Positions 1-64,000 of a stretch of 64,000 nucleotides of DNA are shown one piece after another. Each line of letters opens with the position of its first letter. The first letter of the stretch is position 1. The notes under the pieces were generated by a model, which saw only the letters and a program-made list of their open reading frames with translations, was not told the DNA's origin and made no database searches. The translations under genes and the position numbers were made by a program. This DNA comes from Nonomuraea gerenzanensis. GTDB taxonomy: Bacteria > Actinomycetota > Actinomycetes > Streptosporangiales > Streptosporangiaceae. The stretch covers positions 1,488,001 through 1,552,000 of the forward strand of contig NZ_CP084058.1 of assembly GCF_020215645.1 (NCBI RefSeq), in the 5' to 3' direction.

Positions 1-128
1 CCACCGACCGGCTGGTGGCCAAGGCCAGGGGAGCCAGGGCGGCCGGGGCGCTGGCCGTGGACTTCTACGCGTACGGGCTGGTGCCGCACCCGGTCCTCGA
101 CCGCATCCCGGCGGCCCTGTCGCTCTGA
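1..128 (+). CDS. C-terminal end of an unrecognised protein (partial)
   Basis: An open frame enters from the left edge, with its first full codon at base 3, and stops with TGA at 126-128. About 41 residues are visible. They end in an aromatic stretch (VDFYAYGLVPHPVLDRI) followed by a short helix-like tail. I do not recognise the family from this piece, and most of the gene lies outside the window. It is called coding because the frame is open, third positions are GC-rich and it ends cleanly just before a short repeat. Confidence 0.5.
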   Translation, partial: TDRLVAKARGARAAGALAVDFYAYGLVPHPVLDRIPAALSL

Positions 129-160
129 TCGGCGCTCTATTCGGCGCTCTATTCGGCGCT
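129..160. repeat. 12-bp tandem repeat after the first stop codon
   Basis: The unit TCGGCGCTCTAT occurs twice in full (129-140 and 141-152) and then partly (153-160), starting directly after the stop codon of the first gene. It looks like slippage in non-coding DNA; no function is inferred. Confidence 0.6.
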
Positions 161-192
161 GCAGCCGGCGCTCCTGCCTGCGCTTCTGCCGG

Positions 193-387
193 TCACGACA
201 GGTTCTTCTGCCTGACCTGCCACGGCCCCGAGCAGAGCCCGCAGTTCGGGCCGACGAACGCGGCCCTGGCCGTGGCGTCGCCCTTGAGCTGCCGCTTCAG
301 CCAGAGCGCCCCGACTCGCCCGAGCTCGCCGCCGTTGGGCTGGGAGTAGGTGCCGAAGTGCCCCACGTCCAGGTTGCCGCCCGTCAT
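193..387 (-). pseudogene. C-terminal remnant of an alpha/beta hydrolase
   Basis: This frame encodes 64 residues containing VGHFGTYSQPNGG, a LKRQLKGD segment and a final GPNCGLCSGPWQV. From memory this is the C-terminal end of a secreted alpha/beta-hydrolase family in actinomycetes: the catalytic-His region, a closing helix, then a Cys-x-x-Cys segment. The nucleophile elbow and the whole N-terminal domain are missing. The next in-frame codon upstream is the stop of the TetR gene at 403-405, so no longer version exists here. It is most simply a deletion remnant. A functional small protein is unlikely but not excluded. Confidence 0.5.
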
Positions 388-402
388 AAAAACGGTCGGA
401 TA

Positions 403-951
403 TCAGATGCCGTCGAGGAGGGCCGAGACCGCGTCGGTGGCGAAGTCGTCACCCGGTCGCAGCCCGCGGAAGACCGCCCGCATCCACACGGCCCCGGCCA
501 GCAGGTCGACGACCAGCATCGGGTCCACCGACGCCGCCAGCTCGCCCCTGCCGGCCGCGCGTTCGAAGATCTCCCGCTCCCTGGCGAACCGGTCGGCGAA
601 GAACCGCCGCGCGTCCAGCTCGGGATGGCGGACGGCGGCGCCGAGCGCGGCCACCGCGATGTCGCTGCCGGGCGGCTCGGTGAGCAGCCGCACCACGCCC
701 TCGACCAGCGCCACCAGGTCGCCGCGCAGGCTCCCGGTGTCGGGGGCGTCGAAGCCGAGCACGTCGGACTCGACCAGGGCCGCCCCCAGCAGCGCCGCCT
801 TCGACGGCCACCACCGGTAGATCGTCGTCTTGTTGACGCCCGAGCGCTCGGCGACCCCCTCGACGGTCAGCCCGTCGTAGCCCTTCTCGGCGACCAGCCG
901 CAACGTCGCATCGAAGATCTCCTGCTGCTTCCTCGGCGCCATGCGGCTCAT
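403..951 (-). CDS. TetR/AcrR family transcriptional regulator
   Basis: The 182-residue protein has a typical TetR N-terminal helix-turn-helix, with TVEGVAERSGVNKTTIYRWWPSK at about residues 28-50, and a helical C-terminal ligand domain containing an AVWMRAVFRGL helix. The ATG at 951 overlaps the TGA of the upstream LysE-type gene (948-950), which implies translational coupling; a second ATG lies three codons in. The likely role is local repression of the LysE exporter operon in response to an exported small molecule. The ligand cannot be read from sequence. Family assignment is confident, target assignment is inference from coupling. Confidence 0.9.
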   Translation of the reverse strand: MSRMAPRKQQEIFDATLRLVAEKGYDGLTVEGVAERSGVNKTTIYRWWPSKAALLGAALVESDVLGFDAPDTGSLRGDLVALVEGVVRLLTEPPGSDIAVAALGAAVRHPELDARRFFADRFAREREIFERAAGRGELAASVDPMLVVDLLAGAVWMRAVFRGLRPGDDFATDAVSALLDGI

Positions 952-1562
952 TGTCTCCCGGTGAACGCCGTGAGCACGCCGAGCCCGAGGTAGACGAAGC
1001 CGCTCGTGTACCGCAGGCTCCTGGCCGCGCGGGTGAGGCGCCGGCCCAGGGCGCCGGCCGCGAACGCGTACGCGAGGTCGGAGATCAGCCCCAGGAGCAT
1101 CAGCGTGAGGCCGTACACCACCACCTGCAGCGCGGGCGAGCCCGACTCGGGCCGCACGAACTGCGGCAGCAACGCCAGGAAGAACAGCAGGGTCTTGGGG
1201 TTGAACACGTTGACCAGCACCCCTTCGGCGAACACCTTGCGCAGCGGCTGCGGCTCTGGCCGCCCCGCCTCCGCCTGCTTGCTGGTGAACGCGCGGACCG
1301 CCAGGTAGCCGAGGTAGGCGACGCCGGCCCACTTGATGATCGTGTAGAGCGTGGCGGACTGCGCGATCACGTATGACAGGCCCGCGGCGGCGGCCGCGAC
1401 GTGCACCAGCGTGCCGAGCTCCACGCCCAGCGCGCTGACGAGGCCCGCCGCCCGGCCCTGGGACAGGCCCCTGGCGGTGATGTAGAGGTGGTTCGGCCCC
1501 GGGATGAGGACCAGGACGATCGAGGTTGTGAGGAAGAGAGCGAAGGTGGCGGGGGATATCAC
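948..1562 (-). CDS. LysE/RhtB family amino-acid (or derivative) exporter
   Basis: This is a membrane transporter of about 204 residues. It has the LysE-family N-terminal signature IPGPNHLYITARG in the first transmembrane helix, then several hydrophobic helices, and a loop around KTLLFFLALLPQFV that is typical of the family. Members export amino acids, homoserine lactones or related compounds across the cytoplasmic membrane. I chose GTG at 1562 because it gives the usual family length; an upstream TTG or GTG up to 1631 would add an unrelated leader. The gene is coupled to the downstream TetR gene by a 4-bp overlap. The substrate is unknown. Confidence 0.85.
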   Translation of the reverse strand: MISPATFALFLTTSIVLVLIPGPNHLYITARGLSQGRAAGLVSALGVELGTLVHVAAAAAGLSYVIAQSATLYTIIKWAGVAYLGYLAVRAFTSKQAEAGRPEPQPLRKVFAEGVLVNVFNPKTLLFFLALLPQFVRPESGSPALQVVVYGLTLMLLGLISDLAYAFAAGALGRRLTRAARSLRYTSGFVYLGLGVLTAFTGRQ

Positions 1563-1665
1563 AAGGGAGCAGCGTAGGGTGGTTTTGGTATGTCGAAAGA
1601 GGGCCAATCTCGCACCGGAATCCCGGACCAATCGGTTGTCGGAGCGTCATGGCATAGTTTCTGAC

Positions 1666-4419
1666 GTGAACGGTCTTCTCGTCGGGCGATCCGCGGAGCT
1701 GACAGGCCTGGTGCGGGTGCTGTCCGCGGCCGGCGAGGGTGTGGCCGGAGTGGCGCTCGTCGGCGGTGACGCGGGGATCGGCAAGACCCGGCTGATCACC
1801 GAGCTGGCAGCCGAGGCCCGCGAGCGCGGGTTCAACGTGCTCGTCGGGCAGTGCGCCGAGCTCGGCGACGCGCTGCCGTACCTCCCGCTGGCCGACGCGC
1901 TGCGCGGCGCGGAGCCCGCCGTGCGCGAGGCCGCCGCCGCCCATCCCATGCTGGGCCAGCTCCTGCCGGGCACCGAGAGCGCGCCCTCGGCGGGGCTCAC
2001 CCAGCAGCGGCTGTTCGGCTCGCTGCTCGGCCTGCTCGCCGACGTGCAGCCCGTGCTGTTCGTGATCGAGGACCTGCACTGGGCCGACCGTTCCACCCGT
2101 GACCTGCTGGTCTTCCTCAGCCGCATGGTGCAGAGCGAGCGCGTCTGCGTCGTGGGCACCTACCGCACCGACGACCTGCACCGCCGCCACCCGCTGCGCT
2201 CCGTGCTGGCCGAGCTGAAGCGCCTGCCGACCGTGATGAGCGTGGAGCTGGGGCCGCTGGGCTCCGGCGAGATGTCCGACTACGTCGCCACCCTCGGCGA
2301 GGTGGACGCCCACGAGCTCGGCCTCATCGTCACCCGCGCCGACGGCAACCCGTTCTACGCCGAGGAGCTGTTCGCGGCCATGGCCGAGGGCGACAGCCTG
2401 CCCGACGGCCTGGCCAGCCTGCTGATGTCGCGGGTCGAGGTGCTCTCGGAGGCCGGTCAGCGGGTGCTGCGGGCCGCCGCCGTGGCCGGGCGCCGGGTGG
2501 AGGACGACCTGCTGCGCGAGGTGTCGGGGCTGCCGCTCGACGAGTTCGAGGAGGCGGTCAGGGAGATCGTCTCGCGCGGGCTGCTCAAGGTGCGGGGCCA
2601 CGGTTACACCTTCCGCCACGCGCTGCTGCAGGAGGCCGTCTACACCGACCTGCTGCCGGGCGAGCGCACCCGGCTGCACGCGGCCTTCGCCCGCCTGCTC
2701 ACCTCCCCGGCCGAGCTGGCCCACCACCACCTCGCCGGCCACGACCTGGCCGGCGCGCTGGCCGCGTCCGTCGAGGCGGGCAGGCAGGCCGAGCGGGTCG
2801 GCGCGCCCGCCGAGGCCCACAGCCACTACGACCGGGCGCTCGGCCTGTGGGACCGGGTGGACGACGCGGCGCGGCTGGCCGGGGAGAGCCGCGTGGAGCT
2901 GGCCTTCCGCAGCGCCGTCATGGCCGCCGACAGCGGCGACAAGCACCGGGCCGTGGTGCAGCTCAAGGCGCTGCCGCAGACGTCCGAGGTGAGCGAGCGG
3001 CTCGCCTACTACCTGTACGAGTCGGACGACGCCGAAGGCGCGATCGTGGCGGCCGAGCACGCGGTGGCCAGCGCGGACGACGAGGCGACGCTCGCCCGCG
3101 CGATGGCCACCCAGGCCCGCACGCTGGTGTGGAGCCCGCGGCATCAGGAGGTCGAGGCTCTGACGAGCAGGGCGCTGGAGACGGCCCGCGCGGCCGGCGC
3201 CAGGGACGCCGAGGTGGGCGCGCTGCTCACCCTGGCCATCGTCGTGGAGTACCGCGGCGACCTGCACCGGGCGCACGAGCTGGTCGACCTGGCCATGTCC
3301 AGGCCCAGCGGCGATCTGGCCATGGACCTGCGGGCCCGCTTCCACCACGCCCGCATCCACTACGAGCAGGGGCTGCTCGCGCACGCCGCCGAGGTGGCCG
3401 ACGACGGCATCAAGCTGGCCTCCGAGAACGGCCTCAAGTGGAGCACCTACGGCACCGACCTGCGGTTCCTGCGCTTCCTCATCCACTACGTGGCCGGTGA
3501 GTGGGACCAGGCCGAGGCGGTCGCGGCCGGCTTCGGCGCCAGGGTCGGCACCGCGCCGGAGGCCACCCTGTCGTCGTTCGCGCTGTTCATCGAGGTGGCG
3601 CGGGGCCTGCCCGCGGTCGAGGCCCGGCTGAGCTGGCTGCGGCCCTTCTGGGGCGACGAGCTGGTCTCGTACATGTCGAGAGGGCTGGCGGCCGAGCACG
3701 CGCTGTGGCGCGGCGACCCGGCGACGGCGCTCGACCACGTGCGGGCGGTCATCGCGGCGCAGATCGACGGCGACTCGGGCAACATCCGGATGGCCGCCAT
3801 CGGGCTGTGGGCGCTGGCCGAGCTGGGCAGCACCGAGGGCGCCGACGACCTGCGCGCGCACGCCCGCCTGGCCGTCGAGGCCGGCCCCACGGGCGAGGGC
3901 GTGCACCTGGGGCCCGAGGGTCAGGCGTGGGCGCTGCGCGTGGAGGCCGAGTGGCACCGCGTGCACGGGCGGCTCGACGTGGATTTGTGGCGGCAGGTGG
4001 TGGCGGCGTTCGACTTCGGCTTCGTCTACGAGACCGCGCGCTCACGGTGGCGGCTGGCCGAGGCGCTGCTGGCCGCCGGCGACCGTGACGCGGCCCAGGC
4101 GGAGTGGGAGCGGGCCAGGGAGGTGGCGGGCAAGCTGCGTGCCGTGCCGCTGGAGAACGCGCTGCTCGACTTCGGCCGCCGCGCCCGCTTCACCGTGCCG
4201 GGGGGCGGCCCCGGGCACGGCGAGGGCGGGCTGACGGCGCGGGAGGCCGAGGTGCTGCGGCTGGTGGCCGAGGGGCTGACCAACCGCGAGATCGCGGAGC
4301 GGCTGTTCATCGCGCAGAAGACGGTGAGCGTGCACGTGTCCAACATCCTGGGCAAGCTGGAGGTCTCCACCCGCACCCAGGCGGTCGCCGCGGCCCGGCG
4401 GCTGGGGCTGCTGGAGTAG
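1666..4419 (+). CDS. LuxR-family AAA ATPase regulator (LAL type)
   Basis: This is a 917-residue regulator. It carries a Walker A motif GGDAGIGKT at residues 33-41, a Walker B-like segment (FVIEDLHWAD) near residue 130, a long helical TPR-like middle region, and a C-terminal LuxR helix-turn-helix (LTAREAEVLRLVAEGLTNRE) in the last 65 residues. Such large ATP-binding LuxR regulators activate operons in response to ligands bound by the ATPase/TPR part. The GTG at 1666 begins immediately before the conserved LVGRSAEL box. The gene runs divergently from LysE-TetR, with about 100 bp between them, so it may act on that operon. The target is not shown by the sequence. Confidence 0.9.
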   Translation: MNGLLVGRSAELTGLVRVLSAAGEGVAGVALVGGDAGIGKTRLITELAAEARERGFNVLVGQCAELGDALPYLPLADALRGAEPAVREAAAAHPMLGQLLPGTESAPSAGLTQQRLFGSLLGLLADVQPVLFVIEDLHWADRSTRDLLVFLSRMVQSERVCVVGTYRTDDLHRRHPLRSVLAELKRLPTVMSVELGPLGSGEMSDYVATLGEVDAHELGLIVTRADGNPFYAEELFAAMAEGDSLPDGLASLLMSRVEVLSEAGQRVLRAAAVAGRRVEDDLLREVSGLPLDEFEEAVREIVSRGLLKVRGHGYTFRHALLQEAVYTDLLPGERTRLHAAFARLLTSPAELAHHHLAGHDLAGALAASVEAGRQAERVGAPAEAHSHYDRALGLWDRVDDAARLAGESRVELAFRSAVMAADSGDKHRAVVQLKALPQTSEVSERLAYYLYESDDAEGAIVAAEHAVASADDEATLARAMATQARTLVWSPRHQEVEALTSRALETARAAGARDAEVGALLTLAIVVEYRGDLHRAHELVDLAMSRPSGDLAMDLRARFHHARIHYEQGLLAHAAEVADDGIKLASENGLKWSTYGTDLRFLRFLIHYVAGEWDQAEAVAAGFGARVGTAPEATLSSFALFIEVARGLPAVEARLSWLRPFWGDELVSYMSRGLAAEHALWRGDPATALDHVRAVIAAQIDGDSGNIRMAAIGLWALAELGSTEGADDLRAHARLAVEAGPTGEGVHLGPEGQAWALRVEAEWHRVHGRLDVDLWRQVVAAFDFGFVYETARSRWRLAEALLAAGDRDAAQAEWERAREVAGKLRAVPLENALLDFGRRARFTVPGGGPGHGEGGLTAREAEVLRLVAEGLTNREIAERLFIAQKTVSVHVSNILGKLEVSTRTQAVAAARRLGLLE

Positions 4420-4425
4420 CGGTGG

Positions 4426-5397
4426 CTAGCCCGACGCTCCGCCGGCGAGGATCGAGGACACCTCGAAGCGCTGCTTGAGGTAGCCGAACTCGAGCATCAG
4501 GTCGGCCACGCGCTGCACCCGGGCCGGGTCAACGGCCGTGGAGAAGCCGCCGAGCTTCATGGTGGCGGCGGTCTCCTGGTCGATCTTGGTGTACTTCTGC
4601 AGGGCGGCGGTGACCTCGGCCGTGTTCGAGCGGGCCAGCTCGGTCGCCTTGCGCAGGGCGCGCTGGAAGGCGGCGACGGACTTCGGGCTCTGCTGGGCGA
4701 AGGTCTCCGTGACCAGGTAGCCGGCGATCGGGAAGTCGGCCAGCGGCCCGGTGAACAGGTCGCTCAGCGTGACCGCGCCGAGCGTCCTGGCCGCCGCCTG
4801 GTGGAACGGCTCGGGCAGCAGCGCCACGTCCACCTGGCCGCTGTCCAGCGCCCCGGCCATCTCGGGGAAGGGCCGCTCGACGAACTTGACGTCGTCGGGT
4901 CGCAGCCCGGCGGGCTTGAGCAGGGCGCTGACGGACAGGGTGGAGATGTTGTTCAGGGTGTTCACGCCGATCGTGCGGCCCTTGAGGTCGGCCACCCGGG
5001 TGATCGGGGAGCCCTTCTTCGTCATGAGCAGGAAGTTGCCGGGCTGGGCGGCGTACGCGTCGCCGACGACCTTGATCTTGACGGTGCCGCTGGCCGAGGC
5101 GAGCAGGGCGGAGACGTAGTTGCTGTGCAGGACGTCGAGCTTGCCGGAGACCAGGTCGGGCATCGCCGCCGCGCCGCCCGAGATCAGCTCCGTCCGCACC
5201 TTGAGCCCCTCGGCGGCGAAATAGCCCTTGTCGATGGCGAGCTGAATGGGCGCCACCTCCGGGAGCGGCAACATTCCGATCCTGATTTCGGTCTTTTCCG
5301 GGCCGGTGGATTGCGAGGCCGGATTACCGCCGCCCCCACAGGCGGTGAGCAGTAATGCCGCGACGCAGAGGACGGACAGGCGCCGGATATCTGACAT
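4426..5397 (-). CDS. ABC transporter substrate-binding lipoprotein (SsuA/NMT1-like)
   Basis: The product is 323 residues with a lipoprotein signal peptide (lipobox LTAC, Cys20, then a Gly-rich linker). The mature part begins with an EIRIGMLPLPEVAPIQLAID strand and continues with a KGYFAAEGLKV segment, the pattern of periplasmic-binding proteins of the nitrate/taurine/sulfonate class. The ATG at 5397 has a good GAGGAG ribosome site 5-10 bases upstream. It lies downstream of two permease genes on the same strand, so it is the binding component of that importer. Sulfonate, taurine or a thiamine precursor are possible substrates and none is proven. It converges on the LuxR gene with only a few bases between. 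Confidence 0.87.
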   Translation of the reverse strand: MSDIRRLSVLCVAALLLTACGGGGNPASQSTGPEKTEIRIGMLPLPEVAPIQLAIDKGYFAAEGLKVRTELISGGAAAMPDLVSGKLDVLHSNYVSALLASASGTVKIKVVGDAYAAQPGNFLLMTKKGSPITRVADLKGRTIGVNTLNNISTLSVSALLKPAGLRPDDVKFVERPFPEMAGALDSGQVDVALLPEPFHQAAARTLGAVTLSDLFTGPLADFPIAGYLVTETFAQQSPKSVAAFQRALRKATELARSNTAEVTAALQKYTKIDQETAATMKLGGFSTAVDPARVQRVADLMLEFGYLKQRFEVSSILAGGASG

Positions 5398-5471
5398 GAG
5401 CGCTCCTCGTGGAGTAAACACATGAGACAAAGGCAGAACTGCGAGCTTAACCGTGACCTGTGTCAGATTCG

Positions 5472-6254
5472 CTACATCTTTGCGTCATGCCAGGTGAGCG
5501 CCCTTTTCTCAAGAAACAGAAAGCCCTGGTTGAGCAGATAACCCAGGACTCCGAGCAGCACGATCGCCCCCCACACGCCCGGCAGGTCGAACGCCCGCTG
5601 CGCGGCCCTGAGCTGGAACCCGATGCCCTCGGTGCTGAAGAACTCCGCGATGACCATGAGGATCAGCGCCAGCGAGAGGCTGAGCCGCAGCCCCGCGAAG
5701 ATCTTGGGCGCCGCCGACGGCAGGATGATCCGCAGCAGCCGCTGCCCGCGCGTCAGCCCGAACACCCGCGCCGTGTCCAGATGCAGCGGCTCGACGCCGC
5801 GCGCCCCGTCGGCCGCGTTGAACAGCACCGGCCACACGATGCCGAACGTGATCGTGGCGATCTGCATGCGCGTGCCCGTCGAGAACAGCGCCAGGAACAT
5901 CGGCAGCAACGCCGGCGCCGGCAGCGCCCGCCCGAACTGGATGATCGGGTCGAGGAACCGGTGGAGCAGCGGCGAGCGCCCGAGCGCCACGCCGATCGTC
6001 ACCCCGCCCACCCCGGCCAGCACCCAGCCCGCCAGCAGCCTGCCCAGGCTCTGCGGGAAGTTGCCCAGGGCGGTGTCGTTCAGCCAGAGCCGGGCGGGGG
6101 AGCCGGTGAACCACAGCTCGCGCATGTGCCCGACGATGACCGACGGCGGCGGGAAGAACGGGTGCGCCATGGCCCGCGTGGCCAGCTCCCACAGCACGAG
6201 CACGACCGGCACCACCCACAACCTGGCGCACCACCGCAGCACGCGCGCGATCAC
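5472..6254 (-). CDS. ABC transporter permease (SsuC/TauC-like)
   Basis: This 260-residue multi-helix membrane protein belongs to the binding-protein-dependent transport permease family. The cytoplasmic coupling loop, with its EAA-type pattern (ARVFGLTRGQRLLRIILPSA), sits at about residues 165-185. Its GTG start at 6254 overlaps the TGA of the upstream permease by 4 bp (6251-6254), so the two are coupled. With its neighbour it probably forms a heterodimeric channel for the lipoprotein-delivered substrate. No ATP-binding subunit is encoded nearby, so the ATPase must come from elsewhere in the genome or the system is incomplete. Confidence 0.85.
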   Translation of the reverse strand: MIARVLRWCARLWVVPVVLVLWELATRAMAHPFFPPPSVIVGHMRELWFTGSPARLWLNDTALGNFPQSLGRLLAGWVLAGVGGVTIGVALGRSPLLHRFLDPIIQFGRALPAPALLPMFLALFSTGTRMQIATITFGIVWPVLFNAADGARGVEPLHLDTARVFGLTRGQRLLRIILPSAAPKIFAGLRLSLSLALILMVIAEFFSTEGIGFQLRAAQRAFDLPGVWGAIVLLGVLGYLLNQGFLFLEKRALTWHDAKM

Positions 6255-7045
6255 GCGGCCACCCCCGGATGCCAGTGGAACAGCCGCCGCTCGGCCAGGA
6301 CGAACGCGCCGTTCGTGGCGATGCCCAGCACCCCCGCCCAGACGGTGGCGGCGACGGTCAGCGTGAGCCCGTCGGGGCTGCTGCCGGCCAGGATGATGAA
6401 CGCGCCGATGCCGTCGGAGCCGCCCGCGAGCAGCTCCGTGCTGATGGCCAGGATGAGCGCGATCGTGGCGGCCACCCGGATGCCCGTCGCGATGAACGGG
6501 GCCGTGCTCGGCAGCGAGACCCGCAGCAGCACCGCCAGCCGGCCGAAGCCGAAGGTGCGCAGGGTCTCCTTGGCCAGGGGGTCGACCTCCCTGAGGCCGT
6601 ACATGGTGTTGATCAGGATCGGCCACGTGGCGGCGTACATGATCATGGCGATCTTCATGTCCAGCCGCTCGGTGAACACGAACGCCGCGAGCGGGATGAG
6701 CGCCACGGACGGGATCGGCCGCAGGAACTCGATCACCGGCCGCAACGCCCGCTCCACCGCCGGCACGCTGCCCAGCAGCAGCCCGGCCGGGACGGCGAAC
6801 GCCACCGTCAGCGCCAGCCCGAGCGCCCACGCCGCGAAGGTGGCGCCGACGTCGAGCAGGAATTCCGGATCGGCCGCCAATTCGGCCGTGGTGATCAGCA
6901 CGGTGGAGGCGAGCGGGAATTGCACGGTGGAAACGAGGCCGAGCCGGCCGGCCGCCTCCGCGAGCAGGATCAGCCCGGTCACGCCGAGAAAACCGCAGAA
7001 TAACGCGCTGTCAAAGGGGTTGCGGGGAAGCAGCCGGGGGATCAA
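6251..7045 (-). CDS. ABC transporter permease (SsuC/TauC-like), second subunit
   Basis: This is a second permease of the same family. It has a cytoplasmic loop LAKETLRTFGFGRLAVLLRV followed by SLPSTAPFIATGIRV, which is the EAA coupling motif, and about six hydrophobic helices. The start is uncertain: no ATG exists in a plausible place. I chose TTG at 7045, giving 264 residues, the usual length; longer versions reach TTG at 7192, overlapping the upstream kinase gene. Its stop overlaps the next permease start. It belongs to one operon with the second permease and the lipoprotein, and possibly the upstream sugar-acid kinase. Confidence 0.8.
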   Translation of the reverse strand: MIPRLLPRNPFDSALFCGFLGVTGLILLAEAAGRLGLVSTVQFPLASTVLITTAELAADPEFLLDVGATFAAWALGLALTVAFAVPAGLLLGSVPAVERALRPVIEFLRPIPSVALIPLAAFVFTERLDMKIAMIMYAATWPILINTMYGLREVDPLAKETLRTFGFGRLAVLLRVSLPSTAPFIATGIRVAATIALILAISTELLAGGSDGIGAFIILAGSSPDGLTLTVAATVWAGVLGIATNGAFVLAERRLFHWHPGVAA

Positions 7046-7175
7046 GAGATCGCCCCGGTGAGGAGAAACACCATGTAGCTCTCCATATTCCTCCGATACG
7101 GCGAATATGGAGCCAGCGTAATCGATCAGTTGTGCGGATCGGCGGGTGTCCGGGGGTGAATGCCGGGGCGCGATT

Positions 7176-8408
7176 TCAGCGGGAGGCCTCAAGCAGCAGA
7201 TCGGGGTCGCCGAAGTTGCCGGACTTCAGCAGCAGCGCCGGCCCCGACGGGGCGAAGATCCACGGGACGCCGCGCGCCGCCTCGGCCCCGATCACGCCGC
7301 CGGGCACGCCGAGCGCGCTCACGACCGCGCCGGACGTCTCACCGCCCGCCGTGACCAGCCGGGTGACACCCCGCTCGACCAGCCCCCGGGCGATGCGGCC
7401 GAGGGCCGTCTCCAGGATCGTGGCCGACCGCTCGGCCCCCAGGGTGTCCTGGACGCGGCGCAGCTTCGCCGGCTCCAGCGACGAGTAGACCAGCGGGGCG
7501 CCGGTGCCGGGGTCGAGGGCGTCGTACCAGGCCAGGGCCCGCCTGGTGAGCGAGTCGGGGTCCTGGTCGGCCAGTACGTCGAGCCGGTGTGCCGGTCTGC
7601 CCGCCTCGATCATGACCTGGACCTGCTGGAGCGTACGGGCCGAGCAGCTACCGGCCAGCACGGCGGCAGGACCGGACGGCTCGGGCGCCGGCTCGTCGTC
7701 GTACCCGGCGCCGGCCCGCGCCGCGGCCAGGCCGCCCGCCAGCCCCGCCGCGCCCGCCACCAGCGGCGCCCGGGCCAGCGCGCGGCCGGCCGTCATCAGG
7801 TCCTCCTCCTCCAGCGCGTCCACGAACGCGTACCGCACCCCCTGCTCGCGCAGCTCGGCCAGCCGCCGCTCGACCGCCCGCCCGCGCACGTGCGGCAGCG
7901 TCACCACCCCCGACCGGTAGGCGCTCTGCGCCTCCAGCAGGCGCGGCAGGTACGAGTCGGTCATCGGGGTGAGCGGGTGGTGGCGCATGTGGGACTCGCC
8001 GAGCAGCACGTCACCGACGAAGAGGTAGCCGTTGTACTGCGTGCGGCCGTGCTCGGGCGAGCTCGGCGTCATCGGGACGATCGGCGCCTCCATGGCGTCG
8101 GCCAGCGCGTCCAGCACCGGGCCGATGTTGCCGTCGGGGGTGGAGTCGAAGGTCGAGCAGTATTTGAAGTAGACCTGCTCAGCGGCGCCGTGCGCACGCA
8201 GCCAGCGCAGCGCGCGCAGGGAGCGGGCCACCGCGTCGGCCTTGTGGATCGTGCGGGTCTTGAGCGCGATCACGACGGCGTCGTGCTCGGGAGGCTGCGC
8301 GCCCTGCGGCGGAAGCCCGAAGTACAGGAGGGTGCGGATGCCCCGGCGGCGCAGCGCCACGGCCACGTCGGTCGCGCCGGTGAAGTCGTCCGCGATGGCG
8401 CCGATCAT
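7176..8408 (-). CDS. Four-carbon acid sugar kinase family protein (OtnK-like)
   Basis: The 410-residue protein starts with IGAIADDFTGATDVA, the N-terminal signature of the DUF1537/four-carbon acid sugar kinase family, followed by a KTRTI segment. It ends with a nucleotide-binding C-terminal domain (VTAGGETSGAVVSALG and IFAPSGPALLLKSGNFG). Characterised members phosphorylate 3-oxo-tetronate or D-threonate for catabolism. The ATG at 8408 is clear. No aldolase, isomerase or dehydrogenase partner is next to it; instead it precedes a sulfonate-type ABC importer on the same strand. The reaction is inferred from family and the substrate is unknown. Confidence 0.85.
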   Translation of the reverse strand: MIGAIADDFTGATDVAVALRRRGIRTLLYFGLPPQGAQPPEHDAVVIALKTRTIHKADAVARSLRALRWLRAHGAAEQVYFKYCSTFDSTPDGNIGPVLDALADAMEAPIVPMTPSSPEHGRTQYNGYLFVGDVLLGESHMRHHPLTPMTDSYLPRLLEAQSAYRSGVVTLPHVRGRAVERRLAELREQGVRYAFVDALEEEDLMTAGRALARAPLVAGAAGLAGGLAAARAGAGYDDEPAPEPSGPAAVLAGSCSARTLQQVQVMIEAGRPAHRLDVLADQDPDSLTRRALAWYDALDPGTGAPLVYSSLEPAKLRRVQDTLGAERSATILETALGRIARGLVERGVTRLVTAGGETSGAVVSALGVPGGVIGAEAARGVPWIFAPSGPALLLKSGNFGDPDLLLEASR

Positions 8409-8513
8409 CGGTGCCCCGCCGGCCTGGTGTCGATGCTGTCGTGGTGCGAGTCGAACATGATGCCGACGTTATCGGCGTCCGGTCACCAAGCCACCCGCAC
8501 CCCTCAGAACGGG

Positions 8514-9533
8514 TCAGCTCGTGATGGTCTGGTCACGCAGCTCGAAGTAGCTCGTGTGGTCGGTCTGCAGGTAGGCGTGGAAGTTCGGCGCCATGGTGCC
8601 GGCGGACTTGTCGGCGGTGACGATCGTGACGACCACGTAGTTCTTGGACGCTCCCGAGAGGATCTTGCCGTAGACGTAACGGGTGAGCGCCTTGTCCTGG
8701 CGCCACTTGACGGCGTTCGACGACAGCTTGGCGAGCCTGTTCGCGGTGGTCTTGGCGGCCTGGTCCGTGGGGAAGGACATCATGATCTGGACGGCCTTGA
8801 GGTGGCCGCTGTAGGCGGAGTAGGCGAGCTGCACGGCCCGCTGGCACTTGTTCCTGGCCAGCACGCCCTGGCCGTCGACCGGGGCACACGAGCTGTAGGT
8901 CCAGCCGGCGACCTTGTCGGCCTTGAACTTGATGCCGCCCAGGGCGAAGTTCCAGTCGTTGAACTCCTGGTGGGTGAGGGGTGAGCCGGGCTGGGCCTGC
9001 TTCGTGGTCGCGGGGGTCTCCGCTGGGGTGTCCGAGGGGGTGGGAGTGGGTGACGGTGTGGGGGTGGAGGTGGTGGGGGTGCTGCTTGGCAGGGCGAGCT
9101 TCGGGGTCGGTGCTGGGGAGCTGAGGAACGCGTAGGCGGCCCAGCCGCCGCCGCCGAGGAGGAGCACCGCGAGGCCGGTCACCAGGCCGATGATCAGCGC
9201 GTTGTTGTTCTTGACCGGTGGGCGAGGGGGGTGGCCGGGCGCTCCGTAAGGTGGCTGGCCGGGGTGCGGCGGCTGGTTTCCGTAGGGATGGCCCGTCTGC
9301 GGTGGCTGGTGCCCATACGGCGGCTGGCCCATGTGCGGTGGCTGGCCGGTGTGTGGTGGCTGGCCCGGGTGTGGCGGCTGGTTGCCGTAAGGGCCGGGGC
9401 CGGAGCCGTAGGGGTGCGGGCCATGGCCCTGGGGCGGGCCGTAGCCTCCTGGCGGGACCCCCTGCGCCTGTCCGCCGCCCCACGGTCCAGGCTGGTGGGG
9501 CTGCGGTTGCGGAGGCTGTGGAGGGTATGCCAT
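8514..9533 (-). CDS. Proline/glycine-rich single-pass membrane protein (paralogue A)
   Basis: This is a 339-residue protein in four parts. There is a cytoplasmic N-terminal tail of about 108 residues rich in Pro, Gly, Gln, His and Tyr with PPHPGQPP-like repeats, and one transmembrane helix (ALIIGLVTGLAVLLLG, about residues 112-134). A Ser/Thr/Pro linker follows, then an extracytoplasmic domain of about 150 residues with a Cys pair (SSCAP and NKCQRA). The C-terminal domain resembles that of the gene at 37101-38318, including KVAGWTY, AVQLAYSAY/AYTAY and NYVVVT. I do not know a named function. The layout suggests a surface sensor or cell-wall-associated protein. ATG at 9533 is preceded by a conserved leader. 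Confidence 0.75.
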   Translation of the reverse strand: MAYPPQPPQPQPHQPGPWGGGQAQGVPPGGYGPPQGHGPHPYGSGPGPYGNQPPHPGQPPHTGQPPHMGQPPYGHQPPQTGHPYGNQPPHPGQPPYGAPGHPPRPPVKNNNALIIGLVTGLAVLLLGGGGWAAYAFLSSPAPTPKLALPSSTPTTSTPTPSPTPTPSDTPAETPATTKQAQPGSPLTHQEFNDWNFALGGIKFKADKVAGWTYSSCAPVDGQGVLARNKCQRAVQLAYSAYSGHLKAVQIMMSFPTDQAAKTTANRLAKLSSNAVKWRQDKALTRYVYGKILSGASKNYVVVTIVTADKSAGTMAPNFHAYLQTDHTSYFELRDQTITS

Positions 9534-9579
9534 GCCCCCATTGTGGTGCAGCCCCCCACCTTTCGCCCCAATTACCCCA
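9534..9579 (-). promoter_or_regulatory. Conserved 5' leader shared with the paralogue at 38318
   Basis: Reading toward the gene, the block TGGGGTAATTGGGGCG (complement of 9564-9579) lies 30 bp before the ATG, and CACAATGGGG sits just upstream of the start. The paralogue has the same block with one mismatch at the identical distance. Intervening bases differ more, so the two blocks look selected. The GGGG run near the ATG could serve as a ribosome site; the distal block may be a promoter or operator. Confidence 0.6.
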
Positions 9580-9677
9580 CCAATGACGATGCGTCGCAGC
9601 CGCGCGATGCTTCGGTCGCTCCCCGCCGTACCAAGGTCGGATGCCCGCGCGGGCCTGCCGTCCGTAGCTTCAGGCGC

Positions 9678-10826
9678 ATGACAGAAGTGCGCACGCCGCC
9701 CGCCACCCGGGTGCACGAGATCGACGTGGTGCGCGGGTTCGCGCTCGCCGGCATCCTGGTGGCCAACATCGGCTACTTCGCCGACCCGGGCTACGCCGCG
9801 AACGGCACCATGCCCATGCCCGACGGCCCGGTGGCCTCGGTCATCACCGCGCTCGTGCTGACCAAGTTCTACATCATCTTCTCGTTCCTGTTCGGCTACT
9901 CGTTCACGCTGCAGCTGCGCTCGGCGGAGCGGGCGGGCGCGAGCGCGCGGGCCAGGACGCTGCGCCGGTGCCTGGGGCTGTTCGTGATCGGGGTCGCGCA
10001 CGGGCTGCTGCTGTGGATCGGCGACATCCTCACCCTGTACGCCGTGCTCGGCCTGATCCTGCTGGCCATGCGCGGCATCAGGCCGCGGACCGCCGTGGTG
10101 ACCGGGTCGGTCATCCTGGGCTGCCTGACCCTGCTGTGGGCGGGGCTGTCGGCGCTGTCCGCCCTCGACCCGGCGGCAGGGCAGCTCCCGCCGGCCGACG
10201 CCGCGGCGGCGGCACGCACGATGGCGCTGGCCACCGGCAGCCCGCTGGACGTGCTGACCCTGCAACTGGAGCTGTACCCGCCGCTCGCGGCGATGGTGTG
10301 GCTCTTCCAGGGGCCGACGGCGCTGGCCATGTTCCTGTTCGGGCTGGCGGCGGGCAAGAGGAAGGTGCTGGAGGAGACAGGGCGGTGGTGGCACCTCGCG
10401 CCCAGGATCCAGTGGATCGGATTCGGCCTCGGCCTGCCAGGCGGGGTCCTGCTCGCGGTGACGGCCGGCCGGGCCGGCGCCTGGGAGCTGGCCGGCCTGG
10501 CGGTGAGCACGGTCACCTCGGTGCTGCTGGCCGCCGCGTACATGGTGACCCTGCTGCGCGTGACGCGCCGCTTCCCCGCCGCCGGGCGCGCGCTGGCTCC
10601 GGCGGGGCGGGTGGCGGCGTCGAACTACGTCGGGCAGTCGGTGCTGTGCTGCCTGGTCTTCACCGGGTACGGGCTGGCGCTGGCGGGCACGCTGTCGCCG
10701 CTCGCCGTGATGGGCGTGGCTCTGGTGATCTACACGGTCCTGCTGGGGCTGAGCGCCTGGTGGCTGCGTACGCATCGGTACGGGCCGGTCGAGTACGTCC
10801 TGCGCCGCATCACGATCGGACGCTGA
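9678..10826 (+). CDS. DUF418 domain-containing membrane protein
   Basis: This is a 382-residue integral membrane protein with about eight to ten hydrophobic helices. Its N-terminus contains the DUF418-type opening (IDVVRGFALAGILVANI), followed by a KFYIIFSFLFGYSF helix. The C-terminal third holds the DUF418 block with GRVAASNYVGQSV and GPVEYVLRRIT. The family is widespread in bacteria and related to acyltransferase-3-like membrane proteins; its biochemical role is not established. ATG at 9678 starts after a short gap from the divergent proline-rich gene. It converges with the AraC gene at 10862. Confidence 0.85.
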   Translation: MTEVRTPPATRVHEIDVVRGFALAGILVANIGYFADPGYAANGTMPMPDGPVASVITALVLTKFYIIFSFLFGYSFTLQLRSAERAGASARARTLRRCLGLFVIGVAHGLLLWIGDILTLYAVLGLILLAMRGIRPRTAVVTGSVILGCLTLLWAGLSALSALDPAAGQLPPADAAAAARTMALATGSPLDVLTLQLELYPPLAAMVWLFQGPTALAMFLFGLAAGKRKVLEETGRWWHLAPRIQWIGFGLGLPGGVLLAVTAGRAGAWELAGLAVSTVTSVLLAAAYMVTLLRVTRRFPAAGRALAPAGRVAASNYVGQSVLCCLVFTGYGLALAGTLSPLAVMGVALVIYTVLLGLSAWWLRTHRYGPVEYVLRRITIGR

Positions 10827-10861
10827 GCAGCGGTCCGCAGGCGGCGGAGTCGGCCGGGACG

Positions 10862-11785
10862 TCAGGCCGCCGTGCCGCAGCGGCGGAACCGGCCGGGCGC
10901 CACGCCGTACTCCCGCTTGAAGGCGTTGCCGAAGGCGAACTCCGAGCTGTAGCCCACCCGCTCGGCCACCTCCGCCACCGACGCGTCCGACTCGCGCAGC
11001 ATGCGGGCCGCGCTCGCCAGCCGCCACCAGGTCAGGTACGCCAGCGGCGCCTGCCCGACCAGCGCCGTGAAGCGGCGTGCGAAGCCGGCCCGCGACAGGC
11101 CCGCGTGGGCGCCCAGCGACTCGACCGTCCAGCGGCGGCCCGGCTCGCAGTGGATGGCGTTGAGCGCCCGGCCGATGGCGGGGTCGGCCAGCGCGGCAGC
11201 CCAGCCGGACATCGTGCACGGCTCGCCGTCGCTGTCGAACCAGGCCCGCAGGATGTACAGCTGCACCATGTCGAGCAGGGACGACACGATCGTGTCCGCG
11301 CCGGGGCGCGGGTCGCCGATCTCGCCGGCCAGCAGGTCGACGGCGGCCCGCAGCTCGGGGTGGCGGCCGAGCGTCGAGGGCAGGTGGATCACGGCGGGCA
11401 GCGAGCTCAGGATGGGATGCCTGCGGTCGGCGTAGGTGCGGTACCCGCACGACAGCAGCACCGTCTCGGCCCCGCTGCCCTCGAAGCCGGCCGAGCCGAA
11501 CAGCTCGGCATGCGGCCCGCACTCCGACCGCACCAGCGGCCGCGCGGGATCGTCGGCCAGCCCGAACGCGTCGCCGTGCGGCACGAACACCACGTCGCCC
11601 ACGCTCAGCCTGACCGGCTCGCCCTCCGGGGGCAGCAGCCAGCAGGAGCCGCACAGCACGACGTGGAAACCCGCGGACGCGGGCTCCGCGGGGAACGACA
11701 CCCCCCACGGCGCACGCCAGGAGATGCGGGCGGAGGTCGGCCGCCCCGCCCGCATGAACGCCACCACGTCGCTCAGCACATCCAT
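10862..11785 (-). CDS. AraC family transcriptional regulator with cupin N-terminus
   Basis: This is a 307-residue regulator. An N-terminal cupin-like sensor contains HVVLCGSCWLL and VGDVVFVPHG; a C-terminal AraC/XylS double helix-turn-helix contains LSRAGFARRFTALVGQAPLAYLT... and VAERVGYSSEFAFGNAFKREYG. This is the cupin_6/AraC architecture often found beside reductases. ATG at 11785. It is divergent from the NADPH-dependent FMN reductase at 11905, the obvious target, and the spacer contains long inverted arms. The inducer is unknown. Confidence 0.9.
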   Translation of the reverse strand: MDVLSDVVAFMRAGRPTSARISWRAPWGVSFPAEPASAGFHVVLCGSCWLLPPEGEPVRLSVGDVVFVPHGDAFGLADDPARPLVRSECGPHAELFGSAGFEGSGAETVLLSCGYRTYADRRHPILSSLPAVIHLPSTLGRHPELRAAVDLLAGEIGDPRPGADTIVSSLLDMVQLYILRAWFDSDGEPCTMSGWAAALADPAIGRALNAIHCEPGRRWTVESLGAHAGLSRAGFARRFTALVGQAPLAYLTWWRLASAARMLRESDASVAEVAERVGYSSEFAFGNAFKREYGVAPGRFRRCGTAA

Positions 11786-11799
11786 GTGACGAGTCTAAC

Positions 11800-11853
11800 G
11801 GCTGAGACGATGGCGTATAAATCTGGGACAGCAGCGCATTCAGTATCTCAGCC
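11800..11853. promoter_or_regulatory. Spaced inverted repeat in the AraC/FMN-reductase divergent promoter
   Basis: GGCTGAGA (11800-11807) and its exact complement TCTCAGCC (11846-11853) flank an AT-richer patch (GTATAAATC). Arms 46 bp apart on DNA between divergent genes fit two half-sites for a dimeric AraC-type regulator with the promoter core between them. This is visual evidence only. Confidence 0.4.
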
Positions 11854-11904
11854 TGTCCTTCTACGGTGAATCCGGTAACCGAATCCCTGAAGAGGAGCAC
11901 CGTC

Positions 11905-12456
11905 ATGCTGAAGGTGGGCATCATCCTGGGCAGCACCCGTCCCGGCCGGATCGGCGAGGTGGTGGCGCACTGGGTCCGCGACCTGGCGGTCAAGCGGGGC
12001 GACGCCGAGTACGAGATCGTCGACCTGAAGGACTACGACCTGGGCGTCCTGGACGAGCCCGAGCACCCCGCCACGGGCAACTACCAGCACGAGCACACCA
12101 AGCGCTGGTCGGCCAAGATCGCGTCCCTGGACGCGTTCGTGATCGTGACGCCCGAGTACAACAACTCCTACCCCGGCGGGCTCAAGAACGCCCTGGACTT
12201 CCTGTACGCAGAGTGGACCAACAAGGCGGCCGGGTTCGTCGGCTACGGGGTGGACGGCGCGCCCCGGGCGATCTCGCACCTGCGGCACGTCCTCGGCCTG
12301 CTCAGCGTGGCCACCGTGTCCAACCAGGTCGGCCTGTCGATCCACACCGACTTCGTCGACGGCTTCAACCCCGCCGACTTCCACGAGGACCGGCTCAACG
12401 CCGTCCTCGACCAGGTGAACGCGTGGGGCTCGGCGCTGCGCCCGCTGAGGGGGTGA
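11905..12456 (+). CDS. NADPH-dependent FMN reductase family protein
   Basis: This 183-residue flavodoxin-fold protein opens with IILGSTRPGRIGE, the FMN phosphate-binding loop. The second signature, VTPEYNNSYPGGLKNALD, contains the conserved PEYN motif at about residue 83. Family members reduce FMN or quinones with NAD(P)H in the cytoplasm. ATG at 11905 is favoured over ATG at 11866 because GAGGAG sits 6-11 bases before it and it begins at the first strand. The divergent AraC gene probably regulates it. Confidence 0.9.
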   Translation: MLKVGIILGSTRPGRIGEVVAHWVRDLAVKRGDAEYEIVDLKDYDLGVLDEPEHPATGNYQHEHTKRWSAKIASLDAFVIVTPEYNNSYPGGLKNALDFLYAEWTNKAAGFVGYGVDGAPRAISHLRHVLGLLSVATVSNQVGLSIHTDFVDGFNPADFHEDRLNAVLDQVNAWGSALRPLRG

Positions 12457-12528
12457 AGCCAGTACGTATTTCTCCCTGTACGTCCCCCCTCTAGGAGAGC
12501 ACCATCCTGGACGAGGGGGTGAGCAGCG

Positions 12529-14712
12529 GTGGCGGTCGCCTGGGGCAGCGTGCGCGGACGGGTCGTCTTCGACAGCTCCCTGCACGAGGTGCTCCTGGAA
12601 CGCCAGTCGTCCGGGTTCTCCTGGACGGGCACGCGTTCGCTGCTGCTGACCGACCACCCCGCCGTGTACGTGCACGACACCGGCGGGCTCGGCAACCCCG
12701 CCGTCTTCGCGCTGGACCCGGCCGCCGACCCCGACGCCACGATCGAGCTGGTCGACGGCAGCACCCGACTGGTCGCCGACCTGCGGCTGCCGAACGGCAA
12801 GACCATCGAGCTCACGTCCGGCGAGCTGCCGCCACCCGCGCTGGCCACGCTGACCGGCCTGCGCGGCAGGCTCATGCCGGACGCCGAGGCCACGGACTTC
12901 GTCAGCCCGTGCGCGATCTCGATCGTCCCCTACTACGAGGACGGCACCGGGGACGACGCCCCGGCCGAGCTGGCCGCGTACGTGGTCGTCACGGGCGGTC
13001 GCCTGCAACTGCGCAGCCGCGGCCGGATCCCGCTGGAGTGGCCCGTGAACCGGGTCACCGCGAGCCCCGCCGGGCCGAGCGCGGTCGAGCTGCGGGGCGG
13101 CGCCCTGCTCGGCGGGCACTTCCTCACCGGCGCGACCCTGCATCTGGTGACCCCGCAGGTGAGGGCGGCCTTCCTCAGCGTCGTCGGATCCGCTGGGCCG
13201 GGGCCGCGCACGGTGGGCACCTCCGCGCCGGTGTCGCTGCGCGGCCTGGGCGGGGCGGGTGGCAGGGGCGGCCTGGGCGGCCTGGGCGGCACGGGTGGCA
13301 CGGGCGGCACGGGGGCGGTGCGGGCCGACTGCGTGCTGAGCGAGCACGCGCTGGAGTTCCAGGCGCCCGACACGCAGCGGGTGCTCGCCCGGTTCGACCT
13401 CGGCGACGCACAGCTGCGCATCGCGGGGACGGCCGGGCGGTTCGTCGTGTTCAGCCCGGCGCACGGGCCGGTCACCGTGGAGTGCGCCTCCGAGGTGTTC
13501 GGGCGCCGCCTGCACCGCAACGCCGAGCTGCGCGCCGCCGCCGAGCGCACGCTGGGCTCGGGGGTGCTGCCCGCGGAGCTGGCCGACGGGCGGCCGGTCG
13601 CGTGCGCGTTCGCGCCCGACGGCATGCGGGTCAAGGGTGACGGGGTGAACGTGCGGATCCCGTACGAGCGGATCAGGACCGTCGAGGGCGACCCGGGGCC
13701 GCCCAGGGCGGAGCTGCGGCTCACCACCGACCGCACCGAGCTGCGCGTCGTCGCCCAGCCCGAGCTGGTCCAGGCCCTGCACACCGAGGTGCGGGCGTGG
13801 GGCAACGCGTGCGCCGGCGCGGCGCAGGTGCCCGGCATGCTGCGCGCCGCCGTCGGGCTGGAGGAGGACTACCTGCTCTACACCGTGTTCGGCCCGTTCT
13901 ACGAGCTGCACGCGGCGCTGCTCGGCGACGTCGGCGCCGACGGCCTGGGGCGCCCCGTCGAGCTGCCGGAGCCCGGTGACGAACGCGCCAGGGTCGCCGC
14001 CGTGCTCCAGGTCGGGCTGCGGGAGCTGCAGACCCACCTCGACCAGGTCACCACCGTGCTGCCCGCCTTCCTGCGGCACCGCGACGCGCTGCTCCTGTCC
14101 CCGCTCACGGGCGGTGCCGAGCCGGGCTGGCTGAAGGCGCAGGAGCCGAAGCTGCGGGCCGCGCTCGCCCCCGCGCAGCGCGCGGCCGCCGAGACCGCGG
14201 CGCTGAGCGCGCAGCTCGCCCGCGTCATGGACCTCGACCCCGACGCGCTGCCGAAGGTCAGCTACGCGGGGGCGGCGTTGTCGCTGGGGGCGGCGGCGCT
14301 GCTGAACCCGGTGTTCGCGGTGTCGGGCATCTCGCAGGCGTACTCGTCGCACGCCCAGGGCGAGCAGCGCAAGGCGCACGTGACGGCCCAGGCGGAGCGG
14401 GGGTGGGCGGTGGTGCTGGATCGGTGGAACGCGCTGGTCGGGGCGTCGTTGCCGGTGCTCGCGTACGTGCTGACCGAGAACGTGTTCCCGTCGCGCTGGG
14501 AGAGCGCGCGGCGCATCGGCCAGGAGCTGGCCGCCGCGCCGCCACCCGCCCGGCCGCTCGCGCTGCGTGCGGTGGCGCGGCGGCTGGCCGTGCTGGACGT
14601 GATGCGGCGCTATCCGGGCGGGGCCGGGGTGCGGTTGCGGCGGGGGGAGATCGCCGATCACCTGCGGGCGGCGCGGGAGTCCGTACGGACGCCGCGGTTC
14701 CTGGACTTCTGA
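12529..14712 (+). CDS. Large unrecognised protein with Gly-rich linker
   Basis: The gene is 727 residues with actinomycete codon use throughout and no family I recognise. The first 230 residues look beta-rich. Residues about 240-263 form a Gly-rich linker (GGLGGLGGTGGTGGTG). A second beta segment with VNVRIPYERIRTVEG and ELRLTTDRTELRVV suggests a PH-like fold. The C-terminal half is helical with a hydrophobic patch (ALSLGAAALLNPVFAVSGI). GTG at 12529 follows a GAGGGGG ribosome-site candidate and an in-frame stop at 12520. The next gene starts 12 bp downstream, so the two form an operon. No signal peptide is visible. Confidence 0.75.
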   Translation: MAVAWGSVRGRVVFDSSLHEVLLERQSSGFSWTGTRSLLLTDHPAVYVHDTGGLGNPAVFALDPAADPDATIELVDGSTRLVADLRLPNGKTIELTSGELPPPALATLTGLRGRLMPDAEATDFVSPCAISIVPYYEDGTGDDAPAELAAYVVVTGGRLQLRSRGRIPLEWPVNRVTASPAGPSAVELRGGALLGGHFLTGATLHLVTPQVRAAFLSVVGSAGPGPRTVGTSAPVSLRGLGGAGGRGGLGGLGGTGGTGGTGAVRADCVLSEHALEFQAPDTQRVLARFDLGDAQLRIAGTAGRFVVFSPAHGPVTVECASEVFGRRLHRNAELRAAAERTLGSGVLPAELADGRPVACAFAPDGMRVKGDGVNVRIPYERIRTVEGDPGPPRAELRLTTDRTELRVVAQPELVQALHTEVRAWGNACAGAAQVPGMLRAAVGLEEDYLLYTVFGPFYELHAALLGDVGADGLGRPVELPEPGDERARVAAVLQVGLRELQTHLDQVTTVLPAFLRHRDALLLSPLTGGAEPGWLKAQEPKLRAALAPAQRAAAETAALSAQLARVMDLDPDALPKVSYAGAALSLGAAALLNPVFAVSGISQAYSSHAQGEQRKAHVTAQAERGWAVVLDRWNALVGASLPVLAYVLTENVFPSRWESARRIGQELAAAPPPARPLALRAVARRLAVLDVMRRYPGGAGVRLRRGEIADHLRAARESVRTPRFLDF

Positions 14713-14724
14713 GGGAGGGGCGGC

Positions 14725-15045
14725 ATGGGGTTGTTCACCAGCCAGTTCGAGGGGGTGCGGGGGGAGTCGCGGGCCTACGCGGGGGAGGTGGGGGAGAGCC
14801 GGTTCTGGCTTCCCGCCGCTGCCGCCGCCGGGGTGGTGGCCGGGGGTGCTGTCGTGATGGGCGGGGAGCCGGAGGAGTGGGGGGATGGGTGGGAGCAGGG
14901 GTGGGAGGTGGGGGTGCCTGCGGGGGAGCCGGTCGTGAGTGAGGAGGCGTGGTCGGATCGGGGGGAGTACACGGATGCTTCGGTGGGTGGGGACGGTGAC
15001 TTCTTCTACTTCATCGACGGTGACAGCAGCGTGACCGTCGGCTGA
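14725..15045 (+). CDS. Small acidic membrane-associated protein, partner of the gene at 12529
   Basis: The 106-residue protein begins MGLFTSQFEGVRGESRAY. It has one short hydrophobic Ala/Gly/Val helix (about residues 29-46) and a strongly acidic, Trp-containing C-terminal half (EEWGDGWEQGWE and ending DGDFFYFIDGDSS). ATG at 14725 has GGGAGGGG 6-13 bases upstream and sits 12 bp after the stop of the 727-residue protein, so it is almost certainly co-transcribed. I do not recognise the family. The GC-rich DNA makes any reading frame long, but the ribosome site and spacing support it as real. Confidence 0.6.
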   Translation: MGLFTSQFEGVRGESRAYAGEVGESRFWLPAAAAAGVVAGGAVVMGGEPEEWGDGWEQGWEVGVPAGEPVVSEEAWSDRGEYTDASVGGDGDFFYFIDGDSSVTVG

Positions 15046-15123
15046 GGTGGAGCGGTGCTGCTCGGGCGGTCGGTGCGCTGACTCATCGCGGTGGCGCGCC
15101 AGCGGGGCAGGCCAGGTGCGGTT

Positions 15124-16212
15124 TCAGGTGGTTTCCGCCACGATGGCGGCGATCGTCTGGGCGGTGGTGAAGTCGGCGGCGAGCCGGTTCTTGGCGACCG
15201 CGAACGCCACGCCCGTCGCGGTGTCGGCGCAGGCGTAGCTGCCGCCGCTGCCCGCCCAGCCGAACACGGTCGGGGTGTCGCCGGGATCGGTGCCCAGGCG
15301 GCCGACGGCGTACCCGTTCGACAGCACCGCGCGGTTGCCGAACACCCGGTCCACGTCGTCCACGATCGGGGTGCTCACCTCGCGTAACCGCTCCGCCGAG
15401 ATCAGCCGCACCCCGTCCACGGGCCCGAGCAGTGCGGCGTACATGCGAGCCGCCGCCCGCGCCGTGAACTGGCCCGCCGCCGGGATCGCCGCGGACAGCA
15501 CGTCCGCCCGGTTCGCGAACGCGGCAGTCGGCCGCACACCGCGCGGCGCCACCGCGAGAGTCGCGGACCCCTCCTCGGGCTGGTCCTCGAAACCGTCCTC
15601 CAGCCGGGCCAGCCGCCCCAGCTCGGCCTCCGGCACGCCGAGGAACAGCTCGCCCGCCGCCTTCAGCGGCCCGGCCACCTCCTCCGCGAACGCCCTGGCG
15701 ACGGGCACGCCGGTGACCCGCCGCACGACCTCCCCGACGAGGTAGCCGAAGGTGTAGGAGTGGTAGCCCGTGCCGGTGCCCGGCTCCCACCACGGCCGGG
15801 CGCCGGCGATCAGCGCGCACATCCGCTGCCAGTCGCACAGGTCCGCGGGGGTGAGGTCCGGTGGCAGCCCCGGCACGCCCGCCGCGTGCGTCATGGCGTG
15901 CCGCAACGTGGCCTCGCCCTTGCCGTGCGCGCCGAACTCCGGCCAGACGTCGGCGATCCGCAGGTCGTAGTCGAGGGCGCCGCGTTCGGCGAGCACGTGC
16001 ACGAGGGTCGCCGTCAGGCCCTTGCCCGCCGAGAAGGCGTGGAACGGCGTGCCGGACGTCACCGGCCGCCCCGTGCCGGGGTCGGCGAGGCCGGCCACCA
16101 CGTCGGCGACCTGCTCGCCGTGCCGGTAGACGGCGATCTGCAACCCGCGCTCGGCCCCTGAGCGGACGAGCTCGTCCGCCGCCTCCTGGAGCCGCTGCCG
16201 CACCTCGTCCAT
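15124..16212 (-). CDS. Beta-lactamase-related serine hydrolase (class C-like)
   Basis: The 362-residue protein carries the beta-lactamase/esterase fold markers. S61-A-G-K64 supplies the catalytic Ser and Lys, and a Y-H-S-Y-T segment near residue 147 supplies the tyrosine. The third motif is an AGSGGSYACAD segment in place of KTG or HxG. Relatives are esterases or EstB-like enzymes and D-aminopeptidases rather than antibiotic-degrading beta-lactamases. There is no signal peptide, so it is probably cytoplasmic. It starts at ATG 16212, nine bases downstream of the broken hydrolase. Confidence 0.85.
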   Translation of the reverse strand: MDEVRQRLQEAADELVRSGAERGLQIAVYRHGEQVADVVAGLADPGTGRPVTSGTPFHAFSAGKGLTATLVHVLAERGALDYDLRIADVWPEFGAHGKGEATLRHAMTHAAGVPGLPPDLTPADLCDWQRMCALIAGARPWWEPGTGTGYHSYTFGYLVGEVVRRVTGVPVARAFAEEVAGPLKAAGELFLGVPEAELGRLARLEDGFEDQPEEGSATLAVAPRGVRPTAAFANRADVLSAAIPAAGQFTARAAARMYAALLGPVDGVRLISAERLREVSTPIVDDVDRVFGNRAVLSNGYAVGRLGTDPGDTPTVFGWAGSGGSYACADTATGVAFAVAKNRLAADFTTAQTIAAIVAETT

Positions 16213-16233
16213 GACCCGCCTCAGCCTCCGGTA

Positions 16234-16440
16234 TCGGTGCGGTCGGCCTCAGCGTGGCCGGTCCCGGTGCGGTCGGCTTCGGCGTGGCCACCTCCAACGC
16301 GGTCACCCCAGGTGCGGTCACCCAAGGTGCGGTTACCCAAGGTGCGGTTGCCGCTGGTGTGGTCGGCCGGAGAGCGGTCGGCCCGAGAGCGGTCGCCCTC
16401 AGTGCGGCCGGAGCCGGTGCGGTCGGTCTCGGTGCGGTGG
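16234..16440. repeat. Degenerate short tandem repeats in the hydrolase tail
   Basis: Variants of a GGTGCGGTC/GGTGCGGTT core recur about every 9-28 bases across this stretch; for example three near copies of AAGGTGCGGTTACCC-like units lie around 16315-16350. They encode the DRT/NRT/GDRT tail of the hydrolase. The pattern looks like slippage expansion. Confidence 0.6.
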
Positions 16441-17186
16441 ACAAGGCTCGCGATGCGGGCGGCCAGGTCGGACCACAGCTGCCTGGGCAGGTTGTGCCCC
16501 ATGCCGTCGATGACCACCAGCTCGGCCCCGGCGATCGCCTCCGCCGTGGCCCTGCCCCCGCTGACATCGCACATGCGATCGTCGGCCCCGTGGATCACCA
16601 GGGCCGGCACCCGTACGGAATGCAGCCGCTCCGTCCGGTCACCGGAGGCGACGACCGCGACGGTCTGCCGCATCATCCCGAGCGGGTCGTAGGCCCGGTC
16701 GTAGGCGAGGGCGGCGCGCTCGCGCAGCTCGCTCTCGTCGGTCGGGAACCCGGGCGAGCCGAGAAGCCGGAACGCCTTGACCGAGTGCTCGATCACGTCC
16801 GCGCGCCCGGTCGGCGGCGGCCCCGCCAGCTGGGACAGCACCTCGTGGTCGGGCCCGCCGACGCCGGGGGCGCCCGTCGTGCTCATGATGGACGTCAGCG
16901 AACGGATCCGGGCCGGATGCTCGATGGCCACCGTCTGGGCGATCATCCCGCCCAGCGAGGCGCCGACCAGGTGCGCGCTGTCCAGGCCCAGCGCGTCGAG
17001 CAGCCCGACGGTGTCGGCCGCCAGGTCGGACAGGGTGTAGGCGGCCGAGGACAGGTCACCGGCCAGCGCCGCCGACAGGTCGGGCACCGGCGCGTCGTGG
17101 AAGTGGGTCGACAGGCCGGCGTCGCGGTTGTCGAACCGGATCGGCGCGCAGCCACGGGCCACGAGCTCGGCGCAGAAGTCGTCGGG

Positions 17187-17189
17187 CTA
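17187..17189 (-). other. In-frame TAG nonsense codon in the hydrolase
   Basis: Read on the minus strand, codon 42 of the gene at 17312 is TAG between CAC (His) and CCC (Pro). The expected residue in relatives at this place is Trp. One base, G to A in the second codon position, explains the stop. Confidence 0.75.
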
Positions 17190-17326
17190 GTGGATGAGCT
17201 GCCCGCCGGCGCCCATCACCAGCAGCACGGGTGGTGCCTGCGGGTCGCCGAGCCGCTCGTACGTCATCTCGATCTTCGAAGGACCGACATCGAGCGCTTT
17301 TTCTTCGCTCATTTCGGCGCCACCTC

Positions 17327-17800
17327 CTAGTCCCGGTCATCGTATTTCGGCCGGGACGGCCGAGTGAAATGCATTGATTCGGTCCAAAAGGAAAAGCGCG
17401 ACAAATTGCTCAGGGCTTGCGGGCGACGCCGGGCCGGCACGTTGTGCCGGGTCACATCCAGGCGGATCGCCTCGCCCGGCTCGCTGCGCCAATCGGTCAG
17501 CGGCACCAGGCCAGGCGCGACGAGCTCCAGGTCGCCGAAGTAGGACACGATCCCGCGCGTGCGCCACCGCCCCGGGCACAGGGTCCGGTTGAAGCTGCGC
17601 AGCGCCTCGGCTGCGATCGCGGACGCCTCCGGGTGCTCGCCGCCGGGGTTGTGGAAGTGCACGATGGCCAGCCGGCTGGCGGGCGCGACGACCGCGCGGA
17701 ACCGGTCCATCACGCCGGCGGGTCCTCGTCGTCGTTGACGTGGTGCAGCACGGAGACGGGCAGCAGCCCGAGCGGGCGGCCACGGGGGATGCTGGGTTTG
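17327..17800 (-). pseudogene. Frameshifted, 5'-truncated SAM methyltransferase (DUF574/Methyltransf_19-like)
   Basis: Two minus-strand frames together give the C-terminal half of the actinomycete SAM-dependent methyltransferase family DUF574. One frame reads RPLGLLPVSVLHHVNDDEDPPA and stops at 17710-17712. The other continues from the same place with GVMDRFRAVVAPASRLAIVH and later RGIVSYFGDLELVAPGLVPL. The join needs one extra base near 17715-17720, so this copy has a single-base deletion. The N-terminal half, with the SAM-binding loop, is absent and the DNA runs into the hydrolase gene on the other strand. It cannot make a working enzyme. Confidence 0.7.
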
Positions 17801-17853
17801 GTGGGTCCACTCCGGGGGCGTCCATTCCTCCATGGGACGGGATCGAGCGTCGG

Positions 17854-18804
17854 ATGTCGGAGGTGTTGAAAGAGTTGCTTTATGAGAGGTTTGTCGGAGT
17901 TTCTGGGGAGCCGGTGGTGACATTGTTCGCCGCGCTCACGGCTGAGACGCCTGTCCGGAATCCGTTGCTGGTGATTCATGGTGGGCCTGACTGGGATCAC
18001 TCCTATCTCCGTGACCCGCTCGTGCGGCTCGCCGACCGCCGTGACCTGATATTTCCGGACTTGCGGGGGTGTGGGCGCTCCACTCGTGGGTTGCCCGACG
18101 ACCAGTACACGCCGGCCGCCGCGACCGGTGATCTCGTCGCGCTGCTGGACGTGCTGGGGGTGGGGAGGGTGGACGTGCTCGGGTTCTCCTATGGAGGGCT
18201 GATCGCGCAGCGGCTGGTGCTGGCGGTGCCTGATCGGGTGCGGCGGCTGGTGATCGCCTCCAGCAGCGTGCTGCCCGTGCCCGCCGACGCGTTCGCGGGC
18301 TGGGCGGAGCGCGACCGGCGCATCGCCGCCGAGGCGGCTGTGTGGGCGAACGCGGCGCCGACCCCGAAGGAGTTGGCCGGGGCGGAGTTGGCCGGGGCGG
18401 AGGTGGGCGGATCGGAGGTGGGCGGGCCGGAGGTGGGCGGGCCGGAGGTGACGCGGGCGGCGGCGTTCGCCGGGGCCGAGGCCGCCGTGTGGCGGGCGGA
18501 GTCCCTCGCCGGCTACCGCGAACGCCTCTCCCGCGTCCGCTTCTCGGCCGAGTGGCTGCGCCCGTGGCGTGCCGGGAGACTGCCCTCGGCCCGCCCCGAC
18601 GACGCCGCCGCCCGCCTGGCCGCGCTCGGCGTGCCGACCCTGCTGCTGCACGGCAGGCAGGACATGACGTTCCCCGCCGCCCTCGCCGAGCAGGCGGCGG
18701 AGCTGATCCCGGGCGCCCGCGCCGTGCTCCTGGACGACGCCGGCCACATGGCCCACGTGGACCGGCCCGGCGCCTGGCTCCAGGCCGTGTCCGACTTCCT
18801 GTGA
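17854..18804 (+). CDS. Alpha/beta hydrolase (S33, proline-iminopeptidase-like)
   Basis: The product is 316 residues from ATG 17854. The strand LLVIHGGPDWDHSYL supplies the HGGP oxyanion motif, and GFSYGG is the nucleophile elbow. A LLLHGRQDMTFP strand carries the acid, and DDAGHMAHVD the catalytic His. HGGP is characteristic of the proline iminopeptidase/S33 branch, though substrate cannot be assigned. A cap-region insertion of repeated ELAGAE/EVGGPE units comes from a 15-bp DNA repeat. The ribosome site is weak; a GTG upstream at 17740 would add 38 residues overlapping the methyltransferase remnant, which is less likely. Confidence 0.8.
   Translation: MSEVLKELLYERFVGVSGEPVVTLFAALTAETPVRNPLLVIHGGPDWDHSYLRDPLVRLADRRDLIFPDLRGCGRSTRGLPDDQYTPAAATGDLVALLDVLGVGRVDVLGFSYGGLIAQRLVLAVPDRVRRLVIASSSVLPVPADAFAGWAERDRRIAAEAAVWANAAPTPKELAGAELAGAEVGGSEVGGPEVGGPEVTRAAAFAGAEAAVWRAESLAGYRERLSRVRFSAEWLRPWRAGRLPSARPDDAAARLAALGVPTLLLHGRQDMTFPAALAEQAAELIPGARAVLLDDAGHMAHVDRPGAWLQAVSDFL
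18370..18450. repeat. In-frame 15-bp tandem repeat inside the S33 hydrolase
   Basis: The unit GAGGTGGGCGGGCCG and close variants repeat about five times and code for EVGGP/ELAGA pentapeptides. The repeat keeps the reading frame and inflates a cap-domain loop. Confidence 0.65.
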
Positions 18805-18888
18805 CTGACGCCCGCGAGGCGGCACTCAGAAGGACCGGCAGGATGGGTTTCGGTGTCTCGCACGACCGAAGACGTGTGGTTCCGCCTC

Positions 18889-19395
18889 CTACCGTGAGGC
18901 CGGGGCGTGCGGCGCCCGCTGGGTGTGGTGCTCCAGCAAGCGGGTGAGCAGGTGCACGAACTGGTCGCGTTCGTCCGGGGTCAGCGGGGCGAGCAGCTCG
19001 TCGTGAAGGTCGTCCAGGACCTTGTCCAGGCGGCGCAGCCGCCGGCGGCCCTGAGCGGTGATCGTGATGACGTTGCGGCGGCGGTCGTCGGGATCCGGCT
19101 CGCGCCCGACGAGGCCGCGCTCGGCCAGCTCGTTGAGGACGCCGACCATGTCGCTGCGGTAGATGCCGGTGCGCCGGCTCAGCGCCGCCTGGCTGCCGGG
19201 ACCGTGCTCGTACAACGAGGCCAGCACGGCATAGTGCCACTTGCGGGCGTCGACCTGGGCCAGCCCCTCGTTCACCAGCCGGTCCGACTGTGCGGCCAGG
19301 CCTGACAGCAGGCGGCTGGCCCGCCGGCGCAGTCTCTCCGGTGTGTTCGTCTCGCCGTCATGCGGCATGTCCGCCGCTTCGGCTCTGCTGCTCAT
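18889..19395 (-). CDS. MarR family transcriptional regulator
   Basis: The 168-residue winged-helix protein has WHYAVLASLYEHGPGSQAALS, the recognition helix RRTGIYRSDMVGVLNELAERG, and the wing REPDPDDRRRNVITIT, all classical MarR elements. ATG at 19395 precedes SSRAEAAD; a second ATG at 19368 is possible. It is divergent from the small regulator at 19502, and the 106-bp spacer holds three related palindromes, which suggests autoregulation and control of the divergent unit. The ligand is unknown. Confidence 0.88.
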   Translation of the reverse strand: MSSRAEAADMPHDGETNTPERLRRRASRLLSGLAAQSDRLVNEGLAQVDARKWHYAVLASLYEHGPGSQAALSRRTGIYRSDMVGVLNELAERGLVGREPDPDDRRRNVITITAQGRRRLRRLDKVLDDLHDELLAPLTPDERDQFVHLLTRLLEHHTQRAPHAPASR

Positions 19396-19416
19396 GACGC
19401 CGATCCTATCGGGTTG

Positions 19417-19474
19417 CGTTAGTCGGACGAACGATGTAGCTTCGTTTGCGACGAAAACGTTAGTGCGACGAACG
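19417..19474. promoter_or_regulatory. Three operator-like palindromes between divergent MarR-type genes
   Basis: CGTTAGTCGGACGAACG (19417-19433) and CGTTAGTGCGACGAACG (19458-19474) are near-identical imperfect palindromes 41 bp apart, four helical turns. Between them TTCGTTTGCGACGAA (19441-19455) is another inverted repeat with 5-bp arms. The arrangement is typical of MarR operators overlapping a divergent promoter. Confidence 0.65.
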
Positions 19475-19501
19475 TTAGACCCTGAAACGGATTGGAAGGT
19501 C

Positions 19502-19942
19502 ATGACGACTACAGGCCAGATCTTCGGCACCGCGCTCGTCGGCCAGACCGAGAAGGCGCTCAACGCGATCCTGGACCGGCAGCTCGCCGGCACCGGCATC
19601 ACCGAGCCCCAATGGGTGACCCTCACCCTGACCGTGGTCGGCGGCGGGAGCATCGACCGGGCCGAGCTCATCCACCGGGTCAGCGGCGCCACCCAGTTCA
19701 GCCAGGCGTCGGTGGCCGAACGCATCGCCGAACTGAGCGCCGCGGGTTTCCTGCGCGACGGCGGGGACGGCAGCGTCCAGGTCACCGACGAAGGGCGCGA
19801 GCGCTGGACGCGGGTCCGCGCCGCGATCGGCCCGATCACCCAGGAGCTGTGGGGCGACCTGCCGGCCGAGGACCTGGCCACCGCGGGCCGTGTCCTGAGC
19901 ACCGTCCTGGCCAGGGCCAACGCGGTGCTGGCCACCTCCTGA
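19502..19942 (+). CDS. Small winged-helix (MarR-like) protein
   Basis: The 146-residue protein has an N-terminal helix (GTALVGQTEKALNAILDRQL), a winged-helix core with ITEPQWVTLTLTVVGGG and SQASVAERIAELSAAGFL, and a wing DGSVQVTDEGRERW. This matches MarR-like proteins that act as regulators. ATG at 19502 has a GGAAGG site 3-8 bases upstream. It is followed 27 bp later by a SnoaL-like gene and probably shares its transcript. It is divergent from a second MarR gene across three palindromes. Confidence 0.75.
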   Translation: MTTTGQIFGTALVGQTEKALNAILDRQLAGTGITEPQWVTLTLTVVGGGSIDRAELIHRVSGATQFSQASVAERIAELSAAGFLRDGGDGSVQVTDEGRERWTRVRAAIGPITQELWGDLPAEDLATAGRVLSTVLARANAVLATS

Positions 19943-19969
19943 ACCCCTCGAACACGAAAAGAGGAAGTC

Positions 19970-20383
19970 ATGTCCACGGACACTTCGATCACCGACCGCA
20001 TCGAGATCGCCGACCTGTTCGCCCGCTTCGCGCGCCTGCTCGACGAGAAGCGATGGGAGGATGCGGGCACCGTCTTCGCCGACGACGTGGTGGTGCACTC
20101 GCCGCGCGGGGGCGAGCTGCGCGGCCTCGACAAGGTCGTCGGCTTCATGCGACAGGGCGCGGTCGAGGGGCAGCAAGCCCAGCACCTGACCACTGACCTG
20201 CTGGTGGACCTCGACGGCGACCAGGCGGAAGCCTCGGCGTACTCGCTCGTGTTCTACTACCGCGACGGCCAGGCACCCCACTTCACCGGCGGCCTGCGTA
20301 TGGCGGGCACCCTGACGCGGACGCCCGCGGGCTGGAGGTTCCGTGAGCAGCGGATCATGCCTGCCTGGACCCGCGAGCACTGA
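19970..20383 (+). CDS. SnoaL-like/NTF2-fold protein
   Basis: This 137-residue protein has the SnoaL_4-type start (ITDRIEIADLFARFARLLDEKRWE), the VFADDVVVHSP strand and a final GWRFREQRIMPAW strand. The NTF2-like cone fold serves in cyclases, isomerases, dehydratases and plain ligand binding, so catalysis cannot be assumed. ATG at 19970 has GAGGAA 5-10 bases upstream. It is the second gene of the unit started by the winged-helix gene at 19502, which suggests it acts on, or protects against, the compound sensed there. Confidence 0.85.
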   Translation: MSTDTSITDRIEIADLFARFARLLDEKRWEDAGTVFADDVVVHSPRGGELRGLDKVVGFMRQGAVEGQQAQHLTTDLLVDLDGDQAEASAYSLVFYYRDGQAPHFTGGLRMAGTLTRTPAGWRFREQRIMPAWTREH

Positions 20384-20410
20384 TCCCCGTGAGGCCGGCG
20401 ACACACTCCT

Positions 20411-21490
20411 TCAGAACTGCCGCCGCCGGATCAGCCACAGGCACCACCCCATGAGCCCCAGGGTGAGAACGACGTAGATGCCGGTCTCGAACCACTGCAG
20501 CGCCCAGAACCGGCTGGAGGGATGGAAGGTGACGTCCTGCCGGTAGCCGAGCCGGTTGATCTCGTCGAGACACGTGTCACGGCGCTGCTCGGGCCGCTCG
20601 TCGGGCTGGGCCTGAAGGTGGCACGGGCTCGCCGCCGCGCCCATCGGGGCGACCGCGTGGTCCGAAGGCGCCAGGCCGGACAGGACGCCGGTGCTCGCCG
20701 AGGCCGACGGGCCGATGAGGCGGCTGGACAACGTCCAGGCAGCCGGGTCGCCGGGCACCCGGTCGTTCAGGACGACCGTGAGCGTGCCGTCGTGCTTCCT
20801 GAGGAGCTGGTCCACGTTCTCGGAGGTCAGCTCGTACGTGGCGCGGGCCGGGGGAAGCAGGTGCGGGCGGACCAGGAGCGGCACGGCGACCTGGACGGCG
20901 GTGAAGAGCACCAGGGTGACGGCCATGGCGGGCTGGGGACGGCGGACGAACATCCCCACGGCCACCCCGAGGGCGAACGCGAAGGCCGCGTACGCGAGGG
21001 GAGCGACCCCCCGCCCCGTGAAGACCAGCGGCCCCATCAGCGGGAGGTCCGTGGCGGCCCGGTCCAGCTCGGTGGCCCACCACGTCACCATGAGGCTCAT
21101 CAGCCCGCCGGCCACCGCGGCGGCCCCGCCGATGAGCGCGAGCTTGACGGCCAGCCAGCGCGCCCGGCTGGTGCTCTGGCTCCACACCAGCAGGTGCGTG
21201 CCCGCCTCCAGCTCCCGCGTGACCAGCGGCGCGCCCCAGAAGAGCCCGACGAGGGCGGGCAGGACCAGGGCGGCGGCGGTGACGCCGAGGAACGGGACCC
21301 GGTGCTCGTCGAAGAACCGCTCCAGGAAGTGCGCGCACGTCCCGCTCCGCCCACCGCACGCGGCGAGGGCCTCCCCGTACTGGACGCTCAGGGGGACGTG
21401 GCTCACGGCCAGGACGGCGGCGAGCACGCCGAGCGTGAGCGCCGTCATCACGGCGGCGGCGCGGAACTGCCGCCAGGCCAGCCAGATCAC
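20411..21490 (-). CDS. ABC transporter permease (ABC-2-like), YtrA-operon type
   Basis: This 359-residue membrane protein begins IWLAWRQFRAAAVM, the common start of actinomycete ABC-2-type permeases in GntR operons. It contains about six hydrophobic helices and a large extracytoplasmic domain with Cys residues between the last two. GTG at 21490 overlaps the TGA of the ATPase gene (21487-21489), so the two are coupled. With the ATPase it forms an exporter, probably for a peptide antibiotic or cell-envelope compound as in other YtrA-regulated systems. The substrate is inference. Confidence 0.83.
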   Translation of the reverse strand: MIWLAWRQFRAAAVMTALTLGVLAAVLAVSHVPLSVQYGEALAACGGRSGTCAHFLERFFDEHRVPFLGVTAAALVLPALVGLFWGAPLVTRELEAGTHLLVWSQSTSRARWLAVKLALIGGAAAVAGGLMSLMVTWWATELDRAATDLPLMGPLVFTGRGVAPLAYAAFAFALGVAVGMFVRRPQPAMAVTLVLFTAVQVAVPLLVRPHLLPPARATYELTSENVDQLLRKHDGTLTVVLNDRVPGDPAAWTLSSRLIGPSASASTGVLSGLAPSDHAVAPMGAAASPCHLQAQPDERPEQRRDTCLDEINRLGYRQDVTFHPSSRFWALQWFETGIYVVLTLGLMGWCLWLIRRRQF

Positions 21491-22377
21491 CGCACCACCG
21501 CCAGCGCGGGCCGGCGGCGGGGAGCGGCGACGGCCTGTTCCAGGTAGGCCAGGATGAGGTCCTCCATGGTCAGTCGGCTGACCGTCCAGACGGGGTCGAG
21601 GATCGGCCCATCGGTCCTGACGATGAGCGTGCTCTGCCGGTCGGTGTGCCGGGCGGAGACGACGTGCTGGTCGGCGGGCAGGCGGCCGGGGTCGCGGCGC
21701 GGGCCGGTGAGCCGGTGGTGGGTGGCCAGCAGCTCGTCCACCTCGCCCGCCACGCGGATGCGCGAGTCGACGAGCACGATCAGGTAGTCGCAGGTGCGTT
21801 CGAGGTCGGAGATGAGGTGCGAGGAGAGCACCACGCTCAGCTCGTGCTCGGCGGTGGCCTCCATCAGGCCCCGCAGGAACTCGCGGCGGGCCAGCGGGTC
21901 GAGCGCGGCGACCGGCTCGTCCAGGATCAGCAGCTCGGGGCGCTTGGCCAGGCCCAGCGTGAGGGCGAGCTGGGCGCGCTCGCCGCCCGACAGCCTGCCC
22001 GCCCGGCGGCCGGGGTCCAGGCCGTGCCGCTCGATCCGCTCCCGCGCCAGCGCGGCGTCCCAGCCGGGGTTGAGCCGGGCGCCCAGCCGCAGGTGCTCGG
22101 CCACGGTCAGGCCGGCGTAGGTGGGGGTGTCCTGGGCGACGAAGCCGACCCTGGCGAGCTGCTCCTGCCCGCCGGCCGGGCCGCCGAGCACGGAGATGCG
22201 GCCCGAGGTCGGGGCGAGGTGGCCGGACGCCAGCTTCAGCAGCGTGGTCTTCCCCGCCCCGTTGGGCCCGACCAGGCCGACGACGTGCCCGGCGGGGATG
22301 TCGACCGTGCAGTCACGCAACGCCCAGCGCCGGCCGTACCTCTTGCCCAGCTCCTGGGCGTGCAGGACAGCGGTCAC
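21487..22377 (-). CDS. ABC transporter ATP-binding protein
   Basis: The 296-residue ATPase has Walker A GPNGAGKTT, the signature LSGGERAQLALTLGLA, Walker B LLILDEPVAALD and the H-loop SSHLISDLER. An extra C-terminal region of about 80 residues follows the nucleotide domain, as in many drug-export ATPases. GTG at 22377 overlaps the stop of the GntR gene, and its own stop overlaps the permease start, giving a strictly coupled gntR-ATPase-permease operon. It energises export with the permease at 20411. Confidence 0.93.
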   Translation of the reverse strand: MTAVLHAQELGKRYGRRWALRDCTVDIPAGHVVGLVGPNGAGKTTLLKLASGHLAPTSGRISVLGGPAGGQEQLARVGFVAQDTPTYAGLTVAEHLRLGARLNPGWDAALARERIERHGLDPGRRAGRLSGGERAQLALTLGLAKRPELLILDEPVAALDPLARREFLRGLMEATAEHELSVVLSSHLISDLERTCDYLIVLVDSRIRVAGEVDELLATHHRLTGPRRDPGRLPADQHVVSARHTDRQSTLIVRTDGPILDPVWTVSRLTMEDLILAYLEQAVAAPRRRPALAVVR

Positions 22378-22766
22378 GCGATGTCCTCCTGCGCGGTGGT
22401 GCGGAAGGTGGTCATGAACAGGGCCTCGATGCTCTCCTCGTCGAGCCCGGCCCCGCGCGCCTTGGCCAGCCAGCGCCGCAGCTCCAGGCGCAGCGGGCCG
22501 TGCGCGGCGAGCGTGGCGTCCGTCAGCGTCGCCGTCACGAACGTGCCCACGCCGGGGCGGGCGGCGACGAGCTTCTCGTGCTCCAGCTCCCGGTACGCCT
22601 TCAGCACGGTGTTGGGGTTGATCGCGAGCTGGGCCACCACTTCCTTGACCGTCGGCAACCGGTCGCCCTCGCGCAGCAGGCCCAGCCGCATCGCGTGCCG
22701 CACCTGCCGGACGAGCTGCAGGTACGGTGACACGCCCGAGCCGCTGTCCAGGTGGAACTCGATCAC
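22374..22766 (-). CDS. GntR family regulator, YtrA subfamily
   Basis: At 130 residues this is a short GntR protein: the winged helix (YLQLVRQVRHAMRLGLLREGDRLPTV, then INPNTVLKAYRELEHEKLV) and only a brief C-terminal helical tail, as in the YtrA subfamily, which regulates an adjacent ABC exporter. GTG at 22766 gives the usual start at EFHLD. It is the first gene of a three-gene coupled operon and likely represses its own promoter, where a tandem CTAGTCTT repeat lies. Confidence 0.9.
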   Translation of the reverse strand: MIEFHLDSGSGVSPYLQLVRQVRHAMRLGLLREGDRLPTVKEVVAQLAINPNTVLKAYRELEHEKLVAARPGVGTFVTATLTDATLAAHGPLRLELRRWLAKARGAGLDEESIEALFMTTFRTTAQEDIA

Positions 22767-22782
22767 CGGTTACTCCATTGAG

Positions 22783-22798
22783 CTAGTCTTCTAGTCTT
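22783..22798. promoter_or_regulatory. Tandem CTAGTCTT repeat upstream of the GntR operon
   Basis: Two adjacent copies of CTAGTCTT (22783-22790 and 22791-22798) lie 17-32 bp upstream of the GTG start, in an unusually AT-rich patch. Position and symmetry suit a YtrA-type operator overlapping the promoter. Confidence 0.5.
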
Positions 22799-22837
22799 TG
22801 TAGATAACGCAGCATACGGCGGAGGTAAAGAGGGCCG

Positions 22838-25213
22838 TCACGGGTGCGTGGTGGCCATCCAGGCGGCGATCTGGGCGCGCGAGTCGACGCCCAGCTTGTT
22901 CATGATCACGCGGACGTGGCTGTCCACCGTGTGCTCGGAGATGAACAGCCGCTCGCCGATCTGCTTGTTGCTCAGCCCCTCGGCGACCAGCCGCGCGACC
23001 TCCGCCTGCCGCCTGCCCAGCGCAACCTCCCCCACGTGCCGCCTGTCCGGCGGGCTCTCCTCAGGATGCGCCGCCGTGGGCTCGCCGAGTGCCAGGGTGA
23101 TCGCGTCGTCCCTGCTCAGCCGCCTTCCGGCCGCGTACGCCCGCTCGAACGCCGCCGCCCCCAGCTCCGCCCTGGCCCTCCCCTCGGCCCTGGCCAGCAG
23201 CGGCGCGAGGAAGGGCAGCACGCTCGCCCCTGCCTCCACCCGCACGGTCTCGGCCGCCCCCATCAACGACGCCGCCCGCCGCATCCGCTCGTCGCCCGCG
23301 CCGTCGGAGGCGGTCCGTTCCCGGCCCGCCGCGACGCAGCCCAGCGCGTCCAGCAGGACGTACTGGCCCACCCGGTCGTCGATCCGGTACGCCACGCGTA
23401 GCGCCTCCGCCAGCAGCGGCCCCGCCTCCTCGAACGCCCCCGCGATCAGCCGGGCGCAGCCCAGGTTCAGCAACATCATGTCGAGGCTGTAGAGGTCGCC
23501 CGTCTCCCTGCCGAGCCGCACCCCCTCCGCCGCCGCCTCCCCGGCCGTGCCGGCATCGCCCTCGAAGAGCCCGTTCAGCGCACGCGACTGCAGGTACATG
23601 AGGACGGCCGTGTCGTCGTCCGTCTCCTCCAGGGCGACCCTGGCCCGCTCGCCCAGCGCGCGGGCCGTCGCGTGATCCGCCGACATGCTCGCCGCCATCG
23701 ACGCCAGCGCCAGCGACTGCGCCGCCACGGACCGCAGCCCGGCCTCCCGGGACCTGTCCACCGCCTCGTCCAGCGCGGGGCCCGCACTCGCCGCGTCCGA
23801 CTGCAGCACGGCGAGGAAGCCGCGCATGAAGGCGGCCCTGGCCCGCTCGGCCGGGCCGCCGCCGGGGCGGGCCAGCAGCTCGTCGGCCCAGCGGACGCCC
23901 TCGTTGAGCGCGCGGGTCATCCAGTAGTAGCCGACGGCGTAGATCAGGTTCATGCCGCGGGCGGTGTCGCCGGCGGCCAGGCAGGCGCGCAGGACGGCGC
24001 GCACGTTGTCGATCTCCAGGTCCATCCAGTCGAGCCACTCGGCCAGGTGGTGCCGCATCCGCGGGGCGGCCTGGAGGCAGCGCTCGGTGTAGTGGTCGGT
24101 GAACCGCCGTTCGAGCGCCTCCTCCTCGCCGGCGGCGCGCAGCTTGAGCGCGGCGTACTCGCGCATCGTCTCGTGCAGCCGGTAACACGCCAGGTCACCG
24201 GCGTCCTCCTTGATCACCAGCGACTTGTCCACCAGCGACGCGAGCCGGGCCAGCACGTGCGCCCCGTCCGGCGGGACAAGCGCGCGCCACGGGGGCTCGC
24301 GCGACGCGCAGACCCCCTCGACGTCCTCCAGCGTGAACCGCCCCGCGAACACGCACAGCCGCCGCAGCAGCGCCTGCTCCACCGGATCCAGCAGATCGTG
24401 GCTCCAGTCGATCGTGGTACGCAGCGTCTGATGCCGGGGCGGGACGACCGTCCCCCCGGTGAGCAGCCCGAACCGATCGTCGAGCCGGTCGAGGATCTGC
24501 TCGGCCGACAACACGCGCGTCCGCACGGCCGCCAGCTCGATCGCCAGCGGCAGGCCGTCGAGCCGCCGGCACAGCCCGGCCACCGCCTCCTGGTTCGCCG
24601 CTGTCAGCTCGAACGTGCCGGACGACGCCGCCGCCCGTTCCGTGAACAACCGCACGGCCTCGTTCCGCCGCAGCTCCATCAGCGGCGCCCGGGCGTCCGC
24701 GGCGGTCACCCGGCCAGGTGGTGCGGGCAGGTCGAGCGGCGGTACGGGGATCACGTGCTCGCCCGGCACCGACAGCGGCTCCCGGCTGGTCGCGATCACC
24801 CGCAGCCCCGGCGCCGCCCGCATCACCTCCGCCACCAGCCGCGCGACCGCCGCCAGCAGGTGCTCGCAGTTGTCCACCACCAGCAGCAGCCTCTTGTCCC
24901 GCAGGTACGGCCCGAGCGCCTCCACCGCCGCCTGTGGCCGCAGGTCGAGGGCGGCCATGACGGCGTCGCCCACCAGGCCGGCATCCCGTACGTCGGCCAG
25001 CTCCACCACCCAGGCGCCTCCGGAGAAGGCGCGCCCCAGCTCACCGGCCGCCCGCAGCGCCAGCCGCGTCTTGCCGACCCCGCCGGGCCCCACGAGGCTG
25101 ACCAGGCGGGCCTCGGCGAGCCTGCTCCTGACGGCGGCGAGCTCGCGACGGCGGCCGACGAAGCTGGTCGCCTCGGCGGGCAGGTTGCCCGGGCGTCGCG
25201 GAGGTCTGGCCAT
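22838..25213 (-). CDS. LuxR-family regulator with NB-ARC-type ATPase
   Basis: The 791-residue regulator begins RRPGNLPAEATSFVGRRREL, then Walker A GPGGVGKTRLA and a Walker B-like LLLVVDNCEHL segment. An ATSREPL sensor motif, long helical repeats and a C-terminal LuxR helix-turn-helix (LGRRQAEVARLVAEGLSNKQ) complete it. This is the common actinomycete ATPase/LuxR family related to the AfsR ATPase module. ATG at 25213. It is divergent from the oxidoreductase at 25292. Targets and ligand are unknown. Confidence 0.9.
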   Translation of the reverse strand: MARPPRRPGNLPAEATSFVGRRRELAAVRSRLAEARLVSLVGPGGVGKTRLALRAAGELGRAFSGGAWVVELADVRDAGLVGDAVMAALDLRPQAAVEALGPYLRDKRLLLVVDNCEHLLAAVARLVAEVMRAAPGLRVIATSREPLSVPGEHVIPVPPLDLPAPPGRVTAADARAPLMELRRNEAVRLFTERAAASSGTFELTAANQEAVAGLCRRLDGLPLAIELAAVRTRVLSAEQILDRLDDRFGLLTGGTVVPPRHQTLRTTIDWSHDLLDPVEQALLRRLCVFAGRFTLEDVEGVCASREPPWRALVPPDGAHVLARLASLVDKSLVIKEDAGDLACYRLHETMREYAALKLRAAGEEEALERRFTDHYTERCLQAAPRMRHHLAEWLDWMDLEIDNVRAVLRACLAAGDTARGMNLIYAVGYYWMTRALNEGVRWADELLARPGGGPAERARAAFMRGFLAVLQSDAASAGPALDEAVDRSREAGLRSVAAQSLALASMAASMSADHATARALGERARVALEETDDDTAVLMYLQSRALNGLFEGDAGTAGEAAAEGVRLGRETGDLYSLDMMLLNLGCARLIAGAFEEAGPLLAEALRVAYRIDDRVGQYVLLDALGCVAAGRERTASDGAGDERMRRAASLMGAAETVRVEAGASVLPFLAPLLARAEGRARAELGAAAFERAYAAGRRLSRDDAITLALGEPTAAHPEESPPDRRHVGEVALGRRQAEVARLVAEGLSNKQIGERLFISEHTVDSHVRVIMNKLGVDSRAQIAAWMATTHP

Positions 25214-25291
25214 CGTGGCTCGGACACTACCTCTCGAATCACGAATTCACGTGATTTCCCGGGCCCGCCGCCCGATCGCACCCTGGAACGC

Positions 25292-26269
25292 GTGAAAGCC
25301 ATCCGCTACCACGCCTACGGCCCGCCCGAGGTGCTCCGGCTCGAAGCCGCGGACCTGCCCGCCGTCGGCCCCGGCGACGTGCTGATCCGCGTCCGCGCCG
25401 CCTCCGTCAACCCCCTGGACTGGCACAACCTGCGCGGCAAGCCGTATTTCGCCCGCCTGACGAGCGGCCTGACCCGTCCCAGGCTCACCGCGCTCGGCGC
25501 CGACCTGGCGGGCGTCGTCGAGTCGGTGGGCCCCGGTGTCACCGCCTTCGCCCCGGGCGACGAGGTGTACGGCGGCTGCGGCCTGGATTTGGTGCCCGGC
25601 ACGACCGGCCTGGCCGAGTACGCCTGCCTGAAGCAGGACGGGCTGGTGCTGAAGATGCCGGCCGGGCTGACGTTCGAGCAGGCCGCGGCCGTTCCGGTGG
25701 CGGCGCTCACCGCGTTGCAGGGACTGCGGGACAAGGGACGGCTGCGGCGCGGGCAGCGGGTGCTGGTCAACGGGGCGGCGGGCGGGGTGGGGACGTTCGC
25801 GGTGCAGCTCGCCAAGGCGCTGGGGGCCGCCGAGGTGACCGGGGTGTGCGGCACCGGCAACGTGGAGCTGGTCCGCTCGATCGGCGCCGACCACGTCATC
25901 GACTACACCGAGGAGGACTACACGCGGGCCGGCCGCCGCTACGACGTCGTGCTCGACCTGGTCGCCAACCACGGCGTGCTCGCGAACCGGCGCGTGCTGA
26001 CCCGCACCGGGGTCTTCGTGGAGGCCGCGCCGTACAAGGGGCAGTGGATCGGGCCGCTGCTCGGCGTCTTCAAGATCATGGCGATGCCCCGCATGACGTT
26101 CTTCCTGAGCCGCAACAGCCGGGAGGACCTCGCCGTCATCGGGAAGCTCATCGAGTCGGGCGAGGTCACCCCCGTCATCGACCGGACCTACTCGCTGGAC
26201 GACGCCGCCGAGGCCATCCGCTACCTCGAACGGGGACATGCGAGGGGCAAGGTCGTGGTCACGCCTTAG
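25292..26269 (+). CDS. NAD(P)-dependent zinc-free alcohol dehydrogenase/quinone oxidoreductase (MDR family)
   Basis: This 325-residue medium-chain dehydrogenase/reductase starts KAIRYHAYGPPEVLRLE. It has GADLAGVVESVGPGVTAFAPGDEV and the NADPH-binding loop VLVNGAAGGVGTFAVQLAKALG. The zinc-binding Cys/His set of classical alcohol dehydrogenases is absent, so it belongs to the quinone oxidoreductase/enoyl reductase branch. GTG at 25292 starts directly at KAIRY. The divergent LuxR gene is a possible regulator. It ends five bases before the SDR remnant on the other strand. Confidence 0.9.
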   Translation: MKAIRYHAYGPPEVLRLEAADLPAVGPGDVLIRVRAASVNPLDWHNLRGKPYFARLTSGLTRPRLTALGADLAGVVESVGPGVTAFAPGDEVYGGCGLDLVPGTTGLAEYACLKQDGLVLKMPAGLTFEQAAAVPVAALTALQGLRDKGRLRRGQRVLVNGAAGGVGTFAVQLAKALGAAEVTGVCGTGNVELVRSIGADHVIDYTEEDYTRAGRRYDVVLDLVANHGVLANRRVLTRTGVFVEAAPYKGQWIGPLLGVFKIMAMPRMTFFLSRNSREDLAVIGKLIESGEVTPVIDRTYSLDDAAEAIRYLERGHARGKVVVTP

Positions 26270-26273
26270 GAGG

Positions 26274-26445
26274 TCAGACCCGTACGGACAGGCCGCCGTC
26301 CACGGGGAGGTTCACGCCCGTGATGTAGCCGGCGGCGGGGGAGGCCAGGAAGGCGACGGCGTGGGCGACGTCCTCGTCGGCGCCGACCCGGCCGCGCGGC
26401 CGGCTCGACGGCCAGGGCGCGGACCATGGAGATCAGGGCGGAACG
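26274..26445 (-). pseudogene. Remnant of a short-chain dehydrogenase (SDR)
   Basis: The minus strand reads [20 protein letters not shown] then [20 protein letters not shown] before TGA at 26274-26276, the standard SDR C-terminus. Just upstream, in a different frame, is [12 protein letters not shown], the SDR helix that follows the YxxxK motif. The roughly 35 residues normally between these parts are missing, and everything before the helix, including the cofactor loop and active site, is gone. It is therefore an internally deleted and 5'-truncated SDR that abuts a TetR remnant on the other strand. Confidence 0.72.
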
Positions 26446-26686
26446 CCACCTCGCCGACGGCCTGGCGAGCATGCGGGCGCGCGGCCTGCTGGTCCGGGAG
26501 GCGGATCCGGAGCAGTCGGCCATGGTGGTGTTCGCGGCGGTCCAGGGCGGGCTGCTGCTGGCCAGGACCCGGCAGGACGTCGAGCCGCTGCGCGTGGCGC
26601 TCGACGCCGCCTACCGGCAGCTGCGCTCGTTCGGCGGCCAGCGGCTCACTCGGCCCTGGTCAGGTGGTCGAGGAGCGCCTGGCTGA
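26444..26686 (+). pseudogene. C-terminal remnant of a TetR family regulator
   Basis: The plus frame reads HLADGLASMRARGLLVREAD, then VVFAAVQGGLLLARTRQDVE and a closing AYRQLRSFGG helix. This is the typical ligand-domain C-terminus of a TetR protein that accompanies SDR genes. No helix-turn-helix is present: the frame before it runs straight into SDR-derived sequence. An ATG at 26426 opens the frame but would give an 86-residue protein without DNA-binding domain. The original pair was probably divergent (SDR left, TetR right), and a deletion of the order of 1 kb removed both N-termini and the promoter between them. Confidence 0.68.
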
Positions 26687-27101
26687 GCTCGCCGAGCTGC
26701 CTGAACTGCTCGGGGGTCAGCGCGTCGATCAGGTGCGCGCGCACGCTCTCCACGTGGCAGGGGGCCGCCGCCTCCAGCGCGGCCAGGCCCTCGTCGGTGA
26801 GCACGGCCAGCCAGCCGCGGCGGTCGCCCTCGTAGTGCTCCCTGCGCACCCAGCCGCTCTGTTCGAGCTTGTTGACCGCGTGGGAGATGCGGCTGGGCTT
26901 GGAACGCGTCCAGTGCGCCAGCTCGCTCATGCGCATGGTGCGCCGGGGCGCCTCGGAGAGCAGGACCAGGAGCTCGTAGTAGGTCGGCGGCATGCCGGCC
27001 GAGCGCATCAGGTCGCGGTCGAGCCGGTCGTTCACCAGGCGGGTGGCCTGCGCGAAGGCCCGCCAGGCGCGTTGCTCGTCGTCGTTCAGCCACCTCGTCA
27101 T
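26646..27101 (-). CDS. MarR family transcriptional regulator
   Basis: The 151-residue protein carries a long first helix (DEQRAWRAFAQATRLVNDRL), the MPPTYYELLVLLSEAP core, the recognition segment WTRSKPSRISHAVNKLEQSG and a wing with EHYEGDRRGWLAVLT. This is a typical MarR protein of the type divergent from YceI in actinomycetes. I use ATG 27101; ATG 27110 is equally possible. The spacer to yceI holds three GCTGAA-containing repeats that may be its operator. Confidence 0.88.
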   Translation of the reverse strand: MTRWLNDDEQRAWRAFAQATRLVNDRLDRDLMRSAGMPPTYYELLVLLSEAPRRTMRMSELAHWTRSKPSRISHAVNKLEQSGWVRREHYEGDRRGWLAVLTDEGLAALEAAAPCHVESVRAHLIDALTPEQFRQLGELSQALLDHLTRAE

Positions 27102-27128
27102 GCCAGGCATCCTACTCAATAGTTGCGC

Positions 27129-27181
27129 GCTGAAATAAATCGGCCTACTGTCGTGCTGAACATTCCAGTGCTGAACTAAAT
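27129..27181. promoter_or_regulatory. GCTGAA direct repeats in the MarR/YceI divergent promoter
   Basis: GCTGAAATAAAT (27129-27140) and GCTGAACTAAAT (27170-27181) are direct repeats 41 bp apart with a partial third copy, GCTGAACATT (27155-27164), between them. The downstream copy lies just before the YceI start. They are candidate regulator sites in an AT-rich spacer. Confidence 0.5.
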
Positions 27182-27196
27182 GTGCGAGGAGCAGAC

Positions 27197-27742
27197 ATGT
27201 ATCCCAGTGAGCTCGGCGGCGCCTACACCATCGACCCGGCGCACAGCCGCTTCGGCTTCGTGGCCAGGCACGCCATGGTGACGAAGGTCCGTGGCAGCTT
27301 TCCCGTCGTGGAGGCCACCGCGACGCTGGACGCCGCCGACCCGGCCGCCTCCACCGTCCGCGTGGTCCTGGACGCCGCCGGCGTCGACACCGGCAACGAC
27401 CAGCGTGACGAGCACCTGCGCAGCGGCGACTTCCTCGACGTCGCCGCGCACCCGCACCTCACGTTCACCAGCACCGCGATCAAGCACACCGGCGGCGACG
27501 GCTTCGAGGTGACCGGCGACCTGACGATCAGGGGCGTGACCCGGGAGATCACCATCCCGCTGGAGTACACCGGGTCCGCCACGGACGTCATGGGGCTCAA
27601 GCGGGTGGGTTTCGAGGGCGGCACCGTGATCAACCGCAAGGACTTCGGGGTCAGCTTCAACGCCGTCCTGGAGACCGGCGGGGTGATGGTGTCGGAGAAG
27701 ATCACGCTGGAGTTCGACCTGTCCGCCGTCAAGGCCGAGTGA
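27197..27742 (+). CDS. YceI family lipid/isoprenoid-binding protein
   Basis: This 181-residue protein shows the YceI pattern: YTIDPAHSRFGFVARHAMVTKVRGSF, a DAAGVDTGNDQRDEHLRSGDF block and a GDLTIRGVTREITIPL strand. The lipocalin-like barrel binds polyisoprenoid or amphiphilic molecules. No signal peptide is present, so this copy is cytoplasmic. ATG at 27197 has GAGGAG 8-13 bases before it. It is divergent from a MarR gene that likely controls it; such MarR/YceI pairs are frequent in actinomycetes. Confidence 0.92.
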   Translation: MYPSELGGAYTIDPAHSRFGFVARHAMVTKVRGSFPVVEATATLDAADPAASTVRVVLDAAGVDTGNDQRDEHLRSGDFLDVAAHPHLTFTSTAIKHTGGDGFEVTGDLTIRGVTREITIPLEYTGSATDVMGLKRVGFEGGTVINRKDFGVSFNAVLETGGVMVSEKITLEFDLSAVKAE

Positions 27743-27776
27743 GGCGGGGAGGTGCGCGGGCCACCTCCCCGTCGGT

Positions 27777-29099
27777 TCAGGGGCAGGGCGCGTACAGCGG
27801 CCGGGTGCCGGTCGCGTAGGCCGACGGGTCGGTGAAGCGGCACCCGTAGGATGGCGCGGCCACCACGGCCCGGTTGCTCACGTCGTCGCCCTGGGGCCGC
27901 TTGCCGGTGCGTTCCCAGCGGACGAGGTCGTCCCAGGCCGCACCCGCCTCGGCGGCGCTGAACTCGCAGTGCCCCACCGCGCGGATCGCCCGCTGCACCA
28001 GCAGCCAGGACTTGCCGTGGCGGGCCAGGTCGGCCCGGTAGTGCTGCTCCATCGAGAACGGCACGAAGTTGTCGCCCAGGTTGTGCAGGGACAGCACGGG
28101 CACGCCGATCCTGCCGGAGACGGCGGGCACCTCGGTCAGCCGCGCCGTGCGGCGCGCCACCGGATCGGCGGGATCGACCCGCTGCACGCTCGCGTTGACG
28201 TTCACCGGCGTCGCGGGCCGGTAGAGGGTGTCGCGGTTGGTCGCCACCCTGCCGGGCTCCTGCGCCAGCGTGCCGCCCCCGTCCGCGCCCGCCAGCCCGA
28301 ACAGCGCGTCCTGCCAGTACGCGAACGCCTCCGCCGCCCCCGGCCGCTCACCGCCGCTGAGCTCGGTGACGACGTCGCGGAACTGCCTGCCCAGCTCGTT
28401 GCCCGGCTCGGCCCCGCCCGTCAGCCCGAGCCGCTCCTTGATCTTCGGGACGACCGAGGTCGCGTAGTCCGCCGGGATCGGGTACGCGGGCAGGTCCGCC
28501 AGGTCCTGCGCGACGAGCTGGAAGTCGAGGAAGAAGTCGAACAGCTCGTGGTCGCCGAGCACTCCGCACATGGGCAGCGCGGCGTCGTACACGCCGGGGT
28601 ACTGCTCGATCGAGCGGACCGTGACGTGACCGCCCATGGAGACGCCGGCCAGGAACGTCCGGTGCGGCCGGCCGGCCTCCCGCGTGAAGCGGGTGACGAG
28701 GGCGCGGGTGCTGAGCACGCCCGCCCGCACGTCGTAGCCGTTGGCGTAGTAGGAGGAGGCGGCCCAGGCGTAGCCCTGCTCCAGCAGCCGCTGCCGCAGG
28801 CCGTAGGCGGGCGGGTCCACGGTGAGCACGGTCGTGTCGCCGCGGTAGCCGTGCGCCCACATCACCAGCTCGCCGTTCCAGCGCGGCGGCACCTCGATGG
28901 CGAACGCCGCGTGCTCGTGGACGCCCTGCAGCACCCGGCTCGGCCTGCCGTGCACGGTGGCGGGGGCGAGGGGCGGGTTGTCGATGGTGTAGCCCGGTAA
29001 GGGCTGGTCGTCGGGGACGTCGGGGGTCGCTCCCGCGGCGGGCGGGGCCGCTGCCGCGCACAGCACGGCGGCGAGAACGACCGAGAGGAGGGTACGCAT
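27777..29099 (-). CDS. Secreted alpha/beta hydrolase
   Basis: The 440-residue precursor has a Sec signal peptide (MRTLLSVVLAAVLCAAAAPP, cleavage near residue 23). The hydrolase core contains MWAHGYRGDTTVL, the nucleophile elbow GVSMGGH, VLSLHNLGDNFVP with the acid, and IRAVGHCEFS with the catalytic His. A C-terminal Cys (YGCRF) and a Cys after it may form a disulfide. Length and layout resemble extracellular tannase/feruloyl-esterase-like or peptidase-like hydrolases, but the substrate cannot be named. ATG at 29099 has a weak ribosome site. Confidence 0.82.
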   Translation of the reverse strand: MRTLLSVVLAAVLCAAAAPPAAGATPDVPDDQPLPGYTIDNPPLAPATVHGRPSRVLQGVHEHAAFAIEVPPRWNGELVMWAHGYRGDTTVLTVDPPAYGLRQRLLEQGYAWAASSYYANGYDVRAGVLSTRALVTRFTREAGRPHRTFLAGVSMGGHVTVRSIEQYPGVYDAALPMCGVLGDHELFDFFLDFQLVAQDLADLPAYPIPADYATSVVPKIKERLGLTGGAEPGNELGRQFRDVVTELSGGERPGAAEAFAYWQDALFGLAGADGGGTLAQEPGRVATNRDTLYRPATPVNVNASVQRVDPADPVARRTARLTEVPAVSGRIGVPVLSLHNLGDNFVPFSMEQHYRADLARHGKSWLLVQRAIRAVGHCEFSAAEAGAAWDDLVRWERTGKRPQGDDVSNRAVVAAPSYGCRFTDPSAYATGTRPLYAPCP

Positions 29100-29305
29100 C
29101 GGCCGTCACCTTTCTGGTCGGGGGGATCATCGCCCATCCCATGAGACCTCAACAGCGCACGCGGCTCCAGGGCCCCATCGCTTGAGCACCCTGCGTGGTG
29201 TGAACCCGGTTATCGCATGAGATCTGTGGGCTTTGACGGGTTGTTTGGGTTTAAGGAGGTAACTGAGAGTATTCGCATGGGTACGTCTGCTTCCGTCTAG
29301 GCGAT

Positions 29306-29321
29306 TCGCCCGGCAGGGCGA
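29306..29321 (+). promoter_or_regulatory. Stem-loop in the leader of the secreted repeat protein
   Basis: TCGCCC-GGCA-GGGCGA forms a perfect 6-bp stem with a 4-base loop 42 bp before the GTG start at 29363. It lies within a 263-bp intergenic stretch that also has an isolated AAGGAGGT box at about 29251. It could be a regulatory leader; no known riboswitch class is recognised. Confidence 0.35.
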
Positions 29322-29362
29322 CGCCGGACTCTGGCCGATCGATCCATGAACGGAAAAAGCAC

Positions 29363-29788
29363 GTGAACACACAAATTCGGCAATCACCGGCCCCGCGCCA
29401 AGGGCGGCTCGCGGCACTCGTTCTGACCGGCGCGGTCGCCGGTGTCATGTTCCTCCCGCTGGGCATGGGGGTGGCCAGCGCGAGCGCCGGCTTCCCCGCG
29501 GTCCAGGCGGGCGGCCCGCCCTCCGAGCCCGTGCGGCACGTCACCAAGTACGTCCCGAGGGAGAAGCCGGTCCTGCACAACCCGCGGTACCACATGCCGC
29601 GGATCGACATCATCGTCCACAACAACAACCGCTCCCGCAACGAGCGGCACCACGAGCACCGCCGCCACGAGCCGGTCAAGCACGAGCCGGTCAAGGAAGA
29701 GCCGGTGAAGGAAGAGCCGATCAAGGAAGAGCCGATCAAGGACGACCACAACAACAACGACAAGTGGTGGTGGCCGAACCTGGACTGA
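29363..29788 (+). CDS. Secreted basic protein with Lys/Glu-Pro repeats
   Basis: The product is 141 residues with a signal peptide (LAALVLTGAVAGVMFLPLG, then ASASA). The mature part has a His/Arg/Asn-rich region and tandem EPVK/EEPVK/EEPIK pentapeptides, ending in a DKWWWPNLD aromatic tail. Repeats and composition suggest a cell-wall or polymer-binding extracellular protein; no family is recognised. The GTG start at 29363 is chosen because it opens the signal peptide. A strong terminator follows at 29831. Which signal turns it on is unknown. Confidence 0.7.
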   Translation: MNTQIRQSPAPRQGRLAALVLTGAVAGVMFLPLGMGVASASAGFPAVQAGGPPSEPVRHVTKYVPREKPVLHNPRYHMPRIDIIVHNNNRSRNERHHEHRRHEPVKHEPVKEEPVKEEPIKEEPIKDDHNNNDKWWWPNLD

Positions 29789-29830
29789 TCCCGGTCCAGG
29801 CTCGTTCACCCGTCCTTGGTGTGTGACGCA

Positions 29831-29867
29831 GGGGCCGCCTCCTGTCGGGGAAGGAGGAGGCGGCCCC
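29831..29867 (+). terminator. Strong intrinsic-type hairpin terminator
   Basis: GGGGCCGCCTCCT (29831-29843) pairs perfectly over 13 bp with AGGAGGCGGCCCC (29855-29867), with an 11-base loop. It sits 43 bp after the stop of the secreted repeat protein. No T-run follows, as is usual for actinomycete hairpin terminators. Confidence 0.8.
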
Positions 29868-30054
29868 TCACCATGCGCGTGGCCGGGCCGGGGCGATGTA
29901 CGTTTCATCGGCCCCGCCGGGCCGCCCCCGCGTCGTCCCCGGTCAGAGGGCGGGAACGGCCCGGCGATGGCCGCCGGGAGGGTGGCGTGGTTCCGGTGAT
30001 CACGGGGAGCGGATACCGTCCGATCTCGACGAAGCCTCGCCGCTGGAGCCGTGA

Positions 30055-31560
30055 ATGCCAGGAAAACGCTGGGCAGTTCCCGTGCTGCTCGCCTTGTCCC
30101 TGCCGCTGCTAGCCCCGTTGAGCGCCCCACCGGCCGTCGCGGCCGCCGTGCCGCCGCTGGAGGAGATCAACGCCACCGCCACCCAGGTCGCCTTCGGCTT
30201 ACGCCGCCCCACCGCCATCGCCGCCCCGGACGACGGCACGAAGCGGCTGTTCATCACCGAGAAGCGCGGCACCGTACGCGTCTACCACCCCGACACCGGC
30301 CTCGCGCAGGCCCCGATCGTCGACATCACCGCCTCGGTGGACGAGTCCGGCAACGAGCGCGGGCTGCTCGGCATCGCCCTGGCCCCCGACTTCGCCCAGA
30401 GCCAGGACCTCTACCTGGCCTACACAGCGCTGCCCGACGGCGCCGTGACCCTGGGCCGCTACCGGCTGGACGAGGCCCGCCTGGAGCCCCTGCTCGCCCA
30501 GGAGCACGCCGAGCACAGCAACCACAACGGCGGCCAGATCACCTTCGGCACCGACGGCAACCTCTACATGAGCATCGGCGACGGCGGCGCCGCCGGGGAC
30601 CCCTTCGACACCGGGCAGCGCCTGGACACCCTGCTGGGCAAGATCCTGCGCGTCGACGTGCGCAGGAGCTGCGGCGAGCTGGCCTACTGCATCCCCGCCG
30701 ACAACCCGTTCGTCGGCGTGGCGGGGGCGCGGGGCGAGATCTGGATGTACGGCGGGCGCAACCCGTGGCGCTTCTCCGTCGATCACGCCACCGGCTCGAT
30801 GTGGGTCGCCGACGTCGGTCAGGGCCGCTGGGAGGAGATCAACCACGTCAAGGCCGGGCAGCAGGCAGGGGCGAACCTCGGCTGGTCCTGCTACGAAGGG
30901 CTGGAGGTCTTCGACCAGGCCCAGTGCCGCGCCGACGCCACGTACACCAAGCCCGTCTTCACCTACTCCCCGCACACCGGCGGCTGCGCGGTCATCGGCG
31001 GGCAGGTCTACCGCGGCAAGCAGTTCGCCGACCTGGTCGGCGGCACCTACATCGCCGCCGACTACTGCTACATGACCGTGTGGGCGCTGCGCGAGAACGC
31101 CGCCGGCGGCTACGCCGCGGCCGAGATCGGCGAGATGCCCACGCAGGTCACCGCCTTCGGCGCGACGCCGGAGGGCGAGCTGTACGTCGTCAACGACCTG
31201 CCCGGCGGCCTGCACCGCCTCTCCTTCGCGCACGCGCGGCCGACCTGCCGGATCGCGTACACGACGCGGACCTGGGGCGTCGGCATGACGGTCGACCTCA
31301 CCATCACCAACACCGGCACCGCGCCGATCAACGGCTGGACGCTGCGCTTCCCGCTCGGCAGGGGGCAGAGCGTCGTCTCCGACTGGAACACCGACCTGAC
31401 CCAGAGCGGCGACATGGTGACCGCGGTCAACGCCGGTCACAACGGCTCCATCGCGCCCGGGCAGAGCGTCACCATGGGCTACCTCGCCAGTCACACGGGC
31501 GACGCGTCCGCGCCGACCAGGTTCACGCTCAACAGGGACACCTGCGCGGTGACGCGCTGA
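30055..31560 (+). CDS. Secreted PQQ-type sugar dehydrogenase with C-terminal CBM2
   Basis: The 501-residue precursor has a Sec signal peptide ending near AVAAA (residue 30). A six-bladed GSDH propeller follows, with LRRPTAIAAPDDGTKRLFIT, NERGLLGIALAPDF, HNGGQITFGTDGNLYMSIGD and GRNPWRFSVD, the pattern of soluble glucose/sorbosone dehydrogenases. The last 105 residues form a carbohydrate-binding module of family 2 type: flanking Cys, TWGVGMTVDLTITNTGTAPI, NGWTLRF and SDWN. It probably oxidises sugars at the surface of cellulose or chitin. ATG at 30055. Confidence 0.85.
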   Translation: MPGKRWAVPVLLALSLPLLAPLSAPPAVAAAVPPLEEINATATQVAFGLRRPTAIAAPDDGTKRLFITEKRGTVRVYHPDTGLAQAPIVDITASVDESGNERGLLGIALAPDFAQSQDLYLAYTALPDGAVTLGRYRLDEARLEPLLAQEHAEHSNHNGGQITFGTDGNLYMSIGDGGAAGDPFDTGQRLDTLLGKILRVDVRRSCGELAYCIPADNPFVGVAGARGEIWMYGGRNPWRFSVDHATGSMWVADVGQGRWEEINHVKAGQQAGANLGWSCYEGLEVFDQAQCRADATYTKPVFTYSPHTGGCAVIGGQVYRGKQFADLVGGTYIAADYCYMTVWALRENAAGGYAAAEIGEMPTQVTAFGATPEGELYVVNDLPGGLHRLSFAHARPTCRIAYTTRTWGVGMTVDLTITNTGTAPINGWTLRFPLGRGQSVVSDWNTDLTQSGDMVTAVNAGHNGSIAPGQSVTMGYLASHTGDASAPTRFTLNRDTCAVTR

Positions 31561-31617
31561 GCGGGATGTGATGATCGCCCGGGCGCTCTGAGCGGGAGGT
31601 GATGATCGCCCGGGCGC
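31561..31617. repeat. 26-bp direct repeat after the sugar dehydrogenase gene
   Basis: Two 26-bp copies starting GCGGGA and ending CGCCCGGGCGC lie at 31561-31586 and 31592-31617 with one mismatch. They follow directly on the stop codon. Each contains GCGCCCGGGC-type self-complementarity and could help stop transcription. Confidence 0.55.
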
Positions 31618-31645
31618 GGGACACCGCCGCCGCGCCCGGGCGGTC

Positions 31646-32209
31646 TCAGCTCTCGTCCGCGGGCAGGGTGAAGAGGCGGACGTAGACGGGGCGGGCGTCC
31701 GGCGGCGCCTCGTCGGCCGGCCGGCTGTAGCGCAGCAGCAGGGCGATGTACTCCTCGTAGAACGCGTCCAGATCCTGCCTGGTCATGCGGGCCAGCCCGC
31801 GCGAGCCCTTCGCCCAGGCCGGGTCGGCCCGGTAGGCGGCGGGGAAGCGCTCGAACAGGACGCGGTCCTCCTCGTAGCCGATCCGGTGGAACTCCTCCAG
31901 CACCGCCCGGTCCTCGGGCGCGACCTGGTCGGGGGTGGGCAGGCGGATGTCCCGGGGGGTCTTGGCGCGGCGCCACCAGCGCTCGCGGCCGGTCGAACGC
32001 TCGGGGATCTCCTCGATGAAGCCGTACTTCTCCAGCTGGCGCAGGTGATAGCTGGTGGTGCCGGTCTTGGCGCCGAGCAGCTCGCCGAGGGTGGTGGAGG
32101 TGGCGGGGCCGTGCACGTTGAGATGGGTCAGCATGCGGCGGCGCATCGGGTGGGCCAGGGCCTTGAGCCGTTCGGTGTCGTCGAGCGTGTACGGCTCGTC
32201 ATCCTTCAT
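31646..32209 (-). CDS. ArsR-type winged-helix transcriptional regulator
   Basis: The 187-residue protein has an N-terminal winged helix: TERLKALAHPMRRRMLTHLN, then GELLGAKTGTTSYHLRQLEKYGFI, the ArsR/HTH_20 pattern. A longer C-terminal helical domain follows (DLDAFYEEYIALLLRY). No metal-binding Cys motif is visible, so it senses something else or acts through partners. ATG at 32209. It is divergent from a membrane hydrolase, and the 79-bp spacer contains two exact TCTGCAGA palindromes. Confidence 0.85.
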   Translation of the reverse strand: MKDDEPYTLDDTERLKALAHPMRRRMLTHLNVHGPATSTTLGELLGAKTGTTSYHLRQLEKYGFIEEIPERSTGRERWWRRAKTPRDIRLPTPDQVAPEDRAVLEEFHRIGYEEDRVLFERFPAAYRADPAWAKGSRGLARMTRQDLDAFYEEYIALLLRYSRPADEAPPDARPVYVRLFTLPADES

Positions 32210-32238
32210 GAGGAGCAGGCTAGTCCTCCAGAACGATA

Positions 32239-32275
32239 TCTGCAGACACACCTTTGCCGAGATCTCTCTGCAGAC
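32239..32275. promoter_or_regulatory. Paired TCTGCAGAC operator candidates
   Basis: TCTGCAGAC occurs at 32239-32247 and 32267-32275, 28 bp apart, each containing the perfect palindrome TCTGCAGA. They fill the spacer between the ArsR gene and the divergent hydrolase, where an autorepressor would bind. Confidence 0.6.
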
Positions 32276-32288
32276 TAACCTCTGCGAT

Positions 32289-33698
32289 ATGTGGAGAATT
32301 CTGATGGCGGTTCTCGCCGTGTTACTCGCCTCGGCGGTTCCCGCTCAGGCGGCCGTCCTGGCGCCGCCGGGGTTGCCGGGTGACCTGACGTCCACCGAGG
32401 TGAGCTTCCTCGGAGACGGGGACCTGCGGCTGAACGGCAGCGTGATCACCGCGACCGGCGCCCCGGCGGGGCGGCCGGGCATCGTGCTGGTGCACGGCGC
32501 GGGCACCGGCACGCCCCGGGAGAAGCTGCTGGCCGAGGCCGAGGCGTTCGCCCGGCAGGGCATGTCCGTGCTCGTCTACGACAAGCGCTCGGTGGGGTAC
32601 TCGCTGTTCGAGCGGTCGTACGCGCAGCTCGCCCGAGACGCGCTGGGCGCCGTCGAGACGTTGCGGCGGCAGCCCGGCGTCGATCCGGCCAAGGTCGGCA
32701 TCTGGGGGCTCAGCGAGGGCGGGTGGGTGGCGCCGATCGCCGCCACGCGGTCCACCGGGATCGCCTTCGTCGTGCTCGTCGGCGCCAACGCGCTGCAACC
32801 GCTGCGGCAGCAGGCCTGGGCGGTGGCGGCGGGGCTGCGCAAGGCGGGCGTGGGCGGGTCGCTGGTGGACCGGGCGGAGCCCAACCTGTACCGGGTGATC
32901 GCCGACGGCGGCCTGTTCCCCGAGCCTTACCACGACCCCGAGCCGGTCATCGAGCGGCTGCGGCAGCCCGTCCTCGGCATCTGGGGGGTGCACGACCTGC
33001 TCACCCCACCCAGGGAGACGCCGCCGATCCTCGCCGGGGCGCTGGAGAAGGGCGGGAACCGCAGCTACACGTTCCGGTTCTTCGCGGACGCCGACCACGC
33101 CGCCCACCTGACGCCCGACGGCGGCGTCACCCGGCAGCCGGAGCTGGCGCCCGGCTACGCGGAGCTGGTCGGCACGTGGGTGCGCGAGGTCACCGCCGGG
33201 CGCGCGCCCGTGGCGCAGGTGTCCGGGCCGGCGCCGCAGCAGGCGAGCGACAGCTTCGGGGTGCCGCCCACCGCCTGGTGGGAGTCCGCCGCCGTGCAGG
33301 TCCTGGCGCTGGTGCTGCTCCTGGTGGCGTTCGGCGGCTATCCCGTGGTGGCCCTGGTCCGGCGGCTCAGGCGGCGGCCGGTCGCGCCGGTGACCAGGGC
33401 GGCCAGGCTGGCCTGCGCAGGCGGGCTGCTGGCGCCGGTGGGCGGGTTCGCGTACCTGTTCTACGTAGTCATGACGGGCGGGAAGCTGGCCGCGCCCGGG
33501 CCCATGGCGGGGGACAGGCCGCTGCTGTGGCTCGTGCTCCAGGCGGTCGCGGTCGTGACCGTCGTCGCCACCGCCGTCACGGGGGCGCGGTGGCGGCGGG
33601 CGGCGTCGCGGGGCGAGCGGGTGCGGCTCGGGCTGCTGGTCGCGGGCGGCGTCGTGTTCGTGCCCTGGGCGCTGTACTGGGGGTTGCTGGTTCCCTAG
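32289..33698 (+). CDS. Exported alpha/beta hydrolase with C-terminal membrane segments
   Basis: This is a 469-residue protein. It has a signal peptide (AVLAVLLASAVPAQAA) and a hydrolase domain with GIVLVHGAGTGTP, VYDKRSVGYS, the nucleophile elbow GLSEGG and ADADHAAHL. Three to four C-terminal transmembrane helices follow (ALVLLLVAFGGYPVVALV, LACAGGLLAPVGGFAYLF and two more). The fusion puts the hydrolase outside the membrane. ATG at 32289 is used; ATG 32304 is an alternative. Divergence from an ArsR gene with palindromes suggests control by it. Its stop overlaps the convergent AraC gene. Confidence 0.82.
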   Translation: MWRILMAVLAVLLASAVPAQAAVLAPPGLPGDLTSTEVSFLGDGDLRLNGSVITATGAPAGRPGIVLVHGAGTGTPREKLLAEAEAFARQGMSVLVYDKRSVGYSLFERSYAQLARDALGAVETLRRQPGVDPAKVGIWGLSEGGWVAPIAATRSTGIAFVVLVGANALQPLRQQAWAVAAGLRKAGVGGSLVDRAEPNLYRVIADGGLFPEPYHDPEPVIERLRQPVLGIWGVHDLLTPPRETPPILAGALEKGGNRSYTFRFFADADHAAHLTPDGGVTRQPELAPGYAELVGTWVREVTAGRAPVAQVSGPAPQQASDSFGVPPTAWWESAAVQVLALVLLLVAFGGYPVVALVRRLRRRPVAPVTRAARLACAGGLLAPVGGFAYLFYVVMTGGKLAAPGPMAGDRPLLWLVLQAVAVVTVVATAVTGARWRRAASRGERVRLGLLVAGGVVFVPWALYWGLLVP

Positions 33699-34654
33699 TG
33701 CGCCCGTGGCGGGCGGGTGCGCGAGCGGAAGGTGCGGCGGTAGGTGTCCGGGGGCACGCCGACCGTGCGGTTGAAGTTGCGGCGCAGCGTCGTGGCGGTG
33801 CCCATGCCGGTGGCCGCCGCGATCGTGTCCACGCTGTCGTCGGTGGTCTCCAGCAACTGCTGGGCGTGGCGGATCCGCTGGACCAGCAGCCACTGCAGCG
33901 GGGTGGTGCCGGTCACCGACCTGAAGTGGCGGCCCAGGTTGCGGGCGCTCATCCGCGCCTGACGGGCCAGATCCTCCACGGTCAGCGGATGGTCCAGCCG
34001 CTCCATCACCCAGGGGAACAGCTCGGCCAGCGGATGGTTGTCGGGGGCGGGCACCGGGGTGGTGACGAACTGGGACTGGCCGCCGTCCCGGTGCGGCGGC
34101 ACGACGAGGCGGCGGGCGACCGCGTTGGTGACCGAGGAGCCGTGGTCGAGGCGGACCAGGTGCAGGCACAGGTCCATGGCGGCGGCCTTGCCGGCCGAGG
34201 TCAGCACGCGGCCGTTGTCCACGTACAGGACGTCCGGGTCCACCTCCACCCGAGGGTGGCGGGCGGACAGCTCGCGCGTGTGCGCCCAGTGCGTGGTGGC
34301 GCGCCTGCCGTCCAGCAGCCCCGCGGCGGCCAGCACGAACGCGCCCGTGCACAGGGACGCCACCCGCGCGCCCGCCTCGTACGCCGCGCGCACCGCGTCC
34401 ACCAGCTCGGCCGGCGGGTCCACATCCACGTCGGCCCAGCCGGGCACGATCACGGTGTCGGCGCGCGCGAGGTGGTCGAGGCCGTGGTCGGGCTCCAGCC
34501 TGAACCGCCCGGCCGTCACGGCGCCCGGCCCGCAGACCACGAAGTCGTACCAGGGGTCGGCCAGGTGGGTCAGGTCGGAGCCGAAGACCTCATAGGCCAG
34601 GGACAGCTCGAAGTGCAACATCCCGTCGGTGACGGCCAGGGCCACTGTGTGCAT
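33695..34654 (-). CDS. GlxA-type AraC family regulator
   Basis: The 319-residue protein combines an N-terminal DJ-1/PfpI-like domain (MLHFELSLAYEVFG, ASLCTGAFVLAAAGLLDG with the nucleophile-elbow Cys102) with a C-terminal AraC double helix-turn-helix (ARNLGRHFRSVTGTTPLQWL and a second TATTLRRNFNRTVG). This is the GlxA architecture. ATG at 34654. It is divergent from a saccharopine-dehydrogenase-like gene at 34754, its likely target. A second GlxA-type gene lies at 39488. Confidence 0.9.
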   Translation of the reverse strand: MHTVALAVTDGMLHFELSLAYEVFGSDLTHLADPWYDFVVCGPGAVTAGRFRLEPDHGLDHLARADTVIVPGWADVDVDPPAELVDAVRAAYEAGARVASLCTGAFVLAAAGLLDGRRATTHWAHTRELSARHPRVEVDPDVLYVDNGRVLTSAGKAAAMDLCLHLVRLDHGSSVTNAVARRLVVPPHRDGGQSQFVTTPVPAPDNHPLAELFPWVMERLDHPLTVEDLARQARMSARNLGRHFRSVTGTTPLQWLLVQRIRHAQQLLETTDDSVDTIAAATGMGTATTLRRNFNRTVGVPPDTYRRTFRSRTRPPRAH

Positions 34655-34753
34655 GTCCGGAATTGTATGGGTAATGGCGTTCCGGACGCTCGTGCGAGCC
34701 GGGTGACCCTTGCCAGGATGTTCACATCAGATCGACCGAATGAGGAGAAACCC

Positions 34754-35782
34754 ATGGCAGCGGGTCAGATGGTGACGGTTTTCGGCGCGTACGGGCACAC
34801 CGGCCGGTTCGTGGTGGCGGAGCTGCGGGCGCGCGGGTTCGTCCCGGTCCTGTCCGGGCGGGACGCCGACAAGCTGAAGGCGCAGGCGTACGAGACCGGG
34901 CTGGAGGCCCGCCCGGCGTCGGTCGACGACCCGGCCGCGCTCGACCGCGCGCTTTCCGGCACCGCGGCTGTGATCAACTGCGCGGGGCCCTTCGCCGCGA
35001 CCGGCGCCCCCGTGATCGAGGCGGCCCTGCGCGCCGGCATCCCGTACGTGGACGTGGCGGCCGAGATCGAGGCCAACGCCGACACGTTCGCGCACTTCGC
35101 CGACAAGGCCCGCGCCGCCGGAGCGGTGGTCGTGCCCGCGATGGCCTTCTACGGCGGGCTGGGCGACCTGCTGGTCACCACCGCGATGGGCGACTGGACG
35201 TCGGCCGACGAGGCGCACATCGCCTACGGCCTGAGCAGCTGGCACCCCACCGCCGGGACGCGCGCCTCGGGCGTGATCTCCCGGGAGCGGCGCGACGGCC
35301 GGCGCGTGCGCTTCTCGGGCGGGCGGCTGGAGTACCGCGACGACCAGGCCCCGACCCTGGACTGGGCCTTCCCGGAGCCGATGGGGACGCGGCCCGTCAT
35401 CGGCGAGTTCACCATGGCGGACGTCATCACCGTGCCCAGCCACCTGCCCATCCCCGAGGTGCGCACGTACATGACGGTCGAGGCGGCCAAGGACGTCGTG
35501 GCCCCGGACAGCCCGACGCCCGCTCCGGCCGACGAGTCCGGGCGGTCGGCGCAGACCTTCCTCGTGGACGTCGTCGTGCGCTCCGGCGAGGCCGAGCGGC
35601 GCGTCGTGGCGACGGGGCAGGACATCTACGCCGTCACCGCGCCGCTCGTGGTGGAGGCGGTCGAGCGCATCCTCACGGGTCGGACCAAGGCCGTCGGGGT
35701 GGTCTCTGCCGGTGAGATCTTCGACGCGCCCGACTTCCTGCGCGCGCTGTCCGCGCACCTGTCCGTGGACGTGCGTGCCTAG
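34754..35782 (+). CDS. Saccharopine dehydrogenase-like NAD(P)-binding protein
   Basis: The 342-residue protein starts with a Rossmann fold (VTVFGAYGHTGRFVVAELRARG) and has the family pattern VINCAGPFAATGAPVIEAAL followed by GIPYVDVAAEIE. Members are trans-acting enoyl reductases or uncharacterised oxidoreductases rather than true lysine-pathway enzymes. ATG at 34754 has GAGGAG 7-12 bases upstream. Divergence from a GlxA/AraC gene suggests induction by it. It ends four bases into the convergent NUDIX gene. Confidence 0.85.
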   Translation: MAAGQMVTVFGAYGHTGRFVVAELRARGFVPVLSGRDADKLKAQAYETGLEARPASVDDPAALDRALSGTAAVINCAGPFAATGAPVIEAALRAGIPYVDVAAEIEANADTFAHFADKARAAGAVVVPAMAFYGGLGDLLVTTAMGDWTSADEAHIAYGLSSWHPTAGTRASGVISRERRDGRRVRFSGGRLEYRDDQAPTLDWAFPEPMGTRPVIGEFTMADVITVPSHLPIPEVRTYMTVEAAKDVVAPDSPTPAPADESGRSAQTFLVDVVVRSGEAERRVVATGQDIYAVTAPLVVEAVERILTGRTKAVGVVSAGEIFDAPDFLRALSAHLSVDVRA

Positions 35783-36363
35783 GCCACCTGTCCGCCCGCC
35801 TTCCCCAGCTTCGCCATGAAACGCGACATCTCCGGGTCGAACCGGTCCGCGGCCCAGCCGCCCCCGTCCTCCAAGCCGAACCAGCGCACCTCGGCGAACT
35901 CGCCCAGGTCCGGCGTGACCGGCACCCGCTGATCACCCTCCAGCACGAACCAGAGCGTCACATCGGTGTGCGGATCAGCCCCCCGGGTCGGCGTGACGGT
36001 GAGGAAGAACGGATCCCGGCCGAGCCCCGGATGGAACGGCGCGGCGATGCCCAGCTCCTCCTCCACCTCCCGCACCACCGTTCGGCGCGGATCCTCGTCC
36101 GGATCGACGTGCCCGCCTGGCGGCAGCCACGCCCGCGCCTTCAGGTGGTCCACGAGCAGCACCGACGCCCGCCGCTCGTCCACCAGGACGGCGTACACGA
36201 CGAGGTGCCGCGGCGGCGTCGCCGGCTTGGCGACCCGGAACAGCGGCGCCCCGGAGTCCACCCAGTCGAGCGTCCACCGGCGGTCCGCCGCCTCCCGCTC
36301 GTCGTGCGGGCGGATCCCTGCGACCAGGGCGCGGATCAGCGGGCGGGCCGGATCAGGACTCAT
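35779..36363 (-). CDS. NUDIX hydrolase
   Basis: The 194-residue protein has a perfect Nudix box from G84 to I106: GHVDPDE, then DPRRTVVREVEEELGI, with the metal-binding Glu residues. It hydrolyses nucleoside diphosphates linked to another group; specificity is not readable. ATG at 36363 lies within the last codons of the upstream methyltransferase (11-bp overlap), so the two are coupled. The overlap region consists of a 24-bp tandem repeat. Confidence 0.92.
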   Translation of the reverse strand: MSPDPARPLIRALVAGIRPHDEREAADRRWTLDWVDSGAPLFRVAKPATPPRHLVVYAVLVDERRASVLLVDHLKARAWLPPGGHVDPDEDPRRTVVREVEEELGIAAPFHPGLGRDPFFLTVTPTRGADPHTDVTLWFVLEGDQRVPVTPDLGEFAEVRWFGLEDGGGWAADRFDPEMSRFMAKLGKAGGQVA

Positions 36364-37063
36364 CGGACCGGTGCCCCAGAAGCTCGTCGGACCGGTGCCC
36401 CAGAAGCTCGTCGGACCGGTGCCCCAGGAAGAAGGCCTGCTGTCCCGACCGGGGCCGCTCGCTCGCGTCGGGCTCGCGGATCAGCCGGGCGTCCACGACG
36501 ATCCCGGCCCCGGCCAGCAGGTCGGCGATGAGCTCGGGCGGGTTCCAGTAGACGTCGAGCGACAGCTCGTGGCCGTACCCTCTGCTGAGGTGACGGCGCT
36601 CGGCGCCGGCCTTGAACGCGATCAGGAACTGCCCGCCGGGCGCCAGCACCCGGTGGACCTCGGCGAACACCTTCGGCAGCAGCTCCGGTGGCGTGTGCAC
36701 GGTCGAGTACCACAGGACGGCGCCGCCGACGGCTCCGTCCGCGAGGTCCAGGGCGGTCATCGAGCCCACCTCGAACCGCAACCCCGGATGGCTCTTCCTG
36801 GCGACGGCGATCATCTCCGGCGACAGGTCGACGCCGAAGGCGTCCACCCCGAGGGCGTGCAGGTGGGCCGTGACGCGGCCGGGCCCGCAGCCGAGGTCGG
36901 CGACCTGCCCGGCTGCCGGGCCCCGCACCAGCTCGGCGAAGGCCGCCAGCATGGCGCGGTCGAGCGGCTTGCCGTCCAGCTCGTCGCGGAGCAGCTCGGC
37001 GTAGTCGGCGGCGACGGTGTCGTAGGCCACCCGGGTCTCATGGAGGTAGGTCGGTTCGGTCAC
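36353..37063 (-). CDS. Class I SAM-dependent methyltransferase
   Basis: The protein is about 236 residues. It has the SAM-binding glycine motif VADLGCGPGRVTAHL (residues about 53-67), acidic VDLSPEMIAVAR, and a VLAPGGQFLIAFK post-motif. The GTG at 37063, giving TEPTYLHETRVAYD, fits the family start better than TTG 37075. The C-terminus ends in three LGHRSDE repeats, caused by a 24-bp DNA repeat. It is coupled to the NUDIX gene downstream. The substrate is unknown. Confidence 0.87.
   Translation of the reverse strand: MTEPTYLHETRVAYDTVAADYAELLRDELDGKPLDRAMLAAFAELVRGPAAGQVADLGCGPGRVTAHLHALGVDAFGVDLSPEMIAVARKSHPGLRFEVGSMTALDLADGAVGGAVLWYSTVHTPPELLPKVFAEVHRVLAPGGQFLIAFKAGAERRHLSRGYGHELSLDVYWNPPELIADLLAGAGIVVDARLIREPDASERPRSGQQAFFLGHRSDELLGHRSDELLGHRSDES
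36364..36430. repeat. 24-bp tandem repeat at the methyltransferase/NUDIX junction
   Basis: Two exact 24-bp copies (36364-36387 and 36388-36411) start CGGACCGGTGCCCC and end AAGCTCGT; a partial third runs to 36430. The unit length keeps the frame and gives repeated GHRSDELL at the methyltransferase C-terminus. Confidence 0.85.
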
Positions 37064-37100
37064 GGCCAAGGACAATAGCCGCCTCGGCCGACAGAGCCGG

Positions 37101-38318
37101 CTAACTCGTGACGACCTGCTCGTCCTCGCGGCGGTTCAGGAAGAAGGAGATGCCGCGGTCGGTCTGCATGGCGGTGTGGAACTTCTTGGCCTTCGGCTTG
37201 GCCGACTCGTTGGTGGTGACGACCGTGACGACCACGTAGTTCAGGTAGGCGCCCGTGTAGATGGCGCCGTAGGCGTACCTGCTGTGGGCGCTGGCCCGGC
37301 GCCAGGCCACCTTTCTGTCGGCGCTGTTCTTGAGCTGGTTCGCGGTCTTCTTGGCGTCGCCGGCCGCGTCGAACTGGAAGATGATCTGCACGGCTTTGAG
37401 GTTGCCGCCGTAGGCGGTGTAGGCGAGCTGGACGGCGCTCGCGCAGTTGTTGTCGGCCATCACGCCCTCGGCGTCCAGTGGGGCGCACGAGTCGTAGGTC
37501 CAGCCGGCGACCTTGCGGGCGGCGTACTTCTCGCCCTTCAAGGAGTAGTTCCAGTTGCCGAACTCCGTGTGCTCCAGTGGGGTGTCGGAGCTGGTGCTGG
37601 GCGTGCTGGACGGGGTGGGGGAGTCGGTCGGGGTGGGGTCGGGCGGCGGGGGGTCGGTCGTGGGGGGTGCGGTCGTGGGAGGTGTGGACGTGGTGGGCTG
37701 GGCGATGCGGGTGGGCTGGGGGGTGGAGGAGTTCAGGTAGGCGTACGCGCCGAAGGCGCCGCCTCCGAGCAGGAGGAGGGCCGACAGGGTGACGATCACA
37801 CCGATGAGCACCGGGTTGTTGCGGTTGCCGGGCGGCGGGCCGTAGGGCGGCGGCGGGCCGCCCGGGCTTCCGTGGCCGCTCTGGTTGCCGTACGCGCCCT
37901 GGGGTCCGTAGCCGTGCTGGTCGTGCTGTGCGGGCAGGACCTGCTGTGCGGGCTGGCCGTACTGGCCGTGCTGCCCATGCTGTGCGGGCTGTGCGGGCTG
38001 TGCGGGCTGTGCGGGGTGGCCGGGCTGGCCCGCGCCGGGCGGTTGCCCGTAACCCTGCTGCGTGCCGACCTGGCCGGGGTACGGGCCGCCATGGCCGGGA
38101 TATGGGCCGCCTTGCCCGGAGTGCGGGACGTTTTGCCCGGAATGCGGGCCGCTCTGGCCGGGTGGCGGGCCGTATCCGGGGTGGCCGGGGTGGTCGGATG
38201 CAGGGGCCTGCGGGGGGCCGTAGCCGGGAGTGCCCTGGCCGGACGGCGGCCCGTACCCGTGGTTCCCCTGAGGCCCCCAGGGCCCTTGGTCGGGACGAGG
38301 CTGCTGAGGGTGTGCCAT
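37101..38318 (-). CDS. Proline/glycine-rich single-pass membrane protein (paralogue B)
   Basis: The 405-residue protein has the same architecture as the one at 8514-9533. A long Pro/Gly/Gln/Tyr/His-rich cytoplasmic tail is followed by one transmembrane helix (VLIGVIVTLSALLLLGGG), a Pro/Thr/Ser linker, and an extracytoplasmic domain with KVAGWTYDSCAP, NNCASAVQLAYTAYGGNLKA and NYVVVTVVT. It differs by a larger tail with GQ/QPAQPAQ repeats. ATG at 38318 follows the leader shared with paralogue A. The function is unknown. Confidence 0.77.
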   Translation of the reverse strand: MAHPQQPRPDQGPWGPQGNHGYGPPSGQGTPGYGPPQAPASDHPGHPGYGPPPGQSGPHSGQNVPHSGQGGPYPGHGGPYPGQVGTQQGYGQPPGAGQPGHPAQPAQPAQPAQHGQHGQYGQPAQQVLPAQHDQHGYGPQGAYGNQSGHGSPGGPPPPYGPPPGNRNNPVLIGVIVTLSALLLLGGGAFGAYAYLNSSTPQPTRIAQPTTSTPPTTAPPTTDPPPPDPTPTDSPTPSSTPSTSSDTPLEHTEFGNWNYSLKGEKYAARKVAGWTYDSCAPLDAEGVMADNNCASAVQLAYTAYGGNLKAVQIIFQFDAAGDAKKTANQLKNSADRKVAWRRASAHSRYAYGAIYTGAYLNYVVVTVVTTNESAKPKAKKFHTAMQTDRGISFFLNRREDEQVVTS

Positions 38319-38364
38319 TACCCCATTGTCGGACACATCCACCCCGTGCGCCCCAACTACCCCA
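38319..38364 (-). promoter_or_regulatory. Conserved 5' leader shared with the paralogue at 9533
   Basis: TGGGGTAGTTGGGGCG (complement of 38349-38364) sits 30 bp upstream of the ATG, and GACAATGGGG lies just before the start. This matches the paralogue's leader in sequence and spacing, with one mismatch in the 16-bp block. It overlaps the stop codon of the upstream secreted-protein gene. Confidence 0.6.
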
Positions 38365-39367
38365 TAACAGTCCCCGCGCACCGCCAGACGGCGGCAGCGG
38401 GCAGAGAGCTGCCCGGGTTACGCGTCGTGCCGCCGATGGAGTCGTCGTCCCCCACCGCGGTGACGGTCGCGGCACCGTCGAGCTGCCCCAGCAGCGTCCC
38501 GTACCGCCACACTTGGAACGGCGCGCCGCTCACCGAGCTGACGACGAGTCCGTCCCCGTTGAGCTGCGCGACCTGCGCGCCCTGGGGCAGCACGTGCGGC
38601 TGACCGTTCCTGTCCCAGTACGCGGGCCGGTTGGGCGCGGTGCCCAGCCGCAGCGACCCGCCGACCAGCCCGTCGGCGATGACCTGGGCGTACCCGTGCT
38701 GGGTGTCCGGCGGCGCGGGCAGGCGGGTGAGCACGCCGTCGCGCCACAGGTGCGGCCACGGATAGGTGCTCCCGGCGCCCACGAGCAGGGTGCCGTCGTG
38801 GTCCACGCCGACCACGCCCATGTCGTCGGGCAGCCCCGTCACCTGCTCGACGACGCCGGGCCGGTCGTGCGGCCAGCGGATCGGGAAGGTCTCCCAGCCG
38901 CCGTCCTGCCACACCGTGGCGTGGCCGTAGACGTCGTCGTTCCCGGCGATGCCGACGGCCCGGCTGTTGGTCTCCGCGCCGGGGAAGCCGGGCAACAGCT
39001 CCCACTGGCCGCTGCGGATGCGGAAGGAGACCGCCTGGGCCCCCTGCAGGCCCTTCAGGGCCATCCCGGCGATGGTCCCGGCGCGGTTCTGGGCCACGAC
39101 GCGGTCGGTGCCGCGGCCGGAGGAGCCGTAGTCGATGACCCGGCCGTTCTTCCAGTACACGACCCGCCAGCCGGTGGCGGAGAAGTAGGCCCTGCCGGCG
39201 AACCCGCCGCTGTGGTCGGTGGCGTCCACCTGGTGCTGGGTCGTCCCGGCGGGGGCCGGGAGGAGCTGCTTCTGCCAGGTGCAGGCCGACTGCGCCGCCG
39301 CCGGCGAGGGCGCGAGGCCGAGCACGGCGGCGACCAGCATCGCCGCCAACACGATTCTGCCTGTCAT
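38357..39367 (-). CDS. Secreted protein with HAF-like repeats
   Basis: The 336-residue precursor has a signal peptide (MTGRIVLAAMLVAAVLGLAP, cleavage near AAAQ). The mature part has regularly spaced Trp/Gly strands such as RAYFSATGWRVVYWKNGRVI, AVSFRIRSGQWELLPGFP and VYGHATVWQDGGWETFPIRW. This resembles the beta-propeller HAF/extracellular-repeat proteins. Cys residues are near each end (SACTW and VWRCAG). The function is unknown. ATG at 39367. The gene runs in the same direction as paralogue B, and its stop lies within that gene's leader. Confidence 0.7.
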   Translation of the reverse strand: MTGRIVLAAMLVAAVLGLAPSPAAAQSACTWQKQLLPAPAGTTQHQVDATDHSGGFAGRAYFSATGWRVVYWKNGRVIDYGSSGRGTDRVVAQNRAGTIAGMALKGLQGAQAVSFRIRSGQWELLPGFPGAETNSRAVGIAGNDDVYGHATVWQDGGWETFPIRWPHDRPGVVEQVTGLPDDMGVVGVDHDGTLLVGAGSTYPWPHLWRDGVLTRLPAPPDTQHGYAQVIADGLVGGSLRLGTAPNRPAYWDRNGQPHVLPQGAQVAQLNGDGLVVSSVSGAPFQVWRYGTLLGQLDGAATVTAVGDDDSIGGTTRNPGSSLPAAAVWRCAGTVMG

Positions 39368-39384
39368 GGCACCCAGTCGATCGT

Positions 39385-39491
39385 GATCGGCCGCGACGGG
39401 CATCTCCCTGTGTGCTCAGGATCGGCCGCGGTGTGGCATCTCCTGTGTGCGGTCAGGATCGGTCGCGCAGGGGCATCCCCCGTGTGCTCAG
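39385..39491. repeat. Three ~36-bp tandem repeats downstream of the GlxA-type gene
   Basis: Copies at 39385-39419, 39420-39456 and 39457-39491 each start GATCGG and contain a GGCATC and a TGTGTGC/CGTGTGC box. The last contains the stop codon of the AraC gene at 39488. Confidence 0.6.
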
Positions 39492-40429
39492 GAGCCGAAC
39501 GCGCGCCGGTAGCCGGTGGGGCTCACGCCGGTCGTCCGTTTGAAGCGGTCGCGGAAGGCGGTGGGGGAGCCGAAGCCGACCTCGGCGCCGATGCGCTCGA
39601 CAGGATGGCGGGTGGTCTCGAGGAGGTGCTGGGCCCGCCGGACGCGAGCGCGGTGCAGCCACTGCAACGGCGTGCTGCCGGTCTGCTCCCGGAAGCGGCG
39701 GATCAGCGTACGCGTGCTCATCCCGGCGTGCGCGGAGATGTCGTCCAGCGTGAGGTTGCCGGCGAGGTTGTCCTCCAGCCAGGCGAGCAGCGGCTCCAGC
39801 TCCGAGCCGCGCGGGACGGCCGGATGGTCGCGCACGATGAACTGGGCCTGCCCGCCCTCCCGCTCCAGCGGCATGACGGACAGGCGGGCGGCACCGGCGG
39901 CGACGGCGGAGCCGTGGTCGCGGCGGATCAGGTGCAGGCACAGGTCCAGCCCGGCGGCGGCGCCGGCCGAGGTGAGGAACTGGCCGGTGTCCACGTACAG
40001 GACGTCGGGGGCGACCTCCAGCAGCGGGTACGTGGCCGCCAGCCGCTCGGCCAGGATCCAGTGCGTGGTCACCCGCAGGCCGTCCAGCAGCCCGGTGGCG
40101 GCCAGCGGGAAGGTGCCCGAGCAGATGGAGGCGATGCGGGCGCCGTTCGCCGCCGCCGCACGCAGGGCATCGCGGACACCGCCGGGCAGCGGCGCGAACG
40201 GGTCCGAGGTGCCCGGCACGATGATCGTGTCCGCGTCGCCGAGCCCGTCGAGCCCCCACGGCACGCGTACCGTGAACGCGCCGGCGTCGAGCTCATCCCG
40301 CTCGCCGCACACCCGGACCCGGTAGCCCGGGCTCCCGTCGGACAGCCGCGTGCGGGTGAAGACCTCCAGCGGCACGGAGAGGTCGAACGGGATCACCCGG
40401 TCGAGCGCGAGGACGGCGACGGTGTGCAT
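39488..40429 (-). CDS. GlxA-type AraC family regulator (second copy)
   Basis: The 313-residue regulator has the DJ-1/PfpI domain (VIPFDLSVPLEVFTRTRL, IIVPGTSDPF, ASICSGTFPLAATGLLDG with an elbow Cys) and an AraC helix-turn-helix pair (HAGMSTRTLIRRFREQTGST and PTAFRDRFKRTTGVSP). It resembles the gene at 33695 in architecture. ATG at 40429. A LuxR helix-turn-helix remnant lies directly upstream, so any former neighbour it controlled may be lost. Confidence 0.9.
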   Translation of the reverse strand: MHTVAVLALDRVIPFDLSVPLEVFTRTRLSDGSPGYRVRVCGERDELDAGAFTVRVPWGLDGLGDADTIIVPGTSDPFAPLPGGVRDALRAAAANGARIASICSGTFPLAATGLLDGLRVTTHWILAERLAATYPLLEVAPDVLYVDTGQFLTSAGAAAGLDLCLHLIRRDHGSAVAAGAARLSVMPLEREGGQAQFIVRDHPAVPRGSELEPLLAWLEDNLAGNLTLDDISAHAGMSTRTLIRRFREQTGSTPLQWLHRARVRRAQHLLETTRHPVERIGAEVGFGSPTAFRDRFKRTTGVSPTGYRRAFGS

Positions 40430-40605
40430 GGCCGCAACCTACCGGCGCGCACCCGGTTGCGGGCGCCCGGCTTGGTCATCGCCGAGGCCAGGCAGTCGCG
40501 GACCGTGCCGCAGGTCAGGAACAACCGCTCGGCGATCTCGGCGGGCTGCGCCTCCGCGGCCGACAGCCGCGGCACCTCGCCCTCGCGCAGGCTGAGCGGG
40601 CTCCG
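40430..40605 (-). pseudogene. Degraded LuxR/NarL helix-turn-helix remnant
   Basis: The minus strand reads LREGEVPRLSAAEAQPAEIA, then ERLFLTCGTVRDCLASAM and KPGARNRVRAGRL, a recognisable but decayed NarL C-terminal domain (normally LTPREREVLRLSAEGAP..., GTVRNYLSSAI, KLGARNR). The receiver domain is missing, the frame has no start, and it continues into unrelated sequence. It occupies most of the 318-bp gap between the second GlxA gene and the gene at 40748; the rest of the gap shows nothing else. Confidence 0.6.
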
Positions 40606-40747
40606 GTCGGTCCCGCGCTCACAGTCAGCTGTCAGCGGCCGCGTCAGCGCGATGTGGGCCCCGTGTCAGAGCGGTCGGCGATCGTTACGGACATGAGCGG
40701 TGCGGCACCCGCGGCACCGCAGTCACTTTCCGACAGGAGCATCCGAC

Positions 40748-41155
40748 ATGTCCCTCACCCTGACCGACCAGGACAAGGCCACCATCCGGAACGCCGCCTA
40801 CGGTGCCGTCTCCCTCATGGCCGCCGCGGGCGCCGCGGGCTCGCCGCACCGCATCGCCACCGAGGGCACCATCGCCCTGTCGTCGGCCACCGGCCCGATC
40901 GGGCACGTGCTGGCGGCCAAGTCCAAGGACATCAAGCTGGACGGCAAGTCCGTCGCCGAGCTGGCCGACCACGTGCTGCCGGCCCTGACCGAGGCCATAA
41001 GCCTGCTCAAGCAGCAGGCCCCGGAGGAGGCCGGCAACTTCCGCGGCACCGTCCTGGTCGCCGTCGAGGCGGCCGCCGGCGCCCAGAAGGGCGGCCCCGG
41101 CCCCGCCCTGGCCGAGATGACCCGCAAGATCACCGAGGCCCTCGACGCCGCCTGA
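40748..41155 (+). CDS. Small conserved-looking actinomycete protein, unknown
   Basis: This 135-residue helical, Ala-rich protein contains DKATIRNAAYGAVSLMAAAG and TALSEAISLLKQQAPEEAGNF-like helices with a GTVLVAVEAAAGA segment. I believe related proteins occur widely in actinomycetes but cannot name a function. ATG at 40748 has an AGGAG site about 8 bases before it. No signal peptide or transmembrane helix is obvious. It stands alone between a remnant and a convergent SDR gene. Confidence 0.65.
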   Translation: MSLTLTDQDKATIRNAAYGAVSLMAAAGAAGSPHRIATEGTIALSSATGPIGHVLAAKSKDIKLDGKSVAELADHVLPALTEAISLLKQQAPEEAGNFRGTVLVAVEAAAGAQKGGPGPALAEMTRKITEALDAA

Positions 41156-41183
41156 TCCCGGGACCAAGCGCGTGGCCCCGGCG

Positions 41184-42041
41184 TCACAGGACCGCGTGCT
41201 CGGCACTCCCCGGAAAGTCGGTGCCGACCGCGACCCGCTCGCCCGCGTCGAACTCCGCCCGCAGCAGGCGGAGCTTGGCGTCGATCCGGCGGTGCGCGTC
41301 GCTGCCGAGCACGAGCCAGTGGCGGGGCCGCCCGGCGGTGACCGCGTCGTACATCGCCGCCGCCGCCCGCACGGGATCGCCGGGGAACATCTCGGGGGTG
41401 AGCGTGCCCATCATGGCCCTGAACGCGCCCGCCGTCGCCGAGTAGTCGTCGATGGGCGCGCCGGAGGCCTTGGTACGGTGCTCGATGCCGGTGCGGAAGG
41501 ACCCCGGCTGCACGATCATCGCGTGCAGCCCGAGCGGCTCGATCTCCTGCCACAGCGCCTCGGTGAAGCCTTCGAGCGCGAACTTGCTGGCGGAGTAGTA
41601 GCCGTTGGCGGGCAGGCTCGCCAGGCCGTCCATCGAGGAGACGTTGACGACGATGCCCCGGCGCCGGGCGCGCATGCCGGGCAGCACGAGCCGGGTCAGG
41701 GCCACGGCACCGAAGAAGTTGACCTCGAACAGCCGGCGGTAGTCGCTCTCCTCCTGCTCCTCCAGGGCCCCGATGAAGTCGATGCCGGCGTTGTTGACCA
41801 GGACGTCGATGCCGCCGAAGCGCTCCTCGGCCTGCTTGACGCCGGCTGCGCGCTGCTGGGGGTCGGTCACGTCGAGGGGCAGGGCCAGGGCGGTGCTCGG
41901 GTGGCGGGCGGCCAGCTCGGTGGTGGCCCTGGTGCTGGAGGCGGTGACCACGGCCTGGTCGCCGCGGTCGAGGACGTACTCGGCGAGGGCCCGCCCGAGG
42001 CCGCTCGACGCGCCGGTGATGAGCCAGGTTCTGGGGTTCAT
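41184..42041 (-). CDS. SDR family oxidoreductase
   Basis: The 285-residue classical short-chain dehydrogenase has the cofactor loop TGASSGLG (9-16), NNAG (83-86), catalytic S136 and Y149-SAS-K153. The C-terminal extension with PGSFRTGIEHRTKASG fits the retinol-dehydrogenase-like group of actinomycete SDRs. ATG at 42041. It lies 15 bp downstream of a second SDR gene and is presumably co-transcribed from the promoter at about 42930. Confidence 0.92.
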   Translation of the reverse strand: MNPRTWLITGASSGLGRALAEYVLDRGDQAVVTASSTRATTELAARHPSTALALPLDVTDPQQRAAGVKQAEERFGGIDVLVNNAGIDFIGALEEQEESDYRRLFEVNFFGAVALTRLVLPGMRARRRGIVVNVSSMDGLASLPANGYYSASKFALEGFTEALWQEIEPLGLHAMIVQPGSFRTGIEHRTKASGAPIDDYSATAGAFRAMMGTLTPEMFPGDPVRAAAAMYDAVTAGRPRHWLVLGSDAHRRIDAKLRLLRAEFDAGERVAVGTDFPGSAEHAVL

Positions 42042-42056
42042 GGGGGTTTGCTCCTG

Positions 42057-42899
42057 TCAGCGTTCGTCTGCGGGGTAGTCGGCGGAGCGGCTCACGGCGG
42101 CCCACCGCTCGGTCTCGGCCGCGCGCACCTCCCCGGCCTTCTGCGCGGCGGCCACGGCGTCGCTGCCGAGCAGCAGCCGCCGGGGCGGGTCCTCGTGGCC
42201 GACGACGTCGATGATGATCCTGGCCGCGCGCGCGGGGTCGCCGGGCTGGGCGCCGTCGCTCTCGCGCCGGTAGCGGTGCAGGGCGCCCACGGTCTGCTCG
42301 TAGTCGGGGCCGACGGCGTGCAGCTCCATGGACGAGCCCTGCCAGTCCGTACGGAACGCGCCCGGCTCCACGATGACGACCTTGACCCCGAAGGGCGCGA
42401 CCTCACTGGCCAGGACCTCGGAGAAGCCTTCGACGGCGAACTTCGCCGTCTGGTAGGCGCCCATGCCCGGGGTGCCGCCGACGCGTCCGCCCACGGAGGA
42501 GAACTGCACGAAGACGCCCGACCGCTGGGTGCGCAGGACGGGCAGGGCGGCCCTGGTGACGTTCACGACGCCGAAGAGGTTCGTCTCGATCTGGGCGCGG
42601 AAGTCCTCCTCCGCCATCTCCTCGATCGGCGCGCTGTTGCCGTAGCCGGCGTTGTTGACGACCACGTCGAGCCGGCCGAAGGCGTCGGTGGCCTCCTTGA
42701 CCGCCCGGGCGGCAGCGGCGGTGTCGGTCACGTCGAGCGCGACCGCCCGCGCCCGGTCACCGTGTCGGGCGACCAGGTCTTCGAGCTGCTTGGGGCTGCG
42801 CGCGGTGGCGACGACTCGATCGCCCGCTTCGAGGACGGCTTCGGTGAGGTGGCGGCCGAAGCCGCGTGACGCTCCGGTGATGAGCCAGGTCTTGGCCAT
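42057..42899 (-). CDS. SDR family oxidoreductase
   Basis: The 280-residue classical SDR has TGASRGFG (8-15), NNAGYGNS (82-89), catalytic Ser near 134 and Y149-QTA-K153. It is related in sequence to the downstream SDR and probably arose by duplication. ATG at 42899, the first gene of a two-gene unit. Its promoter region contains a 53-bp element also found in front of the TetR gene at 47328, so control by that TetR is likely. Confidence 0.92.
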   Translation of the reverse strand: MAKTWLITGASRGFGRHLTEAVLEAGDRVVATARSPKQLEDLVARHGDRARAVALDVTDTAAAARAVKEATDAFGRLDVVVNNAGYGNSAPIEEMAEEDFRAQIETNLFGVVNVTRAALPVLRTQRSGVFVQFSSVGGRVGGTPGMGAYQTAKFAVEGFSEVLASEVAPFGVKVVIVEPGAFRTDWQGSSMELHAVGPDYEQTVGALHRYRRESDGAQPGDPARAARIIIDVVGHEDPPRRLLLGSDAVAAAQKAGEVRAAETERWAAVSRSADYPADER

Positions 42900-42930
42900 G
42901 GGGATCTCCCTGATCGACAGTTCCTAACTG

Positions 42931-42983
42931 CCTCATTAATGTAGCACTTATAGAGATAAGAAGCTCATAAGCGTGACACAAGT
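42931..42983. promoter_or_regulatory. 53-bp operator-like element, copy A (SDR promoter)
   Basis: The element runs from CCTCATTAATGTAGCACTTA to GTGACACAAGT. It matches 47238-47290 at 41 of 53 positions without gaps. It includes two TGTxxCAC-like cores 32 bp apart (TGTAGCAC and CGTGACAC) around an AT-rich middle. It is unusually AT-rich for this DNA and sits 32-84 bp upstream of the SDR start. Confidence 0.75.
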
Positions 42984-42988
42984 CTCGG

Positions 42989-44416
42989 TCAACGGTCTCG
43001 GTAAGCCTCCAGCAGCCGCAGCCACACCTCGCTGATCGTGGGGAAGGCCGGTACGGCGTGCCAGAGCCGCTCGATGGGGATCTCGCCGACGATCGCCACC
43101 GTGGCGGAGTGCAGCAGCTCGGCCACGCCGGGCCCGGCGAAGGTGACGCCGACGACCGTGCGGCGCTCCGGGTCGATGAGGGCGCGCGCTCTGCCCTGGT
43201 AGCCGGGGTCGTGCTGGAGGGCGCCGGCGACGTGGCCGAGGTCGTAGTCCACGACGTCCACGCGGCGGCCGGTGTGTGCGGCCTCCATCGTTGTGAGGCC
43301 GACGCTCGCCACCTCGGGGTCGCTGAAGACGACCGCCGGTACGGCCGCGGTGTCGGCGGTGCCGGCGTGGGCGCTCCAGGGCCCGGTGTCCACGGGAGCC
43401 CCGGCGGCGCGGGCGGCGATGACGGCGCCCGCGATGCGGGCCTGGTACTTGCCCTGGTGGGTGAACAGGGCCCGCTGGTTGACGTCGCCCGCCGCGTACA
43501 ACCAGCCGCCGGGAGCGGCGGTGACGGTGTAGGTGTCGTCGGTGGTGAGCCAGTCCCCGGGAGGCAGGCCGACGCTTTCGAGGCCGAGGTCGCCGGTGCG
43601 CGGCGCGCGGCCGGTGGCGAAGAGGATCTCGTCCGCGCCGAGCCGGTCGCCGTCGGACAGGATCAGGTGCACCTCGCCCCCCGTACGGGCGGCGGTGGCC
43701 ACGGTCACGCCGAACCGCAGATCCACGCCCGCCTCTCGCAGGCGCTGCGCGACCAGCTCGCCCGCGAAGGGCTCCATCCTGGGCAGCAGGCCGCCGCCCC
43801 GCACGAGCAGGGTGACCGAGGAGCCGAGTGCCTGCCAGGCGGTGGCCATCTCGGTGGCCACGACGCCCGCGCCGACGATGACGAGCCGTCCGGGCGGCCG
43901 CCGCGCGCTGGTGGCCTCGCGGCTGGTCCAGGGGCGCAGGCCGGCGATCCACGGCAGGTCCGGCAGGGCCGCGCCGCTGCCGGTGCACACGGCCACGGCG
44001 TGCCGGGCCAGCAGGCGGACGGTGTCGCCGCCGGGGGTGGTCACGGCCACGCACCGGGGCCCGTCGAGGCGGCCGTGGCCGCGCTGGAGCTCGATCCCGG
44101 CCGACTTGAGCCATTCGACCTGGCCCTCGTCGTTCCAGTCGGCGGACATGCGGTCGCGGTGCGCCAGCACGGCGGCGGTGTCCAGCGCTCCGGCGGCCAG
44201 GCCGGGCACCCGGCCGGCCTCGGCACGCAGGAGCGCGGGCCGCAGCAGCGCCTTGCTCGGCTCGCACGCCCAGTACGAGCACTCGCCGCCGACGAGCTCG
44301 CTCTCCACGATGACGGTGCTCAGACCGGCGGCGGCCGTCCGGTCGGCGACGTTCTCGCCGACCGGACCGGCCCCGATCACGACCACGTCATAGGTACGGG
44401 TGTCTTCGATCGTCAC
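42989..44416 (-). CDS. FAD-dependent pyridine nucleotide-disulfide oxidoreductase
   Basis: The 475-residue flavoprotein has FAD loop VIGAGPVGENV (14-24), a redox-type pair C46-SYWA-C51 followed by EPSKALLRP, and a second Rossmann loop VIVGAGVVATEMA. GWLYAAGDVN gives the FAD ribityl-binding motif, and the C-terminal interface domain ends HAVPAFPTISEVWLRLLE. This is the mercuric/dihydrolipoamide-reductase-like branch, with an unusual Tyr-Trp between the cysteines. No N-terminal metal-binding domain is present. GTG at 44416. It lies in a probable operon with the VOC and hydrolase genes upstream. Confidence 0.88.
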   Translation of the reverse strand: MTIEDTRTYDVVVIGAGPVGENVADRTAAAGLSTVIVESELVGGECSYWACEPSKALLRPALLRAEAGRVPGLAAGALDTAAVLAHRDRMSADWNDEGQVEWLKSAGIELQRGHGRLDGPRCVAVTTPGGDTVRLLARHAVAVCTGSGAALPDLPWIAGLRPWTSREATSARRPPGRLVIVGAGVVATEMATAWQALGSSVTLLVRGGGLLPRMEPFAGELVAQRLREAGVDLRFGVTVATAARTGGEVHLILSDGDRLGADEILFATGRAPRTGDLGLESVGLPPGDWLTTDDTYTVTAAPGGWLYAAGDVNQRALFTHQGKYQARIAGAVIAARAAGAPVDTGPWSAHAGTADTAAVPAVVFSDPEVASVGLTTMEAAHTGRRVDVVDYDLGHVAGALQHDPGYQGRARALIDPERRTVVGVTFAGPGVAELLHSATVAIVGEIPIERLWHAVPAFPTISEVWLRLLEAYRDR

Positions 44417-44447
44417 TGGTTCTCCATGGTGTGGTCGTGTCCCGGGG

Positions 44448-44894
44448 TCAGCGGCCGGGCAGCCGCTCGGTGATCTCCTGAAGGAACCAGCGGTTGCCGT
44501 CCGGGTCGGCGAACGAGGCGAAGGAGCCGTAGCTGGCGCGCTGCGGGTGCGGGCCCGGCACGCGCCCGGCGTCGCCGGCCTGGTGGAAGGCGCCCGTGGC
44601 GTCGTGGAACGGGCCGGTGACCTCGACACCGCGGCCGGCCAGCTCCCGCTGGGCCTGCTCGATGTCGGACACGATCAGGTGCAGCCCCTGCACAGAACCC
44701 GGCTCGGCGTCGGTGAGCCCTTCGCCGAAGATGATCGAGCAGCCGGAGCCCGGGGGAGTGACCTGGATGATCCGGTAACCGTCCTTGACGGGGAAGTCCG
44801 CGTCGAGGCGGAAGCCGAGCTGACCGGCGTAGAAGTCCCTGGCGCGGTCGGCGTCGGAGACGGGCAGCACGACGACTTCGAGCTTCATGTCCAT
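44448..44894 (-). CDS. VOC superfamily (glyoxalase/dioxygenase-like) protein
   Basis: This 148-residue protein has the paired beta-alpha-beta-beta-beta modules: LEVVVLPVSDADRARDFYAGQLGF at the start and GLHLIVSDIEQAQRELAGRG in the middle, closing with FASFADPDGNRWFLQEI. It may be a lyase, dioxygenase or resistance protein; metal ligands cannot be fixed by eye. ATG at 44894 (or 44888). It lies between the flavin reductase and an exported hydrolase on the same strand, which suggests a detoxification unit. Confidence 0.88.
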   Translation of the reverse strand: MDMKLEVVVLPVSDADRARDFYAGQLGFRLDADFPVKDGYRIIQVTPPGSGCSIIFGEGLTDAEPGSVQGLHLIVSDIEQAQRELAGRGVEVTGPFHDATGAFHQAGDAGRVPGPHPQRASYGSFASFADPDGNRWFLQEITERLPGR

Positions 44895-44915
44895 GGTGAT
44901 GATTCCTCTCTGCTG

Positions 44916-45734
44916 CTATCGGGTGGCCCGGGCGGCCTTCTCGATGACGCCGGCCACGGTCTTGGGGTGGGAGACGGCGACGGAGTGGGAGGCGCGGACC
45001 TCGGTGACGTGCGCGTCGGCGCGCTTGGCCATGAAGCGCTGCACCTCGGCGGGGATGTTGAGGTCCTGGGTGGTGACGATGTCCCAGCTCGGCTTGTCCC
45101 GCCAGGCGGCGGCCTCGGTCTTCTCCTCCAGGGCGGCCTGGGCGATGGGCCGCTGGGTGGCGGCCATCAGGGCGGCCTCGCGGGCCGGCACGTCGGCGGC
45201 GAACTGGTGGCGGAACTTGTCGGCCTTGATGTAGAGGTCGGTGCCGGTGCCGCCGCCGGGGAGCTTGACCGGCACGGGGTCCAGGGCGTCGGGCAGCGTG
45301 GAGCCGGGGAACTTGTTCGTCAGCTCCAGCGCGGTCTCGCCGGGGGCGGGCAGGAAGGCGGCCACGTAGACGAGGGCCTTGACGTCCGGGTCGTTCGCGC
45401 CGGCGACGCTGATGACCGAGCCGCCGTAGGAGTGGCCGACCAGGATCTTCGGCCCCTTGACATGCTCGAGGACGCTGCGCAGCGCGGCGGCGTCCTGGGC
45501 GGGGCCGCGCAGCGGGTTGGCCGCGGCGACGACCGGGTAGCCGTCCTTGCGCAGCTCCTCGATCACCCCGTTCCAGCTGGAGGCGTCGGCGAAGGCGCCG
45601 TGCTCCAGCACGACGGTCGGCTTGGCGGGCCCGGCCGCCGCGTGGGCGGGCCCGGGGATCGCGAGGGCGCCGATCGTGACGCCCGCCGACAGCACACCCA
45701 GCATGAGCCCGCGTACACCCTTGTTGCTGACCAC
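44916..45734 (-). CDS. Exported alpha/beta hydrolase
   Basis: The product is about 272 residues with a signal peptide (GLMLGVLSAGVTIGALAIPG then AHAAA). The hydrolase core has VVLEHGAFADASSW, the nucleophile elbow VGHSYGGS and a C-terminal ASHSVAVSHPKTVA with the His. It resembles the actinomycete hydrolases related to EstC/haloperoxidase-like proteins. GTG at 45734 is preferred to GTG 45752: an AAAGGGGAAA site precedes it. That start also places a 28-bp element exactly 70 bp upstream, as at the gene starting at 47084. Confidence 0.82.
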   Translation of the reverse strand: MVSNKGVRGLMLGVLSAGVTIGALAIPGPAHAAAGPAKPTVVLEHGAFADASSWNGVIEELRKDGYPVVAAANPLRGPAQDAAALRSVLEHVKGPKILVGHSYGGSVISVAGANDPDVKALVYVAAFLPAPGETALELTNKFPGSTLPDALDPVPVKLPGGGTGTDLYIKADKFRHQFAADVPAREAALMAATQRPIAQAALEEKTEAAAWRDKPSWDIVTTQDLNIPAEVQRFMAKRADAHVTEVRASHSVAVSHPKTVAGVIEKAARATR

Positions 45735-45803
45735 GACTATTTCCCCTTTCACGGAGGTTTCAGCGATCTGGTGTCATCACTGTCGTCCGGGAGGGGGCGT
45801 GGT

Positions 45804-45831
45804 CACATCCGTCGCATGACGGTCAGTCATG
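45804..45831. promoter_or_regulatory. 28-bp promoter element, copy 1 (before exported hydrolase)
   Basis: CACATCCGTCGCATGACGGT continues to TCAGTCATG. It matches 47154-47181 at 23 of 28 positions and contains the inverted repeat CATGAC-N5-GTCATG. It starts 70 bp upstream of the GTG at 45734, the same distance as copy 2 from its gene. Confidence 0.7.
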
Positions 45832-45974
45832 GGGCAGTCGTCCGGCGGGCGCCCGGCCAGGCATCAGTGCTGGCCGGCGGGCCGTACGGCCCTGCGTGGC
45901 GGTCCCGCGCAGGAGGTCCGCGCCTGGGCGGCCTAAGCCATTCAACGGTTCAGTCGGTGTCGCCGCGGAACGCC

Positions 45975-46007
45975 GACAGCCTGCCGGACCGGATCCGGCA
46001 GGCTGTC
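45975..46007 (-). terminator. Strong hairpin terminator after the Tat-exported hydrolase
   Basis: GACAGCCTGCCGGA (45975-45988) pairs perfectly over 14 bp with TCCGGCAGGCTGTC (45994-46007) around a 5-base loop. It lies 25 bp past the stop of the gene that ends at 46032. The remaining intergenic DNA up to 45804 shows no gene. Confidence 0.82.
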
Positions 46008-46031
46008 TCGGCGTAGGGCCGTGGCGGGTCG

Positions 46032-47084
46032 TCAGAGGTGGTCGACGTCCACGACGGCCTGGGCGAAGGCCGTGGGGGCCTCCTGGGGCAGGTCGTGGCC
46101 GATGCCCGCCAGCCTGCGGTACTCGTAGGCGCCGGTGAACATGCTGCGGTAACCGCTGTCGTCCGGCCCCGTGAAGGGGTCGAGCTCGGCGTCGAGCACG
46201 ATGGTCGGCACCTTGACGACCGGCCGCGCCTGCAGCCGCCGCTCGACGGCGTCGTAACGGCGCTCGCCCTCGGCCAGGCTCAGCCGCCAGCGGTAGTTGT
46301 GGAGCACGATGGCGGCGTAGTCGGGGTTGTCGAAGGCGGCGGCCGTACGGTCGAAGGTGGCGTCGTCGAACTTCCACGTCGGGGAGACGGTGTCCCAGAC
46401 CAGGCGGGACAGCTCACGGCGCTTGGTCCGGTCGTCCATCGCCTTCCTGCCCCGCTCGGTGGCGAAGTAGTACTGGTACCACCAGGCGTACTCGGCCTTG
46501 GGCGGCAGCGGTTCGAGGTTGGCCGCCAGGTTCGTGATGAGGTAGCCGCTCACCGACACCAGCGCCTTGCACCGCTGCGGCCACAGGGCGGCGATGACGT
46601 CGGCGGTGCGCGAGCCCCAGTCGAAGCCGGCGAGCACCGCCTTGTCGATCTTGAGGGCGTCCATCAGGGCCACGATGTCGAGCGCGATGGCCGACTGCTG
46701 CGCGTTGCGGAAGGTCTTGGCGGACACGAACCGCGTCGTGCCGTGCCCGCGCAGGTAGGGCACGATCACCCGGTAGCCCCGCGCCGCCAGCAGCGGGGCG
46801 ACGTCCACGAAGCTGTGGATGTCGTACGGCCAGCCGTGCAGGCAGATGACCACGGGCCCGTGGGCCGGCCCCGCCTCGGCGTAACCGATGTCCAGCACCC
46901 CGGCCCTGACCTGCTTCAGCTTTCCGAAAGAGGTGTGTGTCCCCGGCGTGACCGGCGGCACCGTCGGTGCGGTGCGGGGCGTGGTGGCGGAGGCGGCCGG
47001 GAGCGCCTGGAAGCCCGCCAGCGAGGCGGCTGTCGCGCCGGCGGCCAGCCCGAGGGTCTTGCCGAAAGTGCGCCTGTTCATCAT
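46032..47084 (-). CDS. Tat-exported alpha/beta hydrolase, epoxide-hydrolase-like
   Basis: The 350-residue precursor has a twin-arginine leader (NRRTFGKTLGLAAG). The core reads VICLHGWPYDIHSFVDVAPL, VPYLRGHGTTRF, the GFDWGS elbow with an Asp nucleophile, and GIGHDLPQEAP with the His. An Asp at the elbow points to epoxide hydrolase or haloalkane dehalogenase chemistry rather than esterase. ATG at 47084 (a second at 47081). It is divergent from the TetR gene at 47328, with both the 28-bp and 53-bp elements in the spacer, so TetR control is likely. Confidence 0.85.
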   Translation of the reverse strand: MMNRRTFGKTLGLAAGATAASLAGFQALPAASATTPRTAPTVPPVTPGTHTSFGKLKQVRAGVLDIGYAEAGPAHGPVVICLHGWPYDIHSFVDVAPLLAARGYRVIVPYLRGHGTTRFVSAKTFRNAQQSAIALDIVALMDALKIDKAVLAGFDWGSRTADVIAALWPQRCKALVSVSGYLITNLAANLEPLPPKAEYAWWYQYYFATERGRKAMDDRTKRRELSRLVWDTVSPTWKFDDATFDRTAAAFDNPDYAAIVLHNYRWRLSLAEGERRYDAVERRLQARPVVKVPTIVLDAELDPFTGPDDSGYRSMFTGAYEYRRLAGIGHDLPQEAPTAFAQAVVDVDHL

Positions 47085-47153
47085 GAGTGGTCCTCCCTGT
47101 CATGTCGCCGGGAAAATGCGACATCGTCCACTGTTTCCGGCGGGAGAATCCGG

Positions 47154-47181
47154 CACATCAGTCACATGACGGTAAGACACG
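47154..47181. promoter_or_regulatory. 28-bp promoter element, copy 2 (before Tat-exported hydrolase)
   Basis: CACATCAGTCACATGACGGT continues to AAGACACG, matching 45804-45831 at 23 of 28 positions. It begins 70 bp upstream of the ATG at 47084, exactly the spacing of copy 1. Confidence 0.7.
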
Positions 47182-47237
47182 TAGAGCGGTGACCCTCACG
47201 CGGGGGGCCGTTCTCGTCGGGGTCCATCCCATAAGAG

Positions 47238-47290
47238 CCTCGTTAATGTAACACTTATATATATAACATCCTCCTCAATGTGACACATGT
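47238..47290. promoter_or_regulatory. 53-bp operator-like element, copy B (TetR promoter)
   Basis: The element runs from CCTCGTTAATGTAACACTTA to GTGACACATGT, matching 42931-42983 at 41 of 53 positions. TGTAACAC and TGTGACAC cores are 32 bp apart around TTATATATATAA. It lies 38-90 bp upstream of the TetR start. Confidence 0.75.
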
Positions 47291-47327
47291 ATGCGGGATG
47301 TGCTACGGCGGGGGGTATCTTGGTGGC

Positions 47328-47879
47328 GTGAGAGCAGACGCGGCACGCAACCTTGAACGTGTCCTGAGCACCGGCGCCCGAATGCTGGCCGATGACCCCT
47401 CGGTGACGATCGCCGCCATCGCCGCGGCGGCGGGAGTGGACCGGCGCACGGTCTACCGCCGCTTCGCCTCCCGCGAGGAGCTGATGGCCGCCGTCTACGG
47501 AGCGCGCTACGACGCGGTGGAGGAGGCCGTCGCCGCCGCCCGGTTGCGCGAGGCCCCGGTCGCCGTCGCGTTGCACCGCTATGTCGAGGGGATCGTCGCC
47601 GTCAACCGCAAGTGGCCGGTCGAGACCAGCCGCATGTTGCGCGAGGAGACGCTCCGCGAGCGCCGCAACCGGCTGATCGAGGAGGTGGACGCCTTTCTGC
47701 GGCGTGCCACCGAGGAGGGGCTGCTCCGCTCCGACCTGCCGCCGGGCTGGGTGGCGACGATCCTGCCGCCGCTGATGGAGCAGGCCGCCGACGACCTGCC
47801 CGAACTGAGTGCCGCGCAGGCCGCCGACGTGGTGGTGGACACGCTGCTGCGCGGCGCCGGTGCCCCGCAGTCCCGCTGA
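47328..47879 (+). CDS. TetR/AcrR family transcriptional regulator
   Basis: The 183-residue protein has an N-terminal helix (RADAARNLERVLSTGARMLA) and the helix-turn-helix VTIAAIAAAAGVDRRTVYRRFASREEL. A helical ligand domain follows. GTG at 47328 starts at RADAARN, the normal beginning of this class. It sits beside copy B of the 53-bp element and 4.4 kb from copy A, so it is the best candidate regulator for both its own promoter and the SDR unit. The inducer is unknown. Confidence 0.9.
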   Translation: MRADAARNLERVLSTGARMLADDPSVTIAAIAAAAGVDRRTVYRRFASREELMAAVYGARYDAVEEAVAAARLREAPVAVALHRYVEGIVAVNRKWPVETSRMLREETLRERRNRLIEEVDAFLRRATEEGLLRSDLPPGWVATILPPLMEQAADDLPELSAAQAADVVVDTLLRGAGAPQSR

Positions 47880-47884
47880 CCCGT

Positions 47885-47947
47885 CGCGTCACCACCTTGA
47901 CAGGTGACGCGAGCGATGCCAACATCGTCACCAGTTAAGTCGGTGAC
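47885..47947 (+). promoter_or_regulatory. Two GTCACC-N9-GGTGAC operators around a TTGACA promoter (ohr)
   Basis: GTCACC-N9-GGTGAC occurs at 47888-47908 and again at 47927-47947, with identical spacing and 39 bp between copies; in the first the arms extend to CGCGTCACC/GGTGACGCG. The first spacer holds a perfect -35 box TTGACA (47897-47902), with CAACAT 17 bp on as a possible -10. A repressor bound to both sites would block this promoter. Confidence 0.7.
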
Positions 47948-47992
47948 GCAAGAGGTGCTTCCCGGCGTACCCGCTCAGAAAGGGAGATAGCC

Positions 47993-48418
47993 ATGGCTGT
48001 CAGCTACACCGGGGTCGTCACCGTCACGGGCGAGGGTCGCAACGGCGGCCGGATCCAGGCCGACGACGGCATGCTGGACACCACGCTCGCCATCCCGAAG
48101 GAGCTGGGCGGTGCGGGCGGCGCCACCAATCCCGAGCAGCTCTTCGCCGCCGGCTGGGGCGCCTGCTTCCTCGGCGCGGTCAGGAGGGCGGCGGCGCAGC
48201 GCAAGATCAAGCTGACGAGCACCGCCATCACGGTCGAGGCGACGCTGAACCACGGCGAGGACGGCGAGTTCGGCCTCAGCGCGGTGCTCAACCTGGAGCT
48301 CGGCGGCGTGGACCAGCCGACGGCCGAGGAGCTCGGCGCGGCGGCCCACCAGCTGTGCCCCTACTCCAAGGCGACCCGCGGCAACATCCCGGTCACCATC
48401 AACGCCAAGGCCGCCTGA
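47993..48418 (+). CDS. ohr: Organic hydroperoxide resistance protein (Ohr/OsmC family)
   Basis: The 141-residue thiol peroxidase has the two Ohr cysteines, C58 in GWGACFLGAV and C122 in HQLCPYSKATRGN, and the N-terminal TVTGEGRNGGRI strand. It reduces organic peroxides with lipoylated reductants in the cytoplasm. ATG at 47993 has GGGAGA 7-12 bases upstream. The upstream paired palindromes fit peroxide-responsive repression, although no OhrR gene is adjacent; the TetR just upstream is one candidate. Confidence 0.93.
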   Translation: MAVSYTGVVTVTGEGRNGGRIQADDGMLDTTLAIPKELGGAGGATNPEQLFAAGWGACFLGAVRRAAAQRKIKLTSTAITVEATLNHGEDGEFGLSAVLNLELGGVDQPTAEELGAAAHQLCPYSKATRGNIPVTINAKAA

Positions 48419-48419
48419 C

Positions 48420-48587
48420 ATGGAGCCGGCACGCGACGCCGCCGCGCTCGCGCGGCGGGCCCGCTTCGGCCGGCTGCCGGAGCGGGTCCGGTTGGAGGAC
48501 CTGACGGAGGAGCACGCGGCCACCCCGCCGGACCCCGCACGCGGGGCCTACGACGAGGACGAATGGCTCGTGCGGTACTGCCTGTGA
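48420..48587 (+). CDS. Small charged protein of 55 residues downstream of ohr
   Basis: ATG at 48420 lies one base past the ohr stop. The frame reads MEPARDAAALARRARFGRLP, continues with ERVRLEDLTEEHAAT and ends DEDEWLVRYCL before TGA at 48585-48587. Charged helices and a Pro-Pro-Asp spacer give a compact soluble protein. Its position and clean frame make it likely real and co-transcribed with ohr. I recall similar short actinomycete proteins but can give no function. Confidence 0.6.
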   Translation: MEPARDAAALARRARFGRLPERVRLEDLTEEHAATPPDPARGAYDEDEWLVRYCL

Positions 48588-48602
48588 AAGGGGGGAGGCA
48601 TC

Positions 48603-48674
48603 ATGGTGCGCTCGCTGATGGTGGTCACGATCGCGGTGGCCGTCGCCCTGGCCTGCCTGGCTCAGGTGGTGTGA
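48603..48674 (+). CDS. 23-residue hydrophobic peptide
   Basis: AAGGGGGGAGG lies 4-14 bases before ATG 48603, a very strong ribosome site. The frame MVRSLMVVTIAVAVALACLA ends QVV with TGA at 48672-48674. The product would be a single membrane helix with a positive N-terminus. It follows the 55-residue gene by 15 bp. The strong ribosome site is the main reason to call it. Confidence 0.5.
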   Translation: MVRSLMVVTIAVAVALACLAQVV

Positions 48675-48681
48675 GGGCCGC

Positions 48682-49662
48682 TCACCGGTCCAGGGCCCGA
48701 GCGAGGGGCCAGGCGCCCGGGGAGGTGTTGGACAGCACGGTGCGGGTGGTGCCGGTGCGCGGATCGTGGGTGGACTTGAACGACGCGCCCGCGTCGTAGC
48801 CGGCCAGGATCACCTCGTCGGTGCTCTCGTGCAGCCAGAAGCCGAGCCCGTAGCGCAGCGACTCCTCGGGCACGTCGCAACGCGGCCGGACCACCTGCGC
48901 CACGTCGGCCACGATGTCGCCGGCGAAGAACGCCCGCCAGAACGCGGAGACGTCGGCGGCGGTGGTGTGGATGCCGCCATCGCCGGTGGCCAGCACCGGC
49001 AGGTGGAAGACGTTGGAGCGGTCGACCCCGTCGAGGGGCAGGTAGCCCACGGCCGCGTCGGCGGGCAGCTCGTCGGAGCGCAGGAATCCGGTCCTGGTCA
49101 GGCCCGCCGGGCGCAGCACCCGTTCGCGGACCAGGTCGTGGTAGCCCACCCCGGAGGCCCGCTCCGCCAGCAGGGCGAGGACCACGAACCCGCCGTTGCA
49201 GTAGCTGAACCGCTCACCGGCGCGGAACTTGGCGGGATGCCCGTCCAGCAGCGGCAGGAAGGACTCCGTGGTGGTCAGCTCGTGCGCCGCGCCGATGAGG
49301 TAGGCGGTGATGTCGGTGTGGACCTCTTCGTCCAGGTAGTCGCCGATGCCCGAGGTGTGGGTGAGCAGGTGCTCGACGGTCACGTCGGCCGCGATCAGCG
49401 GCAGGTCCGCACCCAGCAGGGAACGGGCGGTGGTGCCCAGTTCCAGCACGCCGTCACGGACCAGTGACAGCACGGCCAGCGCGGTGAACCCCTTGCCGCC
49501 GCTGGCGACGGCGAACCTGGTGTCCACGGTGTTGGGGACGCGGTAGGCGCGGTTGGCCAGCCCGTAGGCCTTCGCGAACTCCACCTCACCGGCCCGGTCG
49601 ATCCAGACCACGCCGGAGAAGCCGGTCTCCTCGGCGATCCGGTCAATGTCCGCCTGCGGCAT
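48682..49662 (-). CDS. Beta-lactamase-related serine hydrolase
   Basis: The 326-residue protein has catalytic S54-G-G-K57 and Y-C-N near residue 154, the first two motifs of class C/penicillin-binding-protein-like hydrolases, and HTSGIGDYLDE between them. The third motif is represented by AGYDAGASFKS rather than KTG. No signal peptide is present. Family members include esterases and peptidases. ATG at 49662. It is convergent with the tiny-peptide operon. Confidence 0.87.
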   Translation of the reverse strand: MPQADIDRIAEETGFSGVVWIDRAGEVEFAKAYGLANRAYRVPNTVDTRFAVASGGKGFTALAVLSLVRDGVLELGTTARSLLGADLPLIAADVTVEHLLTHTSGIGDYLDEEVHTDITAYLIGAAHELTTTESFLPLLDGHPAKFRAGERFSYCNGGFVVLALLAERASGVGYHDLVRERVLRPAGLTRTGFLRSDELPADAAVGYLPLDGVDRSNVFHLPVLATGDGGIHTTAADVSAFWRAFFAGDIVADVAQVVRPRCDVPEESLRYGLGFWLHESTDEVILAGYDAGASFKSTHDPRTGTTRTVLSNTSPGAWPLARALDR

Positions 49663-49710
49663 TGGCGCAGAATACTCCAGCGCGGCGCCCGTTCAGCACT
49701 GGTTTTTCCG

Positions 49711-52700
49711 CTACCTCGGTGCCGCGTGGGACGCGAGGCGGTCCATCGCCTCCTGCCGCGGCAGCTCCGCGCCCCGCCGGTACGCCTTCAGGTAACCGTC
49801 CTGCCCGAGCGCCCCGGTGAGGACGGGCACCAGCCGGCACACGTCGGGGTCGCCCTCGTCGAAGACGCCCCTGACCACGTGGCTCATCCCGAGCGCGGTC
49901 GCGGCCCCCTCGGGGTCGCCCTCCAGCCCGCGCAGCCTGGCCAGCAGCTCCGCGCCCCTGGCCAGGGCGTTGGCGTTGGCGTTGGAGAAGACGCCGCGCA
50001 ACGCGCGGGGCAGCAGCTCGCGCGCCTGCTCCGCCGCCCCCTCGGCGATGTGCACGCCCAGCCGGGAGGAGGCGATCAGGTCGCCGTTCAGCCCGGGCGG
50101 GCCGGGCAGCCGGTGGACGACCGTCTCCAGCTCGTCCAGGACCTGATGGGCCCGCTCCAGGTCACCGGCGTGGCGGTGCACCTCGGCGAGCGGGAACAGC
50201 ATGGTGGCCTCCAGCCGCCGGTGCCCGTGCTCGTGGCCCTGGCGGCGCGCGGCGCGCACGTCCTGCAGCGCGCCCTCCAGGTCCCCGCCGCGCATCCGGT
50301 TCTGCGCGAGATGCGACTTGGTGATGAACAGGTGCTCCTCGGTGCCCAGCTCGGCGGCGATGGCGACGGCGCGCTCGCAGTACGCGATCGCCTGCTCGTG
50401 CTCGGCGCGCAGGCCGTGCACGCGGCTCTGCCGTACCAGGCCCATCATCAGCCCCCACCGGTCGCCGACCTGCTCGAACAGGCGCAGCGCCTCGTCCCGG
50501 TGGCGGGCGCCGGTCTCCTGGTCGCCCTGCTCGGTGAGGAGGAAGTCGTAGGCCCAGTTGGCGCCGGCGCGCACCCAGGGGTCGGGCGAGTTCAGCGCCT
50601 CGAGGTCGGGGGCGTCCCCGCTGGCGAGCTTGGACATGCGCAGCAGCGGCAGCGCGGTGTGGAACTGCGTCACCCCGGGACGCCGGAGGTTCTCCAGCAC
50701 CTCCGGCTCGTTCCCCCTGCCGGACGTCGCGCGCACCACCTCGAAGGCGGCGCGCGCGTCGGCCGGCAGCTCCTCGCCGAAGGCCAGCACCTCGTTCAGG
50801 AAGGCGTTGAACTGGGTGGACATGCCGCGCATGCTCCAGTACCAGAACATGGACCTGACGAACCGGGCCGACGCTTCCGCGTCGCCCGCCTCGATGGCGG
50901 CCCGCAGCGCGGCCACCAGGTTGTCGTGCTCGGCGTCGAAGACCTCGACGGCGCGCAGCTGCTGCCTGGTACGCAGCAGCGGCTCGTTCTGCTCGGCCAG
51001 CGCCAGGAAGTACGCGCGGAACCGGCCGGTGACCGGCGTGGCCGACCCGGCCGCCGCGTAGGCGCGGATGGTCTCCAGCATCCGGTACCGGTCGCCGACC
51101 TGCTGGATCATGGACTTCTCGACCAGCGTGCTCGCGACGTACACCAGGTCGCCCACGGGGAGCGACGCGTCGGAGCAGATCGACTCCAGCGCGGCCAGGT
51201 CGGCCCCGCCGGGGAAGGCGGCCAGCCGGCCGGCCAGCACGCGCTCGGGCTCCTCCAGCAGGTCCCAGCTCCACTCCACCATGGCGCGCAACGTGCGCTG
51301 GCGCGGCAGCGCGGTCCTGCTGCCCGAGGTGAGCATGCGGAACCGGTCATCCAGCCGCTGGGAGATCTGCGCCACGCTCATCGCCCGCAGCTTGGCCGCC
51401 GCCAGTTCGAGCGCCAGCGGCATGCCGTCCAGCCGGCGGCAGATCTCCACCGTGGGCTCCACCGTCTCCGCGTCGAGCGCGAACGCGGCGCGCACACTGG
51501 CGGCCCGCTCGACGAACAGCCGCACGGCGGCCGACTCCGCGGCCTCGGCCAGGTCCGCGTTCTCCACGGGCAGGTCGAGCGGGCCGAGGTGGCACAGCGC
51601 CTCACCGATGATCGCCAGCGGCTCCCTGCTCGTGGCCAGGACGCGCAGCTGCGGCAGCCGCACCAGCAGCTGCTCGGTGAGCTGGGCGGCGGCCTCCACC
51701 AGGTGCTCGCAGTTGTCCAGCACCAGGACGGCGGGGCCGACGTCGAGCAGCCCGCACAGCCGCGCCAGCGCGGGAGCCTGCGGCTTGAGCCCGCCCTCGA
51801 ACAGGCCGCCGCAGGCGCTGAGCACCGCGTCCGCGACCTGGTCCGGCTGGACGACGCCCGCCAGCGGCACGAACCAGACCCGCTCCTCCATGCGGTCCGC
51901 GGCCTCCAGCGCCAGCCTCGTCTTGCCCGCCCCGCCCGGCCCGATGATCGTCACCAGCCGTGCCCCGGACATGAGCTGATCCAGCGCGCCCAGCTCGCGC
52001 TCCCGGCCCACGAAGCTGGTCAGCCTGGCCGGGATCCGGTTGGGCGCGGCCTGCGGCTGCGCGGCCGGCCTGTCCAGCTCCCCGCGCAGCAGGGCGAGGT
52101 GGACGGCGCGCAGCTCGGGCGAGGGATCCATGCCCAGCTCGCCGGCCAGCCTGCCGCGGATCTCCTCGTACACGGCCAGGGCCTCCGACTGGCGCCCGGC
52201 GGCCGACAGGGCACGGATGCGCAGCTCGGCCAGGCGCTCGGCGAGCGGGCGGGCGGCGGCCGCGGCTCCCAGGTCGACCAGCACCTCGGTGGCCCGGCCG
52301 AGCCGTACCTGCGCGTCGAAGTAGTCCTCGCTCGCGCTCGCGCGCAGCTCCTCCAGCCGGGCCGCGACGTCCCGCGCGAACGGGGCCTCCAGCACGTCCG
52401 CCAGCGCGGCGCCCCGCCACAGGTCCAGGGCGGCGCGCAGCAGCGCGGCGGCCTCACGCGGCCGGTCGGCCGCCAGCTCCCGCCTGGCCTGCTCGGCCAG
52501 CTGCTCGAAGCGGTGCGCGTCCACGTCCTCGCGGCGCACCGGCAGCCGGTAGCCGCCGGCCACCAGCTCCACGGTCTCCCGCCCGCCCAGCGTCCTGCGC
52601 AACCGGGAGACCAGGCCGTGCAGCGCGCCGGCCGCCTCGGCGGGGGGATCCTCGCCCCAGATGCCGTTGACCAGGGAGCCGGCCGACACCGGGCGGCCGG

Positions 52701-52809
52701 CCTCCAGCGCGAGCGCCGCCAGCAACATCCGCAGGCGCGCGCCCGGGATGTCGATCGGGGCGGCGTCATCGGAGACGGCTTCGATCGGGCCGAGGAGAGA
52801 GATCTGCAC
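49711..52809 (-). CDS. AfsR/SARP-type regulator (BTAD + NB-ARC ATPase + TPR)
   Basis: The 1032-residue protein has an OmpR-type winged helix (ARLRMLLAALALEAGRPVSA and TLGGRETVELVAGGYRLPV), a bacterial transcription activation domain (residues about 95-240) and ATPase motifs IIGPGGAGKTRLALEAA, VLVLDNCEHLVEAA and ATSREPL. A long TPR-like C-terminus completes it. This is the AfsR layout linked to secondary metabolism. GTG 52809 gives the usual start at VQISLLGPIEAV; ATG 52836 would add nine residues. It is divergent from the HIT gene at 52883. Confidence 0.9.
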   Translation of the reverse strand: MQISLLGPIEAVSDDAAPIDIPGARLRMLLAALALEAGRPVSAGSLVNGIWGEDPPAEAAGALHGLVSRLRRTLGGRETVELVAGGYRLPVRREDVDAHRFEQLAEQARRELAADRPREAAALLRAALDLWRGAALADVLEAPFARDVAARLEELRASASEDYFDAQVRLGRATEVLVDLGAAAAARPLAERLAELRIRALSAAGRQSEALAVYEEIRGRLAGELGMDPSPELRAVHLALLRGELDRPAAQPQAAPNRIPARLTSFVGRERELGALDQLMSGARLVTIIGPGGAGKTRLALEAADRMEERVWFVPLAGVVQPDQVADAVLSACGGLFEGGLKPQAPALARLCGLLDVGPAVLVLDNCEHLVEAAAQLTEQLLVRLPQLRVLATSREPLAIIGEALCHLGPLDLPVENADLAEAAESAAVRLFVERAASVRAAFALDAETVEPTVEICRRLDGMPLALELAAAKLRAMSVAQISQRLDDRFRMLTSGSRTALPRQRTLRAMVEWSWDLLEEPERVLAGRLAAFPGGADLAALESICSDASLPVGDLVYVASTLVEKSMIQQVGDRYRMLETIRAYAAAGSATPVTGRFRAYFLALAEQNEPLLRTRQQLRAVEVFDAEHDNLVAALRAAIEAGDAEASARFVRSMFWYWSMRGMSTQFNAFLNEVLAFGEELPADARAAFEVVRATSGRGNEPEVLENLRRPGVTQFHTALPLLRMSKLASGDAPDLEALNSPDPWVRAGANWAYDFLLTEQGDQETGARHRDEALRLFEQVGDRWGLMMGLVRQSRVHGLRAEHEQAIAYCERAVAIAAELGTEEHLFITKSHLAQNRMRGGDLEGALQDVRAARRQGHEHGHRRLEATMLFPLAEVHRHAGDLERAHQVLDELETVVHRLPGPPGLNGDLIASSRLGVHIAEGAAEQARELLPRALRGVFSNANANALARGAELLARLRGLEGDPEGAATALGMSHVVRGVFDEGDPDVCRLVPVLTGALGQDGYLKAYRRGAELPRQEAMDRLASHAAPR

Positions 52810-52882
52810 AGAGCAAAGCTTGCCATCCGTCACCATGTGTCCGGGTATGCCGGTAGTGCCACCCTGCGGCAAGATCGGGAAC

Positions 52883-53311
52883 ATGCCGATCTCCATGCCC
52901 GCCGCGGACGGGTGCCCCTTCTGCGACTACCTCGCCGGGCTGAGCCCGGTCACCGTCCTGGAGCGGGGGGAGCAGGTCGCCATCCTGGTCACCCGCTGGC
53001 AGCGCGGGCCGGGGCACGTGCTGGTGATCCCGGTCGCGCACCGCCCGACCATCTTGGACGTGGCCCCGGCCGAGGAGCAGGCGCTGATGAACGCCGTACG
53101 GCGGGCTGCCCGGGCCATCGCGGCCGCCTACGACCCCGGCGGCGTCTCCGTCTGGCAGAACAACGGGGCGCCCGCCCACCAGCACGTCCCCCACGTGCAC
53201 TTCCACGTCACCGGCACGCTGCCCGGCGGTGGCACGCGCTCGGGCGAGGTGCCTCGGCTCGGCCTCACCGAGACCGACGAGATCGCCGAGCGCCTCGCCC
53301 CGCATCTCTGA
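52883..53311 (+). CDS. HIT family nucleotide hydrolase
   Basis: The 142-residue protein has the histidine triad H104-V-H106-F-H108 in HVPHVHFHVTG and an N-terminal C11-PF-C14 that often binds zinc with a distal His. HIT proteins hydrolyse nucleotide-phosphoramidates or dinucleoside polyphosphates. ATG 52883 or 52895 both fit. It is divergent from the AfsR-like gene and convergent on enoyl-CoA hydratase. Confidence 0.92.
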   Translation: MPISMPAADGCPFCDYLAGLSPVTVLERGEQVAILVTRWQRGPGHVLVIPVAHRPTILDVAPAEEQALMNAVRRAARAIAAAYDPGGVSVWQNNGAPAHQHVPHVHFHVTGTLPGGGTRSGEVPRLGLTETDEIAERLAPHL

Positions 53312-53321
53312 GGGGGATGTG

Positions 53322-54092
53322 TCAGTCGCTCCACTTCGGCTGCCGCTTGCTCAGGAACGCGGACATGCCCTCACGGGCCGCGGCCGACTGCGAGGACTCG
53401 GCCATCACCCTGGTGGCCAGCTCGTACGCCTCCGCCTCGGGCAGCGACAACTGCTCGTACAGCGTGCGCTTGCCCAGCGCCTTGGAGGCCCGGCTGCCCC
53501 GAGTGGCCCGCCCGAGCAGGTCCAGAACGGCGGCGTCGAGCTCATCGGCGGGCACCACCTGGTTGACCAGCCCCCATTCGAGCGCCTGCGCGGCGGTGAT
53601 GGTGTCACCGGTGTAGGCCAGCTCGGCGGCGCGCTTGCGCCCGATGTTGCGGGCGATGGCCACCATGGGCGTGTGACAGAACCAGCCGCCCTTCCCGCCG
53701 GGCGCGGCGAAGCCGGCGGAATCGGCGGCCACGGCGAGATCGCAGGTGGCGACCAGCTGGCAGCCCGCCGCGGTGGCCAGGCCGTGCACCCGGGCGATCA
53801 CCGGCTGCGGCACCGACTCGATCAGCTGCATGAGGTGCAGACAGGTGTCCAGCATGGCGCGCACCGCGTCCACGTCGGCCTCGGCCACGTCGGCGAAGTC
53901 GTGACCGGCGCTGAACACCGGGCCCGCGCCGGCCAGGATGATGCCCGAGGCGTCGCTGCCGCCGGCGGTGTCGAAGGCGGTGATCAGCTCACGCAGATGG
54001 GCCAGCGACAGGGCGTTGCGTCGCCGCGGCCGGTTCATCGTGATCGTGACGAAGTCGGCGTCGCGGCTGACCAGTACGTGTTCGAGGTTCAT
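53322..54092 (-). CDS. Enoyl-CoA hydratase/isomerase family protein
   Basis: The 256-residue crotonase-fold protein has ITMNRPRRRNALSLAHLREL, the oxyanion segment AGPVFSAGHDFADVAE, HGLATAAGCQLVATCDLAVA and a C-terminal KTLYEQLSLPEAEAY-like helix. It hydrates or isomerises CoA-thioesters in fatty or aromatic acid catabolism. ATG at 54092, divergent from an HxlR gene whose operator-like palindrome is in the spacer, so it is probably HxlR-controlled. Confidence 0.9.
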   Translation of the reverse strand: MNLEHVLVSRDADFVTITMNRPRRRNALSLAHLRELITAFDTAGGSDASGIILAGAGPVFSAGHDFADVAEADVDAVRAMLDTCLHLMQLIESVPQPVIARVHGLATAAGCQLVATCDLAVAADSAGFAAPGGKGGWFCHTPMVAIARNIGRKRAAELAYTGDTITAAQALEWGLVNQVVPADELDAAVLDLLGRATRGSRASKALGKRTLYEQLSLPEAEAYELATRVMAESSQSAAAREGMSAFLSKRQPKWSD

Positions 54093-54220
54093 GGGCGGGC
54101 TCCCGATGATGTCCGCTGTCCTCGTGGCCGCGGTCGGCCACGAGGACAGTGTTCCCAAGCCGCCACGCATGAACGCGTCACGCGGATCTCCCGGCCCGGC
54201 CCAGGCGCTAGGAAAAGCAA

Positions 54221-54235
54221 AGCAGCGACGCTGCT
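54221..54235. promoter_or_regulatory. 15-bp palindrome before the HxlR gene
   Basis: AGCAGCG-A-CGCTGCT is a perfect inverted repeat ending 6 bp before the HxlR ATG. It is an operator candidate for autoregulation and for the divergent enoyl-CoA hydratase. Confidence 0.55.
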
Positions 54236-54241
54236 ACTAGC

Positions 54242-54595
54242 ATGGAAGGCATGGCAAAGGCAGACCCGAGGCACGCCGTGGCGGACTGCCAGCGCGGTGA
54301 CGCCGCGCTGACACGCGCCTTCACCCTGCTCGGCAAGCGCTGGAGCGGCCTCGTGCTGGGCAGCCTCCGGGCCGGGCCCGCCGGGTTCCGCGAGCTGTCG
54401 CGGGCGATCGAGGGCGTCAGCGACTCGGTGTTGTCCGACCGGCTGTCGGAGCTGACCAAGGCCGGTCTGATCGCGCGCACGGTGGACGAGGGGCCGCCGG
54501 TCGCGGTCACGTACGAGCTGACCGAGAGCGGCAGGGCGCTGATGCCGGCGCTGCACGAGCTGTCCCAGTGGGCGGAGGACCACCTGCCCGCCTAG
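54242..54595 (+). CDS. HxlR family transcriptional regulator
   Basis: This 117-residue winged-helix protein has the HxlR pattern: AFTLLGKRWSGLVLGSLRAGPAGFRELSRAIEG followed by DSVLSDRLSELTKAGLIART and a YELTESGRAL wing. Such small regulators respond to aldehydes, quinones or redox stress. ATG 54242 or 54251. It is divergent from an enoyl-CoA hydratase gene across a palindrome. Confidence 0.92.
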   Translation: MEGMAKADPRHAVADCQRGDAALTRAFTLLGKRWSGLVLGSLRAGPAGFRELSRAIEGVSDSVLSDRLSELTKAGLIARTVDEGPPVAVTYELTESGRALMPALHELSQWAEDHLPA

Positions 54596-54656
54596 CAAGC
54601 GTTTCACCGTTCCCGACGCAGGAACCGTGTACGCACGTGCCAGACTTGATGACGTG

Positions 54657-55472
54657 ATGGAGGTGGAGGAGCCCGGCGGGCTGACCGTCGGGGCCGCGGC
54701 CGGGCACGTCGGTGTCACCATCCGCACCCTCCACCACTGGGACTCGGTCGGCCTGGTCCGCCCGTCCGGCCGCACCACCGGTGGCTACCGCCTCTACTCC
54801 GCGGCCGACGTCTCACGCCTGCACCGGGTGCTCATCTACCGCGAGCTGGGCCTGCCCCTCGACGACATCGGCGAGCTGCTCGACGCCCCGACGGCCGACA
54901 TGGCCGTGCCGCTGCGGCAGCAGCGCGCCCAGCTCCTCGACCGCATCTCCCGCCTGCGGGCGATGGTCGAGGCGGTCGATCGCATGATCGAGGCCGCGAG
55001 CGCCGGCATCCTGCTCTCCCCGGAGGAGCAGGTCGCCATCTTCGGGCAGCGCTGGGACCCGTCCTCGGTCGTGGCGGCTCGCGACCGCTGGGGCGGCACG
55101 GCCCAGTGGACGCAGTACGCCGAGCGCGCCGCGAGCATGACCCCGGACGACTGGCAGCGCGTCGCCGGCGACATCGCCACGCTGGAGCACGACCTGGCGG
55201 CGGCCAAGCGCGCCGGCGTCGGGCCCGGCAGCGCCGAGGCCGGCGCCCTGGCGGAGCGGCACCGGGCCTCCATCGGCGTGTACTTCGACTGCACCCACGC
55301 GATGCAGGTCTGCCTGGGCAGGCGGCAGGCGGCCGATCCCGGCTTCACGGAGTACTACGACGCGATGGAGCCGGGCCTGGCCGCCTGGCTGCGCGACCTC
55401 ATCGACGCCAACGCCCGCCGTCACGGCATCGACCCGGATACGGCGACCTGGCCCGGAGAGGAAACAATCTAG
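54657..55472 (+). CDS. MerR family regulator with TipAS domain (TipA-like)
   Basis: The 271-residue protein has a MerR helix-turn-helix (LTVGAAAGHVGVTIRTLHHW, GGYRLYSAADVSRLHRVLIYRELGLPLDDI), a dimerisation coiled coil, and a TipAS-type antibiotic-recognition domain (AERHRASIGVYFDCTHAMQVCLGRR). TipA proteins bind thiopeptides covalently through a Cys, and Cys residues are present here in the right region. ATG 54657; GTG 54654 is also possible. Its TAG stop shares CTAG with the convergent kinase. Confidence 0.9.
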   Translation: MEVEEPGGLTVGAAAGHVGVTIRTLHHWDSVGLVRPSGRTTGGYRLYSAADVSRLHRVLIYRELGLPLDDIGELLDAPTADMAVPLRQQRAQLLDRISRLRAMVEAVDRMIEAASAGILLSPEEQVAIFGQRWDPSSVVAARDRWGGTAQWTQYAERAASMTPDDWQRVAGDIATLEHDLAAAKRAGVGPGSAEAGALAERHRASIGVYFDCTHAMQVCLGRRQAADPGFTEYYDAMEPGLAAWLRDLIDANARRHGIDPDTATWPGEETI

Positions 55473-58400
55473 GCGCACACCTCGCGCCGATAAGGCACGT
55501 ACGGGATGTAGCGCCGCCACTCGGCCTCCGTCAGTGACCGTCCCGCTCTCGCGCAGACGGCCCGCGCGGCCCTGGCGGGATCGGTCGGATAGTCCAGCAG
55601 ATCGTGCCCGCCGCTGGTCGCGTGCAGCGTGCCGGCCGCGTCGAAGGCCAGCGACCCGGTGAAGGCGGGGCCGGGGAACGGCGGGCCGACCTGCTGGCCG
55701 GTCGTGGTGTCCCACAGCCGGATCTCGCCGAACGCGGCCGAGGCCAGCAGGTCTCCACGGGGAGAGAACGCGAGCGCGGCGGCGCCACCGCCGTCCATGC
55801 TGGCGGGAGCCCCGGCGCGGACGTCGCGTACGCGGGCGCGGAGCGCTCCCGTGGCGGTGTCCCAGATGCCGACCCGCCCCTCCTCCTCGACGGCGACGAG
55901 CCGGCGGTCGGCGCTGAGCGCCACGACGTTCCCGGAGAACGGGCCGGTCCCCGCCAGGGGCGTCCGCTTGCCGGAAGGCAGCTCGACGAGCTCGGCGCCC
56001 GAGGTGAGGACCCGGTCGTCCGCCACGAACGCGAGCACCCGCCTGTCCTGGATCGGGAAGGTCCCCGTCATGCCGCGTCCGGCGAAGTCCCACGCGCGGG
56101 ACTGCTCCGTGCCGTCCTGGCCGACGGCGACCGCCAGCGTCCTGCCGTCCGGGCTGAACGCCTGGACGTGCTCGATGACGCGGCCCGGGTCGTGCAGATC
56201 CGGCAGGCGGCGGCGGGCGGTCACGTCCCACAGGCTCGTCCGCATGGGCTCGGGGCCGACGGTGATCGCCAGGGTGCGGCCGTCCGGGCTGAACAGCATC
56301 CAGGCGCCCGTGACGGTGGCGGGCTCGCCCAGGCCGTCGAGCCGGCCCAGCAGGCGGCGTCCGCGCACGTCCCACAGCTGGACGGTCGCGGTGTCCCGGT
56401 CGAACAGGGCGGCGAGGCGGCCGTCCGGGCTGAGGGCGTGCCCCGCGATCGTCGTCCGCGCCGGCAGGGTGTCGTCGCCGCCCAGGGACGGGGGCCGGGT
56501 GTGGGTGGAGACGTCGAGGGAGACGACCGCCATGATGTCGTCCATGCGCAGGTAACGCAGGGTCCGGCCGTCCCGGTCGAAGCTCAGGGTGTGCACGTCC
56601 TGGCGGCCCAGGGGGATGGTCGTCAGGGCGAGCCGGTCGTCGGTGCTCCACAGCGTGATCCCGTCCGGATCGAGGACGGCCAGGCGGCGGCCGTCCGGGC
56701 TGTAGGCCACCAGGCCGGGCCCGTAGGAGCTCCGGCTCAGGGCGCCCGGCCTCTTCAGCGGCGGGCCGGCGGGCTCGCCCGACGCCACGTCCCAGAGCAG
56801 CACCTCGGCCGGCCGCACGATCGCCAGGGTGCGGCCGTCAGGCGAGAAGCGCACGGCGATGACGTCCTGGCCCTTCCCCGCCTCGGGCGCGCGCAGCCGC
56901 TCGCCGTGCGACAGGTCCCAGATCTCGCCGGGCCCCTCCTGCTGGAACAGGGCCACGAAACGGTCGTCCGGGCTGATCGCCACCGACTCGAACGCGCCGC
57001 GCTCCAGGACGGGCTCGCGCCCGCCCACCCGCCAGAGCTGGGTACGCTCGCCCACGGTGGTCGCCGCGTAGACCCGGTTCCCGTCGCCGAACTCGGCGCC
57101 CGTGAGGCGGGTGTCGAGGCCCCCGGCGGGCCGTCCGGACTGCAGGTCCCACAGCAGGACCCCCTCGCCCTCGACGCTGCCGGCGAGCGCCGCCAGCCGG
57201 CCGTCCCTGCTCAGGGACACCTCGCCGTCCTCGCCGGGCAGCTCGACGGCGACCGTGCCGGTCCTCCTGCGGGTGGTCAGGTCCCACACGTGCACCTGCC
57301 GGTCGTCCCACGTGTGGAAGGTACGCCCGTCGGCGCCGAACCGGCCGTATCCGAGCGCCAGCACGTCCAGGGCGGGCTGGGCCAGCGAGCCGAACAGGGC
57401 CGTGCGCGCCTCGGGCGCGGGGGAGATGTGCCAGGCGGCGGCGCTCAGCAACATCGCCGTCGCCGGGTCCTCGGCCCGCAGCGTCTCCGCGCGGGCGGCG
57501 ACGGCCCGGGCGGCGGCCTCGTCCCGCTGCTCGGTCAGGTCCAGGCTCTGCCGGACGGCGATCGTCCCGGCGACGAGCGCCAGCACGAGCAGGACGGCCA
57601 GGCTGGAGGTCACCAGGCGGCGCACGCGCCCGCGGCGGCGGGCGGCCGCCGTGCCGGCCTCTAAGAACGAACGTTCCTGCGGGTTCAGGGTCAGGTGCCG
57701 GCGGCCCGTGGCGGCCCAGCGCAGCGCCGACTCCAAGGTCCTGCCCTGGAGGGGGTCGCCCTGCCCCTCCTGCCAGCGCCGGGCCGCGACCGCCAGCTCG
57801 CGGTGCACGGCCAGGCCGGGACGCTCGGCGTCCACCCAGTCGCGCAGGCGCGGCCAGGCCCGCAGCAGCGCCGGCCGGGAGATCACGAAGTCCCCGCCGC
57901 CGGCCGCCAGCAGCCCCGCCTCCTCGAACGCCGCCAGCACGTCGCCGGCGCCGGGCGGCAGGTCGGCACGCGACACCCGCCGCACGGTGTCCTCGGTGTC
58001 GGGGCCGGCGGCGACCATGCGCAGGAAGACCTCGGGCACCAGTTCCTGGGCGGCAGGCGTCAGGCCCGCGTACACCTCCTCGGCGCGCGTCCCGAGCGCG
58101 GGATCGTCCGAACCCGCGCGTACCTCCGACGCCTGCTCGATCCCCGCCGCCAGCGGATCGGGCACGGCACCCAGCAGCTTGAGCAGCAGCTCCCGGGCGG
58201 CCGGCCGGTCGGCGGGCTCCTTCCTGAGCGCGGCTGCCACCAGGGAACGCAGCGGGTCGGCGAGGTCGCCCAGGTCCGGTTCCGCGGTGAGCACGCCGTA
58301 CATCACCGCGCCGAGGTTCTCCGCGTGGAAGGGGTCGCGGCCGGTGGCCGCGAACAGGACGATCGCCCCCCACGCGAACACGTCGGCCGCCGTGCCCGCC

Positions 58401-58954
58401 CGCTGCCCGTTGAGGATCTCGGGCGCCATGTACGTGGGCGTGCCGGCCACCACCCCCGTGGAGGTGAGCGACATCTCGGCGGTCCTGGCGATGCCGAAGT
58501 CGATCACCCGTGGCCCGTCCGGGCCGAGCAGCACGTTGTCCGGCTTCAGGTCGCGGTGGATGACCCCCGCCTCGTGGATCGCGGTGAGCGCGGTGGCGCC
58601 GCCGGCGGCGAGCCGGTGCAGGTCGGCGCCGTCCAGCGGGCCACGCTCCGCGACGAACGCACGCAGGCTCGGCCCTTCGACGTACTCGCTGACGAGGTAC
58701 GGCCTGGGCGCCTGAAGATCGTGCCCGAGCACCTGCGCGATGCAGAACGGGGCGACCCGCTCGGCGGCGGCCAGCTCCCTGGCGAGCCCGTGCCGCAGCT
58801 CGACCCCGTAAAGGATCTTGATCGCGACGCGCCGCCCGCCCTCGTCGTACGCCTCGTAGACCACTCCCTGCCCGCCCGACCCCAGCCGCCCCGCCAGCCA
58901 GTAGTCGCCCAGGCGCGCCGGATCGCCCGGGAGCAGCTCGGCCGAACCACCCAT
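55469..58954 (-). CDS. Membrane Ser/Thr protein kinase with WD40-repeat exterior
   Basis: The 1161-residue protein has an N-terminal kinase domain: LGSGGQGVVYEAY, VAIKIL with K46, VIHRDLKPDN, VIDFGIAR and YMAPEIL. It is followed by a region with FVISRPALLRAWPRLRDWVD and ALRWAATGRRHLTLNPQER, characteristic of the linker after STAND NTPase domains in WD40 receptors. One transmembrane helix (SLAVLLVLALVAGTIAV) and about 650 residues of WD40-like repeats (SPDGR...LWD pattern) follow. It phosphorylates Ser/Thr in response to an external or envelope signal. The start ATG 58954 precedes GGSAELLPGD. Confidence 0.9.
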   Translation of the reverse strand: MGGSAELLPGDPARLGDYWLAGRLGSGGQGVVYEAYDEGGRRVAIKILYGVELRHGLARELAAAERVAPFCIAQVLGHDLQAPRPYLVSEYVEGPSLRAFVAERGPLDGADLHRLAAGGATALTAIHEAGVIHRDLKPDNVLLGPDGPRVIDFGIARTAEMSLTSTGVVAGTPTYMAPEILNGQRAGTAADVFAWGAIVLFAATGRDPFHAENLGAVMYGVLTAEPDLGDLADPLRSLVAAALRKEPADRPAARELLLKLLGAVPDPLAAGIEQASEVRAGSDDPALGTRAEEVYAGLTPAAQELVPEVFLRMVAAGPDTEDTVRRVSRADLPPGAGDVLAAFEEAGLLAAGGGDFVISRPALLRAWPRLRDWVDAERPGLAVHRELAVAARRWQEGQGDPLQGRTLESALRWAATGRRHLTLNPQERSFLEAGTAAARRRGRVRRLVTSSLAVLLVLALVAGTIAVRQSLDLTEQRDEAAARAVAARAETLRAEDPATAMLLSAAAWHISPAPEARTALFGSLAQPALDVLALGYGRFGADGRTFHTWDDRQVHVWDLTTRRRTGTVAVELPGEDGEVSLSRDGRLAALAGSVEGEGVLLWDLQSGRPAGGLDTRLTGAEFGDGNRVYAATTVGERTQLWRVGGREPVLERGAFESVAISPDDRFVALFQQEGPGEIWDLSHGERLRAPEAGKGQDVIAVRFSPDGRTLAIVRPAEVLLWDVASGEPAGPPLKRPGALSRSSYGPGLVAYSPDGRRLAVLDPDGITLWSTDDRLALTTIPLGRQDVHTLSFDRDGRTLRYLRMDDIMAVVSLDVSTHTRPPSLGGDDTLPARTTIAGHALSPDGRLAALFDRDTATVQLWDVRGRRLLGRLDGLGEPATVTGAWMLFSPDGRTLAITVGPEPMRTSLWDVTARRRLPDLHDPGRVIEHVQAFSPDGRTLAVAVGQDGTEQSRAWDFAGRGMTGTFPIQDRRVLAFVADDRVLTSGAELVELPSGKRTPLAGTGPFSGNVVALSADRRLVAVEEEGRVGIWDTATGALRARVRDVRAGAPASMDGGGAAALAFSPRGDLLASAAFGEIRLWDTTTGQQVGPPFPGPAFTGSLAFDAAGTLHATSGGHDLLDYPTDPARAARAVCARAGRSLTEAEWRRYIPYVPYRREVCA

Positions 58955-59029
58955 GTCCCGACCCCCGTCTCTTCCTACGGTCCCCATGCCGTTAGTCGAG
59001 AAAGGGGCCGGGTTGGTTCGGCGTGGCCG

Positions 59030-59116
59030 CTATCCGAAGTGCCCCGCCACCACGCGGGTGTGCAGCGGGAACGCCAGCTCCGTCGGCCCGTCGATCACCA
59101 GGTCCCGCTCGCGCCG
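59030..59116 (-). pseudogene. C-terminal fragment of an unidentified protein
   Basis: The minus strand ends with RERDLVIDGPTELAFPLHTR then VVAGHFG and TAG at 59030-59032. The phrase looks protein-like but has no start; upstream is a 16-bp duplicated stretch. I do not recognise the family. It lies in the 205-bp gap between the kinase and the epoxide-hydrolase-like gene. Confidence 0.3.
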
Positions 59117-59159
59117 ACAGGCTGAGGCGCCGACAGGCCGAGGCGCCGGCCGGATGGGG

Positions 59160-60020
59160 TCAGGGGAGCCTGCGGCGGAGGAAGTCGCGGATCAGCCCGG
59201 CGATCTCGCGGCCGTGCGTCTCCAGCGCGAAGTGCCCGGCGTCGAGGAGATGGATCTCGGCGTCGGGCAGGTCGCGGGCGTACGCCTCGGCGCCCGCGGC
59301 CCCGAAGATCTCGTCGTTGGCACCCCAGGCGACCAGCACGGGCGGGCGGTGCGTGCGGAAGTACTCCTGGAAGGCCGGGTAGCCGTCGAGGTTGAACTGG
59401 TAGTCCCAGAAGAGCTGGAGCTGGACCTCCTTGTTGCCGGGCCGGTCCAGGTAGGCCTGGTCGAGCACCCACGAGTCCGGGCTGACGCGCTCCAGCAGGT
59501 CTGCGGGCACACCGTGGGTGTACTGCCACCGGGTGGCGTCGGCGGTCAGCAGCTCGCGTACCGCCGGCTCGTGGGTGGCGCGGTCCTTGGCGTGGGCGAA
59601 CAGCACCTCCCAGAACGGTGTGAAGCCGTCCAGATAGGCGTTGCCGCTCTGGGTGATGATCGCGCTCACCCGCTCGGGGTGGCGACTGGCGATGCGCAGC
59701 CCGATGGGGGCGCCGTAGTCGTGGATGTAGAGGGCGAACCGGTCGATGTTCAGCGTGTCGAGCAGTTCGAGGGTGATCTCGGTGAGCTTGTCGAAGCTGT
59801 AGGGGAACTCCTCCACCGACGGCGCGGCCGACTGGCCGAAGCCGACGTGGTCGGGGGCGATCAGATGGTAGGAGTCGGCCAGGTCGGCGATCAGGTTCCG
59901 GAACATGGCGGAGCTGCTGGGGAAGCCGTGCAGCAGCACCAGCGTGGGGTTGGCCGGGTCTCCCGCCTCCCGGTAGAAGACGGGCAGGCCCTGGATCTGA
60001 ACCGTGGTGTGGCGAGTCAT
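59160..60020 (-). CDS. Alpha/beta hydrolase (epoxide hydrolase/haloalkane dehalogenase-like)
   Basis: The 286-residue protein has LVLLHGFPSSSAMFRNLI, APDHVGFGQSAAPS, the elbow IHDYGAP with D101 as nucleophile, and LDAGHFALETHG with the catalytic His. An Asp nucleophile and this cap sequence point to epoxide hydrolase-like chemistry. No signal peptide. ATG at 60020. A perfect 8-bp inverted repeat sits 38-65 bp upstream. A 5'-truncated TetR gene is immediately upstream in the same direction. Confidence 0.88.
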   Translation of the reverse strand: MTRHTTVQIQGLPVFYREAGDPANPTLVLLHGFPSSSAMFRNLIADLADSYHLIAPDHVGFGQSAAPSVEEFPYSFDKLTEITLELLDTLNIDRFALYIHDYGAPIGLRIASRHPERVSAIITQSGNAYLDGFTPFWEVLFAHAKDRATHEPAVRELLTADATRWQYTHGVPADLLERVSPDSWVLDQAYLDRPGNKEVQLQLFWDYQFNLDGYPAFQEYFRTHRPPVLVAWGANDEIFGAAGAEAYARDLPDAEIHLLDAGHFALETHGREIAGLIRDFLRRRLP

Positions 60021-60057
60021 GTCGGGGTGCTCCTAGCGCGGTGAGTCCGTCGGTTTC

Positions 60058-60085
60058 TAACGGTTATATCGACTCGCAACCGTTA
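60058..60085. promoter_or_regulatory. TAACGGTT-N12-AACCGTTA inverted repeat
   Basis: Perfect 8-bp arms (60058-60065 and 60078-60085) surround a 12-bp AT-richer spacer, 38 bp upstream of the hydrolase start. Size and symmetry are typical of a TetR operator. Confidence 0.7.
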
Positions 60086-60134
60086 GAAGTTATCCGGTCA
60101 TTCCCGGTCGCGCGAAAAAACTTCTGTGCGGCGG

Positions 60135-60609
60135 TCACGCGGGAGGATGGGCGGCGGCCATGACGCCGTGCACGGCCTGGCTGATCCGCTCCGCGGCCTG
60201 GTCGGGATCGGGCTGGCCGGCGTTCAGCCAGGCGATGACGGCCTCCAGGGTGAAGCCGGGGATCAGGTTGGCGGCCCAGCCGAGCCACGGCCCCTCCGGG
60301 ATGACGCGCGCCAGGTTGCGGCGGCCGACCTCGCGGGAGGCGGCGCGGAGCAGGGCGGGAATGGCGTCCTCGCCGAAGTCGTCGGCGCCGGTGGCCTCGG
60401 CCAGCCGGACGCAGGCGCGGTCGAGCACGGCCCGGTACAGGTCGGCCTTGGAGTCGAAGTGCCGGTACAGCATGGCCCGGGTCAGCTCGGCCTCGGCGGC
60501 GATGTCGTCCAGGCCGGTGGCGGCGAGCAGGCCCGAGGCGGTGAACCGCAGCCGGTTCTCGGCCAGCGGATCGGCGAGCTGCCCGTCGAAGCCTGAGCGC
60601 CGTGGCCGT
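60135..60609 (-). pseudogene. 5'-truncated TetR family regulator
   Basis: The frame after the XRE stop reads DGQLADPLAENRLRFTASGL then LAATGLDDIAAEAELTRAML and YRHFDSKADLYRAVL, a TetR helix-turn-helix with a degenerate first helix. A ligand domain follows and ends at 60135. No ATG, GTG or TTG exists before ATG 60473, which is inside the recognition helix and would remove most of the DNA-binding domain. It has probably lost its start, or it is fused by an unseen mechanism to the XRE gene that ends at 60610. The nearby inverted repeat would have been its operator. Confidence 0.65.
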
Positions 60610-61440
60610 TCAGCTCACCTGCCCGCCCGCCAGCGCCGCGAGCCTCTCCTCGGACGGGGAGCCGGTCGGCGCGGTGTAGACGACGAGATACAGGTCTGGA
60701 TCGGCGGTGGGCGCGAACGACTCCCAGTTGAGCGTCATGACCCCCACCTCCGGATGGCGCAGCCGCTTCGTCCCGTACGTGCAGTAGGTCACTCGGTGAT
60801 CGGCCCAGTGACGGGCGAAGTCGGCGGAACGCGCGCTCAGCTCGTCGACCAGCTGCTGGGGGCGCGGGTCGTCGCCGGACCGGCCCAGCGCGCCCCGCAG
60901 CCAGGCGGCGGCCTCCACGGCGACCTCCTCCCAGTCGGGGAAGACGTCGCGGGCCCGCGGGTCGAGGAAGATCCAGCGGATCTCGTTGCGCTCGGGACGC
61001 GGCATGGCCTCGAAGTCGGTCAGGAGGGCCGCCCCCATGCGGTTGAGCGCCAGGATGTCCAGGACCCCGGTCATCAGCAGCGCGGGGGCCGGGCCGAGCA
61101 TGTCGAGCATCATGCGCAGCGCGGCGCGCGGGCGTGCCGGTGGGCGCGGGCGCGCGTGATGCCGGTCGCCGATCAGCTCGCGCAGGTGGCGCTGCTCCTC
61201 GGCGGTGAGCCGCAGGACGCCCGCGACCGCCTCCAGCACCTGGTCGGACACGTTGCCGGCCCGGCCCTGCTCCATCCGGGTGTAGTAGTCGGCGCTGACC
61301 CCGGCCGCCAGGGCCAGCTCCTCGCGGCGCAGCCCGCGCACCCGGCGGCCGCCGGCCCGCGCGGGCAGGCCCACGTCGCGTGGGGCCACCCGGGACCGCC
61401 GCGACCGCAGGAACTCGCGCAGCTCGTCCTGCCGGCTCAT
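60610..61440 (-). CDS. XRE family regulator with MmyB-like ligand-binding domain
   Basis: The 276-residue regulator has a Cro/C1-type helix-turn-helix (RGLRREELALAAGVSADYYTRMEQGRA, VSDQVLEAVAGVLRLT) followed by an MmyB-like domain with RWIFLDPRARDVFPDWEEVA and EVGVMTLNWESFAPTADPDL. Such proteins in actinomycetes often sit next to short-chain dehydrogenases or hydrolases. ATG at 61440. Its stop is immediately followed by the damaged TetR frame. Confidence 0.92.
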   Translation of the reverse strand: MSRQDELREFLRSRRSRVAPRDVGLPARAGGRRVRGLRREELALAAGVSADYYTRMEQGRAGNVSDQVLEAVAGVLRLTAEEQRHLRELIGDRHHARPRPPARPRAALRMMLDMLGPAPALLMTGVLDILALNRMGAALLTDFEAMPRPERNEIRWIFLDPRARDVFPDWEEVAVEAAAWLRGALGRSGDDPRPQQLVDELSARSADFARHWADHRVTYCTYGTKRLRHPEVGVMTLNWESFAPTADPDLYLVVYTAPTGSPSEERLAALAGGQVS

Positions 61441-61483
61441 ACCGTCAGTATCGCATCTGCGCAGGTGAGGCCGCTGAGGGCCG

Positions 61484-61948
61484 TCACAGGGCGCGGCTGC
61501 CGGTGGTGATCTCGAACCACACCGTCTTGCGGCCCCGGCCGGGGGCGAGATCGACACCCCACCGGTCGGTCAGCTCCTCGACCAGCCGCAGGCCGCGGCC
61601 ACCGGTGGCCGCGTGACCGGCTCTGCCCGGCGCCAGCGACGTGGGACGGCCGTGATCGATGACCTCACCACGCACGCCCTCCGGCGTCGGGACCAGGCGG
61701 AACGCGACGGGCGGTGCGGCGTGGGCCAGGGCGTTGGTGACGAGCTCGCTGACGACGAGCAGGGCGTCGTCGATGCTGGACGGCTGCGCGCCCGACGCGG
61801 TCAGCGTGGCCCGGGTGAGCCTGCGTGCCCGGGCCACGGAGCGGGACTCGGGCGGCAGGATCCAGCAGGTGCCGGGCTCCAGGTGTGCTTGCACGGTGGC
61901 CTCCGAGGAGGGTCGGATCGGTGCTCCCGGTATTTCCGGGGCGCTCAC
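61484..61948 (-). CDS. Anti-sigma-type ATP-binding protein (HATPase_c, RsbW-like)
   Basis: The protein is about 154 residues from GTG 61948. It carries the GHKL ATPase N-box VVSELVTNALAHA and the G-boxes VIDHGRP and GGRGLRLVEELTDRWGV, as in RsbW/SpoIIAB-like regulators common in actinomycetes. It may phosphorylate an anti-anti-sigma factor or bind a sigma factor. A longer start, GTG 62041, overlaps the stop of the MltG-like gene by 4 bp and would make it the third coupled gene of the sigma operon, but adds a low-complexity leader. The operon link is still likely. Confidence 0.8.
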   Translation of the reverse strand: MSAPEIPGAPIRPSSEATVQAHLEPGTCWILPPESRSVARARRLTRATLTASGAQPSSIDDALLVVSELVTNALAHAAPPVAFRLVPTPEGVRGEVIDHGRPTSLAPGRAGHAATGGRGLRLVEELTDRWGVDLAPGRGRKTVWFEITTGSRAL

Positions 61949-62037
61949 CTGGTGCAACACCGGCGCGCGGGGCTGCGGCGGACGTTGTCTGGCCTGTCCC
62001 GTGCCTAGGTCTGGCCGGTCCCCCCCTTGGGCGCCCG

Positions 62038-62994
62038 TCACTGGTTCCTGTCGCGCTCCTCGACCAGTGCGGCGTACTCCGTCTGGGTGGTGGCGAACTT
62101 CATGGCGCCCGTCCTCGGGTCGGTCGCCACGTAGTAGAGCCAGCGACCGGCGGCCGGCTCCAGCGCCGCGCGGACGGCGTCGGCCCCCGGGCTGCCGATG
62201 GGGCCGGGCGGCAGCCCGGGACGCCGGTAGGTGTTGTAGGGCGACGGGCTCCTGACGTCCTCGGGGGTCGCGGCGGAGCCGTACTTGCCCAGGCCGTACA
62301 GGACCGTGCTGTCCACCTGCAGCCGCATCTTCCGATCCAGCCGGTTGTGCAGGACCCTGGCGATCTTCGGCATGTCCTCCGGCCGGAAGGACTCGGCCTG
62401 GACGATGCTGGCGATGGTGAGGATCTCCAGCGGCGTCCTGCCCGCCCGGCCGGCGCCCGCCACCAGGCCGGTCTCCTCGGCGAGGCGCCCGAAACCGGTC
62501 ACCATCGCCCCGAGGATCTCGCCGGGGCTCATGGCGGGGGAGATCTCGTAGCTGCCGGGGGCGGCGAACCCTTCGAGCCTCCCCTTCGCGTACGGCGGCA
62601 GGCCGAGTGCCGCGCCGTCCCTGGCGGCTCGCTCGAACTCCGCCACCGGCCTGCCGGTCACGGACGACAACCTCTTGAGGAGCTGCGCGAGCCGCATCCC
62701 CGGTGGCACGATCACGGTGATGGCCGGCCGCTGCTCGGGCACCACGCTCGCGACGGCGTCCGGCTGCCCGGCGGCCTCACCGGAGGTGCCCGGCGACAAC
62801 CCTCGCACCACGAACGTGGCTCCGACGGCCAGCGCGACCACCCCGGCCGCCGCCATCAGGGCGAGGCCGCGACGCCTGGGCCGGTGCTCGCGTGCCTGGA
62901 GGGACCGGCCCTGGAGGAACCGGCTCGGCGCCGGTGGCCGCTCCTCGTCGGCCATCTCGGAGAGGGTCTCGCGCAGCAGGTCCTCGATGTTCAT
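62038..62994 (-). CDS. Membrane-anchored MltG-like endolytic transglycosylase with anti-sigma-like N-terminus
   Basis: The 318-residue protein has a cytoplasmic N-terminal stretch of about 45 residues ([20 protein letters not shown]) of the kind found in anti-sigma factors. A transmembrane helix (LALMAAAGVVALAVGATFVV) and an extracytoplasmic YceG/MltG domain follow. That domain includes LTIASIVQAES with the catalytic Glu, then RLDRKMRLQVDSTVLYGLG and TYRRPGLPPGPIGSPG. It would cleave nascent peptidoglycan. Its ATG overlaps the ECF sigma stop (ATGA), so expression is coupled to sigma. Confidence 0.85.
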   Translation of the reverse strand: MNIEDLLRETLSEMADEERPPAPSRFLQGRSLQAREHRPRRRGLALMAAAGVVALAVGATFVVRGLSPGTSGEAAGQPDAVASVVPEQRPAITVIVPPGMRLAQLLKRLSSVTGRPVAEFERAARDGAALGLPPYAKGRLEGFAAPGSYEISPAMSPGEILGAMVTGFGRLAEETGLVAGAGRAGRTPLEILTIASIVQAESFRPEDMPKIARVLHNRLDRKMRLQVDSTVLYGLGKYGSAATPEDVRSPSPYNTYRRPGLPPGPIGSPGADAVRAALEPAAGRWLYYVATDPRTGAMKFATTQTEYAALVEERDRNQ

Positions 62995-63503
62995 CCGAAC
63001 TCCCTCATGATGGTCAGTTCAGGCGCCGTCTGCTTCAGGCGTTCCAGCGAGCGGTGGATCTGGCTGCGTACCGATCCCACCCTGATGCCGAGCACCCGCG
63101 CGATCTCGGTCTCCGACAGGTCCTCGAAGTAGCGCAGCACCAGAATGGTCCGCTGCCTGGGCGTGAGCCGGCCGAGGGCCGCGCGCATCATCACCCGCAG
63201 GTCCGCGCCGTCGGCGTGCCCGTCACGGGCCTGGTCGGGCAGCCACCCGGTGGACACCTCCGCGACCCGTGACCGCCGCCGCCACCAGCTCACCTGCTCG
63301 TGGTACATGACCCGGCGCACGTACCCCTCGATGGCGGCGGGATCGCGCAGACCGCGCCACTTCGCGGCCGTCTTGGCCAGGGCCGACTGCACCAGGTCCT
63401 CGGCGGCGTGCCGCTCACCGGTCAGCAGGTACGCCGTGCGGAACAACGCCCCCGACCGGCCGACGACGAAGTCCCGGAAGGCCGCCTCGAATCCTGGATC
63501 CAC
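62991..63503 (-). CDS. ECF RNA polymerase sigma factor (SigE family)
   Basis: The 170-residue sigma-70 family factor has region 2 ([39 protein letters not shown]) and region 4 ([40 protein letters not shown]). It belongs to the group often preceded or followed by a membrane anti-sigma gene. GTG at 63503. Its stop is shared with the start of the MltG-like gene. It is divergent from pafA. Confidence 0.93.
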
Positions 63504-63656
63504 CCGTCCTCCTCGCGATGTTCACAGGGGCAAGGACGCGGGGGATGCGCCGATCTATGCCTCTACGGCCGACGTTTTACGAGGCCGTCCCCCGGCGGGA
63601 AGTGGCCGCGATCCCTCTCAGCACGTATAACGGACAGGAAGGGGAATGAGGTGGCG

Positions 63657-64000
63657 ATGGACCGTCGCATCTTTGGCCTGGAGAACGAGTACGGGATCAC
63701 CTGCACGTTCAAAGGGCAGCGCAGGCTCTCTCCCGACGAAGTGGCACGCTACCTCTTCCGGAAGGTGGTGTCCTGGGGCAGATCCAGCAACGTCTTCCTC
63801 GGCAACGGCGCGCGCCTGTACCTGGACGTGGGCAGTCACCCGGAGTACGCCACTCCCGAGTGCGACAACGTCGTGGAGCTGGTGACGCACGACAAGGCCG
63901 GCGAACGCATCGTGGAAGGGCTGGCCGTGGACGCCGAGAGGCGGCTGCGCGAGGAGGGCATCGCCGGGGACATCTACCTGTTCAAGAACAACACCGACTC
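63657..64000 (+). CDS. pafA: Pup--protein ligase PafA (5' part, runs off the window)
   Basis: The visible 114 residues include [70 protein letters not shown] and [10 protein letters not shown]. These match the N-terminus of PafA as I remember it in mycobacteria, including the Glu that acts as catalytic base region (GLENEYG). PafA ligates Pup to target lysines for the actinobacterial proteasome. ATG 63657 is used; GTG 63651 is in frame. An AGGAAGGGG site precedes. The gene continues past 64000. Confidence 0.93.

Follow-up and report, generated by a model that had tools for sequence, protein, structure and literature searches.

A duplicated 26-bp dyad before a short-chain dehydrogenase gene and a TetR-family gene of Nonomuraea gerenzanensis, a putative operator shared with TetR loci of other actinobacterial genera

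The window analysed here, a stretch of 64,000 nucleotides from the genome of Nonomuraea gerenzanensis, carries a gene for a TetR-family regulator and a pair of short-chain dehydrogenase genes, SDR1 and SDR2, that are probably expressed in one transcript. Four further genes lie between two copies of a conserved site, so that each end of the block has a site of its own (Table 1). The order of SDR pair, hydrolase and TetR gene reported in an initial annotation of the sequence is correct. The GTG start of tetR is conserved in an alignment of 21 orthologues, and the twin-arginine (Tat) signal of the hydrolase divergent from it was read by eye from the N-terminus. The Tat-type hydrolase gene is followed by a strong hairpin (-50.7 kcal/mol, z -6.75) that has no T-run and stands between it and the three genes at 42989-45752. 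Consequently, these three genes may form a separate unit outside TetR control.

Table 1. Genes and putative regulatory sites of the locus, in window positions.
Feature	Position	Strand	Evidence
SDR2, 15 bp downstream of SDR1	41184..42041	-	
SDR1, PRK08263/PRK06180-like short-chain dehydrogenase, best-supported target	42057..42899	-	Site before relative in 19/19 genomes
O1, SDR promoter: 26-bp dyad TAACTGCCTCATTAATGTAGCACTTA	42925..42950	+	PWM 53.2; ≤3 mismatches only here and at one other place in own genome
Candidate SDR1 promoter (TTGTGT, 17 bp, TATCTC), between and under O2 and O1	42953..42981	-	Read by eye; sigma-70 scan without match
O2, SDR promoter: weak site at +32 from O1, containing the second core of the initial annotation	42957..42982	+	PWM 5.7
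Pyridine nucleotide-disulphide oxidoreductase, between the two sites	42989-44416	-	
Glyoxalase-like gene, between the two sites	44448-44894	-	
Alpha/beta hydrolase, between the two sites	44916-45752	-	
Alpha/beta hydrolase, Tat-like signal, divergent from tetR	46032..47084	-	Abhydrolase_1 80.9 bits
O1 between hydrolase and tetR: TAAGAGCCTCGTTAATGTAACACTTA	47232..47257	+	PWM 39.4 (site itself in the PWM training set); 3 mismatches to the 26-mer
O2, tetR side: weaker site at +32 from O1	47264..47289	+	PWM 21.4
Candidate tetR -10 box, TATCTT, 12 bp upstream of GTG	47316..47321	+	Own reading
TetR-family regulator, 183 aa from GTG 47328	47328..47879	+	TetR_N (PF00440) 37.4 bits, cut-off 24

An ungapped alignment of 42931-42983 with 47238-47290 gives 41 identities in 53 positions. 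This likeness, claimed in the initial annotation, is borne out by resampling: among 20,000 pairs with the neighbour-base make-up of the copies, the mean was 15.1 and the maximum 28. Each other excepted, the copies find at most 29 matches in any 53-mer of the window, on either strand. They were also described as AT-rich islands in GC-rich DNA, and they are indeed the top two 53-bp stretches for AT content in a window of 73% GC. The motif AATGTNNCACWT, at no more than one mismatch, has five matches where 0.54 are expected, with four of the five inside the two copies.

The better unit, however, is not the 53-bp element as originally bounded, but a 26-bp site. Its boundary was set by comparing, in a single orientation, the DNA upstream of tetR at 23 loci of the genus (22 being close orthologues). 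In those with an intact start region, conservation starts 6 bp further left (42925-42950 and 47232-47257), and the site is kept where the adjoining DNA diverges. Across genera the consensus is TAACTGTCACATCAATGTAGCACTTA, drawn from 77 distinct sites (18 training sites, plus sites at other loci scoring at least 28). Compared with its own reverse complement, this consensus agrees at 9 of 13 symmetric pairs, a value reached by 0.16% of shuffles. It is an imperfect dyad, and the TGTxxCAC core noted earlier is consequently one dyad half. Of the two such cores proposed for each copy, the second is part of a weaker second site; in the SDR copy it is weak, with a PWM score of 5.7 against 53.2 for the first. 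Taken as a unit, the two-core pattern is no commoner than chance (4 matches at 3 mismatches, against 3.37 expected), and we rejected it.

The spacing between the dyad (O1) and the second site (O2) corresponds to about three helical turns. Within the genus, the mean PWM score of SDR-side sites (n = 12) has a further peak at +32, where it is -6.0 against a background of -42.5 (sd 6.9); for tetR-side sites (n = 17) it is -9.0 there, against -42.2 (sd 5.6), with three shared sites counted in both sets. The second site is absent in some cases, such as G046 (-55.1) and the tetR side of G010 (-40.0). For 63 sites from other genera, +32 is once more the highest-scoring of the downstream offsets that do not overlap the site (-19.8, where the highest of 200 shuffles reaches -36.0); the overlapping offsets +11 and -13 score about equally. 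Further, the tetR-side sites of G010 and G049 lie some 31 bp nearer to tetR and resemble the left half of O1 joined to the right half of O2, which we read as the probable result of a deletion between the two repeats. In three related orthologues whose recognition helix carries RTTVH in place of RRTVY, the ends of the site are changed in all three cases, which suggests direct recognition by TetR, albeit from no more than three kindred examples.

The initial annotation had called for a genome-wide search. Run on the organism's own genome (12.07 Mb), it found two copies only for the 26-mer at up to three mismatches (the first on both strands), with no third site and no random spread. A genome-wide repeat is thus rejected. 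The corresponding control matched nowhere in the 54 genomes of the genus. A 17-mer at up to three mismatches matched four places in the own genome: perfectly at both copies, and otherwise at the tetR copy's second site and at one further place with three mismatches. The reversed 17-mer control matched 12 places at the same tolerance, so perfect matches alone count.

Within the genus, the site follows the regulator closely. It occurs in 19 of the 54 genomes, all of them among the 22 that have a TetR orthologue (E ≤ 3.4e-52), and in 0 of the 32 that lack one at that threshold (hypergeometric value 8e-12, a figure that ignores kinship). Most sites are physically linked to tetR. Three genomes with an orthologue gave no match to the 26-mer: G047 and G036 have diverged sites, and G050 has none in the examined stretch, which ended before SDR1. 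One three-mismatch site, on contig 50 of G009, is not accompanied by any relative of the window genes and may be due to chance.

The association extends to other genera. The best 80 of 323 relatives in a TetR-alignment scan yielded 79 loci from Nonomuraea (11), Microbispora, Streptosporangium, Actinoallomurus, Actinomadura, Nocardia, Streptomyces, Amycolatopsis, Kutzneria, Saccharopolyspora and others. A PWM trained on Nonomuraea sites only, applied at a threshold score of 18, found a site at 75 of these 79 loci and none at the other four. The reversed PWM found 0, and 20 column-permuted PWMs found a mean of 0.05 and a maximum of 1. Outside Nonomuraea, 64 of 68 loci have a site and 52 of 68 have it within 160 bp of tetR, where it mostly starts 94-97 bp before the gene; in the full set of 79, most loci with a site there have it 70-97 bp before tetR. 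Seven loci of more distant TetR relatives contained no PWM site.

Whole genomes give a similar picture. In 23 genomes of other genera, a strict pattern found 18 sites in 18 genomes (control 0), all coinciding with sites at TetR loci; five of the 23 had no site at three mismatches. Class-wide, a shorter pattern with zero or one mismatch found five sites in four genomes, and all four fall within the 10 genomes that have a close TetR relative. At two mismatches this pattern matched in 25 of 394 genomes and its reversed control in more (over 30), so these matches were set aside as noise. Relatives of the regulator at E ≤ 1e-20 number 1158 proteins, which, being unsorted by clade, is an upper figure for the clade.

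Gene order between the two sites is variable. SDR1 and tetR are adjacent and divergent, with a single site between them, in G051, G044, G009, G035, G031 and G012 (G047 has a diverged version of it), and with two close sites in G010. One to four genes, encoding hydrolases, a glyoxalase and a flavoprotein, separate an SDR-side from a tetR-side site in G000, G004, G024, G015, G049 and G002. G045 and G046 have genes in between, but a tetR-side site scoring at least 8 was not found. SDR-side or shared sites score 46-53 in 12 close genomes and tetR-side sites 9-44 in 11, values that are not independent of the PWM, whose training set includes many of these sites. On a TetR gene tree of 36 rows, the state with genes between is clustered and needs about six changes, three of them forced by well-supported branches. 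The short sequences did not date the duplication: the window copies are as alike (45/59) as the SDR copy and its counterpart in G004 (45/59), and the sites do not group clearly by position.

The genes beside the site were tallied for sites scoring at least 24 in the 79 loci, with the nearest genes taken by a simple ORF rule that misses some genes and counts a gene flanked by two sites twice. The resulting site-gene pairs involve TetR (51), an aldehyde-dehydrogenase-like protein of 480 aa (37), SDR1 (22), the Tat-type hydrolase (15), a DHA2-type exporter (12), a 920-aa protein (3) and three singletons. One scanned member each supplied the names of the dehydrogenase-like and the exporter group; the former fell below every curated cut-off shown, and the latter passed TIGR00711 (236.9 against 230.2 bits).

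On these comparisons, SDR1 is the best-supported candidate target of TetR. The SDR1 relatives preceded by the site in all 19 site-bearing genomes of the genus share 58-70% identity with it in G031, G012 and G035 and at least 84% in the rest. In G040, SDR1 and its site are 2 Mb away from tetR; another unlinked site stands about 50 bp before an exporter that is 84% identical to the tetR-adjoining exporter of a Streptomyces locus. The strongest evidence for action in trans comes from these unlinked SDR1 and exporter sites. For the tetR-side site of the window, the Tat-type hydrolase is a likely target. Sigma-70 and terminator scans found nothing, including no promoter in the SDR1 upstream region. 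The TATCTT hexamer before tetR would point to a leaderless tetR transcript; similar hexamers stand at -12 or -13 in 19 of the 79 loci and are not general.

We consider it highly probable that the duplicated element serves as operator region for the TetR protein encoded at 47328-47879, which would repress SDR1-SDR2, tetR itself and probably the hydrolase until released by a ligand. A TetR dimer would bind the O1 dyad and, more weakly, O2, on the same face of the helix, either at higher dose or cooperatively. Since the sites of the SDR copy cover the probable promoter, we propose that TetR represses SDR1-SDR2. At the other copy, tetR itself would be repressed, and probably the divergent hydrolase. 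A small molecule would then release TetR and lift repression; given the enzymes encoded, it is perhaps an aldehyde, ketone or ester. A small TetR regulon covering both copies, as the initial annotation had proposed, gains comparative support from a site that is confined to the TetR clade and stands before tetR and enzyme or exporter genes. The system appears to be of an ordinary kind, an autoregulated TetR detoxification regulon, and as such is well supported by genome comparison.

It is improbable, although not negligibly so, that the element is instead a conserved promoter, or the operator of another regulator, that serves both genes with TetR as a mere neighbour. The element does sit at promoter positions, and most sites are tetR-linked, which would leave them open to use by a different factor of the same genomes. 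Against this stand the dyad symmetry, the empty record of the 32 genus genomes without the orthologue, the site at both the unlinked SDR1 and the unlinked exporter of G040, the restriction of strict sites to the TetR locus in the 23 genomes of other genera, and the altered sites that accompany the three RTTVH helix variants.

We give very little credence to a mobile or recombinational repeat that flanks an inserted gene block and has no regulatory role. The four genes of the window do lie between two direct copies, and relatives are without some or all of them. However, there are just two copies in 12 Mb, and the site is conserved where the neighbouring DNA is not. Other genera have single copies at a fixed distance before tetR with no inserted genes, which largely refutes the idea. 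Chance similarity of two AT-rich stretches, conceivable as the copies are the most AT-rich 53-mers of the window, was rejected as vanishingly improbable on the resampled maximum of 28 and is refuted by conservation in other genera.

Beyond an operator for TetR, we raise a broader reading that seems to us possible, though somewhat doubtful. On this view the TetR regulon, not described before, would extend across the actinobacteria and keep a single operator while its outputs (SDR, aldehyde dehydrogenase, DHA2 exporter, hydrolase) are exchangeable, and duplicated operators would delimit a slot between regulator and target that detoxification genes enter and leave. If this were true, new genes could come under an existing switch. 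The analysis also yields a testable operator and target set for this TetR clade.

No name for this clade was found, and no description of the operator was found in the open-access papers searched. Open-access texts that contain the operator strings concern, judging by their titles, zebrafish, mouse, human-cell, plant-marker and nasal-Staphylococcus work. Among NCBIfam models, the TetR-type families MftR, ScbR and SlmA matched at low score, far below their curated cut-offs (31.3 against 224.9, 24.4 against 150 and 21.5 against 120 bits), and were rejected as equivalogs.

LfrR is the repressor of the exporter LfrA. It is also the nearest solved structure by sequence (PDB 2v57), a TetR-family protein matching query residues 8-173 (E 2.5e-9); the match is distant, at 40.8 bits, and the likeness is one of protein sequence. 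SCO3201 of Streptomyces coelicolor offers a partial parallel. It is reported to be a TetR-family regulator with a palindromic site and to have FabG-like SDR genes among those affected (PMC7324645). In contrast, the site given there, TGGCAGATTCTGCCA, is unlike the 26-bp dyad described here when compared by eye.

The arrangement is close to that of the divergent TetR regulators of Streptomyces. When a divergent neighbour is less than 200 bp away, a TetR-family regulator is reported usually to control it, and several palindromes are possible (Ahn et al. 2012, PMC3511530). There, too, tetR is divergent from an enzyme gene, with palindromic and sometimes multiple intergenic operators, autoregulation is expected and oxidoreductases are frequent neighbours. 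A putative divergent operator of this kind is present here, with 47232-47257 between hydrolase and tetR, and with one site between SDR1 and tetR in G051, G044 and G009. Measured against this rule, our locus differs in two respects: the divergent neighbour is 243 bp away (47084 to 47328), and the conserved candidate target, SDR1, lies 4.4 kb away with its own operator copy, and 2 Mb away in one relative. For target prediction, the lesson is that a TetR regulator's conserved target need not be its closest divergent gene.

A short distance 5′ of tetR, the TetR-family regulator gene, lies a GTGCTAC element that resembles an inverted half-site and occurs at a similar position upstream of tetR in many orthologues; it may represent a third contact. 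Downstream of tetR, a separate stretch 5′ of an Ohr/OsmC-type gene contains GTCACC/GGTGAC inverted repeats, also seen at loci L008 and L012, and looks like an operator for a regulator other than TetR. Directly 3′ of the Tat-type hydrolase gene, a highly stable hairpin (−50.7 kcal/mol, z −6.75) without a T-run is a possible terminator.

Positions of the features within the window
Feature	Coordinates
Hairpin	45960-46031
GTGCTAC element	47300-47306
Inverted-repeat stretch	47884-47955
Ohr/OsmC-type gene	47993-48418

At locus L066 in G040, a genome of the same genus, a flavoprotein relative is located 5′ of the unlinked short-chain dehydrogenase gene SDR1. Because its match is split into two pieces of differing identity (61% and 85%), this gene may be broken. 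Some Streptomyces loci (L110, L123, L126 and L136) carry two TetR genes of the same clade, separated by 6-8 kb and each with its own site a short way upstream; cross-regulation between the paired genes is possible.
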